From Candidatus Tiamatella sp. (GTDB taxonomy: Archaea; Thermoproteota; Thermoprotei_A; Sulfolobales; Acidilobaceae): a stretch of 52,796 nt of DNA. Where the stretch lies: assembly GCA_015522645.1 (NCBI GenBank), contig WALV01000027.1, forward strand, positions 1 through 52,796, in the 5' to 3' direction. Numbering within the stretch: the first letter of the stretch is position 1; each line of letters starts with the position of its first letter. The notes beneath the pieces are model-generated. The model saw only the letters and a program-made list of their open reading frames with translations, was not told where the DNA came from and made no database searches. Positions 1-52,796 of the stretch are shown here, piece after piece. Both the position numbers and the translations under genes were made by a program.

Positions 1-897
1 AAAGCTGCTTATATACCTTTCGATACAGCTGTTCCGAAAGTAGCTATGATAGATATAGACCACTGTATATTTTGTGGGCAATGCGAGCTAGCCTGCCCAG
101 TGGGGGCAATTAACTTCCTCCAGAAACCGATACTCCAGAAATTCAAGGTTGGAGCTGTAATCATAGCAACTGGCTACCAATTGTTCCCAATTACGAGGAA
201 GAAGGAATACATGTATGGGAAACTGGCCAATGTAATAACAGCTATGCAAATGGACAGGCTTCTATCACCTACAAGGCCTTATAATACTGTACTAAGACCG
301 AGTGACGGAAGGGAACCAATGAATATAGCTTTCGTTTTATGCAGTGGCAGCAGAGACAGAACCGTTGGTAACCCCCTCTGCTCACAGATATGCTGCATGT
401 ACTCCATAAAGCAAGCCCAGCTCCTAATGGGAGCACTCCCCTTAGCTGATATAACCGTTTACTACATGGATATTAGAGCCTTCGGTAAGGGTTTCGAGGA
501 GTTTTACCAGCAAGCAAAAGATATGGGTGTAATATTCGTCAAGGGAAGAGTAGCTAAGATAGAGCCTAGTGGAGACGGTAACATAGTTGTGTATTACGAA
601 GATATAGAAAACGGGGGCAGGCTGAGTAGGGCAGAGCATGATCTTGTCGTTCTATCAGTTGGGATACTACCGAACCCAGGCGTAGCCAATGTCTTCAAGA
701 ATGCTCGACTAGAGATAGACGAGTATGGCTACATCAAGCTTCCCGAGAACTATACCAGTACAGCTGAAACAAGCATACCAGGGGTATTCGCAGCTGGCTG
801 CGCAGTCGGACCAAAAGACATTCCTGACACAGTTGTTGAAGCCGCAGCGGCAGCATCACAAGCCGCTGCTTACCTCTCGGAGGTGAAGAAAAAGTGA
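1..897 (+). CDS. HdrA-like flavoprotein subunit, C-terminal part (5' end outside window)
   Basis: Heterodisulfide-reductase A family flavin/FeS subunit, probably moving electrons in a soluble-to-membrane complex. The frame is open back to base 1, so the ATG at 46 is internal and the gene begins outside the window. Visible parts in order: the HdrA-type segment with IPF..AVP just before a ferredoxin motif C-x2-C-x2-C-x3-CP (CIFCGQCELACP), a flavin-domain segment VIIATGY, the HdrA cysteine cluster CSGSRDR...CSQICC, and a C-terminal FAD-binding GVFAAGCAVGPKDIPDT. The stop overlaps the next gene's GTG by 4 bases (GTGA), so the two are translationally coupled. Together with the next three genes this resembles a QmoABC-like set, but I cannot tell QmoA from a general HdrA on this fragment. 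Confidence 0.9.
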   Translation, partial: KAAYIPFDTAVPKVAMIDIDHCIFCGQCELACPVGAINFLQKPILQKFKVGAVIIATGYQLFPITRKKEYMYGKLANVITAMQMDRLLSPTRPYNTVLRPSDGREPMNIAFVLCSGSRDRTVGNPLCSQICCMYSIKQAQLLMGALPLADITVYYMDIRAFGKGFEEFYQQAKDMGVIFVKGRVAKIEPSGDGNIVVYYEDIENGGRLSRAEHDLVVLSVGILPNPGVANVFKNARLEIDEYGYIKLPENYTSTAETSIPGVFAAGCAVGPKDIPDTVVEAAAAASQAAAYLSEVKKK

Positions 898-2852
898 GCG
901 GCGATGGGAAAGATATCCGCATAGGAGTTTATGTTTGCTGGTGCGGTGGAAACATATCAGACGTAGTCGATGTAGAGAAGGTTGTTAACGTTATAAAGAA
1001 CGAGGAAGGGGTCATTGTAGCTAGGCATTTCATGTTCATGTGCTCTGAAGCAGGTCAGAAAATGATTGAGAACGATATCAAGACGCATAATCTAAATGCA
1101 GTGGTAGTGGCTTCCTGCTCGCCGAAACTACACGAATTAACATTTAGAAACACTGTTCTTAGAGCAGGGATAAACCCTTACATGTACTATCATGCTAATA
1201 TTAGAGAACAGGTAAGCTGGGCACATAGTGATAGCAAAGAAGAAGCAACTAAGAAAGCTATAAGACACATACGTATGGCAATAGCATATCTACGTCATGC
1301 AGAGCCTCTCGAAAAGATCAAAGTAGAAGCCACACCCGCCGTACTCATTATTGGAGGAGGAGTTACAGGTCTCCGTGCAGCAATTGATTTAGCCAGGGCC
1401 GGAGTGAATGTATATCTTGTGGAGAAGGAACCGTTTCTAGGAGGTCATGTTGCAAGGCTTGGAGAAACATATCCTTCAGGCCGTCCTGGCTGGGAACTCG
1501 TATCGCGTTTGATAGACGAGTTATTGAAGCATGATAACGTAGCCATATATACGAAGGCAACTGTTGAAAGAGTTGAGGGGTATATTGGGAATTTTGATGT
1601 AACAATTAAAGTTTCACCTAGATATTTCGTCAAGAACTGTGAAAGAATAGAAGAAGCAATATCTAGATGCAATAAGAGAGTCCCGGATGAATGGAGTTAC
1701 GGTGTTAAAACAAGGACACCTATACTATTGCCCCCCTATCCTGGGGCATATCCAAGGATACCGGCTCTGGATATGAAGGCATGTGGCGGAGATAAGTGTA
1801 TGGAATGCTTGGAGCCTTGTAAAGATGCAGTCGACCTAGCTATGCAGGAACAGGTTATAAAGCTTAAGGTTGGTGCAGTGATAACTGCTACGGGGTTTAA
1901 CCCGTACGAGCCTAGTGAAGGGGAGTTCGGTTATAAGCAGTATCCATATGTCATAACCCTTCCACAGTTTAATAGTATCCTAAAAGAATCGGGTAACGGG
2001 AAACTTGTAGTAAATGGTAAGGAAGTAAAGAGCCTAGCATTTATCTATTGCGTGGGCAGTCGACAGAGGGAAGGTAGAACTTACTGCTCGAGATACTGTT
2101 GTAACGCTACAATATATGCTGCGTTACTTGTAGCTAAGAAGTTCCCTGGAGTGAAGCAATACCATTTCTACCGGGATATAAGGACCTATGGAAAGAATGA
2201 GCTGATGTACGAGCAGGCATCAAGGAGTGGGGCTGTATTCATAAAGTACCCGGAGGAAGAACCGCCTAAAGTAACAGCTGAAAATGGGAGTCTTCTAGTT
2301 AGATCGAGAGATCTTCTCACTGAAGGCCTTACTATCGATGTATCTGTAGATCTCGTTGTCCTAGTTACAGGCATGGTTCCGAGGAACAATAAGGATCTCA
2401 ACGAGTTATTGAAACTCCCATTAGGAAAAGATGGATTCTACCAAGAAGTACACCCTAAGCTAAGGCCTGTAGAGACCACGCTATCAGGGTTCCTAATAGC
2501 CGGTACAGCCCAGGGACCTAAGGACACATTGGAGTCCCTCTCATCCGGGTCAGCAGCAGCTGCTAAAGCAGGAGGCATAGTGTTGAAGAGAATAATAGAG
2601 CTCGAGCCTTTCAGAGCGTTTGTAGATCCCGACAAATGTGAACTTACCAGGCAGTGTGTAGCAGAGTGCCCTTACATGGCTATCAGTGTGAAGAACTATG
2701 AGGGTAAAGGTGAGAAGGCCTGGGTGAATCCTGCGATCTGTAAGGGCTGTGGAGCATGCGTGGCTGTATGTCCGAATAATGCGATACAGATCAAGGGCTT
2801 GACGAATGATCAGGTGGTTGATATGATAAAGGCAGCCGCAAGGGAGGTGTAA
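894..2852 (+). CDS. HdrA-like FAD/4Fe-4S subunit
   Basis: A 652-residue HdrA-type protein. The N-terminal HdrA domain (VCWCGGNISD, then CSPKLHE) is followed by an FAD-binding GGGVTG motif near residue 153, an inserted cluster motif C..DKCMECLEPC near residue 300, the HdrA motif CVGSRQR...YCSRYCC near 390, and a C-terminal two-cluster ferredoxin domain. In that domain the second cluster is canonical (C616, C619, C622, C626-P). The first reads C582-x2-T585-x2-C588-x3-C592-P, with Thr in place of one cysteine ligand, so it may hold a 3Fe-4S cluster or an unusual fourth ligand. The GTG start overlaps the preceding stop. It lacks the MvhD-like C-terminus expected of a classical QmoB, so 'HdrA-like' is the safest name. 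Confidence 0.92.
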   Translation: MSGDGKDIRIGVYVCWCGGNISDVVDVEKVVNVIKNEEGVIVARHFMFMCSEAGQKMIENDIKTHNLNAVVVASCSPKLHELTFRNTVLRAGINPYMYYHANIREQVSWAHSDSKEEATKKAIRHIRMAIAYLRHAEPLEKIKVEATPAVLIIGGGVTGLRAAIDLARAGVNVYLVEKEPFLGGHVARLGETYPSGRPGWELVSRLIDELLKHDNVAIYTKATVERVEGYIGNFDVTIKVSPRYFVKNCERIEEAISRCNKRVPDEWSYGVKTRTPILLPPYPGAYPRIPALDMKACGGDKCMECLEPCKDAVDLAMQEQVIKLKVGAVITATGFNPYEPSEGEFGYKQYPYVITLPQFNSILKESGNGKLVVNGKEVKSLAFIYCVGSRQREGRTYCSRYCCNATIYAALLVAKKFPGVKQYHFYRDIRTYGKNELMYEQASRSGAVFIKYPEEEPPKVTAENGSLLVRSRDLLTEGLTIDVSVDLVVLVTGMVPRNNKDLNELLKLPLGKDGFYQEVHPKLRPVETTLSGFLIAGTAQGPKDTLESLSSGSAAAAKAGGIVLKRIIELEPFRAFVDPDKCELTRQCVAECPYMAISVKNYEGKGEKAWVNPAICKGCGACVAVCPNNAIQIKGLTNDQVVDMIKAAAREV

Positions 2853-2856
2853 TGTT

Positions 2857-3144
2857 ATGTCAAAGAGGAAGAAATTCACGGTTCATATTCTGAGGGATAA
2901 ACTGGGCCTTAAGCCCTCTCAGGAGTTATTGGATCACTTGAAAGAGCAGAAGAGGGTGGAGGGATTGATAAGGAAGGCGATATTAAAGGATCCCAAAACT
3001 GTCCCTGAAATAGCTGAGGAAACAGGGTTAGATGAAACACTGGTCTTCTGGTACCTTATGACCTTCTTCCGCCACGGACTAATTGAGGAGACTGGAAAGA
3101 CGGATGAAGGGTACTTCAAATATGTTTGGAAGGAGAGGAGGTGA
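2857..3144 (+). CDS. Small winged-helix protein inside the Hdr/Qmo-like operon
   Basis: A 95-residue protein whose middle (DPKTVPEIAEETGLDETLVFWYLMTFF) reads as a helix-turn-helix followed by a short wing ending in YFKYVWK. It starts at ATG 2857 with a strong GGGAGGTG site at 2842-2849, 5 bases after the upstream stop, and the next gene starts 4 bases after its own stop, so it is a cotranscribed operon member. It may be an autoregulator of the operon or a subunit-like adaptor; nothing in the sequence decides. The fold call is by pattern only. Confidence 0.75.
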   Translation: MSKRKKFTVHILRDKLGLKPSQELLDHLKEQKRVEGLIRKAILKDPKTVPEIAEETGLDETLVFWYLMTFFRHGLIEETGKTDEGYFKYVWKERR

Positions 3145-3147
3145 ACA

Positions 3148-4245
3148 ATGATGGCTCGGGCTAATCCCGTTCTCTTGAATGATATCCTCAAACTCGGGGC
3201 GTTTGATGTAACAGCCTGCTTCAGTTGTGGAGTATGTACAGCTACTTGTCCATTAGTAGAGGAGGGAGGGGAATTCCCACGTAGGCTAATAAGATATGCG
3301 ATGCTGGGCTTGGAAGATAAACTTCTAGGAGCACCTGAACTATGGGCATGTTATTACTGTGGTGAATGCACGAGGAGCTGTCCAAGGCAAGCTGATCCAG
3401 GAGGCTTTATGATGGCTGCTCGACGCTTTGCTATAACAAAGTATTCCATTGGGAAGATAGGGAAAGTATTCTACGATAAGATTTATGGAAGCATCGCACT
3501 GGCAATACTCTCTCTAATAATGGCTCTTGGAATATGGTGGCTCCACAATCCCATTCCAGGAGGCAATGTTGACCTGTTCAAATTCCTAGACGAGGGCTAT
3601 ATTCACGAGGGAGGCCTGGTTCTAGGAGTTTATGTTGGAATAGTTGCACTCGCGAACGTTATAATCATGCTCAGATACCTATTCAAGTCTAGTAACATAC
3701 CTAAGGCGAGTATAGGTGATTGGATTAAAGGCTTCATAGATACACTGTTCGCAGAGGTATTGTGGCAGGGAAGATACAATAAATGTGACAGCAAAGGGAG
3801 GTTCATAAGTCATATGGGGATATTCTGGGGGTTCGTGTTGCTAATGATAGCGACTACAATAGACTATGTAACGGGAGCTAGACAATTATCAGCAATGGTG
3901 TTGGGTGCCATAGGTGGAGTATTAATTACAGTGGGTGGCGGATACTTCATATGGATACGTCTAGCAAAGAGAGATGAGTACAGTACATACAGCGATTTCG
4001 TTGACTGGATGTTCATCTGGCTAGTATTCCTAGCAGGTATAACGGGATTCCTAATTGACTTGTTCACCTATTATAACCTACAACTGACCACATACACGAC
4101 TTTCGCAATACACCTAATAGTTGTATTCGACCTCATAGTGACAGCACCCTTTACCAAATTTGCACACGCTGGATACAGGCCGCTCGCAGTATGGATCTAC
4201 AAGGTTGCCAGGAAACCCCAAGCAGAGACAACTACGGCGGTCTAA
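3148..4245 (+). CDS. HdrC-like FeS protein fused to a membrane anchor (QmoC-like)
   Basis: A 365-residue fusion. Residues 1-100 carry two HdrC-type cluster motifs, C24-x2-C27-x2-C30-x3-C34-P and C68-x2-C71-x2-C74-x3-C78-P, with the typical RRLIRYAMLG segment between them. From about residue 108 several hydrophobic segments form a DsrM/HdrE-like integral membrane domain. This architecture is that of QmoC, the quinone-interacting subunit, so the complex probably exchanges electrons between a membrane quinone and the HdrA-like flavoproteins encoded just upstream. The start is ATG 3148 (ATG 3151 possible), with GGAGGTGA at 3137-3144 overlapping the previous stop. No Dsr or Apr gene is visible in the window, so the soluble redox partner is unknown. 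Confidence 0.88.
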   Translation: MMARANPVLLNDILKLGAFDVTACFSCGVCTATCPLVEEGGEFPRRLIRYAMLGLEDKLLGAPELWACYYCGECTRSCPRQADPGGFMMAARRFAITKYSIGKIGKVFYDKIYGSIALAILSLIMALGIWWLHNPIPGGNVDLFKFLDEGYIHEGGLVLGVYVGIVALANVIIMLRYLFKSSNIPKASIGDWIKGFIDTLFAEVLWQGRYNKCDSKGRFISHMGIFWGFVLLMIATTIDYVTGARQLSAMVLGAIGGVLITVGGGYFIWIRLAKRDEYSTYSDFVDWMFIWLVFLAGITGFLIDLFTYYNLQLTTYTTFAIHLIVVFDLIVTAPFTKFAHAGYRPLAVWIYKVARKPQAETTTAV

Positions 4246-4292
4246 TTCAAACTATGTTTTTACATAATCCTAATCCAGTTTTACTGTAATCG

Positions 4293-4484
4293 ATGTCAAA
4301 TTTGGTGATGGAAATGAATGTTGAAAGGGAATATACTCTACTCCCGAGCTGTAGCAAATACGCTCCAAATCTCATTACGATAGCTGCATGCGATGGAGCC
4401 TCGAGCGTAGGCCAATTAGGTAACGAAGTTGCTAAAATCCTAGCACAGATTGCTTTGCAGTCCCCGTTAAACCTACGAAGGTAA
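4293..4484 (+). pseudogene. Truncated DGC-type zinc-binding protein (N-terminal remnant)
   Basis: The 63-codon frame contains CDGASSVGQLGNEVAKIL, which matches the start of archaeal DGC-domain putative zinc-binding proteins (usually over 100 residues). After LAQIALQSP the frame ends abruptly at a TAA, while the reading sense passes into another frame that encodes an unrelated-looking C-terminal tail (next entry). The simplest reading is a deletion that fused the start of one gene to the end of another. It lies just after the QmoC-like gene. Family identity is from the motif only. Confidence 0.5.
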
Positions 4485-4615
4485 AGCGTTACCTGGAAGA
4501 CTTCTTCGTAGCAAGTTACTGGTCCACCCTCAAATACCCAGAGAGATGGGAGTCGATATTCGAGGCTTATTTCACCGCTACAGCACCCGAAATACTGAAA
4601 GAAGGAGGATGGTAG
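4436..4615 (+). pseudogene. C-terminal tail of a lost protein, possibly an SQR-type flavoprotein
   Basis: A 59-codon frame without a start codon, open only back to a TAA, encodes a well-behaved protein tail (FAVPVKPTKVKRYLEDFF, then YWSTLKYPERWESIFEAY) ending at TAG 4613-4615. It overlaps the broken DGC frame by 49 bases in a different frame. Its position directly before a DUF1641 gene suggests the missing gene was a sulfide:quinone-oxidoreductase-like NAD/FAD oxidoreductase, because DUF1641 genes often follow those. That assignment is an inference from context; I do not recognise the tail by itself. Confidence 0.4.
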
Positions 4616-4621
4616 AATTGA

Positions 4622-4951
4622 GTGAACAAAAACATACAGGACACTATGTTAATGGAAGAAGAGCTCCTCGATAAAATCAACCAAATACTCAGTAATATAA
4701 CAGAATCCGGGTTACTCAATATGCTTGCAGCAGCAAGCGATCCAGAAGCAATAAGGAGACTAATACAAATACTAGTCAACCCCAGTACAATGAAGCTATT
4801 TGATAACATAGACGTACTCCTAAACCAATCAGGAGACATAAGCAAAACACTCTCAGAGCCTGTGGAACCTATATCTCTATTCGCATTCTTGATGAGACTA
4901 AGAGACAAAGATGTAAGCAGAGGACTAGCGAGATTACTGGCAATACTATAG
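4622..4951 (+). CDS. DUF1641 family protein
   Basis: A 109-residue protein with the DUF1641 pattern: an amphipathic helical body (LLDKINQILSNITESGLLNML) and a C-terminal segment SLFAFLMRLRDKDVSRGLARLL. Such proteins accompany SQR-type flavoproteins or formate dehydrogenases; their own role is not settled. The start is uncertain: GTG 4622 is 12 bases after the strong site AAGGAGGA (4602-4609), while TTG 4618, ideally spaced, opens a frame (LSEQKHTG...) that stops after 18 codons. This may reflect a one-base frameshift near the 5' end. ATG 4646 is a further option. Confidence 0.7.
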   Translation: MNKNIQDTMLMEEELLDKINQILSNITESGLLNMLAAASDPEAIRRLIQILVNPSTMKLFDNIDVLLNQSGDISKTLSEPVEPISLFAFLMRLRDKDVSRGLARLLAIL

Positions 4952-5054
4952 ATTTTAGGAAAGGAATAGACTTTTTTCGAACTATTTCACTAGAATAACA
5001 GGAATCGACAGATTAATGTATATTGTATGCATTGGGTTGTATTTGACCTATTTA

Positions 5055-5062
5055 TTTTTTTT
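5055..5062 (+). terminator. T-run terminator after the Hdr/DUF1641 region
   Basis: Eight consecutive T residues lie in an AT-rich 225-base spacer, with a weaker six-T run at 4972-4977 just after the DUF1641 stop. Crenarchaeal transcription ends at such T tracts without a needed hairpin. I see nothing else in the spacer 4952-5176. Confidence 0.45.
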
Positions 5063-5176
5063 AAACTTAAATGTGCTGTTTTAGAAAATAAGTTGTATAC
5101 CTTGTAAAATTAATGGTTATCATGCTCAACAGCCTGTTAAAATCAGATTCTTCAATGCCATTAGGGGTGTAATGAG

Positions 5177-5629
5177 ATGGTTGTCGGGTTTGGTTATAAT
5201 AAAAGAATAATAATGATAATATTGCCTGTAATAATATTTGGGATTGTTATCTTGTCGCCATTGATTAACACGGCTTTTGGCGCAAGTAATACATGTACTG
5301 ACGGTGATAGTGACACCCTTTTCAACAATGTAGATGTTATAGCATCAATAGCTGGTACAACACCGTCTAATTCAGTGGGGAAAGCATCGGCTACCGGCAA
5401 GGGTGGGATAGGTTGCACAGATCCTTTTGAAGCGGATTTCTCTTGGTATTTTACGTCTCAATACGGTCAGAGCTATAGTGGTTCAATTCCCCTACCATAT
5501 GGTGAGAGCTACCCGGCCACGGCAAGCTGGAGTTCCGGTGAGACAGGAAGCTGGGTAGCTAGTAGCGGGTCGATATGTGCTGCTCATGCTTCAGCAATAG
5601 CTTACCTATACGGTGCCTGTGGTAGCTAA
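5177..5629 (+). CDS. Small secreted Cys/Ser/Gly-rich protein of unknown function
   Basis: A 150-residue protein with a clear signal peptide or anchor: KR at residues 9-10, a long hydrophobic run (IIMIILPVIIFGIVILSPL), then a likely cleavage region TAFGAS. The mature part is rich in Ser, Gly, Ala, Tyr and Thr and has four cysteines (after SNT, GIG, GSI and YGA), which could form two disulfides. It starts at ATG 5177 with GGGGTG at 5164-5169. It is the first gene of a tight set with a giant ABC permease and its ATPase, so it may be the exported cargo, a receptor partner or an antimicrobial-type product. No family recognised. Confidence 0.75.
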   Translation: MVVGFGYNKRIIMIILPVIIFGIVILSPLINTAFGASNTCTDGDSDTLFNNVDVIASIAGTTPSNSVGKASATGKGGIGCTDPFEADFSWYFTSQYGQSYSGSIPLPYGESYPATASWSSGETGSWVASSGSICAAHASAIAYLYGACGS

Positions 5630-5660
5630 GAATAATTAATGGGGCAATGGGTGGGCTATA

Positions 5661-8351
5661 TTGGAAAGTAGGATAACTATCCTCATTATTTTTTCCTTTC
5701 TATTCTTCCTAGCATTCTCAACGATACATTCAGTTACATATTCCTTACCCTCCGAAACTGGATTACAAACAGTTAAACTCCATTATTCCTTTGAGGCTTC
5801 TAACAAATCATTCACAGGCTACAATAATTTGGGAGGAAAGATTTCTGGCTCGGTAATCAAACTTAGGTTAAATACTCTTTCCTATGTAGGTGAAAGCGTA
5901 TCAAGGAGTCTTGGACTCAGAAAATATAATCCATCTTTTGTTATAGAATTGGGATCTACTTGTAATTTATATGCTGAAAACATAACAGCTACGGTTGAAA
6001 TAAGTGGTAAAGACCTATATGAAGAAGTTGAAATAAGAGGAGGCCTGCTTTCATGTTTCTACAATTCTAGTTCCAAGGATGCAAAAGTTGAGCATACTAT
6101 ATCACTCATTCTCAGCAGACTCGGGCAGGTGGAAAAGAATCCTGTAAAACTAGCTATTAGCTTGCCCGATGGAACTAATATATCAGTCCTAGCTACCTAT
6201 TTCAACAACGCTTCCATAAAAGCCAAAGGTATCTTTGATAAAACTCACTGGGCTATAACTGATACAGCAGGGCACTATTTACGCGATAACATTTATATTC
6301 TCCCGCCAAGCCTGAATGGTACATTATTCATCTATGCATACAGCAAGCCTATGGATAGTGCGGTTCATGAATATTTTCTTATAAAATATGGGGTAGATTT
6401 AGCTGGATACGTTGGTTTATACGGAATAAATCTATCATCCACTACTCCGTTTAATTATACAGTAAGAGGTCTTGGGATCATCCCATCTTATGATACTGTT
6501 TATGCACCAAGCATTATACTCGGGTCAACAGAGGAGTTCAAAACTTATACGGTGGATGACGCGCATAAAATAGCGAGGATGGTTTCTTCTAACTCTTCTA
6601 ACCCTAGTTGGGGTAGAGCTTTCGATGTATACGTTGAGGATAATAGGGTTAGGATTGTATCAAAGAGTTTCGAGGAACTGGAATCGTATCTCGACTCATA
6701 TGCTAGAAGTTGGAATGTCTCCCTTTGTAATCAAACAGTGAACAATCAATCATTGCCAGGTGGCTTGACGGTGAAAACAGCGATACTCTATTCACCTTGC
6801 GTGGATGCTGATGGTTTAAGGTTCATTTATGTTCAAAGTGCGCTTGACACTGTATACATTTATAGCAGATCTAGTGGCCTATTGCTTGAAGCCATTTACC
6901 CGGAATCAGTTAAACCCCCAGGGATCGGTATTGGGAGCGTTGCTGGTAATGCTTGGAGGGAATTGAATGAAGGCATTGGGAATGGGTATACTTACATTAT
7001 GACCCTCAACGGTGATCCTGTATCGGCTAAGTTAACAAGCGTCGAAGGCTTGAATGCAACTAAATACTTTGTTATTAGGGCAAATGGTGAGAGGAGCTGG
7101 ATGAAGGATACTACGCTCGCAGCAATAATAGGCCTCCTTGCCGCTACCCCGATTTTCATAACTCGCAAGCCGCTCGTAGCGATTGGATTGTTTTTGGTAA
7201 TTCTGGGTATATGGGGTTTGGCGTTCCCCTATTCTGTGGTTACACGGGGTGAAGTAAATGCCAATTCGGTTAGTTATGGTAATTTAATTAATTCAAGTCT
7301 ATATGTTTACGCTGACAGTAAGGATTCTATGACTTTCTATGTAACAGGTAGTTGTCCGTATGATGTAAATGTCAGTGTTACCGGGGGGTATAATAGGTGG
7401 AAAACTTATGGTTCGTCCTATGGTAGATCTTCCGGTGGGATAGGTTTTGGTGACCCTATGATTTACCATATTGTTGCTAGTGCGAAAGGATCTGGGAACT
7501 GTAGTAAAATGCTGTTACTTGTATCAGGCAAGGGTTCTCCTGAGCCTGGTGACATCAGGGAGGTTAGGATGGCTTCCCTTCCCATACTACTTGCTGGTGT
7601 AGTATTGTTGGTTGGAGGGTTGTTTCTCCGTGTAATTAGAGGTGGTCTGTGGACGTGGAATTTGGAGGCTAGTTTTCTTTACGTTGCTTCTATTGTTGTG
7701 GTTGAACTGGTTTTATTTATCTACCTTAGGAATCCTAGTCCCTGTAAGATAGGTGGATTCTGTTCTGGCAGTAGCTCCGTAGATTTAGTTCTTGAGGCTT
7801 CATTGATTCCTATGCAGGCATATATGTTGATTGCAATTTACGCTACGATAGTTGCTGGTATATTATATGGCCATCACTTGGAGTCAGGTCTTGACAGGAG
7901 GTTAATTTTGCTTGGCATTGGGAGGATTCGTATACAATTGTATAAGCTTGGTGCACTGGTGGTGCTTGTAGCGTTACCTTATACTTCTGCTAGGCTTTTC
8001 CTTGAGATACTTGTCGATTCGAATGTCGCGTATACTAATTTACCTTACCTCTTTACTGGATCTCTGCTGGCGGGTACTGTTATTGCATTGGTGTATGGTG
8101 GTTTATCTGGGTTGTTGTCGATGGCTCTGGGTAGGTTGTCTTATACTCTTCTCATTGTAATACCGCTAGTGGCTACTGTTTTCTCTATTGCCGGTTTCTA
8201 TATAATGGCTAGTATGGAGGCTATTAACAGAATAGTTGCAGGATTATATTTGCCCTCTTATTTGCACATGTATGTAATTTACCAGGTCTTACTCGCTATC
8301 GTTGAAGCATTTCTCCTAGTTATATGGGGTGCCGTGAGGCGGGAGCTTTGA
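5661..8351 (+). CDS. Giant ABC-type permease with a large extracellular domain
   Basis: An 896-residue membrane protein. An N-terminal hydrophobic segment (residues 4-25) is followed by about 450 residues of polar, beta-like sequence with many N-x-S/T sequons, so this part is most likely outside the cell. Hydrophobic segments resume near residues 485-530, a second exterior stretch spans about 530-640, and several membrane segments follow to the C-terminus, where LLAIVEAFLLVIWGAV is last. The TTG start has GGGTGG just upstream. Its end overlaps the ATPase start, so it is the permease of that ABC system. The organisation recalls ABC-2 permeases but the N-terminal ectodomain is unusually large. 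Substrate unknown. Confidence 0.8.
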   Translation: MESRITILIIFSFLFFLAFSTIHSVTYSLPSETGLQTVKLHYSFEASNKSFTGYNNLGGKISGSVIKLRLNTLSYVGESVSRSLGLRKYNPSFVIELGSTCNLYAENITATVEISGKDLYEEVEIRGGLLSCFYNSSSKDAKVEHTISLILSRLGQVEKNPVKLAISLPDGTNISVLATYFNNASIKAKGIFDKTHWAITDTAGHYLRDNIYILPPSLNGTLFIYAYSKPMDSAVHEYFLIKYGVDLAGYVGLYGINLSSTTPFNYTVRGLGIIPSYDTVYAPSIILGSTEEFKTYTVDDAHKIARMVSSNSSNPSWGRAFDVYVEDNRVRIVSKSFEELESYLDSYARSWNVSLCNQTVNNQSLPGGLTVKTAILYSPCVDADGLRFIYVQSALDTVYIYSRSSGLLLEAIYPESVKPPGIGIGSVAGNAWRELNEGIGNGYTYIMTLNGDPVSAKLTSVEGLNATKYFVIRANGERSWMKDTTLAAIIGLLAATPIFITRKPLVAIGLFLVILGIWGLAFPYSVVTRGEVNANSVSYGNLINSSLYVYADSKDSMTFYVTGSCPYDVNVSVTGGYNRWKTYGSSYGRSSGGIGFGDPMIYHIVASAKGSGNCSKMLLLVSGKGSPEPGDIREVRMASLPILLAGVVLLVGGLFLRVIRGGLWTWNLEASFLYVASIVVVELVLFIYLRNPSPCKIGGFCSGSSSVDLVLEASLIPMQAYMLIAIYATIVAGILYGHHLESGLDRRLILLGIGRIRIQLYKLGALVVLVALPYTSARLFLEILVDSNVAYTNLPYLFTGSLLAGTVIALVYGGLSGLLSMALGRLSYTLLIVIPLVATVFSIAGFYIMASMEAINRIVAGLYLPSYLHMYVIYQVLLAIVEAFLLVIWGAVRREL

Positions 8352-9217
8352 CAGATTGGGTTGTTATATTTGATGGCGTATGGGTTAGGTATGGTTCTAC
8401 GATTGCATTGGAAAACGTGTCGGTTAAAATAGAGGAGGGGCTCACTTTAATTACAGGACCGAATGGTTCGGGTAAGACTACGCTTCTCAGGGTTTTAGCC
8501 GGTATTAGGAGGCCTAATAGAGGGAAGGTTTTTGTTAGAGGAGTTGATATCTACTCTCATATGTTTCCATCCAATAAAGGTGTAAACGGCTTAGTTGGAG
8601 ATGAAATGCTTCCCTACTGGCTGACCGGCATGGAGTACATGGAATACGTTGCAAATATGACGAAGACAAATACGGATAGAATAATAGAGCTTGCACGCAA
8701 GCTGGAGCTAACCCAATACCTAAGGAAAAGAACATGGGAATTAAGCAGCGGCAACAAGAAGAAGCTCCTCCTAGTCATAGCTCTTTCAGTAGAGTCAGAT
8801 ATACTAGTTATCGACGAGCCTTTCGCTACACTAGACCCCAAAACAGTAAGGAAAGTTGCAAGCATAATAGTAGCGGAGTCCAAGAAGAGGCCTGTAATAG
8901 TTGCTACACACGTTCTCTCAGCGGAGCTAAGTGAGGCATCTAGACTCCTCTTTATGATGGCTGGCAAGATCATCGCTGACTATGATCTCAAGGATATCGT
9001 ATCAGTAGATTCTCCCATATTTAGAGCCAAGCTTTACGAAATACCTAGGAATCCCTTAGAGGTAGCTAAAGAACTCGGTGCTACAGAAGTAACAATAGAA
9101 GAGAGAACAGCATATGTGGTGCTTAACGGGAGGTCTCTGCTCGATTGTTTAGAAAGAAGAATATGCTCATCATATACTATTGACGTTTCTAGGTTACTCT
9201 CTTCTCTAATGGCTTGA
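8348..9217 (+). CDS. ABC transporter ATP-binding subunit
   Basis: ATPase partner of the preceding permease. It has Walker A GPNGSGKTT, an ABC signature LSSGNKKKL (a variant of LSGGQ), Walker B ILVIDEPFATLD and the H-loop in VIVATHVLSAE; the C-terminal 70 residues are a typical regulatory tail. I prefer TTG 8348, which overlaps the permease stop as TTGA; ATG 8324 (8 codons longer) is the alternative. Codon and base composition of the permease and the first part of this gene are richer in T and G than the rest of the window, which may indicate a different history. The product would be about 290 residues. Confidence 0.9.
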   Translation: MTDWVVIFDGVWVRYGSTIALENVSVKIEEGLTLITGPNGSGKTTLLRVLAGIRRPNRGKVFVRGVDIYSHMFPSNKGVNGLVGDEMLPYWLTGMEYMEYVANMTKTNTDRIIELARKLELTQYLRKRTWELSSGNKKKLLLVIALSVESDILVIDEPFATLDPKTVRKVASIIVAESKKRPVIVATHVLSAELSEASRLLFMMAGKIIADYDLKDIVSVDSPIFRAKLYEIPRNPLEVAKELGATEVTIEERTAYVVLNGRSLLDCLERRICSSYTIDVSRLLSSLMA

Positions 9218-9303
9218 TGATGCTCAAGGAATCTAATGAGCTGAAGTTCTCAGAATTAAATGGAGAAACACTTAAGGGTTGATTGCACATTCTTACCTGG
9301 TAG

Positions 9304-10146
9304 GTGAGTTTATTGATTGAAACGTCATCTTATTCATCTATCGGTAAAAAACTCCGTTTGTCCAGAATCTTGGATCCCCAAGGTTCACTTGTTTTCGCTT
9401 TCGACCACTGGATGGAGCATGGCCCTACTGATTTCCCTGATGAGAGGGTTGATCCTAGGGTAATTCTCAAAGAGGTTATAGACGCGGGTGTAGACGCGGT
9501 TATGCTGACACCAGGGGATGCAAGGTTATTCCATGACCTCTGGATGGGCAGAACCTCCCTCATAGTAAAGATTACAGGTAAAACCAACATGCGGCCATCA
9601 GACCAGCGCCTACTACAAAGCATTACTGGAACAGTGGAGGATGCGGTAAGGCTCGGAGCTGACGCAGTAGCTGCAACAGTATATTGGGGCAGCCCTTATG
9701 AGGATGCCATGCTCAAACAGTGGACACTTATTAGGGAAACAGCTGAACTCTACGGGCTTCCTGCCTTACAGCTAGCTTATCCACGTGGGCCCGCTATAAA
9801 GGACAGGTATGCTCTTAACACCGTACTGTATGGGGTTAGATCAGCTGTTATGGTTGGAGCTGACTTGATAAAGACATACTATACCGGTGAGGGGGAGTCG
9901 TTTGCAAAAGTTGTTGAAGCAGCTTCCGGAATACCTGTCATGATGAGCGGGGGACCTCACAGGGACAGCCCGCTAGAATTCCTAAGAGACCTTGAAGCGG
10001 TTCGAGATGCTGGTGCTGCTGGGGCTGTTGTGGGTAGAAATATATTCCAGGCAACGAATATCGAAGCCATGGCGAGGGCGTGTAAAGCCGTGATTCGCGG
10101 GGAAATGGACCCTAAGGAAGCAGCCTATACGGAGGGCCTATTATGA
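9304..10146 (+). CDS. Class I fructose-bisphosphate aldolase / DhnA-type aldolase
   Basis: A 280-residue TIM-barrel aldolase of the archaeal FbaB/DhnA family. Evidence: the early FAFDHWMEHG strand, TPGDARLF, the Schiff-base lysine strand DLIKTYYTG, and phosphate-binding GIPVMMSGGP and GAVVGRNIFQ. The family includes fructose-1,6-bisphosphate aldolase and ADH synthase of aromatic amino acid synthesis, and the sequence alone does not decide. GTG 9304 is the longest start, but AGGTGAG at 9302-9308 is well placed for TTG 9313, which may be the true start. Its stop overlaps the PfkB kinase start by 4 bases, pointing to a sugar-phosphate operon. Confidence 0.88.
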   Translation: MSLLIETSSYSSIGKKLRLSRILDPQGSLVFAFDHWMEHGPTDFPDERVDPRVILKEVIDAGVDAVMLTPGDARLFHDLWMGRTSLIVKITGKTNMRPSDQRLLQSITGTVEDAVRLGADAVAATVYWGSPYEDAMLKQWTLIRETAELYGLPALQLAYPRGPAIKDRYALNTVLYGVRSAVMVGADLIKTYYTGEGESFAKVVEAASGIPVMMSGGPHRDSPLEFLRDLEAVRDAGAAGAVVGRNIFQATNIEAMARACKAVIRGEMDPKEAAYTEGLL

Positions 10147-11072
10147 CGAAAAAACTAGACGTAGTCACCGTTGGCCACGCTCTTGTGGATATTAGAATAG
10201 TTGTTGATAGGCTCCCGGGCCCAGACGAGGAGGCCGCGATAAGGGAGGAGGTACGAGGGGCAGGAGGCTCCGCTGTAAATGTTTCAATAGACGTATCTAA
10301 GCTAGGAGGTACGAGTGGGATAATCGCAAAGATATCATTCGATTCCTTCGGGAGAATAGTTTTCGAAGAACTCTGGAAATCCAAGGTAGACATAAGAGGA
10401 TTGAGAATAAGCCCATCGGGATCCACAGGGTTTAGCATTGTCGCCATAAGCAATCTAGGTGATATTACAATATATGGAAGCAAAGGAGTAGCTGAAACCC
10501 TAGAACCTAGGGAATTAGATAAGGAATTAATAAGCGATGCAAAAACAATCCACATAGCCAGCCTCAGGTTGGACACTAGTATGGAAGCCGCAAAAACAGC
10601 TAAGCTGGCTGGAGCAATAGTTTCCTGGGACCCGGGTAGAAGACTGGCCAGACAAGGGGTAAATAAACTCGGAGACCTGCTACAGTACGTAGATATTGTA
10701 TTTCTAAATAAACTAGAAGCCGAGGCAATGACAGGCCACGACCCAGCTATTGCAGCTAAAATAATAAAATCACATGGCCCTAGATGGGTTGTCGTAAAAC
10801 TAGGTAGCCAAGGATCACTACTATACGGGCCTGAAGGCTCAAAGAAAATCCCCGCTTACAAGCCGCCACGAGTCCTAGACGAGACAGGGGCAGGAGATGC
10901 TTTTGCCGCAGCCACACTTCTCAAACTAGTTGAAACAGAGGACATCGTAGAGGCATTAAACTACGCTTCCTGCGTAGCCGGGCTCAAAGTATCCAGACTA
11001 GGATCCCACAATATTCCCGATTACAATGAAATGAGCCGGTTATCTAGAGAAATAAACTACTGCTCAAAATAG
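10143..11072 (+). CDS. PfkB-family carbohydrate/nucleoside kinase
   Basis: A 309-residue ribokinase-fold kinase. It has the N-terminal glycine-rich substrate motif RGAGGSAVNVSIDVSKLG and the C-terminal anion-hole and catalytic motif DETGAGDAFAAATLL, where the Asp of GAGD is the catalytic base. The PfkB family phosphorylates sugars, sugar phosphates or nucleosides; specificity is not readable. The start ATG overlaps the aldolase stop (ATGA), so the two are coupled and may act on consecutive sugar-phosphate steps. A T-run follows 58 bases after the TAG stop. Confidence 0.9.
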   Translation: MTKKLDVVTVGHALVDIRIVVDRLPGPDEEAAIREEVRGAGGSAVNVSIDVSKLGGTSGIIAKISFDSFGRIVFEELWKSKVDIRGLRISPSGSTGFSIVAISNLGDITIYGSKGVAETLEPRELDKELISDAKTIHIASLRLDTSMEAAKTAKLAGAIVSWDPGRRLARQGVNKLGDLLQYVDIVFLNKLEAEAMTGHDPAIAAKIIKSHGPRWVVVKLGSQGSLLYGPEGSKKIPAYKPPRVLDETGAGDAFAAATLLKLVETEDIVEALNYASCVAGLKVSRLGSHNIPDYNEMSRLSREINYCSK

Positions 11073-11130
11073 GATTCCTAGGGTTAATCATGTAGTTATA
11101 AATGATTATATTGTGTAGGTCATAACTTAC

Positions 11131-11138
11131 TTTTTTTT
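11131..11138 (+). terminator. T-run terminator after aldolase-kinase operon
   Basis: Eight consecutive T residues lie 58 bases past the PfkB stop and before the peptidase gene, the expected crenarchaeal terminator form. Confidence 0.55.
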
Positions 11139-11173
11139 GAATGTAATAAAACTTGTCATGGATGGTGTAAAAG

Positions 11174-12994
11174 TTGGACTATAATTCAAATCAATGTAAT
11201 ATATCCTGCTTGAATGATAATTCTTCTTCCCTCGGATTGCCTGGAGGCAGCGGGGGAGAGTTGACCAGTGGGTATGCCAGGATTCTTGACGAGATAATCG
11301 GCCTCTTGAACATAGAGATGTATAGTAGTGTAGGTGTTGGATCTGGGGATAGATTGGTACTTATGGGGTTGAGGGAAGGGGCTGTTAACGCTTACTCGTT
11401 TGACGGTGTTGACCTCGTGAAACTTAACAAGGAACCTATTAGTGGAATTGCACGTGTACCATACGACGCTGATAAAGTAGTGTTCATAAGGGACGTCTCC
11501 CATGGAAGGGAGCAACACCTAATATATACGGTTCACCTGGACGAGCCTGGAAACGAGAAGACGCTGGAAGGAGTAGAGCCCGCTCGTATATTGGGGGTAG
11601 CATACGATGATCATAGGATCGTTTACTCAGCCTCTACAGCAGTGGAGAACGGTTTATTCATAGCTGAGAGTGGTGTAAAGAAGATAGCGACGCTGCCTGG
11701 CTTCGCGATGGTTTCAGATATCAACGATAAATATGCTGTTGGAGTAGGGTTACTAGAGCCTGCAACAGGAAGATCCCAAGCATTTATAGCAGATCTAGCT
11801 ACAGGCAAGATCAGTGTATACAAGCGAATGGATGGAAATGCCATCACGGCACGTTTCTCTCCCGATGGTTGGGTTCTAATTGCAATAGAAGGATCAGCTA
11901 AAGCAGAGTTACTACGCCTTGACCCTGAAACCATGGAAGCTGAGCAACTCGTGTTACCGGGGAAAGATCTTGACGAATTTGAACCCAGGAGCTATAGCTA
12001 TGTAGGATTCCTCCCAGACGGTGAGCTCGTTGTCGTTGGGAGGAAGAATGGTAGAACAAAGGTATTCGTAGATGGGGTCGCTTTGAAAGTTCCTGAAGGA
12101 ATACATGGTGGAGTATATAAATGGAAGAACAGGCTCATCCTAACGCACACTAGTCTAGGTAACCCGGCTAGAATAATAGATGTGAATGGGGAAGTAGTAC
12201 TCTCCGGCGAAGTCCCCAAATATATATATGAAGCCCTTGGATCTCCCGGTTTTCATTTTATCGAGAGCTCCGACGGATCCAAGGTTCCAACGTTCAGTAT
12301 TGAGAGTAAGAGGGCAGGTAAACCCGGACCTACTGTTGTATTGGTTCATGGTGGTCCTTTCTCTGAGGATGCTGATGTATGGGACTTTTTTGCCGTAAGC
12401 CTAGCTTTGGCTGGTTACAATGTTGTTAAACCGAACTATAGGGGTAGCACAGGGTACGGGGATCAGTGGAGGATGAAAATAATAGGCGACCCCTGTGGGG
12501 GCGAGCTAAGGGACATAGTAAGCGTGGCTAAATGGAGCCTATTGCAGGGTATAGCTGATACTCTATACATTATGGGGTATAGTTACGGTGGGTATATGAC
12601 TATGTGTGCGCTAACCAAATATCCGGGTATGTTTAAAGCTGGTGTGGCTGGAGCAAGCGTGGTTGATTGGAAACAGATGTATGAGCTTAGCGATGCTGCA
12701 TTTAAGTCTTTTATTCAGATGATGTTTGGTGGTAAAATGGATCTACTTGAAGAACGGAGCCCTATAACCTACATCGACAACTTGAGTGACCCGTTAATGA
12801 TAATTCACCCGCAGAACGATTCTAGGACACCGCTGAAACCTGTCCTACGCTTCATGGAGGAAGGACTTGATAAGGGTAAGACGTTTGAAGCGTATATAGC
12901 TCCAGATATGGGTCACGCAGTTACAAAGGTGGATGACATATTGAAGATACTGTATCCAGCGATACTATTCCTTCTAAGGCAGAAGGAAATATGA
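11174..12994 (+). CDS. S9 family serine peptidase (acylaminoacyl-peptidase-like)
   Basis: A 606-residue prolyl-oligopeptidase-family enzyme: an N-terminal beta-propeller (about residues 45-340) and a C-terminal alpha/beta-hydrolase domain beginning near VVLVHGGPF. The catalytic triad is visible: Ser470 in GYSYGGYM, Asp549 in HPQNDSRTP and His581 in DMGHAV. Such enzymes remove acylated N-terminal residues or cut short peptides in the cytoplasm. TTG 11174 has GGTGT five bases upstream, but the first 29 residues are low-complexity (Asn/Ser/Gly) and TTG 11261 is a plausible alternative. Confidence 0.9.
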   Translation: MDYNSNQCNISCLNDNSSSLGLPGGSGGELTSGYARILDEIIGLLNIEMYSSVGVGSGDRLVLMGLREGAVNAYSFDGVDLVKLNKEPISGIARVPYDADKVVFIRDVSHGREQHLIYTVHLDEPGNEKTLEGVEPARILGVAYDDHRIVYSASTAVENGLFIAESGVKKIATLPGFAMVSDINDKYAVGVGLLEPATGRSQAFIADLATGKISVYKRMDGNAITARFSPDGWVLIAIEGSAKAELLRLDPETMEAEQLVLPGKDLDEFEPRSYSYVGFLPDGELVVVGRKNGRTKVFVDGVALKVPEGIHGGVYKWKNRLILTHTSLGNPARIIDVNGEVVLSGEVPKYIYEALGSPGFHFIESSDGSKVPTFSIESKRAGKPGPTVVLVHGGPFSEDADVWDFFAVSLALAGYNVVKPNYRGSTGYGDQWRMKIIGDPCGGELRDIVSVAKWSLLQGIADTLYIMGYSYGGYMTMCALTKYPGMFKAGVAGASVVDWKQMYELSDAAFKSFIQMMFGGKMDLLEERSPITYIDNLSDPLMIIHPQNDSRTPLKPVLRFMEEGLDKGKTFEAYIAPDMGHAVTKVDDILKILYPAILFLLRQKEI

Positions 12995-13058
12995 ATTATC
13001 GTATGCATTGTCCTGCTAGCATCATCCATTTTAACAGGTTAATATTGGAGGTTTTAGA

Positions 13059-13369
13059 CTGATCAAGGATATCATTCTCTCCCTCTAATATTCGCAGCTA
13101 TAGTTCCATTCATTGGGGGAGCCCTACTAAATGCTAATGTTGCACCACTGATAACTATTCCCTAAGTGCCATACTCTTTGTATTATTGCATATATTGGGG
13201 ATAAAAGGTTCGTTGCTGGATATAACAGGTTGTTATAGCGTTGGCTTTTGGAGTAGGCTTAGTTGCCGGTTACTATCGCTGGACAACCGGCTCTATACTT
13301 CCTCCAATCATTATTCACTCCATGACAAATCTTGGAGGAGTAATTTACTATTACGAATCTAAAACTTGA
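13059..13369 (+). pseudogene. Degraded CPBP (CAAX-like) intramembrane metalloprotease
   Basis: Two or three disjoint frames encode fragments of one membrane protein. The last 46 codons (13232-13369) include a glycine-rich helix followed by the signature TGSILPPIIIHSMTN, the final His-containing motif of CPBP/Abi proteases. Upstream fragments (HSLPLIFAAIVPF..., then AILFVLLHILGIKG) are interrupted by stops and frame changes, and the catalytic EExxR motif is absent. This explains the 400-base stretch between the peptidase and the ClC gene, which otherwise holds nothing. Confidence 0.6.
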
Positions 13370-13396
13370 GATAGTAAGCTATTATTTGAAACAACG

Positions 13397-15148
13397 TTAC
13401 TGTTCCTCGCTGGTTATAATCTCGTAGGCTTTCAGAATGTCTCTCATTGTAATGATTCCAACCAGCTTCATCTCCATAGGAGAATTTACTACAGGTAAAC
13501 GGCTAACACCATGTTTAGTCATTATTTCATGTGCCCCCCGTACCGTAGCGTCTGGAGTTACCACCAGTAGTTTCCTGGTAGCTATATCTATGGCTTTAAG
13601 CTTCTTTCTCTCTTCCTTCTCATAATGTTTCTTGACTCTATCTAGATCCATTCTCGTTATTATACCTACGACTCTCCTAGTCTTCCTGTCCACCACCGGG
13701 TATCCTCCATAAACGTTTTCCACGAAGAACGAGTCTACAACAAATAACGGTGCATCAGCCGGGATTGAAACCACGTTCCTCGTCATGACGTCCTCTACTC
13801 GTACTAGGTCGAGTATGTAGGATGAGTATGTTTTAACCGCTAATCCTCTCTTGATTAGTTTTATTGTATAAATGCTTCTACCTTTCAACAGTATCCATGC
13901 CACGATGAAGCTCATCCCTGCAGAGGCCATGATGGGCGGGATTAGACTGTAACTCCCGGACATCTCAGGTATCATCACTATCACAGTTAATGGTGCTTGG
14001 GCTGCTCCGGCGAATAGTGCAGCCATTCCAGCTAGCTCATAGCCTAAGGGTTCTCCAAGATAAGCAGAAGGGAAGACGTTGAAGTATATTGTTGCTAGTA
14101 CTCCCCCAAACATTGATCCTATGTAGAGGCTCGGGGCGAAAACTCCCCCGCTGCCTCCGCTTCCTATCGTTAGGGATGTGGAGAGTAACTTTGATATTCC
14201 GAGAACAAGCATTAGCATCGGGGGGAGCACGCCTAGGAGAGCCATTTCAACTCCCTCATACCCGACTCCTCCGACACCGTATTGGGGCATTGTCGCGATA
14301 AGCGAGCCAGTGCCCAGCCCGCCTAAGCCTAGTTTAAGGTACCCCTTTATAGGTAGCTTGTTGAATATTCCTTCCACGCCGTAGAATGATTTAACCCAAA
14401 GGTAGGCGATTACACCCATAATAGCACCGTGCAACAGGTAAATGGGGAGCTCTATGGGATTCCACACAGGAGTCTTTGGTACATAGAACGAGGGGTGCTG
14501 TCCTAGGAATATTGAGGCTGTTGCAGCCCCTATAACTGAGGCGAGTATAAGGGGTATAGCATCGAATAAACCGATCCCCCTAAGCAGAACCTCCCCTCCG
14601 AACAACGCTCCCCCCAATGGAGCATTGAACGTGCCTGCAATGCCAGCAGCGAGACCGCAAGCAACGAGTAGCCTGGAACAATAGGGATCCAGTTTAACTA
14701 GCCGCGTTGTTATAGATGCTATTGACGCTCCAATTTGAGCTATAGGACCCTCCCTGCCTGCACTGCCTCCACTACCTATCGTTATACTGGAGACAAGAAT
14801 CTTGATAGCCGCCACTCGGGAACGTATCCTTCCATGACGGAGTATAAGGGCTTCAATAACCTCAGGCACACCGTGCCCCCTAGTTTCGGGTGCATACTTG
14901 TAAATAACGGGCCCGATAATAAGGCCTCCTAGAGTTGGCAACAATACAAGCCCAAGCTTATAGCCTTGAAACTCAGGCCCGTCTATATAACTGTAAATCA
15001 AGTCGAAAAAAACGTAGTGGAAGAATTTTATGAACCATCTGAAAACAACAGCACCCAAACCTCCAGCTACACCGATAAGGATAGCAAGGATATCCATGCG
15101 CATATGCTTCCTAGCGGTAATAGGCTTCCTCACACTACGAGGTTGCAC
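13397..15148 (-). CDS. ClC-family chloride channel/transporter with two CBS domains
   Basis: A 583-residue membrane protein with the ClC signatures: GHGVPEV (the GSGIPE-equivalent), GSAGREGPIAQIG with the gating glutamate at residue 133, and GSGGVFAPSLYIG. A pair of CBS domains fills the last 130 residues (starting near VEDVMTRNVVSIP and ending KLVGIITMRDIL). The preserved gating glutamate is compatible with a Cl-/H+ exchanger as well as a channel; CBS domains usually sense adenine nucleotides. The GTG start has GAGGCGC seven bases upstream on the minus strand. The gene stands alone, convergent with the dead CPBP gene. Confidence 0.93.
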   Translation of the reverse strand: MQPRSVRKPITARKHMRMDILAILIGVAGGLGAVVFRWFIKFFHYVFFDLIYSYIDGPEFQGYKLGLVLLPTLGGLIIGPVIYKYAPETRGHGVPEVIEALILRHGRIRSRVAAIKILVSSITIGSGGSAGREGPIAQIGASIASITTRLVKLDPYCSRLLVACGLAAGIAGTFNAPLGGALFGGEVLLRGIGLFDAIPLILASVIGAATASIFLGQHPSFYVPKTPVWNPIELPIYLLHGAIMGVIAYLWVKSFYGVEGIFNKLPIKGYLKLGLGGLGTGSLIATMPQYGVGGVGYEGVEMALLGVLPPMLMLVLGISKLLSTSLTIGSGGSGGVFAPSLYIGSMFGGVLATIYFNVFPSAYLGEPLGYELAGMAALFAGAAQAPLTVIVMIPEMSGSYSLIPPIMASAGMSFIVAWILLKGRSIYTIKLIKRGLAVKTYSSYILDLVRVEDVMTRNVVSIPADAPLFVVDSFFVENVYGGYPVVDRKTRRVVGIITRMDLDRVKKHYEKEERKKLKAIDIATRKLLVVTPDATVRGAHEIMTKHGVSRLPVVNSPMEMKLVGIITMRDILKAYEIITSEEQ

Positions 15149-15600
15149 ATTTAAAGCGCCTCAAAAGTAAAAACAACCGCCACAAGTTCCTTTGTAAATA
15201 CAAATATATTAGAAAAGGGAGGAATTATAACTTTGTCCCGCACTAGCAGTAGTAGTTGACTGTGGGTGTTGTTGGAGATGGCAATAGATTAAGGAATACT
15301 ATTTTACAGTGTTTCATAGACCAGAAGATAGTCTTTAGGAATTACGAGTGGGACTATTTATAGAATGAGCATTGTTTTTCTCATATAATGCTTTGATAAG
15401 CAATGGTATCTCTATATTTATAGGTTGGTTTTCCTGTGACCTTATTGTTGAATGTGGGATTGGATTTACTTGTAGTGGCTTTTTCTTATTGCTTGGTGAC
15501 TAGGTTTATGCACCGATGCATTGACTAATATACCTTGATTCAGCTTTTTTCTTTCGATAGGGCTGTATCTTTGGCATTAGAACAAGGTGGTAGTTAGGAT

Positions 15601-15628
15601 CATGGTATTATCAAATAGTAATACCATG
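15601..15628. repeat. Perfect 10-bp inverted repeat, 8-base loop
   Basis: CATGGTATTA (15601-15610) is exactly complementary to TAATACCATG (15619-15628), separated by TCAAATAG. Nothing coding overlaps it. A further GGTATTA occurs at 15785, so the half-site is partly repeated in the same spacer. Role unknown: an operator, a hairpin or a recombination site. Confidence 0.7.
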
Positions 15629-16000
15629 GGGAAAGTATGGAGTTGCATTCTTTTCCGTGGAGCTATATCTCATACCTTATGGTTGCATGTTAATGTTATC
15701 CGGGTATTATAGTGGTCTCATGTTAATTAGTTAGCTTATTTTAATAACAGTGTTACTACATTTTTATCTTTTTATTATGATAATGGTATTACCCTTTGCT
15801 TGTATTGGCATATCATATGGTATAATGATATAGATCCTTTGACATGTGATCCTTATTTGCCTGGGTGTGCTGTAATATTGTTTTTCTGGTTTGAAATCAG
15901 TGGAATTCATTGAACATGTATCATTGTTCCTTTTTATATTAATTGTTAAACGAACATTTCTCTGGTTCCAAGGTTTAACCCGTATTTTCAACCTTTCTAT

Positions 16001-16044
16001 GTTAACTCTACTTTTGGTTGAGTTAACCGCATGTTAACTCAACC
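16001..16044. repeat. Perfect 12-bp inverted repeat with a third GTTAACTC half-site
   Basis: GGTTGAGTTAAC (16016-16027) pairs perfectly with GTTAACTCAACC (16033-16044) across the 5-base spacer CGCAT. A further GTTAACTC stands at 16001-16008. Thus three copies of one 8-bp element lie within 44 bases, just past the 3' end of the minus-strand ATPase. On RNA this would form a strong hairpin, so it could act as a transcript end; as DNA it resembles a protein-binding or recombination site. Confidence 0.7.
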
Positions 16045-16132
16045 ACCAACAAGTATAGCCAAAAAACCGTTAAGATTTCAGTGTCCACTGCAAATAATTT
16101 ACCAATAATTATGCTATTACAAGTTCCAGCGC

Positions 16133-17377
16133 CTACCTACGTCTTCTAACAGCTCTAATAACATTTTCAATAGCATAATCAACTATTGTACTATAGGTAA
16201 TTGAGGATCCCCCGGTTTTCTCGGTGCATACAGCCTTTAACCAGGGGCAACCTGTTTTCTCTGCTCTAGTATATGCTGCAGAGAGTTCTTTGGGACTGCA
16301 TTTGTCTTTCTTGACTTCATAGCATGCCTTTGGATACCTTGCTTTTTCATCGAGTATAACTATGTCAATATCTCCCTCTTGACCAGGGAGTATCGTGTAA
16401 GCCTGGACTCCTCGATAGTATTCTGCAAGTATTTCCCCTACGTTAAATGCTAATTCAGTAGAATAGAGCTCTGTAACCCAATCTGGTTTCACAGGTATGT
16501 CCAGCTCGTCAGTGGCATACTTCCCCATCAACCCATATAGTATTGAGAGTAGCGGGGATGCATGTTTATAGTAATATCTGCCTTTACGGGTCTTCCAGAG
16601 CTTTACCTTTGTAACTAACCCCATAGATTCTAGTTTATCAAGGATCCCGGTTACTGTTCCAGGTGAAGGCGTCTCTATTAACCCTCTAGCATATAGTGTG
16701 TGTGATATTTCCCTTGGATTCCAGTATCCTGATCCTAGGAGTTTGAGTACCTCCTCATATAGCCTCGTTAGCTTCCTATCCTCCTCGCTAAATACTTCCC
16801 CTATTAACCCTTTAACAGCCATAGCAAGAGCTTTATGGTTTTCTAAAATGAACTCTATAGGATTCAATGACTCTAGAATTGATTCGGCATAGGGCGTTAT
16901 CCATGGATCCCTTAAGATTACACTCCAGTAAACAGCTTCAGACGGTGATAGCCTAGGGTATAGACTTACCACAGCGTCACTCGCATTTATCACCGGGATC
17001 CTAACCGGTTTCACAAGGCCGAGCAGGGGACTTCTCTTGCTATATACCTTCTCCACGATCCCGTAGCTTGATGCTGCCAAAACTAGTGTTCCAGAAGGAT
17101 GAGGGAGAGCAAGCGCGTCCCAATAGTCTTCAGGGAGTCTTTGAAACTCGTCTATAAATACCTCCGCGTTATTTTCCAACTTTGATACTGCCATACTTAT
17201 GGCATTGTCAATCGTCATAGTTTCAAACTTACTTTTGCATACGACTAATGCTTTACCGCTCCTTGTTATTATTAGGTGGAGTCCTGGTCTTCTAACTGTT
17301 TTTACAGTGAAGGTTTTGCCCGTCTTCCTTCTACCGTAGAGGAGAACCCAGTTTTTCTCGTTCCTTGTAAGAGGCAT
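16133..17377 (-). CDS. Archaeal AAA ATPase with winged helix and PD-(D/E)XK-like C-terminus (copy 1)
   Basis: A 414-residue member of the archaeal ATPase/DUF234-type family. It has Walker A YGRRKTGKT, Walker B VFIDEFQRLP, a central winged helix (GYWNPREISHTLYARG) and a C-terminal nuclease-like core in which DIDIVILDE...YEVKK matches the D-x(n)-ExK pattern. The ORF extends to GTG 17404, but ATG 17377 has an ideal GGAGGCGGGAA ahead of it and gives almost the same length as the paralogue at 17919-19160. These families are expanded and often mobile in hyperthermophilic archaea; their biological function is not established. No partner gene is adjacent except the fragment between the two copies. 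Confidence 0.82.
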   Translation of the reverse strand: MPLTRNEKNWVLLYGRRKTGKTFTVKTVRRPGLHLIITRSGKALVVCKSKFETMTIDNAISMAVSKLENNAEVFIDEFQRLPEDYWDALALPHPSGTLVLAASSYGIVEKVYSKRSPLLGLVKPVRIPVINASDAVVSLYPRLSPSEAVYWSVILRDPWITPYAESILESLNPIEFILENHKALAMAVKGLIGEVFSEEDRKLTRLYEEVLKLLGSGYWNPREISHTLYARGLIETPSPGTVTGILDKLESMGLVTKVKLWKTRKGRYYYKHASPLLSILYGLMGKYATDELDIPVKPDWVTELYSTELAFNVGEILAEYYRGVQAYTILPGQEGDIDIVILDEKARYPKACYEVKKDKCSPKELSAAYTRAEKTGCPWLKAVCTEKTGGSSITYSTIVDYAIENVIRAVRRRR

Positions 17378-17405
17378 TTCCCGCCTCCATATAACTATTC
17401 TCACT

Positions 17406-17446
17406 GGAATATTCCCATGAGAATATTATATACAGAATATATAATA
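17406..17446 (-). promoter_or_regulatory. Promoter with palindromic GGAATATTCC site for ATPase copy 1
   Basis: On the minus strand a TATA-like stretch (17433-17446, revcomp TTATTATATATTC) precedes the gene. A perfect 10-bp palindrome GGAATATTCC sits at 17406-17415, about 30 bases before ATG 17377, with another GAATATT at 17421-17427. The palindrome would lie at or near the transcription start, a usual place for a repressor. Confidence 0.4.
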
Positions 17447-17486
17447 AGCATTTCCTAAAGAAACACCAACGAATGCCATATCAGAG

Positions 17487-17837
17487 TTGACTGTGAGGTT
17501 TTATTTTGTAAATGCCTCCCAGTCTATTGTACCGTACTGGTGGAATGGGACAACATGGATCCCGTGTAGTAACTATAGGGTAGTATACAATCATACAGGC
17601 AGTTATGATGGTTATGTTAAGATTACCATATCAAACACGACCTCGCCATCACTAGCAGACTTGACCGGTACACCATTCGGACTAGGCAGCCCTCCGTCTT
17701 CGGCCTCAGTGGGTGGTAATCTGGTTCCGATAAATGGAAATGCATACGGTAATACTGCCTTAATGGTCTTTCTAGTAGCCACAGGTTTCTTAGCGGTAGG
17801 CGCGGTGCTCGTATACACGAGGCCTAAATCCAGCTAA
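17487..17837 (+). CDS. C-terminal fragment of an exported surface protein with membrane anchor
   Basis: A 116-codon frame with no signal peptide. It encodes an exterior-type sequence (YWWNGTTWIPCSNY, GYVKITISNTTSPSLADLTGTPF), then a Ser/Gly/Pro linker, one transmembrane helix (ALMVFLVATGFLAVGAVLVY) and a short basic tail. This is the expected end of an archaeal S-layer-like or surface-attached protein whose N-terminal part is missing. It lies between the two paralogous ATPases, so the original gene was probably cut during rearrangement. TTG 17487 is simply the first possible start; expression as a stand-alone protein is doubtful. Confidence 0.5.
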   Translation: MTVRFYFVNASQSIVPYWWNGTTWIPCSNYRVVYNHTGSYDGYVKITISNTTSPSLADLTGTPFGLGSPPSSASVGGNLVPINGNAYGNTALMVFLVATGFLAVGAVLVYTRPKSS

Positions 17838-17883
17838 TCATCCTTTTTCTCATACAAGCCTGTTTTATGGAATCTTTTTATTT

Positions 17884-17918
17884 CTATAATAGTGATTATA
17901 TAACCGTGGTTATATAAT
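17884..17918 (+). promoter_or_regulatory. Leaderless promoter with 11-bp palindromic operator
   Basis: A TATA element (CTATAAT, 17884-17890) lies about 30 bases before the ATG at 17919, which leaves no room for a leader or Shine-Dalgarno site. Between them is a perfect inverted repeat: ATTATATAACC (17895-17905), spacer GT, GGTTATATAAT (17908-17918). The palindrome ends on the base before the start codon, so a bound protein would block initiation. Confidence 0.6.
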
Positions 17919-19160
17919 ATGAGTTATTGTGTTATCGAGAGAAAAGAATGCAGTGATCTAGCTGGGATTACTGGGTCATTGCTTGTTTACGGTAGGCGTA
18001 AGACTGGTAAAACCTGGCTAGTCCAGCGTTGTGCTAGCTATGATGAGTATATGTTGGTTAGCCGTGAAGGAACATGCTTGATAGGCGATGAATTAAGGGA
18101 GAAGGACTTAGGTGATTGCCTGGAAAGAATAACAAATGTATTGTCGAATGACGGGATCGTTGTAGTAGACGAGTTCCAGCGTATTGCTAGGAAGAGCTGG
18201 ATGGACGCCGTAGCTCATAGGTTAGCAACAGGTAAGGGTAAGCTTATTCTCCTAGGTTCCAGCTACGGTGTTTTAGACAGTATTTTCTCCTCAAATAGCC
18301 CATTGCTTGGATTAGTTGAAGCATACAATGTTGACCTCGCTGATCCATTGGACACTATATCATCGCTTGTTAAATGCGGTGTAGATCCTGCGAGAGCAGT
18401 TAGATGGTTGGGTTTAGCAAGAGATCCATGGATTCTAGGCTTAGTGAAGCCAAGCGGTGATCCAGTGGATATGCTATATCGTCGGGCCAAACAATTAGTC
18501 CCTGTAGCCCCAGGGCTTATTGGAGAGATATTTGCCGAGGAGGGCCGTAGTTTGGCTCGAATTTACGATGCAATACTAAGGCTTCTCGCTAAAGGATACT
18601 GGAATACTAGTCAGTTGGCTCACAGACTTTATAGTAGTGGATTACTCGGAAAACCCGCTCAAACAGCTGTAACTGGATACATTAAAAACCTCGAGAGCAT
18701 GGGCCTGGTCAGAGGAGTAAGACTATGGAAAACTAGAGGGGCCAGGATATATTATAGGCATAGGAGCACTCTCCTCGCTATACTCTACTACATACTTGAT
18801 AGAGTAGACGAGTTAGAGCAGAAGCCTAGCAAAGAATCACTAAGATCAAGATACTACATGGAACTGCAGTTCGATCTAGCAGAACTTTTTGCCAAAATCA
18901 AGAAGCTTAGGCCAGCATATTCAATTACCCTTGAAGGTTGGGACGTTGATATTCTCCTCGTGGATAGTAAAGGTAGGCCGCAATGGGCATACGAAGTCAA
19001 GACAGGATCGCTGAGTAGAGGTGAGGCAAAGAAAATTATAGAGAGAATAAGAGGCCTAGGGATCCCCCGTGTGGGATTTATCAGTTTACAGGAGAAGCCG
19101 TCGATGATGAAGGGTGTTGATGAAGTTTGGGGTCCAACTGAGCTAGTTGGATTATCATAG
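17919..19160 (+). CDS. Archaeal AAA ATPase with winged helix and PD-(D/E)XK-like C-terminus (copy 2)
   Basis: A 413-residue paralogue of the minus-strand ATPase at 16133-17377. It shares Walker A YGRRKTGKTW, Walker B VVDEFQRI, LGSSYGVLDSIFSSNSPLLGLV, the winged-helix segment GYWNTSQLAHRLYSSGLL, the basic KTRGARIYY hairpin and the nuclease-like core WDVDILLVD...YEVKTG. The copies are divergently arranged with starts about 540 bases apart. The transcript is probably leaderless. Function unknown; cell-cycle, mobile-element or stress roles have all been supposed for such families. Confidence 0.85.
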   Translation: MSYCVIERKECSDLAGITGSLLVYGRRKTGKTWLVQRCASYDEYMLVSREGTCLIGDELREKDLGDCLERITNVLSNDGIVVVDEFQRIARKSWMDAVAHRLATGKGKLILLGSSYGVLDSIFSSNSPLLGLVEAYNVDLADPLDTISSLVKCGVDPARAVRWLGLARDPWILGLVKPSGDPVDMLYRRAKQLVPVAPGLIGEIFAEEGRSLARIYDAILRLLAKGYWNTSQLAHRLYSSGLLGKPAQTAVTGYIKNLESMGLVRGVRLWKTRGARIYYRHRSTLLAILYYILDRVDELEQKPSKESLRSRYYMELQFDLAELFAKIKKLRPAYSITLEGWDVDILLVDSKGRPQWAYEVKTGSLSRGEAKKIIERIRGLGIPRVGFISLQEKPSMMKGVDEVWGPTELVGLS

Positions 19161-19252
19161 TGTTACAAAGCTACGGTAAGGAGGGCAATCGCCGAAGGTT
19201 TCTACTACTTCTAGCAGTAGAGATTATGTTATAGATATATTCTCCTGGAAGG

Positions 19253-19296
19253 ATAGCAAATATAGCAAATAAGTTCATGTAGTGTTTATATACTTT
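19253..19296 (+). promoter_or_regulatory. Tandem 9-bp repeat upstream of a TATA box
   Basis: ATAGCAAAT occurs twice without a gap at 19253-19261 and 19262-19270. A good TATA box (TTTATATACTTT, 19285-19296) follows 14 bases on. This would start a leader of about 70 bases for the operon at 19390-21423. Within the leader CGTCAAG (19302-19308) is complementary to CTTGACG (19362-19368). Repeats directly upstream of the TATA box suit an activator. Confidence 0.45.
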
Positions 19297-19389
19297 ACTC
19301 ACGTCAAGTGAATTCGCCTTATAACTTATCAAATCAATTTACATCATCTAAAGCCGAATGGCTTGACGAAACACAAGGTGTAAGAGAAT

Positions 19390-19977
19390 ATGAAAAATAG
19401 AGGAATAGTATTAGCCGCATTAGCGGTAATAATCGTCACATTAGGCATAGCTACATACGCGTATGCAGATAGTAGAATCAGCAATGTAAATGGATACTTA
19501 AATGGGACCATGTCGGATCAATCACATAACCATGAAAGAGGACAGCGTACAATACATAAAGACATGGAAATGCAACAGCATAATAATCGTCAAATGCTAC
19601 GTGATAACCATCATGGTTCAGAAAGGGATATGTGCAACGGATCCAGGTATCATGATATGAATAAAATGAGTGTAGGACTAAACAAAAATCATAACCCTAA
19701 AATTGTGGTTAGCGACGAGTTCCGTCAAAACGTAATAGGGATACTTGAAAGCAATACAACTACTGCGGATCTGATAAACAATGGGTACAATGTGACTATG
19801 ATAAAACCAATTATTCAGGAAGTTGTTAATGGAGACAATACAGTCACATTACATGCTACGGGTGCAATAGTAATACTACATGACAATAGTGGAAACCACC
19901 AAGGGAATGTGAAAATACTTATCGATTTAGAGAACGGTAAGGTAGTTAAGTTATTTGGGAATAACCTAGAGCAGTAA
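19390..19977 (+). CDS. Secreted Met/His-rich protein, probable metal binder
   Basis: A 195-residue protein with an N-terminal signal sequence (hydrophobic run to residue 26, then YAYADS). Residues 40-105 are extraordinarily rich in His, Met, Asn and Asp (SHNHERG, HKDMEMQQHNN, DNHHGSERDMC), the composition of copper or zinc binding segments outside the cell. The remaining C-terminal 90 residues form a small beta-type domain ending VKILIDLENGKVVKLFGN. ATG 19390 is preceded by AAGGTG. First gene of a four-gene same-strand set with another exported protein, a membrane protein and a winged-helix protein; I infer a metal- or redox-related exterior function. Confidence 0.75.
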   Translation: MKNRGIVLAALAVIIVTLGIATYAYADSRISNVNGYLNGTMSDQSHNHERGQRTIHKDMEMQQHNNRQMLRDNHHGSERDMCNGSRYHDMNKMSVGLNKNHNPKIVVSDEFRQNVIGILESNTTTADLINNGYNVTMIKPIIQEVVNGDNTVTLHATGAIVILHDNSGNHQGNVKILIDLENGKVVKLFGNNLEQ

Positions 19978-19996
19978 CTACTATTACAACTCTTTC

Positions 19997-20002
19997 TTTT
20001 TT
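19997..20002 (+). terminator. Short T-run after the Met/His-rich gene
   Basis: Six T residues (with further T's just upstream) 20 bases past the stop; may reduce readthrough into the following genes. Confidence 0.3.
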
Positions 20003-20054
20003 AATAACTTTAATCGAATCTCCAAAAAGGATCTAAAATCGACAGGTGTACTGT

Positions 20055-20525
20055 ATGGATAGATTTAGACTTATATTAGTGGCGCTAATCATCATAGTTG
20101 CAATATCAATGCCTGTTATAGGATACTCAATATACCCAAAGGAGTCCCTTGGAGCTGATATAGAAGGAGGTAGAGCCACGGATATAGCTCCTTTCATAAG
20201 TATTATAGAAGACTCAAGGTACTATATGGGATTGAAATCCTTTGACGGCAAAATAATAGGCATTACACCTCACGGCTTCGTATTGAAATCAGAAGGTAAC
20301 GAGTCAATAATGGTGATGTTGCCGGGCTGTATAATTGTTAACGATAAACCACAGGTGAACCGTTACTTTATACAGGGGTTACTGGGCAAACATGTAACGG
20401 TCAAAGGATACTTGTTCTCCACTCCACACCGTACAATAGTAAAGCCTATCGAAATATTAGCCAACGGTCAAAAAATCATACCAGGACACTGCAAGTATAA
20501 TGACAATCATTCATGGGGCGGATAA
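20055..20525 (+). CDS. Exported small beta-domain (OB-like) protein
   Basis: About 156 residues: an N-terminal membrane/signal segment (FRLILVALIIIVAISMPVIGY) and a compact exterior domain with alternating hydrophobic strands (FDGKIIGITPHGFVLKSEG, HVTVKGYLFSTPHRTIVKPIEI) that resembles an OB-fold. The C-terminus carries HCKYNDNHSW, a possible metal-binding end. ATG 20055 is chosen because AGGTGT lies five bases before it; a GTG at 20046 adds three residues. It follows the Met/His-rich protein and precedes a membrane protein on the same strand. No family recognised. Confidence 0.65.
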   Translation: MDRFRLILVALIIIVAISMPVIGYSIYPKESLGADIEGGRATDIAPFISIIEDSRYYMGLKSFDGKIIGITPHGFVLKSEGNESIMVMLPGCIIVNDKPQVNRYFIQGLLGKHVTVKGYLFSTPHRTIVKPIEILANGQKIIPGHCKYNDNHSWGG

Positions 20526-20591
20526 CCAGCACAACTGGGAAGATAACGAGGACAAATGGATGGACAGATCGCCTTAAGAGGTTAGTGCGTA

Positions 20592-21137
20592 ATGATTGTT
20601 GAAGTAGCTCTCGCATATAAGTTAATATTAATAACGGCAAGTGTTATAGGGTTCATTTCTTTTGGATATATTTCATGGCTTCTCTACAGGATTACTAAGT
20701 TTGGAGCATCAAATTTCGAGTACCCGCTAGGTTTCCTATTTCTCGGACTGAGCCATATATGGGCAATGTTCTTGACTCTTAGTAGCGGAAGAATAACATA
20801 TACCTCTTACATAGCAACATCATCCTTTGCATTCGCAGGCCTACTACTCCTTGCAATACCTAAGAGAAAACGTATTTACTCCCTATTACTGATAGGTATT
20901 CCTATATCACTAGACATTATAACAGGTATAACAGCCATATATGTTGGCAGCCAATTCCACGGAAAAGCCAGAACACTCGTGGGATTGTTAGGATTAATAT
21001 TTTTCCTAAGAGCGAGTGGAGCATTCCTCATTTCGTCACCCTACGGAGCGCCAATACTTGTACTCGCGGAAGTTTCAAGAGCACTGATAGCAGCTGGACT
21101 CGCTGCGTTATACGCGTTGAGCGTTAAAAAGGGGTGA
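20592..21137 (+). CDS. Multi-span membrane protein of unknown function
   Basis: A 181-residue integral membrane protein with about six hydrophobic helices (LILITASVIGFISFGYISWLL, YPLGFLFLGLSHIWAMFLTL and so on) and short basic loops (RRITKF-like, PKRKRIY). His in GLSHIW and aromatic-rich helices leave a heme or metal role open, but there is no known motif. The following gene starts only 10 bases after it, and both probably belong to the transcript begun near 19310. Confidence 0.7.
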   Translation: MIVEVALAYKLILITASVIGFISFGYISWLLYRITKFGASNFEYPLGFLFLGLSHIWAMFLTLSSGRITYTSYIATSSFAFAGLLLLAIPKRKRIYSLLLIGIPISLDIITGITAIYVGSQFHGKARTLVGLLGLIFFLRASGAFLISSPYGAPILVLAEVSRALIAAGLAALYALSVKKG

Positions 21138-21147
21138 CTAATAGGGA

Positions 21148-21423
21148 ATGCCGAAGCGTACACGGATAGAGATTATTCTAGATGTACTCGATAATTTAGC
21201 ACGGTACCCTGATGAGCCTCTGACAAAGATCGCATTATACTCGAATCTACCTTATGATAGACTAGTCAAAATACTGGATTTGCTAGAATCAAAGGATCTG
21301 TTGCGGAAGATAAACGATAACAATAGAATGAGTTACGTGTTCACTGAAAAGGGGAGGGTCCTTCTGAAAGAAATGAAGAGACTCCGATACATATTGAACG
21401 ACTTCGGCCTCGACATATTATAG
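21148..21423 (+). CDS. Winged-helix regulator (HTH_45-like)
   Basis: A 91-residue protein built only of a winged helix: RIEIILDVLDNLARYPDEPLTKIALYSNLPYDRLVKILDLLESKDLL, then a wing ending YVFTEKGRVLLKEMKRL. This is the HTH_45-type archaeal pattern also seen at 27185-27481 in this window. Last gene of the Met/His-rich operon and preceded by GGGGTGA; likely its local regulator. Confidence 0.8.
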   Translation: MPKRTRIEIILDVLDNLARYPDEPLTKIALYSNLPYDRLVKILDLLESKDLLRKINDNNRMSYVFTEKGRVLLKEMKRLRYILNDFGLDIL

Positions 21424-21595
21424 GTGACTATTCGTATATATTAGATCCTAGTAATTTTAGTATAAGGTGTTTAATATTTCCACTTAATAACAGTTGGTTA
21501 CTAATTTTATGCTTTTTACTTTAGGCTTGAGGGTTTGATATCTTAGAGTTAAATAGATATGCTAGAAATTAATATAATAGGAGTTGTTCAAGCTT

Positions 21596-22222
21596 CTATC
21601 CTGTTAAGCCTATGGGTACGGTGAAGTTGAACGCTTCTCCGTTAGCATATCTTCCTTCTATATACAGGTAAACCGGTTTCTCCCCAAGCTCTACGCTGTA
21701 GTAGAGGAATACTGTGCTCGTGGTGTTGGGTCTTATGTTCTTTATCCTATCGTCGCTGAAGGTTGTTGGTATTCTTATGCTGTTGCATAATACGTCTTTA
21801 GGTATTCCTGCCATATAGTCAGAGAATACTGTGTGGTCTTCCGGCCAGATTCTTTTCTTATCGTTTGTTATTAGGTAGAATTCGAGGTGAGCCGGTTGTG
21901 AGCCTTCATTGCTGGTGTTTACCTTGAATAGGTATCCAGTATAGCCATCTAACGGGTAAACATACTCATAGCGAGTTGTATTAATACTGACGTATTCAAC
22001 TGTTCTGATACCCCTTACTTCACTGGCATATAGAATCTTCACCTTCATATGGTCTCCTTCACCGTAATTCACATTGGAACTTGAATTATTTACTGTGCTA
22101 GTTTTCGTGAAGATGTTTCTACCTGTAATACCGAAGATACTGTGATTTCCGTAATGGAGCCATAATCCAGCGGCAGCCAATAATAGGACTAGTATTATGG
22201 TGATGATGGTTGTTTTCCTCAT
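21596..22222 (-). CDS. Exported protein with DUF4352-like immunoglobulin-type domain
   Basis: A 208-residue protein with an N-terminal membrane segment (TTIITIILVLLLAAAGLWL), a Ser/Asn/Thr-rich linker with sequons, and a beta-rich exterior domain. The pattern YLFKVNTSNEGSQPAHLEFYLITNDKKRIWPEDHTVF and a late strand TSTVFLYYSVELGEKPVYLYIEG resemble the DUF4352 (telokin-like) domain of many archaeal surface lipoproteins, though no lipobox is present. Single gene, divergent from the RHH regulator. Role unknown. Confidence 0.65.
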   Translation of the reverse strand: MRKTTIITIILVLLLAAAGLWLHYGNHSIFGITGRNIFTKTSTVNNSSSNVNYGEGDHMKVKILYASEVRGIRTVEYVSINTTRYEYVYPLDGYTGYLFKVNTSNEGSQPAHLEFYLITNDKKRIWPEDHTVFSDYMAGIPKDVLCNSIRIPTTFSDDRIKNIRPNTTSTVFLYYSVELGEKPVYLYIEGRYANGEAFNFTVPIGLTG

Positions 22223-22343
22223 TCCTGTCCACCAATTATTCTGGAGGTATCTCTACTTGTATTTTTCTTTATTCAAGTAAATTCAATCCTGATTGACGGT
22301 GATTCCCTGATGTTTCTATATTAATTGTGCTTGCTAGTTAAAC

Positions 22344-22370
22344 TTATAAGTCTTGTATTACACGTATTAC
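22344..22370 (+). promoter_or_regulatory. TATA box and 7-bp direct repeat before the RHH regulator
   Basis: TTATAA (22344-22349) is followed by GTATTAC at 22355-22361 and again at 22364-22370, a 9-bp period. The pair covers the likely transcription start of the ribbon-helix-helix gene at 22388, a place and form that suit autorepression by the gene product. Confidence 0.4.
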
Positions 22371-22387
22371 AATATGAGGTGGTGGTC

Positions 22388-22879
22388 ATGTCGGAGGACA
22401 AGGAGGAAAAAAAGAAGATATATACAATAAGAGGCATAGACCCTGAAACCTATGAGGCATTCTCAAAACTAGCCAGAGACCTGAACATAAGCATGGGCAG
22501 GCTAATAAGTGAAGCAATGCGTTTAACCATAACACTAGCTGAAACCGGGACAAAAATAGGATTAAAAAAACTAGGGGAGCTGAGCACGATCATACTCAGG
22601 GGAGGGAAGACGGAAACTTATGACGAGAGCGTAGAGGTAGTCACAGGCATAAGGGAACTAGAGGTCTCGAAAACAGACTTGGATGATGCTGAAAAACCCA
22701 TAGTATTCCTTAACCTGAGAAAACTAACCTTCGCCAGCGACATTACATGGGATCTCCTGGATAAGAAGGTTAAGGAAATAAAACTTGTGGACGAAGTAGC
22801 TATACCTCCAAACATACCTAAACTGAAACTGGCGAAGAAATGCATAATGGTGGGACGGATAACTACAACCCCGGAATAA
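22388..22879 (+). CDS. Ribbon-helix-helix (CopG-like) DNA-binding protein with C-terminal domain
   Basis: A 163-residue protein. Residues 12-50 fit an RHH domain: strand YTIRGID, helix PETYEAFSKLARDLN, helix SMGRLISEAMRLTI. The C-terminal 100 residues (repeated short strands such as IVFLNLRKLTFASDITWDL) form an unrecognised domain, perhaps a sensor or oligomerisation unit. ATG 22388 is preferred to the longer TTG 22325 because GAGGTGGTG sits just before it. The gene has its own promoter and no obvious operon partner; its target could be itself or the neighbouring HpaB-like cluster. Confidence 0.7.
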   Translation: MSEDKEEKKKIYTIRGIDPETYEAFSKLARDLNISMGRLISEAMRLTITLAETGTKIGLKKLGELSTIILRGGKTETYDESVEVVTGIRELEVSKTDLDDAEKPIVFLNLRKLTFASDITWDLLDKKVKEIKLVDEVAIPPNIPKLKLAKKCIMVGRITTTPE

Positions 22880-23115
22880 GGAATTCACCTGCAACACTTG
22901 AACCCTAACAAACCCTTCTAACCTTTCATAGCCATACCATAGTAAATCAATGATTCTTATACTATGCTTCCCGTAGAAATTACTTGTAAAACGGGATACA
23001 GTCTCATTGGATGAGTAGACGACAGCTAAATTCCAAGAACTATAATACTATACCATAATATACACAGCGATTCTCTGGGAGAACAATCATGTCTTTCTTT
23101 AATAAGGGAAAAAGA

Positions 23116-24567
23116 TTAGAGCGTGTCTTCCAGTCCTGCAGCATACTTGGCTAGCTTCTTGCTTCCATCATACTTGTACGACCTGTACAATTCTATATAG
23201 CTTGCCTCAATAGAGCCTTCCGCATGAATCATTGCCGTCGTGAACAGTGCGCCGAATGAGGAGAGTAGCTCCTTCAGCAACATGAAGTATTTTGCTCTCT
23301 CTAGAGCGGGAGTATCCTTTCCTACTAGGTATTTATGGAGATATCCCCTTATTTCAGGGTTCTCAAAGTCCTGTAGAGTAGGGACAGTCGCGGCTAAGCC
23401 TCCAGCTACATCTACGAGGTTTTGAATAGCATTGGTGTACTCCGTGTTCGCGAGTAATTTCCCTATGTTAGTCATAATAATGTTCGGAACCACTATCCCG
23501 GTATTATTATCTTTCTGCGCCTCATACGCCGCAGCTATCGCCGATGCTCTCAGCGTCTCTTTGTATCTGATCAAGTTAACGATATCCCTTCTTATATGCG
23601 ATTTATTGTCTACTCCGTTTGCTTCGGCAAGTAGTTTCGCCAGACCAATCATTAGGTCAGCCATTGCCGCTCTATATGATATTGCTGTGAACCTGTGGTA
23701 TGTAGGGAACATTACTGCCATTGCTCCCGCGAACTGCCACTCTCCCGCTAGGAATACTCTTTCCCATGGAACGAAGACATTATCGAGTATTGTCAAAGTC
23801 TCGTTTTCAACGTTCCTCCTGCCCATAATGAAACTCGGGTCCTTGAGAGCTGATTCAACGCCTTTCATGGGTCTAGATATCAGTTTAAGGCCTCTAGTGT
23901 TGGCGGGTATGGCGAATGCTACAGAGTAATCCGCGTCTTTTTCAGTCATATTCCTTGTTGGTATGAATATTATTTCATTTGCAGCTATTGACTGCGTCGT
24001 ATGTACCTTGGCTCCCGATACTATGATTCCATCCTTATTCCTCTCCACTATTCTAACGTAAAGATCTGGGTCACGCTGCTCGTGAGGCCGTAGCGACCTA
24101 TCTCCTTTCACGTCCGTTTGAGCCACTGCTAGTGCTAGATCGTTATTTACAATGTTTTCATAGAACTACATTATGTGATCATAATACTCTGTTCCCATCA
24201 CGGCGTCGAGCTGCTTTGCCACCATCATTATTGCGAATATAGCGTCAGAGCCTATTGCTTTGATTATGTTGAACATCCCTCTACCTAGCCTTGTTGTCTC
24301 ATATATTAGTTCGAATCTCTCCATTAAGTCGTTTGAAGACCTGGGTATTCTATAGAACTTGCTTATCTCACCATACACGGGGTCGTTGTATACAAGCATG
24401 TCTCTATACTTCTCGTCTTGCGCCAGTGAATACAGGTCAGCAGCATGGCTTACCGCTGCTTTAAGGACTTCGTGTGTGGTAACGTCATCTACTTTCTGGC
24501 CGCGGTAATAGATTTCTCTCCCGTCCCTCAGGCTTTGGATGTATTCTTCTCTACTGCGTAAACCCAT
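23116..24567 (-). pseudogene. HpaB/4-hydroxybutyryl-CoA dehydratase family flavoprotein with one in-frame TAG
   Basis: One continuous frame on the minus strand encodes a normal-length (about 483 residue) HpaB-family protein, broken only by TAG at codon 134 (24166-24168) between EYYDHIM and FYENIVNNDLALAVAQTD. Homology-like sequence continues without shift, including TDVKGDRSLRPHEQ and GAKVHTTQS. ATG 24567 has GAGGTGG upstream. Type-1 4-hydroxybutyryl-CoA dehydratases bind 4Fe-4S with Cys99, Cys103, His292 and Cys299; here the CxxxC region reads NIIKAIGSDA, and the His region YHRFTAISYR keeps His but has Tyr and Arg where Cys and Lys belong. This is therefore a type-2/HpaB-like member without the cluster. 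The break may be a true mutation, read-through or a sequencing error. Two fragments (23116-24126 and 24166-24567) would otherwise be called. Confidence 0.8.
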
Positions 24568-24613
24568 GTGATTCCACCTCAAAAGAACAATTAGGGTTAA
24601 AGTTTATAAAAAA

Positions 24614-25408
24614 TCAAGGAAATGTTTTACCCACAATCGAAGGGTCATGTCCCGGTATAATCATTGTTCTCTTCGTAATAGTCAAGGTCTTATAGGAACT
24701 CTCGAACCAGTCTGTTAAGTCTACGTGGAGGCCTATGGGTAGGAACGGTAAGGGAGACGGGGCTAGTGATAGTTTTGCTCCAGCTAGATCAGTGAACTCC
24801 ACGTTCTGCCGTGGCGGCATGATGTTGAAGTAGGTGTAGAAGTGGTCAGATGCGAGAAGATAAGTTCCTTTCTCCGTGTCAACAGCTACTCCTTGGAGGC
24901 CTTTTGTATGTCCTGGGAGCGTGACTACTTTGATTCCCTTAGCTATTTCAGTGTCTCCGTTAACCAATACTAGATCCATGTTTTCTATTTTACTGAGAGC
25001 CGTCTGGTCGTATGTTCCTTTCATATGTGGTGTAGGGTAGTGAGCAAACTCCCATTCTTTCTTCTGTACAATGATACGGGCATTATGGAACAGGTCTACC
25101 GTGGCGACATGGTCGAAGTGAAGGTGTGTCAGTATCAGCGTGTCAACTTCCTCCGGTTTAAGTCCAACCTTTGCTAGAGCTTCTCTAGTCCCTATTTCAC
25201 CGCCTCCCATAGCTGGGAAACCGTGGACTAGGCCGTTCGACCCTGGGGCTTCCATCCCGGCATCCACTACTATTTTTTCATCCGCGCCTGCTATATGCCA
25301 TATGTAGACTCCGCTGGTTACCAGTGTTCTCATGTCTCCCAGGTAGAATGGGACGCCGAGAGGGGCGGCTATACGGGATTGAACTAGGGGGATTATCTTA
25401 TAACTCAC
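24614..25408 (-). CDS. Metallo-beta-lactamase-fold hydrolase
   Basis: A 264-residue binuclear metal hydrolase with the HxHxDH motif in LTHLHFDHVA, a later metal His in LPGHTKGLQG, the bridging Asp in ASDHFYT, and the C-terminal His in IPGHDP. The arrangement resembles the lactonase/N-acyl-homoserine lactonase branch. The GTG start overlaps the preceding ligase stop (GTGA), so it is the second gene of a ligase-hydrolase transcript and probably opens a lactone or hydrolyses a thioester in the same pathway. The HpaB-like gene follows 46 bases on. Confidence 0.85.
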   Translation of the reverse strand: MSYKIIPLVQSRIAAPLGVPFYLGDMRTLVTSGVYIWHIAGADEKIVVDAGMEAPGSNGLVHGFPAMGGGEIGTREALAKVGLKPEEVDTLILTHLHFDHVATVDLFHNARIIVQKKEWEFAHYPTPHMKGTYDQTALSKIENMDLVLVNGDTEIAKGIKVVTLPGHTKGLQGVAVDTEKGTYLLASDHFYTYFNIMPPRQNVEFTDLAGAKLSLAPSPLPFLPIGLHVDLTDWFESSYKTLTITKRTMIIPGHDPSIVGKTFP

Positions 25409-27084
25409 GGGTTACCACCTTGAAGGGCTTTCTGTTTTTCTTTCTCTTGGAGTAACCTCCAGTTTATCTTCCCAGCTCCTGTTCTAGGTATGGAGTCCAC
25501 GAACTCTATAATTCTGGGGTACTTGTATGGAGCCATTTTATCCTTGGCCCAAGAGATTATTTCCTCGGCTGTTACTTTACCCTTATACTCTTCCTTCAAC
25601 ACTATGAAGGCCTTGACTTCTTCTCCTACCCTCGGGCTAGGTGTTCCTACTACTACGACTTCCCTTATAGCAGGGTGCTCGTAGAGTTTTGACTCCACCT
25701 CAGCGGGCCAGACCTTCATTCCCGCCCGATTAATCATTCTCTTTAATCTATCTGCAATGTAGAAGTAGCCGTCCTCATCCATGTATCCAACGTCCCCCGT
25801 TCTAAAGTATGTGACTCCATTTATCTCTGTGAAGGCTTCCTCGGTTTCCTTCGGCTTATTCCAGTATCCCTTTAAGACCTCAGGACCTCTGAGCACTATT
25901 TCACCCAGCTCGCCGGGTTTGACGGGGTCTCTGGTTAGCGGGTCTATCACCATTGCGTCTACCCCGAAGTCAGGTATGCCTATAGAGCCATACTTCGGCT
26001 CCTCAACAGTATTCATATGTGTCTGGGATATCGTCTCTGTTAAACCGTATCCCTCCATATATTTTGTCCCAGTTATCAGCTCCCACTTCTCTGCTACTGC
26101 CTTAGGTGTAGGCATGCCTCCCCCGCCTGTAACTCGGAGGCTCTTCAAATTCCTATTAGGTAGATCAGGGTCTGCAAGGACGTCGAATATCATTGTAGCA
26201 ATGCTAATCCAGTGGGTTACCCGGTATTTCTCAATAGCATCCATAGCAGTCCTCCTATCCCATCTCGTCATTAGCACCATTGTCGACCCAGTATAGACTG
26301 GTGAGAGCAGCGAATGAATTAACCCTGTTACATGGAAGAACGGTAGCGCTGACAGGTGGATTGCTCCGGGGGATACCCGCTCCCAGTAGGCTGCAGATAG
26401 AGTGTTACTCAGTATGGTGTAGTTCGTGTGTATACATCCTTTGGGTGTACCTGTACTACCTGCGGTATAGGGGATCATCGCCATATCGCTGCTTCCAACA
26501 TTCATTTCAGGCGGGTCATTCACGTTGAGTGCTTCCCTCCAAGGAGTCGAGCCGGATAGATCGTATTCTACTTTCATGAAGTCAGGAACGGTTAACTCCG
26601 GGTTCTCTGGTAGGTAGTCAACATGGTTACCCGCGATTATTTTCAACCCTAAGTCTTCGGATACCATCTTAGCATTCGATAACAGCTCTCCCGTTGTGAC
26701 TATCATTTTCGCACCGGAATCCTTGACGATATACTCGAGCTCGCTACCCCTGAGCAATGGGTTCACAGGAACTACCACAGCGTTCGCTCTTAGTATACCG
26801 AAGTATGCTATTATCCAGTGCGGTGAATTCAGGGCGTATATTGCTACCCGATCACCTTTCCCGATACCGTTTCTAGCTAGGAATGTTGCCAGCCTCTCCG
26901 AGTAATCCTTGACCTGGCTATACGTGAGTCTTCCACCGTAGAATATGACCGCTGTTTTACCAGGGAATCTGCGTGCACTCGTCTCTAACAACTCATATAC
27001 CGTTGTCTCAGGGTAGTCCAGTTCTAGTGTGAAGCCGGGAGGATAGAACTTGAACCATGGTCTATCCTTTGGTATTTGATGCAA
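25405..27084 (-). CDS. AMP-forming acyl-CoA synthetase
   Basis: A 559-residue adenylate-forming ligase: P-loop YTAGSTGTPKG, A5 motif GYGLTETI, hinge region YFRTGDVGYMDEDGYFYIADRLKRMI, and the catalytic Lys in PRTGAGKINW. It activates a carboxylic acid to the CoA thioester; specificity is not readable, but position beside an HpaB-like flavoenzyme, a lactonase-type hydrolase and a crotonase suggests a hydroxy- or aromatic acid. TTG 27084 is the called start, with GAGGTG 11 bases upstream. It diverges from the winged-helix gene at 27185. Confidence 0.92.
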   Translation of the reverse strand: MHQIPKDRPWFKFYPPGFTLELDYPETTVYELLETSARRFPGKTAVIFYGGRLTYSQVKDYSERLATFLARNGIGKGDRVAIYALNSPHWIIAYFGILRANAVVVPVNPLLRGSELEYIVKDSGAKMIVTTGELLSNAKMVSEDLGLKIIAGNHVDYLPENPELTVPDFMKVEYDLSGSTPWREALNVNDPPEMNVGSSDMAMIPYTAGSTGTPKGCIHTNYTILSNTLSAAYWERVSPGAIHLSALPFFHVTGLIHSLLSPVYTGSTMVLMTRWDRRTAMDAIEKYRVTHWISIATMIFDVLADPDLPNRNLKSLRVTGGGGMPTPKAVAEKWELITGTKYMEGYGLTETISQTHMNTVEEPKYGSIGIPDFGVDAMVIDPLTRDPVKPGELGEIVLRGPEVLKGYWNKPKETEEAFTEINGVTYFRTGDVGYMDEDGYFYIADRLKRMINRAGMKVWPAEVESKLYEHPAIREVVVVGTPSPRVGEEVKAFIVLKEEYKGKVTAEEIISWAKDKMAPYKYPRIIEFVDSIPRTGAGKINWRLLQEKEKQKALQGGNP

Positions 27085-27184
27085 TGTATAGGATGCACCT
27101 CATAGGATAATGGTTTAATTAGTCTTCTGTAATGGAAACTATTTAAGTAAATATCACAAAATGTTATATTCGGAGGAAGCTTTT

Positions 27185-27481
27185 TTGAAGCACAGGTCAA
27201 GGTATGATATAATCGCGGAAATAATCAGGTCACTAAACTACAGGGGGGAACTGGGAATCTCTAAACTAGCCTTAGAGGTAAACCTGCCGATAGACAGGGC
27301 AAAAAGAATCGTGAACCACCTAGTTAAAGCCAAACTCGTAGAATGCTATGAGAAGCACAGGTCATATAAAGCAACATTCAAAGGACTGGAATGGCTTTTA
27401 ACTTATAATCGTTTGGTAAAAGAATTACAGCCAGTAGCACCTGTTGAACTCCGGGTAAAATCAAACTTAGGTAGAATCTAA
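27185..27481 (+). CDS. Winged-helix regulator (HTH_45-like) of the acyl-CoA cluster
   Basis: A small winged-helix protein (SRYDIIAEIIRSLNYRGELGISKLALEVNLPIDRAKRIVNHLVKAKLV, wing YKATFKGLEWLLTY), paralogous in fold to that at 21148-21423. The frame opens at ATG 27161, but a TATA-like TATTTAAG (27140-27147) predicts transcription from about 27169, and GGAGGA at 27172-27177 precedes TTG 27185, so I take the latter. Placed between divergent ligase and crotonase genes, it probably controls them. Confidence 0.8.
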   Translation: MKHRSRYDIIAEIIRSLNYRGELGISKLALEVNLPIDRAKRIVNHLVKAKLVECYEKHRSYKATFKGLEWLLTYNRLVKELQPVAPVELRVKSNLGRI

Positions 27482-27569
27482 ACGCAGATACAAACCGTTA
27501 AAACATGCAAACCCATTATTTTTATCAAAGAGTAATGAACCTACATTACTGGCAAACTGATTTTCGGGC

Positions 27570-28412
27570 GTGATTATGTTGAAAAGAGAGACCGTTCTCT
27601 ACGAGAAAAAAGGTCACGTAGTAATCGTTACCATTAATAGACCAGAGGTAAATAATTGCATAGATCCAGAAACCAATTTTAAGATGGCTGAGTTGTGGAG
27701 GAATTTCCTAGAAGACGACGATGCCTATGTAGCAATTATAACAGGGGCCGGTGACCGGGCCTTCTCCACTGGGGCAGACCTAAAGAAATGGAGTTCCTTC
27801 ATTAAATCTAGGAAAGTGAATTGGTTCCGTAAGAACGCTTATTACGGGCCCGGTTTCGGTGGACTGACTAGAGGCATTAACATATTCAAACCCATTATAG
27901 CTGCAATAAACGGGATGTGTTATGCTGGTGGACTAGAGATAGCATTGGCCGCTGACATCAGGATTGCTGCAGAACACGCAAGGTTCGGTGTGTTGAATAG
28001 GAGGTGGAATGTGGGATTAGGTGATGGCGGTACTCAGAGACTATGGCGGATTGTTGGTTTGGGTAGGGCAATGGATTTGATCTTGACTGGGAAGGAGATA
28101 GATGCACAAGAGGCGTATAGGATAGGCTTGGTTAACGAGGTAGTGCCCAAAGATAAGCTGATGGATAGGGCCTTAAAAATAGCTAAGATCATAGCTTCTT
28201 ATCCTCAAGGGTCGATTAGAACGGATAAGGAAGCCGTGATCCGAGGTATAGGTAGACCTTTGGAGGAAGGACTTAGAATTGAGAACCTGTTATTTTGGAA
28301 TCTATTGCTGAACAGAGACTTCTTCGAGGGCCAGTATGCATTCGCGGAGAAGAGGAAGCCTGTCTATACCAATGAGTCTGAAGAATTGAAGGATGTGCTT
28401 AAGCACGATTAA
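27570..28412 (+). CDS. Enoyl-CoA hydratase/isomerase (crotonase) family protein
   Basis: A 280-residue crotonase. The oxyanion-hole regions are GAGDRAFSTGADLKKW and GMCYAGGLEIALAADIRIA; the Glu of GGLE aligns with the first catalytic glutamate of classic hydratases. The second glutamate (QPE in rat hydratase) is missing: the equivalent segment reads FGVLNRRWNVGLGDGGTQRL. A plain syn-hydration is therefore doubtful, and an isomerase, hydrolase or lyase reaction is possible. Start GTG 27570 (or ATG 27576). It is convergent with the second acyl-CoA ligase, 17 bases apart. Confidence 0.88.
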   Translation: MIMLKRETVLYEKKGHVVIVTINRPEVNNCIDPETNFKMAELWRNFLEDDDAYVAIITGAGDRAFSTGADLKKWSSFIKSRKVNWFRKNAYYGPGFGGLTRGINIFKPIIAAINGMCYAGGLEIALAADIRIAAEHARFGVLNRRWNVGLGDGGTQRLWRIVGLGRAMDLILTGKEIDAQEAYRIGLVNEVVPKDKLMDRALKIAKIIASYPQGSIRTDKEAVIRGIGRPLEEGLRIENLLFWNLLLNRDFFEGQYAFAEKRKPVYTNESEELKDVLKHD

Positions 28413-28429
28413 AAAGGAAATAGGATAGA

Positions 28430-30103
28430 TTACTTTTTACCCCTCAGCTTCTTAATATACTCCATCATATCATAGGTATCCTCCGTCAAACCCTCCGCCC
28501 TTAACTTGAATTTCTGAATTCTACCAGTCGGAGTACGGGGTAACGCGTCAACAAATCTAATATATCTTGGAACCCAAAAATACGGCATGTTCTTCATACT
28601 ATACTCGACGATCTCTTCTGGAGTAACGTCGTCAGAAGCTTTAACAATCACAGCCATAACCTCGTCTTCCCCAACCTCAGATTTAACAGGGATAACAGCA
28701 GCCTCCTTAATCCTCGTATTCTTCAATAATATTTGCTCCACCTCATAAGACGAAATGTTTTCTCCCTTTCTCCTTATAGCATCCTTAAGCCTATCAACGA
28801 AATACAGGAACCCGTTCTCATCGAAGTATCCGGCATCTCCGGTGTGGAACCATAGCCCCCTAAACGCTTTTACAGTCGCCTCCGGCATGTTATAGTACTC
28901 TAGGAACGTGGTCCAAGGTAATTTAGGCCGTATAACTATCTCTCCTACTTTATTAGGAGGGAGGAACCTGCCTAAATCATCCATTATTTTAACCTCAATA
29001 AACGGTGCTACTAAACCGCACGATCCTGGAGGTACTTTCCTATTGACTACAATATCATGTGTAGGGGCTATCGGTATACCTGCTTCCGTGCTACCGTACC
29101 CACCTGTTATTAGTATATTGAACCTCTCTTGGGCTATATTCCATATTTCCTTCGACGCGTATGCATGCGCTATTATAGTGTCATGATCCTTCTCTTCAGG
29201 AGTTGAGGGCTGTTTTAATAGCATTTCAAGTATAGGGCCTACGGCATGGAAGTAGGTTACTTTGTACTTCTTAATATCCTCCCAGAATTTAGTCGAGAAT
29301 CGTTCAACTAGGATCATTTTACTGTTTCCTAGCATGGTTCCTAGAGTGGATAGATCAAGCGCCATTATATGAAATAGTGGCAAGTATACATAATTTACTG
29401 TCTTTTCATTGATGCCTCCGGCGTCAACCATGAGTAATGCTGTAGCTATGAACTGGGCATTAGTCTCGACTACTACTTTAGATGGACCTGTAGTTCCTGA
29501 TGTCAAGATCATTGCGGAAGGATCTTTCCAGAATTTTTGAACTTGAACACTTTTGTCAGGGTTTGCTTCCAGCATTTCATTAACGAAGGAGTATTCTTTT
29601 CTCGGCTCTAAACTGGGATCTATGCTGTCTCCTATTATGAATAGTTTTGAAATATTGTCTAGATCATCTTCAACTTCCTTGTATGCTTTTAACAGCCTGT
29701 TATCAATGACCAAGTATTTGGAGTCAGACTTCTTTAGGTTATATACTAGTGGATCCTTGATGAAAGCAGTGTTCACAGTTACAGGTGTCGCCCCGATTTT
29801 TAGTATTCCAAAATACGATAGAATCCATTCAGGAGAATTCAAAGCGAATATTGCTACCTTATCACCGTCCATAACACCGTTCTCGTAAAAGGATGTTGCC
29901 ATAGAATCACTTAATTTATCAACATCTCTATAGGAAAACTCTCTGCCGTCCTGGAAGACAAGCCATGTTTTATCTCCGTTTTCCACAGCTTTTTTACGGA
30001 CGAGTTCAGCTACACTTGGATACCTATTGAGTGCCTCTTCATAGATTTCTAGAGGATAGAAACCAGTCTTGGAAGTGGGGTCTGGAGGAAAAGGATTTGT
30101 CAA
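28430..30103 (-). CDS. AMP-forming acyl-CoA synthetase (CaiC-like)
   Basis: A 557-residue adenylate-forming ligase with ILTSGTTGPSKVVVETN, GGYGSTEAGIP, WFHTGDAGYFDENGFLYFVDRLKDAI and the catalytic Lys in PRTPTGRIQKFKLR. The segment RRKGENISSYEVEQILL is typical of the crotonobetaine/carnitine-CoA ligase (CaiC) branch, although this does not fix the substrate. Its partner is probably the convergent crotonase. Only moderately similar in motifs to the ligase at 25405-27084, so it is not a recent duplicate. Confidence 0.92.
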   Translation of the reverse strand: MTNPFPPDPTSKTGFYPLEIYEEALNRYPSVAELVRKKAVENGDKTWLVFQDGREFSYRDVDKLSDSMATSFYENGVMDGDKVAIFALNSPEWILSYFGILKIGATPVTVNTAFIKDPLVYNLKKSDSKYLVIDNRLLKAYKEVEDDLDNISKLFIIGDSIDPSLEPRKEYSFVNEMLEANPDKSVQVQKFWKDPSAMILTSGTTGPSKVVVETNAQFIATALLMVDAGGINEKTVNYVYLPLFHIMALDLSTLGTMLGNSKMILVERFSTKFWEDIKKYKVTYFHAVGPILEMLLKQPSTPEEKDHDTIIAHAYASKEIWNIAQERFNILITGGYGSTEAGIPIAPTHDIVVNRKVPPGSCGLVAPFIEVKIMDDLGRFLPPNKVGEIVIRPKLPWTTFLEYYNMPEATVKAFRGLWFHTGDAGYFDENGFLYFVDRLKDAIRRKGENISSYEVEQILLKNTRIKEAAVIPVKSEVGEDEVMAVIVKASDDVTPEEIVEYSMKNMPYFWVPRYIRFVDALPRTPTGRIQKFKLRAEGLTEDTYDMMEYIKKLRGKK

Positions 30104-30188
30104 ATAAAACCACCTTAACTGGATTTTTGTTGGTTTTTAGAATTTAAATTTTAATAAGATAATATTAAATAGCAGTAATCTATTAGTT

Positions 30189-30674
30189 CTAGAAAATTTT
30201 CTTTTCCATGATAAGAGCTATTGGTTTGAATCCGTTTCTCAGGTAAAATTTGATTGCTTTGGAGTTGTCTATTTCTACTCGTAGAGAAATTTTCCCGAGT
30301 CCTAGGCTTCTTGCATATTTCTCGGATTCCTCAAGTAATAGTTTGCCTATACCTCTGCCTCTATGAGTGTCCTCAACTTCTAGGTCATAGATATATGCTT
30401 GCTTTATGTAGTTTACTGTATCCCATGATTCCTTTATCCAGGATAAACCTAGTATCCCTCCGCTACCATCATCTGCTACTAGGAAAGCCTCGCGTCCGGG
30501 TAGATTGTGTATATACATGAATACTTCCCTGTGTGTTTTAGCGAACTCCTCGTAGCTATCGTTGTTGTAATTCTTATCCACGAATTCCCAGCTTATCCTT
30601 CTGTCGAACTCTATAATTCTCTCCAGTAGAGACTCGTCTGCTTTCACTATCCTAATGCCCCTATTTGCTCTCAC
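30189..30674 (-). CDS. GNAT family N-acetyltransferase
   Basis: A 161-residue GNAT protein: central strand AYIYDLEVEDTHRGRGIGKLLLEESEKYARSLG contains the acetyl-CoA pyrophosphate motif R/Q-x-x-G-x-G/A (RGRGIG), and FYLRNGFKPIALIMEKKIF ends the fold, as in RimI-type enzymes. It overlaps the PP-loop gene upstream by 14 bases and is the last gene of that operon, so it may acetylate an amino acid or peptide produced by it; a protein N-terminal or Lys acetyltransferase is the alternative. Confidence 0.88.
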   Translation of the reverse strand: MRANRGIRIVKADESLLERIIEFDRRISWEFVDKNYNNDSYEEFAKTHREVFMYIHNLPGREAFLVADDGSGGILGLSWIKESWDTVNYIKQAYIYDLEVEDTHRGRGIGKLLLEESEKYARSLGLGKISLRVEIDNSKAIKFYLRNGFKPIALIMEKKIF

Positions 30675-32139
30675 TGTTCAAAACCCCTCTTAGTGCTTCT
30701 TCACGGCTAATCCTAATCCACTCCTTCCCCGATAGGTAAGCGTATCCCTTCGTGTATTTCTCGTATATAGAGTATATTCTCTCCCTGTAGGTCTGTGGGA
30801 TATTGTCTAGGTGAGAGTTCATCTCGTCGAACTGGATCATCTCCACGTGGTCATGCCTGACCGAGCCCTCGATACTCTTACCCGTGCGTTGGCTTAGGAG
30901 GTATAGCGAGTGCTCGAGCTCGTCGGGGTCGAGTCTTAGGAGGCCAAGCTTGATCCTGTCTAGGACAGAGTTTATGTCTTCTTGCTTGTAACGGATTATC
31001 CGCGGGTCTATACCGTTTGCCAGGAGGAATAATATTATCCCATTGCATTTAACGCATCTCCCACAGGGTACGATTTCACCTTCCTCTATGTGTACCGAAT
31101 GACAGCTACGCTGTAGTTTGAATAGGCTAGGATACCTGTCTGATAGTATTCTCTCCACTACGAGGTCGGATAATGGCCTCACAGCGGACCATTGCCGGAA
31201 CCCGAACCCCCTCTCCTTGAACCAGTTAGTCATGTACTTATCGAATTCCTGGCTTTGATCGTAGACCGCGTTGTAGTGCCTTATTCCCCTGTACCAGTAG
31301 GATGTTCTTGAGGGGTCGTCGTACTCGTTTCCTAGTAGGATGTTCTTTATTTCCCTCTTATATATTAAAGGTAGAAACGAAAAAACGTAGTGTTCGAAGA
31401 AGAAAAGCCTAACCGGGTACACCTCTGCCCTATCCTTCTCATACGCGTTTCTCTTAAGTATCTTCATATGCCTCCCTACGAACGTGTATAGCCTGTCAAC
31501 ATTACTCCACACCCTCATGGTCCCAGGGTCGTTTTCCCTGAAGTACCTATAGGCTGTCAAGGCGGTAAGCCAGTGGTGCCCAGACTCATTGAAAAAGCAG
31601 GGGTACACTTTGCAGCCTACATCCCTTAGGATGCCGTATGTTAAGAGGCTTTCCTTCCCGCCTGAAGACATTACGGCGCATTTGGCTTCATCCAAGCCGC
31701 TGATAGGTAACGTGGAGTCGGCGAGGCGGGTGAAAACGAGTTTCGATCTAGGCTCAGCGTCTTCAGGCTTCACTGTATCAGGGTCAGGCCTATACTCTGG
31801 CTTGAGGAACCCGGTGTCCTCAACGATTCTGTTAACGAAAATGTCGCGGGCAGTGGCTTCAGTCATATCTGATAGAAACTTTTGGTCTTGGACTGTGAGG
31901 GGTACATCGAAGACCAGCTTATCAGCGAATAACCCATAGTTCACCATTGGAATTGACACCATAAGTGACGCGAACTCCCTGGTTCTATCTGTAAATACGT
32001 CCTCCTCGTAGGTGTGTATAAGTTTATAGGAGAACTTTTCTCCTCCTTCAACCTCGAGAATATAGTCCGCTGTTATCCTCTTCTTCTGTACTCTGAGGTT
32101 GGTAACGGTTATACTGTCAAAGCATTTAAGGGAGACCGT
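30661..32139 (-). CDS. MurL-like PP-loop ATPase-fold enzyme (start codon non-canonical)
   Basis: A PP-loop enzyme with the loop VMSSGGKESLLTYGIL, FNESGHHWLTALTAYRYF, an internal GNEYDD, and a cysteine pair region CHSVHIEEGEIVPCGRCVKC that may bind zinc. The order matches the MurL family, epimerases of L-Glu in UDP-MurNAc dipeptides, though an archaeon needs another substrate. The first ATG/GTG/TTG is ATG 31962, but the frame continues upstream 59 codons to ACG 32137-32139 with protein-like sequence (KKRITADYILEVEGGEKFSYK). GGAGG lies 9 bases before that ACG. With it the protein has 492 residues. The extension overlaps the DUF1611 gene end. Confidence 0.8.
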   Translation of the reverse strand, partial: TVSLKCFDSITVTNLRVQKKRITADYILEVEGGEKFSYKLIHTYEEDVFTDRTREFASLMVSIPMVNYGLFADKLVFDVPLTVQDQKFLSDMTEATARDIFVNRIVEDTGFLKPEYRPDPDTVKPEDAEPRSKLVFTRLADSTLPISGLDEAKCAVMSSGGKESLLTYGILRDVGCKVYPCFFNESGHHWLTALTAYRYFRENDPGTMRVWSNVDRLYTFVGRHMKILKRNAYEKDRAEVYPVRLFFFEHYVFSFLPLIYKREIKNILLGNEYDDPSRTSYWYRGIRHYNAVYDQSQEFDKYMTNWFKERGFGFRQWSAVRPLSDLVVERILSDRYPSLFKLQRSCHSVHIEEGEIVPCGRCVKCNGIILFLLANGIDPRIIRYKQEDINSVLDRIKLGLLRLDPDELEHSLYLLSQRTGKSIEGSVRHDHVEMIQFDEMNSHLDNIPQTYRERIYSIYEKYTKGYAYLSGKEWIRISREEALRGVLNSESK

Positions 32140-33197
32140 TCCCTCTCGCCTCCAATGTAATCCCTAATAATGCTCAGAGCGACCTTGCTCATTCCGTGTA
32201 AAACTGGGTCGCATGCTACTACCCCATACTTCTCCTCGTAGAACTTGATTAACTCCTCGACTTCCCCTGGGGTCATGTTCTCATGGTTTATTGTTACAGC
32301 ATAGACGTTCCTACCGGTGATCAGCTCGATTAGATGCATGTACCTGTCAATATCCGGCATAGGATATTCCGGGAAGCCGTCGAGGTGGCTCCTACCTGGG
32401 GCGTGCTGGAGTATTATGATATCGGGTTGAACTAGGGCTAGGATTTCATAGCTCCCAGGGAACACTGGGTGGAGGAGCGATCCCTGGCCTGGGACGACTA
32501 TCACATCAGGATTCTCTTCCCTGTAGGCTCTCACGATTTCATGCTCTAGGCCGCCTGTAATGAAATCATTTATCATCGCGTCGAGGACGATGCCGTACCT
32601 GGCTCCTTGCATCCATGCCGTCTGGCCTGTGCCGATGAATACCGTTTTAACCCCAAGCCTATTCAATTCCTCTGTCAGCATTACAGCCGTCGTCCTCTTC
32701 CCTATAGCAGAGTCCGTTCCAACCACAACTATTTTCAGCGAGCGAACCCCCTTAATTTCCCCAGTATAGAACACCCTCATATCCCTGAACATTTTCCTTA
32801 CATCAATAATCCTAGCACCATGCTTCCTCGCCAAGTCAGCTAACAGGGGGTCATCGCTCAAGAACTCGTGCAGCCCGGAAACAATGCTGATACCCTTCTC
32901 CAGCGCCTTCATAACAATAGGCCTGAAATTACCGGGTAACCGCCCTCCAGCGGTAGCTACGCCTATGATTAACACATTGATATCCGGGTTCGCATTCAAG
33001 GCATCTTCCAGCGTAGCATATATAGGTATCCCCCTATACTTTCCATCGAGAACCTCACCCGCATCCCTCCCAGCCAAACCACTATCAATCACCCCGACAA
33101 CCTTATACCGGGCTGAGTACCTCACAAGCCCATGAGCGGTCTTAGCATCAGTCGTTAAAAAATACCCCTCCGCCAGAATAACCGCTTGACCCTCCAT
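32109..33197 (-). CDS. DUF1611 / DgcN-like P-loop protein
   Basis: An N-terminal Rossmann-like domain (GQAVILAEGYFLTTDAKTA..., NVLIIGVATAGGRLP) precedes a P-loop domain with Walker A VVGTDSAIGKRTTAVML and the later segment VPGQGSLLHPVFPG. This is the DUF1611 family, one member of which (DgcN) has been described as a D-glutamate N-acetyltransferase in bacteria. ATG 33197 shares its A with the upstream TGA and has GGGAGGTG five bases ahead; the longer GTG 33206 is less likely. It sits between the PLP enzyme and the MurL-like enzyme, so a D-/L-glutamate-type conversion is a reasonable but untested guess. Confidence 0.85.
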   Translation of the reverse strand: MEGQAVILAEGYFLTTDAKTAHGLVRYSARYKVVGVIDSGLAGRDAGEVLDGKYRGIPIYATLEDALNANPDINVLIIGVATAGGRLPGNFRPIVMKALEKGISIVSGLHEFLSDDPLLADLARKHGARIIDVRKMFRDMRVFYTGEIKGVRSLKIVVVGTDSAIGKRTTAVMLTEELNRLGVKTVFIGTGQTAWMQGARYGIVLDAMINDFITGGLEHEIVRAYREENPDVIVVPGQGSLLHPVFPGSYEILALVQPDIIILQHAPGRSHLDGFPEYPMPDIDRYMHLIELITGRNVYAVTINHENMTPGEVEELIKFYEEKYGVVACDPVLHGMSKVALSIIRDYIGGERERSPLNALTV

Positions 33198-34129
33198 CAA
33201 ATACACCTCCCAGTTAATACTGCAACCGTGACTTCTCCCCTAGAACATTCCCCAATGTAGTTGAGAGCTTCAAGCGTAGAAGCCGAAGCTGGGAGAACGC
33301 ACACTCCCTCCGATACCTTTGCCAGCATCGAATACCTGACCATTTTATAGTCAGGCACCTCGACAACGAAGCCTCCTGACTCCCTTATCGCCTGCAAAGC
33401 CGAGTCTCCATCGAACGCTATCATCGAGACTAAAGGCTCATTGAACCGTGTTTCCCTCACTCTCTTTAATGCAGGTACACTGTTCAATCCCTTTTTATAC
33501 GCTACAGCTATGGGGTTCCCATGGCTCGTAGTTGTCGCGATAATCCTCGGTAGCTTTTCCGTTATCCCTTTCTCCAGTAACTCCCTGAACCCCAGATAAA
33601 CTCCCGTTAGGGTCGAACCGTTCCCCACGGGAACAATTACATTGTCGGGAGCCTTGCCGAGACGGTTAACTATCTCGTATGCTATGCCTTTAAACGAGGA
33701 CAAACCCTCTTCCCAGTTCTTCGAACCCGGGTTCGCATCATACCATCCGTACTCACGTGCCGTTTTAGAGCTAGTCATCACGGCATCCTCGTATGACCCC
33801 TCTACTAGAATTACCTGCGCACCCTTAGACACCATTTCCGTTATCCTCCTGTTACTATATGATCTAGGGACGAAGATGACTGGTTTCAACCCTTTTAGCC
33901 TTGCAAAGTAAGCTAGGGAGGATCCATAGTTCCCGCATGTACCGGTTGTTATCGTATCAAAGCCCTCCCCGGCAGCCCTGTTGACGTGGTACAGTGATAC
34001 TCTATCCTTCTGCGATCCCGTGGGATTCAATCCTTCATTCTTAAGATACAGGTTATCTAACCCTAATAGCTCTCCTAAACGTATTGCTTTGATGAGGGGT
34101 GATTCCAGCTTTAAGGTGTAAGACATCAT
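33197..34129 (-). CDS. PLP-dependent fold-type II enzyme (threonine-synthase-like)
   Basis: A 310-residue member of the threonine synthase / serine-threonine ammonia-lyase superfamily. The PLP lysine is in NPTGSQKDRVSLYH, the phosphate-binding turn in VPVGNGSTLTG, and TCGNYGSSLAYFARLKG is the substrate-binding loop. It is shorter than typical threonine synthases, which suggests a specialised lyase or beta-replacement enzyme. The start is ATG 34129 or the adjoining ATG 34126. It begins a four-gene minus-strand operon (with DUF1611, MurL-like and GNAT). Confidence 0.88.
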   Translation of the reverse strand: MMSYTLKLESPLIKAIRLGELLGLDNLYLKNEGLNPTGSQKDRVSLYHVNRAAGEGFDTITTGTCGNYGSSLAYFARLKGLKPVIFVPRSYSNRRITEMVSKGAQVILVEGSYEDAVMTSSKTAREYGWYDANPGSKNWEEGLSSFKGIAYEIVNRLGKAPDNVIVPVGNGSTLTGVYLGFRELLEKGITEKLPRIIATTTSHGNPIAVAYKKGLNSVPALKRVRETRFNEPLVSMIAFDGDSALQAIRESGGFVVEVPDYKMVRYSMLAKVSEGVCVLPASASTLEALNYIGECSRGEVTVAVLTGRCI

Positions 34130-34437
34130 CTTATATTACACCAGCTCCCGGAGAAGATACCTCGAATCGGCTCGGGAAAGGAGTGGACTGGTTTAGCCGG
34201 GTCTAAAGAGTCTTCAGCCACTTTCCGCTTCCTCCACAGGTCTTGGGTTTTTTCAGGTTGGTACTAGTAATCAGGGATTTGTTTTAAGACCGAGTGGATT
34301 CACTTGGTTCTAAACAGGGGCATCCAAACTTTGAGTAAACGGTGTTTTTAGCACTATTAAAGTAGAAATAGAACGCCTCGACCTTTTATTCTGTAGCTGC
34401 CATTAATACAATCCAGTCTTGCTGGGCGGGGTTTAAA
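34130..34437. other. Noncoding spacer, partly GC-rich, with one strong stem-loop
   Basis: No ORF of note. Its first half (34140-34240) is GC-richer than neighbouring spacers. A stem-loop with ACCGAGTG (34289-34296) and CACTTGGT (34301-34308), one G-U pair and a GATT loop, is followed by an A/T-rich run. A short stable RNA or promoter leader is possible, but I recognise no RNA family and no tRNA. Confidence 0.4.
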
Positions 34438-35160
34438 GTGTCGGAGGAACCTACGGAGGAGGTTTTCAAGAACACGAAGTCTATGGTATTTACGTTGCTT
34501 AGGATTCTCAAGTTCTTCTACTCGTTTAAGTACCTTGAAGCTAGACTGGATGTGCCGTCACAGGTTTTATGGCGTTACGTCACGCTCAGAGTTACACCGG
34601 AGAAACAGACTGCCGAGAAAATTCTGGCCAGGATTAAGGAGTCAAGGCTTATAGAGGAAGTGATCTCGAAGGAATTGTCAGAGGAAAAAGAGTTTTGGCT
34701 AATAACCAGTAACCCCGGCATACTGGAGCTTGCAGCTATGAGGCTTGCATATGATCTCAGGAAAAGTAAGATAGACGTGATTCTATCTACACCGGATATC
34801 CATTCCCTACCACTAGCATCCATCGTGTCATCCTATCTTAAAACGAAACTCTGTATTCCCTCCCACACCCCATGCTCTAGGACTGTGTTATCAGAGCCCT
34901 ATCAGATAGCTCCAGGAGTGTTAGATGTGGCAGCTATTCCCCGAGATTGCATACCGAGGAAATCGAAGGTTCTGGTGACAACATTGTCTGGAGCGAATTC
35001 ATCTTATTTTAACCCAGTGTTTACGCTGGTGTTGAAGAGATACGGGCAAATAACCGCGGTGTTTTCAATGCTAGGGAATACGGGGGTTATCAGGGAAGCT
35101 GTTAAGAATTTCGGGTTGGAGCCTGAGCCTAAGATAATTGTTTTAGTCGAAAAGAACTAG
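34438..35160 (+). CDS. HTH-PRTase-like protein (GfcR-like architecture)
   Basis: A 240-residue protein. The N-terminal 60 residues contain a helix-turn-helix (FKYLEARLDVPSQVLWRYVTLRVTP), followed by a phosphoribosyltransferase-like domain: FWLITSNPGILELAAMRLAYDLRK, SLPLASIVSSYLKTKLC and KVLVTTLSGANSSYFNPVFTLV, where an active enzyme would have the acidic DD/ED pair and TGaT loop. That loop is degenerate (TTLSGANS), so a ligand-sensing regulator is likelier than an active enzyme. GTG start. Lone gene on the plus strand. Confidence 0.65.
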   Translation: MSEEPTEEVFKNTKSMVFTLLRILKFFYSFKYLEARLDVPSQVLWRYVTLRVTPEKQTAEKILARIKESRLIEEVISKELSEEKEFWLITSNPGILELAAMRLAYDLRKSKIDVILSTPDIHSLPLASIVSSYLKTKLCIPSHTPCSRTVLSEPYQIAPGVLDVAAIPRDCIPRKSKVLVTTLSGANSSYFNPVFTLVLKRYGQITAVFSMLGNTGVIREAVKNFGLEPEPKIIVLVEKN

Positions 35161-35232
35161 AAAAATATTTTGAATCTATCCTAACTAGGAGAGCCTTTAT
35201 CGGTGGGCTGAGAAAAACAAAAAGGCTTATTC

Positions 35233-35355
35233 TTACTCCTCTTCCTCCTTGAGCTCCTCAAGCTCCTCGAATTCTTCTTCCTCCACGTATTCTACTTTCT
35301 TAGGCTTAGGCGGCTCCTCCTTAACGGTTTTTCTCCTCGGAGATCTTCTTGCCAT
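35233..35355 (-). CDS. 40-residue highly charged small protein
   Basis: A short gene found by eye: ATG 35355 to TAA 35233 gives 40 residues with a basic first third (MARRSPRRKTVKE), a Pro/Lys hinge (EPPKPKKVEYV) and an almost wholly acidic Glu-rich end. GGGGGGTGAT precedes the start by 5 bases. The sharply bipolar charge would suit a nucleic-acid- or ribosome-associated protein, or an intrinsically disordered chaperone. No family recognised. It lies downstream of FeoB on the same strand but has its own long leader. Confidence 0.7.
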   Translation of the reverse strand: MARRSPRRKTVKEEPPKPKKVEYVEEEEFEELEELKEEEE

Positions 35356-35508
35356 GGTTTATCACCCCCCTCTTTGAGGGGTCACTTATACAATGGATCG
35401 TGCTCTGGTAATATTCCCGCCTTGATTCACCTGGTGTCATAGCACGGTTGCCGCGACACTGGATGGACTATACCTAGATAGTGCTATGACCGTTAGGCCG
35501 GTTAATCA
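35356..35508 (-). promoter_or_regulatory. Structured 5' leader and promoter of the 40-residue gene
   Basis: On the minus strand a TATA-like TTATATGATTA (revcomp of 35503-35513) is followed by a leader of about 130 bases. GTCATAGCAC and GTGCTATGAC pair perfectly (35436-35445 with 35481-35490). A second hairpin, CCCCTC-AAA-GAGGGG (35367-35381), ends in the Shine-Dalgarno G-run, so it could hide the ribosome site. The order is that of a regulated leader. The larger stem, followed by ACA, could instead be part of a box H/ACA-like RNA; I cannot settle this. Confidence 0.45.
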
Positions 35509-35571
35509 TATAAGTACTATTAGTTCATTTATAAACGATAATGAGTTGACTGAAACTATTATCGTAGCAAT

Positions 35572-37467
35572 CTAGGGGAACGGAATGTTAGCGTATAGAG
35601 CCGCTACACTGAATCCTATTATGTCTACTATTATCCATAGGAGAATGGCTCTCTTTAGCCCCAGCTCTCTAATCATCATTCCTAGCGCTATTATACAGGG
35701 TACCTGGTACGTGGAAGCCATAGTAAAAGTCATCGCTTGCTTTGCTGTTAGAACCGTCGAGAAATTCGATGTGCCCATAATGGTTGCTGTCATGGATATT
35801 ACAAGATCTTTCTGTAGGAAGCCGTATGCGAGAGGTATTGATAAAGACGGGGGTAAGTGTAGGATGCTCATGAGCGGGGCGAACATGTTGATGACGATGC
35901 TATCTATTTTATAGTATGTTAGAAACGCGTAAGCGACTGCGCCTGCTACAATAAGAGGTGTAACTATTACAATGAACTCCCTGAGTCTCTGCCAGGCTTT
36001 CTCCGCTACTATACTCGTTTTCGGCTTTCGTAATGGGGGCACGTCTTCAATTAGCACTGCATCCTCATCCGCCTTGATGGCCTTCGATACTATTCTTGCA
36101 ACGATTGCTGCCAGTATGAAGCCTAAAGCATAGATACCTAGAGCTGCAACGGCACCGTTAATCCTGCCTGCTATACCGAAAACAATGGTCGCCCTGGAGG
36201 AGCATGGGATGAATGCAAGCATTGATATAACGACGATCCGCTGTCTTGTGGTTGGCAGTATCCTCGTAGCGGTAGTAGCTGGAACAGAGCAGCCCAGCCC
36301 AAGTAAGGCCGGTATTACTCCTTTAGAGTGTAAACCCAGTTTTTTCGTGACCATGTGGAGCCATAACATTAGCCTTGTAAGGAACCCGGTATCTTCTATG
36401 ATGACAAGTATCAAATAGAAAATGAAAACATAGGGAAGTGCCGCGGTGTATTGAGCGTATAGTGCCTCTATACTTTTCGCTAGGGCTAACCCTGCTAATC
36501 CGTGTGCTGCGAGAGACGTTACTATCGACTGAACGTAGTTCCCTAAGAGAGAGTCTAGTACATTGACTATTTCATTACCAAATATTACTGTCAATACTAT
36601 CATAGCTCCGAGAAAAGATAAGCCGGTGAGTATGCCTAGGCTCATATTCTTTAATAGTACCTCGTCGAACTTGCTTATTGTTCTTATAGAGCTCGGTATT
36701 ATCCTGACATACATCTTTGTAAGAGACATAGCGTATCCTGCTCTAGTGATTTCGATATCATTGTAAGGATCGTGACCCTCACCTGCCAGCGTCTCGCGTG
36801 CTATATGAGAGTGTTCACACTCGTATAACCTAGTTATTAGCGGGTCGCCCTCAACGAGCCTTACTGCTAGCCCTCTCCTGCTTAGCTTTACCTTTCCTTC
36901 TATACATTTCATGGCTAGGGATATTGCCTTCTCTATGTGATCATCGTATGTGATTTTCATCTTCGCCTTACGTGCTTCGGGCATTCTTTTTATCAGTTCG
37001 CTAATACCGTTCTTCTTAATGGGGTTAATCCTGACGAAAGGAATGCCTAGCTCCCCCTCCAGGCTCTCGTAATCAATTCTAAGCCCCTTTCTATCTGCTT
37101 CTTCCCAGAAATTCAATGCAACGATAACAGGTACCCCCAGCTCAATAATGGATACGAGGAACACAAGTCCTCGCTCTATTGCTGTAGCGTCTATTACTAC
37201 AATCGCGAAGTCATAGTCTTCCTCGATTAAAGCTTTCTCGGTAACCTCTTCTTCGATGCTGCTCGTGAATAGGTTATAAATACCTGGAGTATCAATAAAT
37301 TCGTATTCAACTCCTGCTATACTTCCCCTCGCAATAGTTACTTCCACCGTTGTTCCAGGGTAATTGGATATTTGAACAGAGCTACCAGTAAGCGCCTTTA
37401 AAAGAGAGCTTTTACCCACATTTGGCTGACCTAGAAGGAGAACACGTTTTCTCTTCGATGGCGACAT
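35572..37467 (-). CDS. feoB: Ferrous iron transporter FeoB
   Basis: A 631-residue FeoB: an N-terminal G-domain with G1 GQPNVGKSS, G2 region NYPGTTVE, G3 DTPGIY, and a core of membrane helices with the two Gate regions (GLGCSVPATTATR; IPCSSRATIVFG). The G4 motif reads NFWE where NxxD is usual, which could alter guanine specificity. The called frame extends to 37551, inside the FeoA-like gene, but ATG 37467 with GGAGGAATC just ahead is the proper start. It imports Fe(II) and follows its probable regulator by 25 bases. Confidence 0.93.
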   Translation of the reverse strand: MSPSKRKRVLLLGQPNVGKSSLLKALTGSSVQISNYPGTTVEVTIARGSIAGVEYEFIDTPGIYNLFTSSIEEEVTEKALIEEDYDFAIVVIDATAIERGLVFLVSIIELGVPVIVALNFWEEADRKGLRIDYESLEGELGIPFVRINPIKKNGISELIKRMPEARKAKMKITYDDHIEKAISLAMKCIEGKVKLSRRGLAVRLVEGDPLITRLYECEHSHIARETLAGEGHDPYNDIEITRAGYAMSLTKMYVRIIPSSIRTISKFDEVLLKNMSLGILTGLSFLGAMIVLTVIFGNEIVNVLDSLLGNYVQSIVTSLAAHGLAGLALAKSIEALYAQYTAALPYVFIFYLILVIIEDTGFLTRLMLWLHMVTKKLGLHSKGVIPALLGLGCSVPATTATRILPTTRQRIVVISMLAFIPCSSRATIVFGIAGRINGAVAALGIYALGFILAAIVARIVSKAIKADEDAVLIEDVPPLRKPKTSIVAEKAWQRLREFIVIVTPLIVAGAVAYAFLTYYKIDSIVINMFAPLMSILHLPPSLSIPLAYGFLQKDLVISMTATIMGTSNFSTVLTAKQAMTFTMASTYQVPCIIALGMMIRELGLKRAILLWIIVDIIGFSVAALYANIPFP

Positions 37468-37492
37468 AAATGATTCCTCCGACTCTCCAGAA

Positions 37493-38077
37493 TCATTTTT
37501 CAGGGATAACCAAGACCTTCTCGGCGATGGCGCTGTCGATAGAAGCAACACGAGCCTCAGAGCCCACCATTACTATGACAACTCCAGGATTCTTAGATAA
37601 TACCTTAAACCATCTACCTGGCAGTAATCCAACACCGTATAAACGGGCTACGATGCTTGGTCTGGGGTCAAGTACAGCCATGATTCGACCCGAACTTCCT
37701 TCTTCAAGTAATGATAATGTCATAATGCTTCCTTTGAGTATCTTCTTGATCTCAGAAGGTTCCATGTCAAGGTGCTCGATATAATGGGCTGCTATGTGGC
37801 TCCTAGTATCAAGCTGCTTTAATATATCTTCAACTGCTTTATGCCTACTATACACCTTATCAGCTGCTAATACTCCTTTCTCAGTTAACTCTAATTTATC
37901 GCCGACAGCTTTAACTAAGCCTTTTTCTTCCAGTTCCTCTAAAGTTTTTTCAGCAAGCTCCTTCTCGCCAACCTCATTAATTACTTTATCTTTACCAGTA
38001 CTCCTACCTTCCTCCATTAGAAACCTCAGGATATCATCCTTCGTTATGTCCTCAACAGTCTTTCTCTTCAACTGCAC
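37493..38077 (-). CDS. DtxR-type regulator fused to a FeoA domain
   Basis: A 194-residue protein. The first 60 residues form a winged helix (TKDDILRFLMEEGRST..., LELTEKGVLAADKVY), residues 70-110 a DtxR-like metal/dimerisation segment with His and Glu (HKAVEDIL, SHIAAHYIEHLDMEPSEIKKIL), and residues 110-190 a FeoA SH3-like domain (ARLYGVGLLPGRWFKVLSKNPGVVIV). It lies immediately before FeoB on the same strand, so it should be both the iron-responsive regulator and the FeoA part of the uptake system. GTG 38077 start, apparently leaderless or with a weak site. Confidence 0.88.
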   Translation of the reverse strand: MQLKRKTVEDITKDDILRFLMEEGRSTGKDKVINEVGEKELAEKTLEELEEKGLVKAVGDKLELTEKGVLAADKVYSRHKAVEDILKQLDTRSHIAAHYIEHLDMEPSEIKKILKGSIMTLSLLEEGSSGRIMAVLDPRPSIVARLYGVGLLPGRWFKVLSKNPGVVIVMVGSEARVASIDSAIAEKVLVIPEK

Positions 38078-38276
38078 ACGCCGGAATAAGATGATATCTA
38101 ACCTAGCATAAATTTACATTGCTATTCTCCAAACATCTTAGAACCCTTCCCAATATAACCACGGTAAACAAGCTTCTAATAATGGCGGTAGAAGAATGGG
38201 TCTAGTGAGGCCGGTTTTAAGGTAACAGTAATATTTACTGTGATGGGGAATTTTCGATTCAAGGTGGCGGAGTCTG

Positions 38277-39629
38277 GTGACTCGGAAGGATACAGTTGTC
38301 ATTCTAGTTATCATTGCATTGATGCTCTTAGTACGTGTGCCCCTAGCTCCATATACTTCTGGAAGCGACATTGCACAGTTCGCTGGTTTCGCAGATACAT
38401 TTCTACGGCATCATTTATGCTTTTATAACTACGTCGCCCCTGGGAACTCTGCGAGTGAGGGATGGCCCTATTCCTGGCCCTACGTTTACGGGCCTGGTCT
38501 CATACTAGTATTATCTCCGTTGAGGAAACTGGCTTCATCCGAAGTCATACACTACTATGATGAAAACGGTTATCACGTTTTTATTCCATCGAACTGGATA
38601 GTAGCGACTAAATCAGTTTTCATAAGTTTCGACGTGTTATCCGCAGTGCTGGTATACTTAATACTCAGACATGTTGGTTACAATAGTAAAAAAGCCGCAC
38701 TAGTAACCTCTCTTTACGCGTTTAACCCTGTAACCATTTATATATCAAGTATTTACGGCATGTTTGACCAGATTCCACTATTCTTCTTTCTAGCAGGCAT
38801 ATACCTGTTTTACTTAGACGGCACGAGTTCTAGGGGGAAACTAGTTGGCTCGTTCCTAATAGGCTTGAGCGTAGGGTTCAAACCGACATTCCTCATCCCA
38901 TTCCTAGCCATCTTCTATGATAACCTTGTCTATAGAAAACCAGTTAATGCAGGAATCCTCGCTTCTCTACTACTTGGAGTTATAGTACTGTTCACCCCGT
39001 TTCTAGTGGCTTGCCCAAAAAGCATGGCTACCCTTATTGAAACAATGTTTTCCAACGTGAAACCGACTTATACGTTCCCCATATCATACGATTTCAATGG
39101 CATAAGTAACCTGGCAACATACATTTATGAACATACGGGAAGAAACCTATACCCATTAATAACATACTGGTGGATACCCACCATTATACTCATCGCAGTA
39201 GAATTATTTGCATACAATAACTATAGAGACGCTCTGGTGTTTTCTAGCACGTCATATATAATTTTCATGGCAACCTACTGGAGGGTAAACTATCAATACC
39301 TTGTACCTGCAGTAGCGTTTACAATAATCATACTGTCAAGGCTACATGGGAGTAGGAGGATAAAAGCATTAGGATTAACCTATATTTCACTCATTGGATT
39401 ATGGTATTTCATGTTTCCTGTGAGCTGGTGGACACATGTCCACATACTCAACCCAAACACTGCTCTCTGGCACGCATTAGACAGGTTCTCACTAATGATT
39501 TTCAACGAGGAACCCTATCTACTCTATTCTCTAATACTGACCATAGTAGAATACCTTTTATCCATTGAAGTAATCATCTATATGGCGTCAAGTAAAGTAA
39601 ACATGTTGACTGGAGAAAAATGGGAGTAG
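38277..39629 (+). CDS. GT-C type membrane glycosyltransferase
   Basis: A 450-residue polytopic protein with about ten membrane helices. The first exterior loop has an acidic GSDIAQFAGFADTF, as expected for a catalytic Asp in GT-C enzymes, and YVYGPGLILVL and YGMFDQIPLFFFLAGIYLFY follow the GT87/PIG-M-like pattern. Such enzymes move a sugar from a polyprenyl-phosphate carrier onto lipid or protein outside the cytoplasm. GTG start with GGTGGCGG upstream. Divergent from the iron operon; alone in its direction. Confidence 0.75.
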   Translation: MTRKDTVVILVIIALMLLVRVPLAPYTSGSDIAQFAGFADTFLRHHLCFYNYVAPGNSASEGWPYSWPYVYGPGLILVLSPLRKLASSEVIHYYDENGYHVFIPSNWIVATKSVFISFDVLSAVLVYLILRHVGYNSKKAALVTSLYAFNPVTIYISSIYGMFDQIPLFFFLAGIYLFYLDGTSSRGKLVGSFLIGLSVGFKPTFLIPFLAIFYDNLVYRKPVNAGILASLLLGVIVLFTPFLVACPKSMATLIETMFSNVKPTYTFPISYDFNGISNLATYIYEHTGRNLYPLITYWWIPTIILIAVELFAYNNYRDALVFSSTSYIIFMATYWRVNYQYLVPAVAFTIIILSRLHGSRRIKALGLTYISLIGLWYFMFPVSWWTHVHILNPNTALWHALDRFSLMIFNEEPYLLYSLILTIVEYLLSIEVIIYMASSKVNMLTGEKWE

Positions 39630-39725
39630 AACCCTGTGAGTCCCAGTAGAACTAAAGTTATAATGGTAGGCGTATATTAACTAGGTAAACTATCCAGTTT
39701 TACATGTAAACAATGGTGCAGCAGG

Positions 39726-40583
39726 TTGAGGTCAAGTCTCAACACCCGGTATCTGACCATTACATTAATCATAATAGTAGCTGTAATAGGCATTGCAGCC
39801 TACTACTACAAGCAGAACACTCTGCCCCCCCTTAATATCAATACGAGTACAGTAACGAACACTGGGAACAATCAGGTAACATATCAATCCAACCTCCATG
39901 CTTTATACTATGACTCTCTATACCGGGAGTATCCCAATTACACGCTCGACGCGATAATAATTACAACCTTAGAAAGCCACGGGTATGATGTAGACGTATA
40001 TCTGGGCAAGAACGCTACTCTAGACCAGCTCACCGACCTACAGAAATACCAGCTTGTGATTATAAGGGCCCATGGAGGATACAGTAACGGAACCAGCGGC
40101 CCCTATCCTCCCGGCGAGTATATCTTCACCGGCCTACACTATAATGAAAGCATACTGGAATACGGGGAAAACATCAACACGTGGATAAAGAAGGGATACC
40201 TAGCTCTAGGCGTTATACCTCCACAGGGCAAGGAGCCCTCCCGGGAGGAACTGGAGAAACTACCTAAATACCTTGTAATAGGCCCCAAGTATATAGAGAA
40301 GGAAACAACCGTAAAGCAAAACAGTGTATTCATCGTGTTCGGATGCTATACGTTCGAAGACGGTACGCTTGCAAGGATACTGCTGGAGAAAGGCGCGATC
40401 GTATATGTTGGATGGAAGGGTGGCGTGACGCCTGAATACATGGATGGAATCCTTCCAGGAATAATCAACACGTACTTATCGAAAGGCATAAACGGGCTAA
40501 AGAGCTTTGTAAACAACTCGCCGCCTGACCCTCATACTAATGGAAGACTACAGATCCTATTAAAGCCGAGTAATGCGTCATAG
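39726..40583 (+). CDS. Secreted caspase-like (clan CD) peptidase candidate
   Basis: A 285-residue exported protein: membrane segment at residues 9-27 (TLIIIVAVIGIAAYYY), a Thr/Asn linker, then an alpha/beta domain. A hydrophobic strand ends at His116 (LVIIRAHGG) and a second at Cys207 (VFIVFGCYTFEDGTLARILLEKGA), the order and spacing of the His-Gly/Cys dyad in clan CD peptidases (caspase, gingipain, CHAT). A third strand, IVYVGWKGGV, follows as in these folds. TTG start. Substrate and relatives unknown; a non-peptidase fold with the same elements is possible. Confidence 0.6.
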   Translation: MRSSLNTRYLTITLIIIVAVIGIAAYYYKQNTLPPLNINTSTVTNTGNNQVTYQSNLHALYYDSLYREYPNYTLDAIIITTLESHGYDVDVYLGKNATLDQLTDLQKYQLVIIRAHGGYSNGTSGPYPPGEYIFTGLHYNESILEYGENINTWIKKGYLALGVIPPQGKEPSREELEKLPKYLVIGPKYIEKETTVKQNSVFIVFGCYTFEDGTLARILLEKGAIVYVGWKGGVTPEYMDGILPGIINTYLSKGINGLKSFVNNSPPDPHTNGRLQILLKPSNAS

Positions 40584-40809
40584 TTCAACTAGTCATCGAC
40601 CATCTCATATTGAGATCACATGCAACGTAGAACGATAGCGGTAATATCTATGTTCAAAATAGACACCGCTACTATAGAATCATCAGTAGGACCTGTGTAA
40701 CGATTACCCTACAGCTCTCCCAACATTTAATAAGAATATACGAGTATAATTCCAGTAACAAAAAATGAATTCAGTCACTATTAAAGTAGCTTAACAGGCA
40801 TGCGTCTAG

Positions 40810-40827
40810 GGAATATCTATATATTCC
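40810..40827 (+). promoter_or_regulatory. Palindrome over the tldD promoter
   Basis: GGAATAT (40810-40816), spacer CTAT, ATATTCC (40821-40827), 37 bases before the start at 40864. It overlaps a TATA-like stretch. The same half-site composition recurs in the ATPase promoter palindrome at 17406. Confidence 0.35.
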
Positions 40828-40863
40828 AATTCTAACTAATATGGAGTTTGGTGTATTAACATC

Positions 40864-42300
40864 TTGTCTGTAGAATCGTTCGACCCGGATATTCTCGGGA
40901 AACTGGTTCACTCAGCCATTAGGGAAGGAGCCAGTTATGCTGAAGCTAGGTTCCATTCATTGTATGGCAACCGGATAGGCTTAATGAATGGAAGAGTATT
41001 CACTGCAGGATACGAGGAGCAGGTTGGTGTCGCTGTAAGAGTTATACACGGTGGAGGATTAGGATTCGCTTCTACCGACAAACTCGATCAAGACTCTCTC
41101 TACAAGGCAGTGAGCACTGCCTTATCGAATGCAAGGATATCTTCTAGCATCCAGAAGCATGGGATAGAAATGGATGAGTCACGGCTTGGAAGCACTAGAT
41201 ACAGTGTTTACCAGAAAAAACCTTTGGAATCACTCAGCTTGACTGATAAGCTTGCTGAGGTAAAAGAGAGGGCTAATGCGGCTGACCTTAATATGGAAGG
41301 CATACAGCTCAAGTCTTTCATGTTGTTCTATAATGAACTCGCAGAGAGAAAGATAATTGTAACCAGTGATGGAGGCTATGTTGAAGCAGAAATACCAAGA
41401 GCATATGTCCGTCATAATCTGACAGCTTCGAATGGTTCTGAAAATAGGAACCGGTACAGTGTTATAGCTTGGACCGGGGGCTTCGAGGGTTTAGACGAGA
41501 AGAACCTGACTAGTAGCCTTGAGGACGACATGAGAAGCCTTGGCATAGTCCTAACGAAAGCAAAGGCTTCTCCTAAAGGTAAGATGGATGTAGTTCTCGG
41601 CCCAGAGCTCGCGGGGATAGCTGTACATGAGTCAATCGGTCATCCCAGTGAAGCCGATAGAATACTCGGCAGGGAAGCCGCTCAGGCAGGTCTAAGTTAC
41701 TGGAGAGACTATAAGATTGGCGATAGGATAGGTAGTAATGTGGCGACTGTGATAGATGACCCAACAATACCTGGTGCATTCGGCTTCTACCTCTACGACG
41801 ATGAGGCGGTGCCAGCTAGACCACGTTACTTGCTGTATAAGGGTTTGATTAATGAGATGCTTCAGAACAGGGAGACTGCGAGGCTATTTGGTGTTAAAAG
41901 CAATGGAGCAGCTAGAGCTAGGGACTTCAAGTCAGAGCCGATTGTCAGGATGGCCAATACTTACTTCGCAACAGGAGACTACAGTTTTGAGGAGCTAATA
42001 GAGGATGTCAGGCAGGGGATCTATATCAAGAAGTACATGGAGTGGAACATAGACGATTACAGGTGGGGAGCCAGGTACGTAGGGTTGGAAGCATACCTAG
42101 TCGAGAATGGAAGACTAGGCGACCCTGTCAAAGACCCTGTTCTAGAAATAACCAGTCCATCCTTCTATACCAGCGTGGACGCTGCCGGCAGGGATTTGAA
42201 GCTGTACCCCGGTTTCTGCGGTAAAGGAGAGCCTATACAGGGAGTCCCAGTTACTATGGGAGGACCCCATATCAGGCTTAGGGAGGTGATTGTAAAATGA
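40864..42300 (+). CDS. tldD: TldD metalloprotease subunit
   Basis: A 478-residue TldD protein with the HExxxH metal motif at His255-Glu256-His260 (HESIGHPSEADR), and the conserved C-terminal FCGKGEPIQGVPVTMGGP with the third metal ligand Cys. With TldE it forms a heterodimeric peptidase that unfolds and clips peptides. TTG start 40864, supported by GGTG about 10 bases before. Its stop overlaps the tldE start (ATGA), so the pair is coupled. Confidence 0.95.
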   Translation: MSVESFDPDILGKLVHSAIREGASYAEARFHSLYGNRIGLMNGRVFTAGYEEQVGVAVRVIHGGGLGFASTDKLDQDSLYKAVSTALSNARISSSIQKHGIEMDESRLGSTRYSVYQKKPLESLSLTDKLAEVKERANAADLNMEGIQLKSFMLFYNELAERKIIVTSDGGYVEAEIPRAYVRHNLTASNGSENRNRYSVIAWTGGFEGLDEKNLTSSLEDDMRSLGIVLTKAKASPKGKMDVVLGPELAGIAVHESIGHPSEADRILGREAAQAGLSYWRDYKIGDRIGSNVATVIDDPTIPGAFGFYLYDDEAVPARPRYLLYKGLINEMLQNRETARLFGVKSNGAARARDFKSEPIVRMANTYFATGDYSFEELIEDVRQGIYIKKYMEWNIDDYRWGARYVGLEAYLVENGRLGDPVKDPVLEITSPSFYTSVDAAGRDLKLYPGFCGKGEPIQGVPVTMGGPHIRLREVIVK

Positions 42301-43625
42301 CATGGAGTAACCTGGAGTACATAGCGGATAAACTCTCCTCCAAGCTAAAAGAGAAGGTAGACGAGTACCTAATCCTAGTAGACGAATCTAAGAAGAGGAT
42401 GCTTAAACTGGCGAACGGTGAAGCGAGTGTAACTCAGTCATGGGATAATATAGAAATCGGCCTGTATATAGCTAGAGGAAACGGTAAAATGCTCTCAATA
42501 GGATTGAGCACTACCTCACCTGAGAAAGCTGTGGGTAATATTATCAGTCTACTAGACAGTATGGAGCCGTCACCTATGTATGCACCCCTACCAGAAGCAT
42601 CGGGCGAGGATTATAGTCTAACTGACCAGGCTATCATACAGTACCTTGAAGGAACAAGGGAACTGGACTTGGCTGGGGACCTAGCTCTCAGCGAAATAGG
42701 GAACTCTGCTGGAATGGCTGAAATAAGGTATTCTAAAATAATGCTGGCTAACAGCATGGGTGGCTTCCTCCGAGGCGAGAAAACTAAGTTCACGGGTTAC
42801 ATAAGGGTATTCAAGGGAGATAGAAGCGGCCAGTGGAGCTGGACATCACCCAGATATGATGGGGGGAAGCAAGCTAAACTGTCTATCGAAAAGGCTAGGG
42901 ATCTCGCGGAGGAATGCTCCAGGCTTCCGATGGGTAAAATAGAGCCGGGAGAGTATAGGGTTCTGCTCTCGCCTATGATAGCGGGTAACCTTGTAGGAGA
43001 GCTTGTGAGGGCTGCAAATGCAGGTAGGATAGTGTATGGTATGAGCTTCATCAACCCAGGTATGATTGGTGAAAAACTTTTCAGCAGCATGCTAACTATA
43101 AGAGACGAGCCCAGAAACCCTGAGTTACCCGGTTATACTTCCTTCGATGACGAAGGAGTCTCAACGAAGGACAAGAGTGTTGTTGAGAAAGGTGTCCTAA
43201 GAACCATACTACATAACTCGAAAACAGCGAAGCTCATGAAGACTAGGACAACAGGCAATGCCGGCATAATAATGCCGAGATCATTCAACCTTAACGTATC
43301 ACCAGGAGATTCACCGCTTAGTGAACTGCTCGAGACACTAGGCAATGGACTGTATCTTACGAATAACTGGTATACACGCTACCAGAACTATTCTGAGGGA
43401 ATATTCTCCACAGTATCTAGAGACTCTGTATTCCTAGTGAAGAACGGCGAGTTTAAGGCATGCCTGAATAGAGTGCGTGTTGCCGATAAAATGATTAATT
43501 TATTCAGCAACATTGAAGCACTAGGAAGAGAAGTTTGGCCCCTAGAGTGGTGGGAGATAAAACCCTCGGCATTCATACCTCACATACTCGTAGGGAAAAC
43601 CGGTGTTTCACTACCTGAGATCTAG
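42297..43625 (+). CDS. tldE: TldE/PmbA subunit
   Basis: A 442-residue TldE (PmbA) partner of TldD: it shares the fold (SVTQSWDNIEIGLYI, RVLLSPMIAGNLVGELV, SFDDEGVSTKDKSVVEKGVLRTIL) but lacks the metal motif, as expected for the noncatalytic half. Starts four bases inside the tldD end. A T-run follows the stop. Confidence 0.93.
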   Translation: MTWSNLEYIADKLSSKLKEKVDEYLILVDESKKRMLKLANGEASVTQSWDNIEIGLYIARGNGKMLSIGLSTTSPEKAVGNIISLLDSMEPSPMYAPLPEASGEDYSLTDQAIIQYLEGTRELDLAGDLALSEIGNSAGMAEIRYSKIMLANSMGGFLRGEKTKFTGYIRVFKGDRSGQWSWTSPRYDGGKQAKLSIEKARDLAEECSRLPMGKIEPGEYRVLLSPMIAGNLVGELVRAANAGRIVYGMSFINPGMIGEKLFSSMLTIRDEPRNPELPGYTSFDDEGVSTKDKSVVEKGVLRTILHNSKTAKLMKTRTTGNAGIIMPRSFNLNVSPGDSPLSELLETLGNGLYLTNNWYTRYQNYSEGIFSTVSRDSVFLVKNGEFKACLNRVRVADKMINLFSNIEALGREVWPLEWWEIKPSAFIPHILVGKTGVSLPEI

Positions 43626-43631
43626 TTTTTT
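43626..43631 (+). terminator. T-run directly after tldE
   Basis: Six T residues immediately past the TAG stop of tldE, the usual crenarchaeal end signal. Confidence 0.5.
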
Positions 43632-43795
43632 ACCTTACAGGCAATGTTTTAAGTAGATCTAACCACCACCCTTAAATGCCTACGCTACCAAGACATCGTA
43701 TAATGTGTGTTAAAGGTAACTTCTATGGATTCAACGTAATGTGTTCTATGAACCCGTATCTTATCTCCTTCAGACAGCAAATTAGCACAACACCG

Positions 43796-44425
43796 TTAAA
43801 CGCGGGTATACCCTGCTAGTGGAAAGCTACTTAACTCCAGGTTATTTCCCCATCTATCTATGCATACCGTATCTTCCAAACCTAGCCTAGACTCCTTAAC
43901 CTTGTTTTCCCCGCTTCTACCTACGGGTATAATTGCCTCTAGAGTATAGTTCAAAGGTACATCTAAATACCTGGAAATAACTTGGGGATTGGCCGGAGTG
44001 TATGTTAGGGAAGCTAAGCCCTTCTCCTCTAGTGCTAGGAGAATGTATCCTATGGCAAGCCATGTGCTTTCACGGCTATACGGGGCTTTCTTATCTGCTA
44101 GGACTATTATGAGTGCAGGCGCTTCCTCTAGGAAGGGTTTTTCCCAGCTAATATTCCTCTCTTCAAGCCATTCTTTGAACCATTTAGGAAGGCTTTGGCT
44201 TTCATGGAACTTTCTCTCCCATTCCTCGCATAGATGCCTAACACCGCGTTTTATTTCAGGGTCAAAAATGATGATGAACCTCCAAGGTTGCCTGTTAGCT
44301 CCGGAAGGAGCTTGGAGAGCTACTTGTACAGCGTAGAGAACATCTTTTACTTCAATTGGTTCGCTGCTGAATCTCCTAGTGCTCCTCCTGCTCATAGCTA
44401 TTCTGAGGATATTGTTTTCTTCCAA
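43796..44425 (-). CDS. Nitroreductase-family FMN protein
   Basis: A 209-residue nitroreductase fold: the N-terminal FMN-phosphate motif MSRRSTRRFSSEPI, ALQAPSGANRQPWRF (FMN contact), WLAIGYILLALEEKGLASLTYTP and the late IIPVGRSGE. Such proteins reduce quinones, nitro groups or flavins with NAD(P)H. TTG 44425, with GAGAGGTG ahead, is 15 bases from the ABC gene on the same strand, so it is probably cotranscribed with the exporter. Confidence 0.9.
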   Translation of the reverse strand: MEENNILRIAMSRRSTRRFSSEPIEVKDVLYAVQVALQAPSGANRQPWRFIIIFDPEIKRGVRHLCEEWERKFHESQSLPKWFKEWLEERNISWEKPFLEEAPALIIVLADKKAPYSRESTWLAIGYILLALEEKGLASLTYTPANPQVISRYLDVPLNYTLEAIIPVGRSGENKVKESRLGLEDTVCIDRWGNNLELSSFPLAGYTRV

Positions 44426-44440
44426 TCAGAACACCTCTCC

Positions 44441-46192
44441 TCATCTCTCCACCATGGGTTTCACCGTCATTTGGGAAGAGTATAATTCATGGAACTTTCC
44501 TCTCCTAGTCAGTAGATCCTTGAAGCCTCCTTCTTCGATTATCTTACCGTTATCTATAACTATGATTCTATCCGCGTGCCTAGTGATTGTTAGTCTATGG
44601 GCTATTATTATGCTCGTACGTCCTTCCATTAGTTTAAGTATCGCGTGTTGTACGAGGGATTCTGTTTTAGGGTCTACACTGCTTAACGCCTCGTCTAGGA
44701 TAACTATGTCAGGGTTCTTCAGCATTGCTCTCGCAATTGATATTAACTGTTTTTCTCCGACGCTAAGCAGTTTACCCGCCTCACCGGCCGGTGTATCATA
44801 TCCTTTAGGTAAGCGCTCTATGAATTCATGTATACCTAGTTGTCTGCAAACGTTAACCACTTCCTCGTCTGTCGAGCCTGGCTTGGCTATTTTTATATTT
44901 TCCATGACACTGCCCGGGAATAGGTAGGTTTCCTGTGGAACATAGCTTATCCTAGACCTTAGTGATTCCTTGTTGATTCCTGTACCTATAAGGCCGTCGT
45001 ATAGTATTCGGCCGCGTTTAGGATCGTAGAACCTCATTATTAGGTTAGCCATGGTAGTCTTGCCTGCGCCGGTCTTACCTACGAGGGCTATAGTAGTTCC
45101 GGGTGGTATGTCAATGTTAATGTTCCTTAGTACGGGTTTCCCTTCCTCGTACCAGAACCAGACGTTCTCGAATCTAACGTGGCCTTCAAGCTTCTCTACT
45201 CTTATGCCGTCGAACACCTCCATGTTAGGGTCATCTATCACCTCGTATATTCTCTCGAGTGCTGCTAGGGCTGATTGTAGGCTGTCGTACATGCTTACTA
45301 CTTCATTTATTGGCCCCCTAAACCTCTGTGTATACTGTATGAATGCTACAACTGTACCCACACTTATTGCCCCCATATAAGCCAGGTAGCCTCCATAGGC
45401 TAGTACCAGTACTATTGAGAGGAGTGATGATATATTCATGAGAGGCCAGAATAGCCCCATGTAGAAAGCTACCTTGATATATGCTCTTACGGCTCCCTTG
45501 CTTGCCTCCTCGAACTCCTCCTCAACTTTCCTCTCCTGACCGAAGGCTTTCACGGTCTCAATCCCGGAGACACCCTCCTCCACGACGCTGCTTATACGCG
45601 CTATCTCCCTTCTAGTCTGCCTATACGCTGTCCTTATCTTGCCTCCGAAATGCTTTGCAACGAAAACCATTACAGGTACACTTAGCAATACAACTAGTGT
45701 CAGCTTCACATCCAGGTATAGCATTGCCCCTATTATACCTACTAGACTGAGAGTGCTCCCTATCCCGCCTAGCAAGCCTGATACTAGAACATCGTTAACC
45801 ATGCCTGTATCATTGATTATCCTGGAAACCAGGTCACCAGTCTTCTTATCCTTAAAGAAGTCTATGTTCGCTGTAATGATTTTCTTATGAATCCTAGCTC
45901 TAAGCTCCTCCAGTACACTCTGACCGAACTTCTCCACATAATATGTTTGCACTGTAGTGAATAGCCACTGGAGTACCAGGGCAATAAGGTATAGGCTTGC
46001 TATCATGGGTAATCCGGCGTATTTGCCTGGAATAATGTATTTGTCAATGGCTACTCCTAGAATGTATGGGGAGGCTAGAGTGGCTAGGGTTGCACCGATA
46101 ATACTCGCTACTATAATAGCTAGAAGCTTACGTTCCTTGAAAGCTTCCCTGATGAACCTGGATAACAGGCTCCATGTGCTCTTAGTTGACGC
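44441..46192 (-). CDS. ABC exporter half-transporter with canonical catalytic Glu (start not canonical)
   Basis: Membrane domain plus ATPase domain: Walker A VGKTGAGKTT, signature LSVGEKQ (degenerate), Walker B IVILDEALSSVD with catalytic Glu, and His switch IIIAHRLT. The first ATG is at 46006, which would remove the first membrane helix. The frame runs upstream to about 46192 with the expected sequence (ERKLLAIIVASIIGATLATL, LGVAIDKYI), giving 583 residues, the same as its partner. No ATG, GTG or TTG lies in this frame between the TGA at 46208-46210 and 46006. It overlaps the partner's end. A sequencing error, a rare start or coupled reinitiation may explain this. Confidence 0.88.
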   Translation of the reverse strand, partial: ASTKSTWSLLSRFIREAFKERKLLAIIVASIIGATLATLASPYILGVAIDKYIIPGKYAGLPMIASLYLIALVLQWLFTTVQTYYVEKFGQSVLEELRARIHKKIITANIDFFKDKKTGDLVSRIINDTGMVNDVLVSGLLGGIGSTLSLVGIIGAMLYLDVKLTLVVLLSVPVMVFVAKHFGGKIRTAYRQTRREIARISSVVEEGVSGIETVKAFGQERKVEEEFEEASKGAVRAYIKVAFYMGLFWPLMNISSLLSIVLVLAYGGYLAYMGAISVGTVVAFIQYTQRFRGPINEVVSMYDSLQSALAALERIYEVIDDPNMEVFDGIRVEKLEGHVRFENVWFWYEEGKPVLRNINIDIPPGTTIALVGKTGAGKTTMANLIMRFYDPKRGRILYDGLIGTGINKESLRSRISYVPQETYLFPGSVMENIKIAKPGSTDEEVVNVCRQLGIHEFIERLPKGYDTPAGEAGKLLSVGEKQLISIARAMLKNPDIVILDEALSSVDPKTESLVQHAILKLMEGRTSIIIAHRLTITRHADRIIVIDNGKIIEEGGFKDLLTRRGKFHELYSSQMTVKPMVER

Positions 46193-47933
46193 TTCTAGCC
46201 ACCCCCATCATAGTCCTATATAACTCATAGTAGACTCCTTTTCTAGCCAGTAGATCCTCGTGACGCCCCTCCTCCACGATCCTCCCATTTGATAGAACAA
46301 TTATCCTGTCAGCTATCTTGGCGAGTGAAAGCCTCTGGGATACTATTACAGCGGTCTTACCCGTTAGAATATCCTTTAAATCATTCACGAGTGCCTCCTC
46401 GGTTTCTGCATCGAGATTTGATACTGGGTCATCTAACAGGATAATCCTGGGATCAGCGAGTAAGGCTCTCGCGATTGCTATCCTCTGTCTTTGCCCGCCG
46501 CTTAACGTTATACCCTTCTCGCCGACAATAGTGTCGTATCCTTCGGGTAGTGATTGGATGGAATCGTGGATCTTCGCTATTTCCGCTGCCTTCACTATTT
46601 CATCTATAGACGCATCTGGCTTGGCGAGGGAAATGTTCTCCCTTATACTTCTGTTGAATATGAAAGGCTCCTGCGGGACGTATGCTATTATCCTCCGGAG
46701 GCTATCCTGTTTTATCTTACCCAAATCAACTCCATCCAGGAGTATTCTCCCCTTCACCGGAGTGTAGAGTCTAGCTATAAGTTTGAGAACCGTACTCTTA
46801 CCAGATCCAGGCAGTCCCGTTATTAGTAGTTTTTCACCCGGCTTCACCCTGAATGAGACTCCCCGGAGAACATTCCTACCGCTTGAATACGAGAACCACA
46901 CGTTATCGAATACGATCTCACCCTTAGCATCAAATAGCTCTATAGCATCTACTGGATCCATTGTCTTGGGAGCCGAGTCTATAATCTCGAAGAGCCTGTT
47001 AGCAGCGGCGAGCGTCCGCTGCATGTCGCCTATTATGAATCCCAGGGCCCTCAGCGGCCACATCATAACCAGCATGTATGTTAGGAACGCTGTTAATTCT
47101 CCGACGGTCAGCGTATTGGCTATAATTGCTTTTCCACCGTAGAAGAGCATGGCACTCATAGCCAAACCTATTATTAGGAATGGCGTGTTACCGTAGATTG
47201 AGGATACCCTGGCCGCGTCTATGTTCAACCTGTAAAGCTCACGGTTCTCTTTACCGAATTTACCTAGAATATAATCCTCCACCGCGAGAGCCTTAACGGT
47301 CTTTATGCCGGCTATGGAGCTCGTTGACTCTCCTGCAAGTACACCTGTCTGATGCCTGACCATATCGTATATAGGCCTCACCTTTCGGGCATAGATGACG
47401 TTTAAAGACATAACTATGAGTATGGTTGCTATAGCTATCCAAGCGAGCCTGGGGCTCATCGTGAACATGTAGTATAGGCTTATAACCACGAGGAAGGATG
47501 AGTATACGAGCATACGCATCCTGAAGCTTAGGAACCCTGTGATCCTCTCCGCATCGTTTGTAACTCTCGATATAAGCTGACCGACAAGTGTTTTATCAAA
47601 GAACTCCATGTTCTGCCGCTGAATAGCGCGGAAAGTGTTCATTCGCAACCTATACACAGCGTCCTGAGCCGCTCTCACCTGGAAGAATCGTGCTGAGAAG
47701 CTGAATACGCCGTTGAATATACCGGCCAGTATAATTAGCCCACCGTATAGGAGTGAATTGTCTAGATCCCGTTTAACTATGCCAAGGTCTATAGCGTCCC
47801 TGATAAGCACGGGTATAATACTATTTGTATACGACATTAGTATAACGAGTACCATGGCTACTGTGAATTCTACTTTCCTGTTCGACAAGTATCCTAGCAG
47901 CCGGCGTAATTGTCGTAACCCCTTCGTTGCCAT
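46182..47933 (-). CDS. ABC exporter half-transporter with degenerate catalytic site
   Basis: A 583-residue partner of the previous gene. Six-helix membrane domain, Walker A TGLPGSGKST, canonical signature LSGGQRQ, but Walker B IILLDDPVSNLD has Asp instead of the catalytic Glu, and the H-switch His is Gln (IVSQRLSLA). The other subunit has the degenerate signature, so together they form one active and one inactive ATP site, as in heterodimeric exporters such as TM287/288. Substrate unknown; lipid or drug export is usual. Confidence 0.92.
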   Translation of the reverse strand: MATKGLRQLRRLLGYLSNRKVEFTVAMVLVILMSYTNSIIPVLIRDAIDLGIVKRDLDNSLLYGGLIILAGIFNGVFSFSARFFQVRAAQDAVYRLRMNTFRAIQRQNMEFFDKTLVGQLISRVTNDAERITGFLSFRMRMLVYSSFLVVISLYYMFTMSPRLAWIAIATILIVMSLNVIYARKVRPIYDMVRHQTGVLAGESTSSIAGIKTVKALAVEDYILGKFGKENRELYRLNIDAARVSSIYGNTPFLIIGLAMSAMLFYGGKAIIANTLTVGELTAFLTYMLVMMWPLRALGFIIGDMQRTLAAANRLFEIIDSAPKTMDPVDAIELFDAKGEIVFDNVWFSYSSGRNVLRGVSFRVKPGEKLLITGLPGSGKSTVLKLIARLYTPVKGRILLDGVDLGKIKQDSLRRIIAYVPQEPFIFNRSIRENISLAKPDASIDEIVKAAEIAKIHDSIQSLPEGYDTIVGEKGITLSGGQRQRIAIARALLADPRIILLDDPVSNLDAETEEALVNDLKDILTGKTAVIVSQRLSLAKIADRIIVLSNGRIVEEGRHEDLLARKGVYYELYRTMMGVARSVN

Positions 47934-48187
47934 TTAACCTGCACCGCTACCAGAAAATACTCATATATCTAAGTCCTATATAATCTTCACCCTGAGACCG
48001 GGTAAAACCGGAGAGAAATAGATATGTAAAAACTGGAACTCCTGAACTCCTTGCCACAGTATACCCGTGTGCAGGGAAATCCACGGTTAATTTAGATACA
48101 ATCAAAAGACGACAGGCCTCTATCACCAGAGAATCCTATGTCAGCATCCTAGGAAACACCACGTTAATCAGTCAGCTGAATAAAACC

Positions 48188-48427
48188 TCAAGGTTTCTGT
48201 TCCCTCTGCTCGTAGCATTCCCAGAGTTTCCTCTTTATCTCATGTAGCTCTATTCCAACCACTGCCAGAATAGTTGTCACCAGCATGGTATAAAGGATCA
48301 TACAGGCATTAAGATCAGTAAGATATCCCTCAACTCCATTATACCGCTCTCTACTACTAGATAAAACATTAATAAGAATAACAGGTAAAAACCAGTAAAA
48401 CAATGATAGATGCCATAATGTTTTCAA
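48188..48427 (-). CDS. Small membrane protein of unknown function
   Basis: A 79-codon frame with two hydrophobic helices (LSLFYWFLPVILINVL; CMILYTMLVTTILAVVGIEL) and a basic C-terminal tail (EIKRKLWECYEQREQKP). TTG start with GTAGGTAG some 10 bases upstream. The helical layout is credible, but there is no known family. It is the only frame in the spacer between the ABC exporter and the AtuA operon. Confidence 0.45.
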   Translation of the reverse strand: MKTLWHLSLFYWFLPVILINVLSSSRERYNGVEGYLTDLNACMILYTMLVTTILAVVGIELHEIKRKLWECYEQREQKP

Positions 48428-48534
48428 AATACGCTACCTACGTGTTTCGTTAATAATTATCTATCTATATGTAAGAGACTCTACTATTAGCTTATTTTCT
48501 ATTACACATAATTTAGATAATATGGAGGCGGCTT

Positions 48535-49878
48535 ATACTGGAGCTCAGAGTCTTATCTCCCACAGCTATTCTAGGTTACGGGTTCCCCGAAGAGAGTTTA
48601 TGGAACGGGGTGAAGGAGGAGCCAGATATTATAGCTGTAGATGCAGGTAGCACTGATCCAGGGCCCTACTATCTGGGTTCGGGGAAAACACTAGTGCCTG
48701 ACTCGTCTGTCCAGAGAGATCTGGCTTTACTATTAAAAGCGCAGAGGAAACTCGGGGTTCCATTAGTAATTGGTTCAGCAGGAGGCTCAGGCTCGAAAAC
48801 ACATGTTGATAAGACGCTGGATGTTTTGAAGAGGGCTGCGGAACATGTTGGCGGTCAATTCAGGGTGAAAATCCTGTATTCGGACATTGAAGATGGTTTC
48901 TTTGAGAGAATACTGGAGGAGGGAAGGCGTACTGTAGACCTTGGTGTCGGCCGCAGTATACGGGAGGCATTAAGGAATCCTGGTATAGTTGTTGCGCAGA
49001 ATGGGGTTGAACCTGTTATAGAGGCATTGAAGGACAATGTTGACGTAGTTTTAGCGGGTAGGGTTGTGGATATCGCGTCATTCGCTGCTTTACCATGGAT
49101 ACAAGGTTTCGATAAGGGGTTAGCTGTTCATATGGCTAAGATCCTAGAGTGCGGTGCAATAGCCGCGGACCCTGGGAGCGGGGCAGATGGCTTACTGGGG
49201 ATCCTAAGGAGGGACGAGTTCGAAGTTAGACCCCTCAACCCGGAGAGACGTACGACTGTATTGTCTGTCGCCGAGCACGCACTATACGAGAGAAGCAACC
49301 CCTACAAGGAGGTTATCCCTGGGGGTTATGCAGACTTTAGGAATGCTACATATGAACAGGTTAACACTGGTGTTATAGTACGAGGGTCTAGATGGGTTGA
49401 CGCCGAGAAATACATGGTTAAACTCGAAGGATCAAGGCCCGTAGGCCATAGATTCGTAGTCATAGCAGGCGCAAGAGATCCATTATTCATTTCTAAAATC
49501 ACTGAGCTCTTCGAGTCAACGGTGAAATTCGTGAGAGACGAGCTTGGAGGCAACTTCACCGTGTACCCGCGTTTCTACGGTTGGAATGGTGTTTTAGGAA
49601 GCTCGGAGCCTATGGATAAAGGTCATGAGGTTGGGGTATTGTTCGAGGTTATAGCGGAAGATAAGAACAAGGCTGAGGCGGCTGCAGGGTTGATAAGGAG
49701 TACACTGCTGCACATGGGTTGGGCTTCTAGGAAGACTACTGCGGGGAATCTCGCTTTCCCATTTTCCCCTAGTGATATTTACGCCGGGCTAGCTTATGAG
49801 TGGAGTTTGTGGCACCTTGTGGAGCTAGAGGACCCCCTTGAAACCAGTAAAATAGATGAGGTGAAGTTAATTGGCTAA
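48535..49878 (+). CDS. AtuA-family protein (PF07287), apparent ATA or CTG start
   Basis: A protein of the acyclic-terpene-utilisation AtuA family. The frame from ATA 48535 (or CTG 48538) gives LELRVLSPTAILGYGFPEES..., then PDIIAVDAGSTDPGPYYLG, the characteristic family start. The first conventional codon, GTG 48610, would remove this conserved part. GGAGGCGG (48524-48531) is ideally placed for ATA 48535. Later motifs are GGSGSKTH, VLAGRVVDIASFAA and YPRFYGWNGVLG. With this start the length is about 447 residues, normal for the family. It overlaps the DUF4387 gene by 8 bases. The reaction is not settled for the family. Confidence 0.85.
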   Translation: MLELRVLSPTAILGYGFPEESLWNGVKEEPDIIAVDAGSTDPGPYYLGSGKTLVPDSSVQRDLALLLKAQRKLGVPLVIGSAGGSGSKTHVDKTLDVLKRAAEHVGGQFRVKILYSDIEDGFFERILEEGRRTVDLGVGRSIREALRNPGIVVAQNGVEPVIEALKDNVDVVLAGRVVDIASFAALPWIQGFDKGLAVHMAKILECGAIAADPGSGADGLLGILRRDEFEVRPLNPERRTTVLSVAEHALYERSNPYKEVIPGGYADFRNATYEQVNTGVIVRGSRWVDAEKYMVKLEGSRPVGHRFVVIAGARDPLFISKITELFESTVKFVRDELGGNFTVYPRFYGWNGVLGSSEPMDKGHEVGVLFEVIAEDKNKAEAAAGLIRSTLLHMGWASRKTTAGNLAFPFSPSDIYAGLAYEWSLWHLVELEDPLETSKIDEVKLIG

Positions 49879-50200
49879 ACTCTATGATATCGCACGGGTT
49901 GTTAGGAGTAAAAACTCAGGTCCATTCACTCTTACATTGGACTTATTGTTCGAGGATGAAGATTGCTGGAGGCAGGTGTCCAATAAGCTTACAAAGGAAA
50001 TGGTTGCCAGTGCATATAAGGTGAAGCCGGAAGATGTGCTCGATATTATAGCTTATAAACCGGCTTTGGCTGTGAAGATCAACATGAGAAGAAGAATCCC
50101 GTCAGGCCATCCCGGAGACATGGATGTCTATGGTGCCCAACAACACATCCCTCTAGCACTTATTGAACTGGATATCGACTGTACCGGTGGAAAATTATGA
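49871..50200 (+). CDS. DUF4387 family protein, AtuA partner
   Basis: A 109-residue protein with the DUF4387 start IARVVRSKNSGPFTLTLDLLFED and the later MRRRIPSGHPGDMDVYGAQQHIPL. DUF4387 is regularly coupled with AtuA-family genes and probably forms a complex with it. The TTG start lies inside the AtuA end, and its stop overlaps the next ATG (ATGA). Confidence 0.88.
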   Translation: MAKLYDIARVVRSKNSGPFTLTLDLLFEDEDCWRQVSNKLTKEMVASAYKVKPEDVLDIIAYKPALAVKINMRRRIPSGHPGDMDVYGAQQHIPLALIELDIDCTGGKL

Positions 50201-51507
50201 CTTCAAACTTAGATACGATAACGGGAGAAGTAGTGTCTGCCTGTTATAATACTGGTGTTCTCAATGATGCGAGGTTAGCTGTCGCAGATACATTGTCTGT
50301 AGCTGGTGCAGCCTATCGCCTGCACCCCTTAAGGCCTCCATATAAGAAGAGTTTAACAGGAGAGGGGGTAATACTTGGTTCGTGGGAGCATACGGACCCT
50401 TACACTGCAGTGGCTATTAATGCATTTCTAGCACATTCACTGGAATTAGATGACTGGCTTCCCCAGGGATTCATACATGGGGGATGCGTTATAGTTCCAG
50501 CTGCTCTATCAACTGCGCTTGAACTCGACGCGGATCTCAAGTTGTTCCTACAGGGAGTTGCAGCAGGCTACCAGGCTGGATACATGATCGGCGGTTATCT
50601 CGGCAAACAGCATTACGGGACGTGGCATACTACTGCTACTGCTGGGATCGTAGGTGCAGCTGTAGCTTCAGGCGTAATCAGGTATGGTTGCATGGAACGT
50701 GTTATTCGTCTGCTAGTATTGTCTGCATTAAACTATGCTGGCGGCTTATGGATCGTGCCGAAAATGGATCCGAGGTTGAAACCGTTGTCAGCTATGCATG
50801 CATCAGCCTCTGGTTATATCTTATCTAGTATAGGCTCGTTCGGATTAGAGCTCGAGGATAGAATTGAAGAGATGTGTAGAATACTCAGGGGGGATTGTGG
50901 AAAGATGCCCCGGGATCACGCTTTAGAGTTAAACGGGTACAAGTTCTATCCAAGCTGCAGGCACACGCATACTGCTATAGAAGCCGCTCTAGAGGCAGGG
51001 GGAAAGATTAATGGGAATGTTAATAAAGTAAAAAGAGTGGTTATAGAAACTTACGATGACGCTATAAAAATAGCCTCCAGAGGGAAATTCCCTAGTACAG
51101 TAGAGGAAGGCAGGTTCAATATATCTTATCTAGTATCGGTCGCACTAGTATATGGTGATGTTTGGCTCGACACTATCCCTAGAGGGTTAACTGACCCTGT
51201 TGTTAGAGAGGTGTTCGGGAGAGTTAAGGTAGTTGAGAACCCTGAGTTTACTATGGATTACCCAGACAGTATGCCTTCTAGAGTAATAGTGGAAACGACT
51301 GAAGGTGACATTGGGGTTACTGTTAGATGGCCTCTGGGCTCACCTGAGAGAGGAGTGGATAGCAGTCATGTTCTGGGTAAAGCATTGAAATTAGCCGAGT
51401 TCTCAGCTGACTCCTCAATACACAGTCTTGCACATGCAGTGCTGGAGAAATCATGGGATAACCCTGTTAGAGAGCTGATCCCTCAAGCTAGCCACTGCAC
51501 CCCCTAA
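50197..51507 (+). CDS. MmgE/PrpD family dehydratase/decarboxylase-like protein
   Basis: A 436-residue member of the 2-methylcitrate dehydratase (PrpD) / cis-aconitate decarboxylase superfamily: an all-helical domain with HSLELDDWLPQGFIHGGCVIVPAAL (family motif LD..), YGTWHTTATAGIVGAAVAS, PKMDPRLKPLSAMHASASG and KFYPSCRHTHTAIEAAL. Starts at ATG 50197 overlapping DUF4387. Family members act on tricarboxylic or related acids; here the substrate is probably that shared with AtuA/DUF4387. It is convergent with the next gene, overlapping by about 20 bases. Confidence 0.88.
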   Translation: MTSNLDTITGEVVSACYNTGVLNDARLAVADTLSVAGAAYRLHPLRPPYKKSLTGEGVILGSWEHTDPYTAVAINAFLAHSLELDDWLPQGFIHGGCVIVPAALSTALELDADLKLFLQGVAAGYQAGYMIGGYLGKQHYGTWHTTATAGIVGAAVASGVIRYGCMERVIRLLVLSALNYAGGLWIVPKMDPRLKPLSAMHASASGYILSSIGSFGLELEDRIEEMCRILRGDCGKMPRDHALELNGYKFYPSCRHTHTAIEAALEAGGKINGNVNKVKRVVIETYDDAIKIASRGKFPSTVEEGRFNISYLVSVALVYGDVWLDTIPRGLTDPVVREVFGRVKVVENPEFTMDYPDSMPSRVIVETTEGDIGVTVRWPLGSPERGVDSSHVLGKALKLAEFSADSSIHSLAHAVLEKSWDNPVRELIPQASHCTP

Positions 51508-52162
51508 AACTCCTATCACCTTTTAATGCTTGTAATGCATCTATCCATGCATATACCTCTTCCTCTCCGATCTCCTGTTTAGAGCGGTAGTCTTTCTTTG
51601 AAATATATGAATCGATTCTATTTAGAATAGTGATAAGCTTTTCCCTTTGAATAGACTTGAACTCCTCGATAGCATGGGGATTTCTCATTTGACTGACTAT
51701 CATATGGTAATGCTTATCGCAGAATACAGCTTTGCCATGAGAGTATAGAGATCTAAACCAATCACTGGTATCTATGCATTGCGATACCCAGTTAACTATC
51801 ATTTTTTCGTAGCTAGCGACTTCCCTACATATTGGGCATGTCTCCCTTTTGGAGTGGAGATCCTGTCTAATATACAGGGCTAGAACATCCCTGTAAAGGA
51901 GAGAAGGCCCGAGATTATCCACTAAAGTGCTTTTCTCAGATAATTCTACTATAAGCCATGCATGGTGTTTGCATAACCCCATAGAACCTATGAATTCACG
52001 TCTAACTCCCGGGTCATTCACTCTCTCATATAATATTGACTCGAGAATGCTTACCTCGTAGTTACTAAGAATAGTGCATATAGGGCAATACCTCTTTTTG
52101 AGGGAATCCCTGAATACCGGGAGGAGTATATCCTTACACTCGCTCTTGGTTTCCGGCATCAA
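51488..52162 (-). CDS. Cys/His-rich zinc-binding protein (DUF6062-like)
   Basis: A 224-residue protein with two similar halves: CPICTILSNYE...LCKHHAWLIVEL and CPICREVASYE...FCDKHYHMIVSQ. Each half has a CPxC pair followed by a C-x-x-H pair, a plausible pair of zinc sites in a helical frame. This matches the DUF6062 description. The start is ATG 52162; its end overlaps the PrpD-like gene. Function unknown. Confidence 0.72.
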   Translation of the reverse strand: MMPETKSECKDILLPVFRDSLKKRYCPICTILSNYEVSILESILYERVNDPGVRREFIGSMGLCKHHAWLIVELSEKSTLVDNLGPSLLYRDVLALYIRQDLHSKRETCPICREVASYEKMIVNWVSQCIDTSDWFRSLYSHGKAVFCDKHYHMIVSQMRNPHAIEEFKSIQREKLITILNRIDSYISKKDYRSKQEIGEEEVYAWIDALQALKGDRSFRGCSG

Positions 52163-52314
52163 TGCGCATCCCGTGAATACCGGTTTGGTATGGGAACCTT
52201 AAGAATTATGTATTGATTGAACTATTCCACTAGTGTCTCAATGCACTCTAGCTATACCTTATTATTATATATGAGTCCTTTTATATACATATTCTACTAG
52301 TATAGAAAAAAGTT

Positions 52315-52421
52315 GCATATATTTTTATATGCAGAACATGGAAGTTAGTCCCAAGTACCGGGTCAAACATGTATCGAAATAACCTAGGATCACTATCCTG
52401 TGTAATCCTAATTCCCGGTAC
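52315..52421 (+). promoter_or_regulatory. Promoter with inverted repeats and a leader hairpin
   Basis: GCATATA (52315-52321), four T's, TATATGC (52326-52332) is a palindrome that also forms the TATA box. Downstream, GTACCGGG (52355-52362) pairs with CCCGGTAC (52414-52421), with a smaller AGGAT/ATCCT hairpin inside. Both lie in the leader of the gene at 52448. Confidence 0.4.
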
Positions 52422-52447
52422 GATCTATCTAGAGATGTGAGTAAAAA

Positions 52448-52796
52448 GTGAGAAGCATCAAGAATAAAAGGAGAAAAATCCTGGTCCTCGGACTACTATT
52501 AATAGTATTAATGACTGCTTCAAGTATAGCAGCTATATACCTTTACCGCCAGGCAAACATGAATATAACCGTTAATGACTATACCCAGGCTACTGGAAGA
52601 GCAATGTTCGGATCTATGAAGGAGGAAACAACTACCTCGTCGAGTTCCATGCACCAAACGGGACAGTAACCTATGACATAAACAAGTTATACGTCTACTT
52701 CCATGGGATAACAGCAATCTCAGACGATGGGGCAACACAAGTAAAAATGTATTCAACAGCAACAGTTGAAGCAACAATAACCCAAGGAGGATGGAT
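52448..52796 (+). pseudogene. Exported protein with internal frameshift, cut by window end
   Basis: GTG 52448 starts a frame with a basic N-terminus, a membrane segment (ILVLGLLLIVLMTASSIAAIYL) and NMNITVNDYTQATG, which stops at 52669. From about 52579 the next frame carries protein-like, beta-rich sequence (YEGGNNYLVEFHAPNGT, TYDINKLYVYFHG, VKMYSTATVEATIT) open to the window end. A one-base shift between 52580 and 52612 would join both into one exported surface protein. It could be a mutation, programmed shifting or an assembly error. No family recognised. Confidence 0.55.

Follow-up and report, generated by a model that had tools for sequence, protein, structure and literature searches.

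Operons of the lactococcin 972 (Lcn972) type are known from plasmid pBL1 of Lactococcus lactis (structural gene, orf2 and orf3) and from Streptococcus pneumoniae (scbABC). They encode a small secreted protein, a permease with an ectodomain and an ATPase, in that order on one strand, and the transporter is presumed to give immunity. The Lcn972 permease belongs to the FtsX/DUF1430 class, and Lcn972 itself is a protein of 66 residues without cysteine whose target, lipid II, is presumably lacking in archaea. Antimicrobial proteins described from Thermoproteota are, to our knowledge, very few. The sulfolobicins of Sulfolobus are secreted antimicrobial proteins of this phylum that act on close relatives; they are membrane-associated heterodimers of ~20-22 kDa, with which the small protein described here is compared by description only (PMC5733018).

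The stretch of DNA analysed here (the window) comprises 52,796 nucleotides from Candidatus Tiamatella sp. Its plus strand carries three adjacent genes, which had been called in a first-pass annotation and were all found as open reading frames: a small secreted protein of 150 aa (5177..5629), a fused ABC permease of 896 aa that starts at TTG (5661..8351) and an ABC ATPase of 297 aa (8324..9217). That annotation knew of no family with such a layout. The order of small secreted protein, ectodomain permease and ATPase is, however, that of the Lcn972 operon, and the likeness extends to a Sec-type signal peptide, a beta-sandwich small protein and similar ORF sizes.

Comparison of the sequences gives a different picture from the gene order. 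The small protein of the window has no match to PF09683 or TIGR01653 (hhalign probability 0.07) and, with a mature domain of ~114 residues and four cysteines, differs from the cysteine-free Lcn972, which is absent from the best 50 fold matches listed for it. The permease aligns with the Lcn972 permease at an hhalign probability of 0.1 and matches neither DUF1430 (PF07242) nor the FtsX class; as a control, the Lcn972-type permease of locus L036 matches PF07242 at E 5.9e-22. One full-length relative of the small protein did match TIGR01653 (E 0.043), but none of the ten mature proteins did so at E up to 10. The match must therefore have come from the signal peptide, and Lcn972 membership on this basis was rejected. 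As the sequences are unrelated and the Lcn972 permease is of the FtsX class rather than built on an ABC-2 core, we regard the archaeal set as an analogue of Lcn972 systems and not as a member.

The small protein has a hydrophobic N-terminus, with a predicted signal peptide at about residues 1-36, and neither a membrane anchor nor a lipobox in its sequence. It is probably secreted by the Sec route. The suggestion that it might be the cargo of the ABC transporter is unneeded, since it carries a signal peptide of its own. The four cysteines noted earlier lie at positions 40, 80, 134 and 148 and are all kept in the four closest homologues; they may well form disulfide bonds. Conserved cysteine and glycine residues stand out in the alignment, and several family members carry extra CxxC pairs. 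AlphaFold2 predicts an eight-stranded beta-sandwich (pLDDT 94.7, pTM 0.85), whose listed matches in a fold search were all generic sandwiches (ApaG, FN3-like domains of glycosidases), none at E < 1e-3. In profile and fold searches the protein resembled no known bacteriocin or toxin in sequence, nor any closely in structure; matches of the Defensin_4, Rhodanese_C and PLiG type were weak and treated as chance. Between loci the small proteins are 35-46% identical, compared with 19-34% for the ectodomains, and a pN/pS of 0.16 indicates purifying selection about as strong as that on the ATPase. Together these values argue against a fast-diversifying toxin.

The permease has hydrophobic segments near residues 7-27, 483-528, 633-665, 667-691 and 713-736, followed by four more. 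The ~455 residues between the first two bear out the giant ectodomain of roughly 450 residues that had been proposed, while a second extracellular stretch of ~100 residues had escaped the first reading. Two transmembrane segments separate these two regions, ectodomain 1 (residues about 28-480, 5742..7100) and ectodomain 2 (residues about 531-632, 7251..7556), and the ABC-2 type permease core follows (residues 656-896, 7626..8351). In another class of the phylum the three parts are separate genes, from which it follows that the 896-aa protein is a three-part fusion. Ectodomain 1 corresponds to a stand-alone gene of 430-514 aa with a C-terminal transmembrane segment (hhalign probability 99%, E 7.9e-18), and the core to stand-alone permeases of 235-250 aa (hhalign E 6.4e-12). 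For ectodomain 2, placed by its position and by an all-beta predicted model, the profile match to a stand-alone gene of ~175 aa is weak (E 4.7e-4); the models of both ectodomains are of low confidence.

The core carries the motif CKxGGxC in an extracellular loop and ESGLDRRLxLLGxxR in a coupling segment inside the cell. Its predicted model (pLDDT about 70-86) matches NosY, CcmB and PmtCD in Foldseek (7o0y, 7o12, 7znq, 8ce1, 6xjh) with probability 1.0 and a TM-score by target of about 0.5-0.57. The six-TM core, the coupling helix and the NosY/CcmB-like fold place it in the ABC-2 (type V) group, an assignment at the level of fold class only because the Foldseek E-values lie above 1e-3. The type V exporters NosDFY, CcmAB and PmtCD share this core fold, but none has a fused ectodomain 1 of ~450 residues together with a second ectodomain. 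No curated family of ABC-2 permeases, whether in Pfam or in NCBIfam, matched the permease. Of the earlier proviso that it might belong to a known ABC-2 family with an assigned substrate, the ABC-2 fold therefore stands and the named family does not. More generally, Pfam and NCBIfam hold no family for any small protein, ectodomain or permease tested, and profile searches of the PDB with these proteins gave nothing significant.

The ATPase is a clear match to PF00005 (E 9.7e-20), and its homologues share the Walker A, Walker B, signature and H-loop residues without exception. The TTGA overlap with the permease gene that had been described results if translation begins at the in-frame TTG at 8348, whereas the listed reading frame starts at ATG 8324 and overlaps by 28 nt; judged from the sequence, both starts are possible. 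With the PADLOC anti-phage models only generic ATPase matches were obtained, and no non-ATPase component was matched.

Homologues of the trio were sought by profile searches across several hundred archaeal genomes. Ten intact loci with a profile-recognisable small protein were found in eight genomes, five with the permease fused and five with it split, the small proteins of the split form being profile matches that adjoin the same ABC genes in another class. In all ten, the small gene comes immediately before ectodomain 1 and has a full complement of ABC genes next to it, and every intact small gene seen was accompanied by the transporter, so that the unlinked homologues that would have spoken against a connection did not appear. 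Every reading frame is open, in keeping with the trio being a functional unit, and recurrence of the homologous pair of small gene and ectodomain gene in both forms takes the layout beyond chance. In one locus (L080) ectodomain 1 is found on the far side of the ATPase gene, and the small gene has relocated with it. Because the small gene always immediately precedes ectodomain 1, this ectodomain is a plausible partner, as had been suggested, and may bind the small protein. Together, the fused and split forms make up a transporter family, so far uncatalogued, that has an extracellular partner.

Four further loci (L085, L087, L088, L089) have looser operons with a small secreted protein before the ectodomain gene. 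These small proteins, like those of genomes G069 and G077, have no significant similarity to the family and are therefore leads rather than members.

Four of the 229 genomes in the class carry the gene set, as do 4 of the 17 in family f38; no relatives were found on plasmids. The source genome has two paralogous copies of the locus, the second on contig C51, and their small proteins are only 35% identical. A same-genus genome (G001) lacks the block 4346..9357, which comprises the trio and, on its left, two genes that are broken or accessory. Window positions 1-4345 and 9358-11054 align with L056 2908-7251 and 7371-9067, at about 90% identity upstream and 78% downstream, and of the paralogous locus this genome keeps a decayed remnant. 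Elsewhere, G025 lacks transporter genes that its congener G069 retains, and in L049 and L084 the transporter genes persist, broken, while the small gene is absent. This is a scattered, uncatalogued and readily lost gene set in some hot-spring archaea.

A hint of horizontal transfer had been read from base composition. The difference is weak: GC content is 0.418 in the trio and averages 0.440 (SD 0.021) across the window, where 19% of stretches of equal size have as low a value, so we rejected it as evidence of transfer. Patchiness, paralogous copies and same-genus loss nevertheless show that the set is accessory and either mobile or easily lost.

An archaeocin-like role for the small protein appears to fit these observations best. 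The trio would then encode a beta-sandwich protein with disulfides that leaves the cell by Sec and, alongside it, a dedicated ABC-2 transporter bearing two extracellular domains. Once released, the small protein would act on neighbouring related cells in the manner of a bacteriocin. For the producer's self-protection, ectodomain 1 would recognise either the small protein or the surface target that it occupies, and ATP hydrolysis, relayed through the ABC-2 core and ectodomain 2, would clear the small protein from the membrane. Toxicity of the small protein and immunity through the transporter are thus both putative, and we put a bacteriocin-like protein with a dedicated ABC-2 self-protection system at somewhat under an even chance. 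It is favoured by the linkage of small gene and ectodomain 1 in all ten loci and their joint move in L080, and by the accessory behaviour of the set (patchy presence, divergent paralogues, loss and decay in congeners, transporter loss in G025). The Lcn972-like layout, in which a beta-sandwich bacteriocin exported by Sec is paired with an ABC transporter of putative immunity function, argues in the same direction, as do the resemblance of the core to PmtCD, among others, and the persistence of broken transporter genes without the small gene, a pattern whose converse was not seen. Against it stand the conservation of the small protein above that of the ectodomains (with its low pN/pS) and its lack of likeness to known bacteriocins or toxins; copy numbers are small, and loss is also typical of many non-toxin accessory genes.

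The constant neighbourhood of the small gene and ectodomain 1 would also be expected if the small protein were a surface or extracellular structural protein that the ABC-2 system and its ectodomains handle after Sec export, in membrane release, folding, or assembly of a surface layer or filament. Its conservation, under selection similar to that on the ATPase, agrees with such a role, and ABC-2 systems with extracellular partners exist, NosDFY being a fold match of the core. Patchiness and decay in close relatives would, however, be unusual for a needed surface component, and the sandwich of the predicted monomer seems complete and has no obvious strand to donate in polymerisation. We consider this the strongest of the alternatives, but unlikely.

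The NosY/CcmB-like core, the four conserved cysteines and the extra CxxC pairs could also suggest a secreted metalloprotein or chaperone whose ligand is supplied or stripped by the transporter, as NosDFY does for nitrous oxide reductase. The conserved cysteine positions fit two disulfides equally well, no redox or metal genes accompany the set in the loci examined, and there is no match to a NosD-like beta-helix family, which makes cofactor or metal handling improbable. Slightly less probable again is that the small protein captures an outside ligand and docks on ectodomain 1 for import or signalling. A small secreted protein beside a large receptor-like ectodomain would suit this, but the protein lacks an anchor or lipobox, the fused loci have no regulator or catabolic genes linked to them, and ABC-2 cores are, as far as we know, exporters or mechanotransmitters. 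Finally, a true but very distant Lcn972 system of bacterial origin, to which the identical gene order, similar ORF sizes, beta-sandwich and single full-length TIGR01653 match might point, is largely refuted and very improbable given the loss of that match in the mature proteins, hhalign probabilities of 0.1 or less for small proteins and permeases, and the different permease class.

If the bacteriocin-like role is correct, the set may represent a new archaeal family of secreted beta-sandwich antimicrobials with a new ABC-2-based self-protection transporter, its receptor ectodomains fused into a single chain in Acidilobaceae and its design arrived at independently of lactococcin 972, a fuller claim that we hold more tentatively. 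It would provide a signature, a gene for a small secreted protein immediately before ectodomain 1 of an ABC-2 set, with which to search for conflict between archaeal microbes in hot springs. It would also supply a small protein domain that withstands heat, and an example of operons that converged in design while using an unrelated class of transporter. Under any other role, the fused and split forms would still define this transporter family and its extracellular partner.

The three genes form a real, conserved and accessory set in Thermoproteota that has gone uncatalogued. The ORF listing of the window places them on the plus strand exactly where the first-pass annotation had them, with a small secreted protein (5177-5629) followed by an 896-residue permease (5661-8351) and an ABC ATPase (8324-9217). 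The N-terminus of the small protein is hydrophobic, and its four cysteines, also noted there, stand at 40, 80, 134 and 148; in the permease about 455 residues separate the first hydrophobic segment from the next pair, with the main membrane part further on. Between that pair and the main membrane part lies a second extracellular stretch of about 100 residues. Topology read by eye with the positive-inside rule puts both long stretches and a conserved CKxGGxC loop outside, and a conserved ESGLDRRLxLLGxxR segment inside, at the expected place of a coupling helix. The ATPase matches PF00005 (E 9.7e-20); Pfam and NCBIfam gave no family match for the small protein or permease. In base composition the trio lies only about one SD below the window mean.

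Relatives were sought in 60 genomes of the same family, 214 of the order and 229 of the class. In this search for the trio across archaeal genomes, permease and small protein were found together in the window genome (twice, the second copy being C51) and in G009, G027 and G035, of which at least three are Acidilobaceae metagenome-assembled genomes. Each of the five loci runs small protein, permease, ATPase on a single strand, and the surrounding genes vary. In G009 and G027, a HEPN/minimal nucleotidyltransferase pair of toxin-antitoxin type lies directly upstream (L014 10708-11145; L015 5016-5808). The small protein occurs in 2 of 122 class genomes of at least 90% completeness; because the relatives are mostly metagenome-assembled, little should be read into a gene missing from an incomplete genome.

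Sequence comparison shows the 896-residue protein to be a fusion. G010 has separate genes for the ectodomain (514 aa), a 203-aa protein, a permease (240 aa) and the ATPase, while G069 and G077 carry a stand-alone ectodomain 1, with ectodomain 2 fused to the permease. A permease-core search of 398 phylum genomes recovered a five-gene form in family f38, from another class, where HMM scans matched ectodomain 1 (E 1e-11 to 1e-13), permease (1e-12 to 1e-22), ATPase (1e-44 to 1e-55) and four small proteins (3e-12, 1.1e-11, 1.4e-8 and 1.2e-5); an enlarged profile picked up a fifth (L082). Independent profile-profile tests of fused against stand-alone forms gave probabilities of 99% (E 7.9e-18) for ectodomain 1 and 97.5% (E 6.4e-12) for the core. 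Ectodomain 2 reached only 32% (E 4.7e-4), so the case for its homology is chiefly one of position and size. Similar but looser operons occur elsewhere in the phylum, in other families (L087 7436-10573, L088 6411-10043, L089 6092-9794). They comprise a small secreted protein, an ectodomain, an ATPase, a permease and a second ectodomain, and those of L087 and L088 are preceded by a helix-turn-helix regulator; their small proteins show no significant similarity to that of the window.

Between G009 and G027, pN/pS was 0.16 for the small protein, 0.25, 0.38 (few sites) and 0.09 for ectodomain 1, ectodomain 2 and core, and 0.19 for the ATPase; four flanking genes gave 0.03-0.12. These values indicate that all parts of the trio are functional, with the fastest change in the outside parts of the permease.

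Loss and decay are both visible. The same-genus genome G001 matches the window at about 90% identity up to 4345 and about 78% from 9358 onward, and lacks the intervening 5 kb; two genomes cannot decide between insertion in the window and deletion in G001. Its copy of the C51 locus is reduced to a remnant, in which the flanks are intact but only three stretches of DNA (67-76% identical) survive between them. Two of these belong to the permease gene, stops and large deletions are present, and the ATPase and small genes are gone. In G053 and G291 transporter genes remain, but the permeases are broken and there is no small gene. G069 has the transporter genes, but its congener G025 has lost them. 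In G025 the 3' half of a small-protein gene now runs into the C-terminal part of a surface protein gene (L051 7766-8209, minus) that in G069 sits beyond the ABC genes; this fusion is the scar left by deletion of the transporter module.

Other features of the window were also seen. Between the Hdr-like genes and the trio, 4380-4614 holds a remnant coding sequence, followed by more broken coding-like sequence; with a 30-aa stretch resembling the start of a DGC domain (PF08859, E 8e-4, below cut-off), it is probably a decayed gene. The DUF1641 gene (PF07849, 4622-4951), within the block missing from G001, may be part of the Hdr-like operon upstream and not of the trio. Two clearly related archaeal AAA-type ATPases of about 415 aa, with a nuclease-like C-terminal part, diverge back to back (16133-17404, minus; 17919-19160, plus). 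A 4-hydroxyphenylacetate 3-hydroxylase-like gene (23116-24126) lacks about 145 N-terminal residues, the HpaB_N profile matching from position 146 only, and is truncated or broken.

The layout suggested a likeness to the lactococcin 972 (Lcn972) operon of pBL1, whose ORFs encode a bacteriocin (91 aa), a membrane protein (648 aa) and an ATPase (207 aa). Published work describes the Lcn972 bacteriocin as Sec-secreted and a beta-sandwich, takes orf2-orf3 to be putative immunity genes, and notes that the roles of the B and C genes in operons of this type are unverified (PMC11796350, PMC4055356). The mature small protein was modeled from ten sequences as eight beta-strands (pLDDT 94.7, pTM 0.85), with generic beta-sandwiches as neighbours and no significant E-values in the fold search. 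The permease model was poor overall (pLDDT 47.9), with a core usable at 70-86. Whereas the Lcn972 permease is DUF1430/FtsX, the window core matches NosY, CcmB and PmtCD in fold. Since this difference is joined by failed sequence tests, we reject membership of the Lcn972 system; at most, the trio would work like it.

In all ten intact, profile-recognised cases (window, C51, G009, G027, G035, G471, G389, G369 and two in G404), the small gene lies directly upstream of ectodomain 1, the two either overlapping slightly or lying up to about 60 nt apart. Even in G369, where it is placed behind the ATPase gene, it directly precedes ectodomain 1; a second, frame-broken copy directly follows that ectodomain (L080 11379-11793). 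Their invariable adjacency is the strongest hint that small protein and ectodomain 1 interact, an association we infer. A machine for handling surface proteins is a less probable account of the set, and metal handling an improbable one. The best explanation, which we put forward tentatively, is a secreted bacteriocin-like protein whose producer would be protected by an ABC-2 system dedicated to it.
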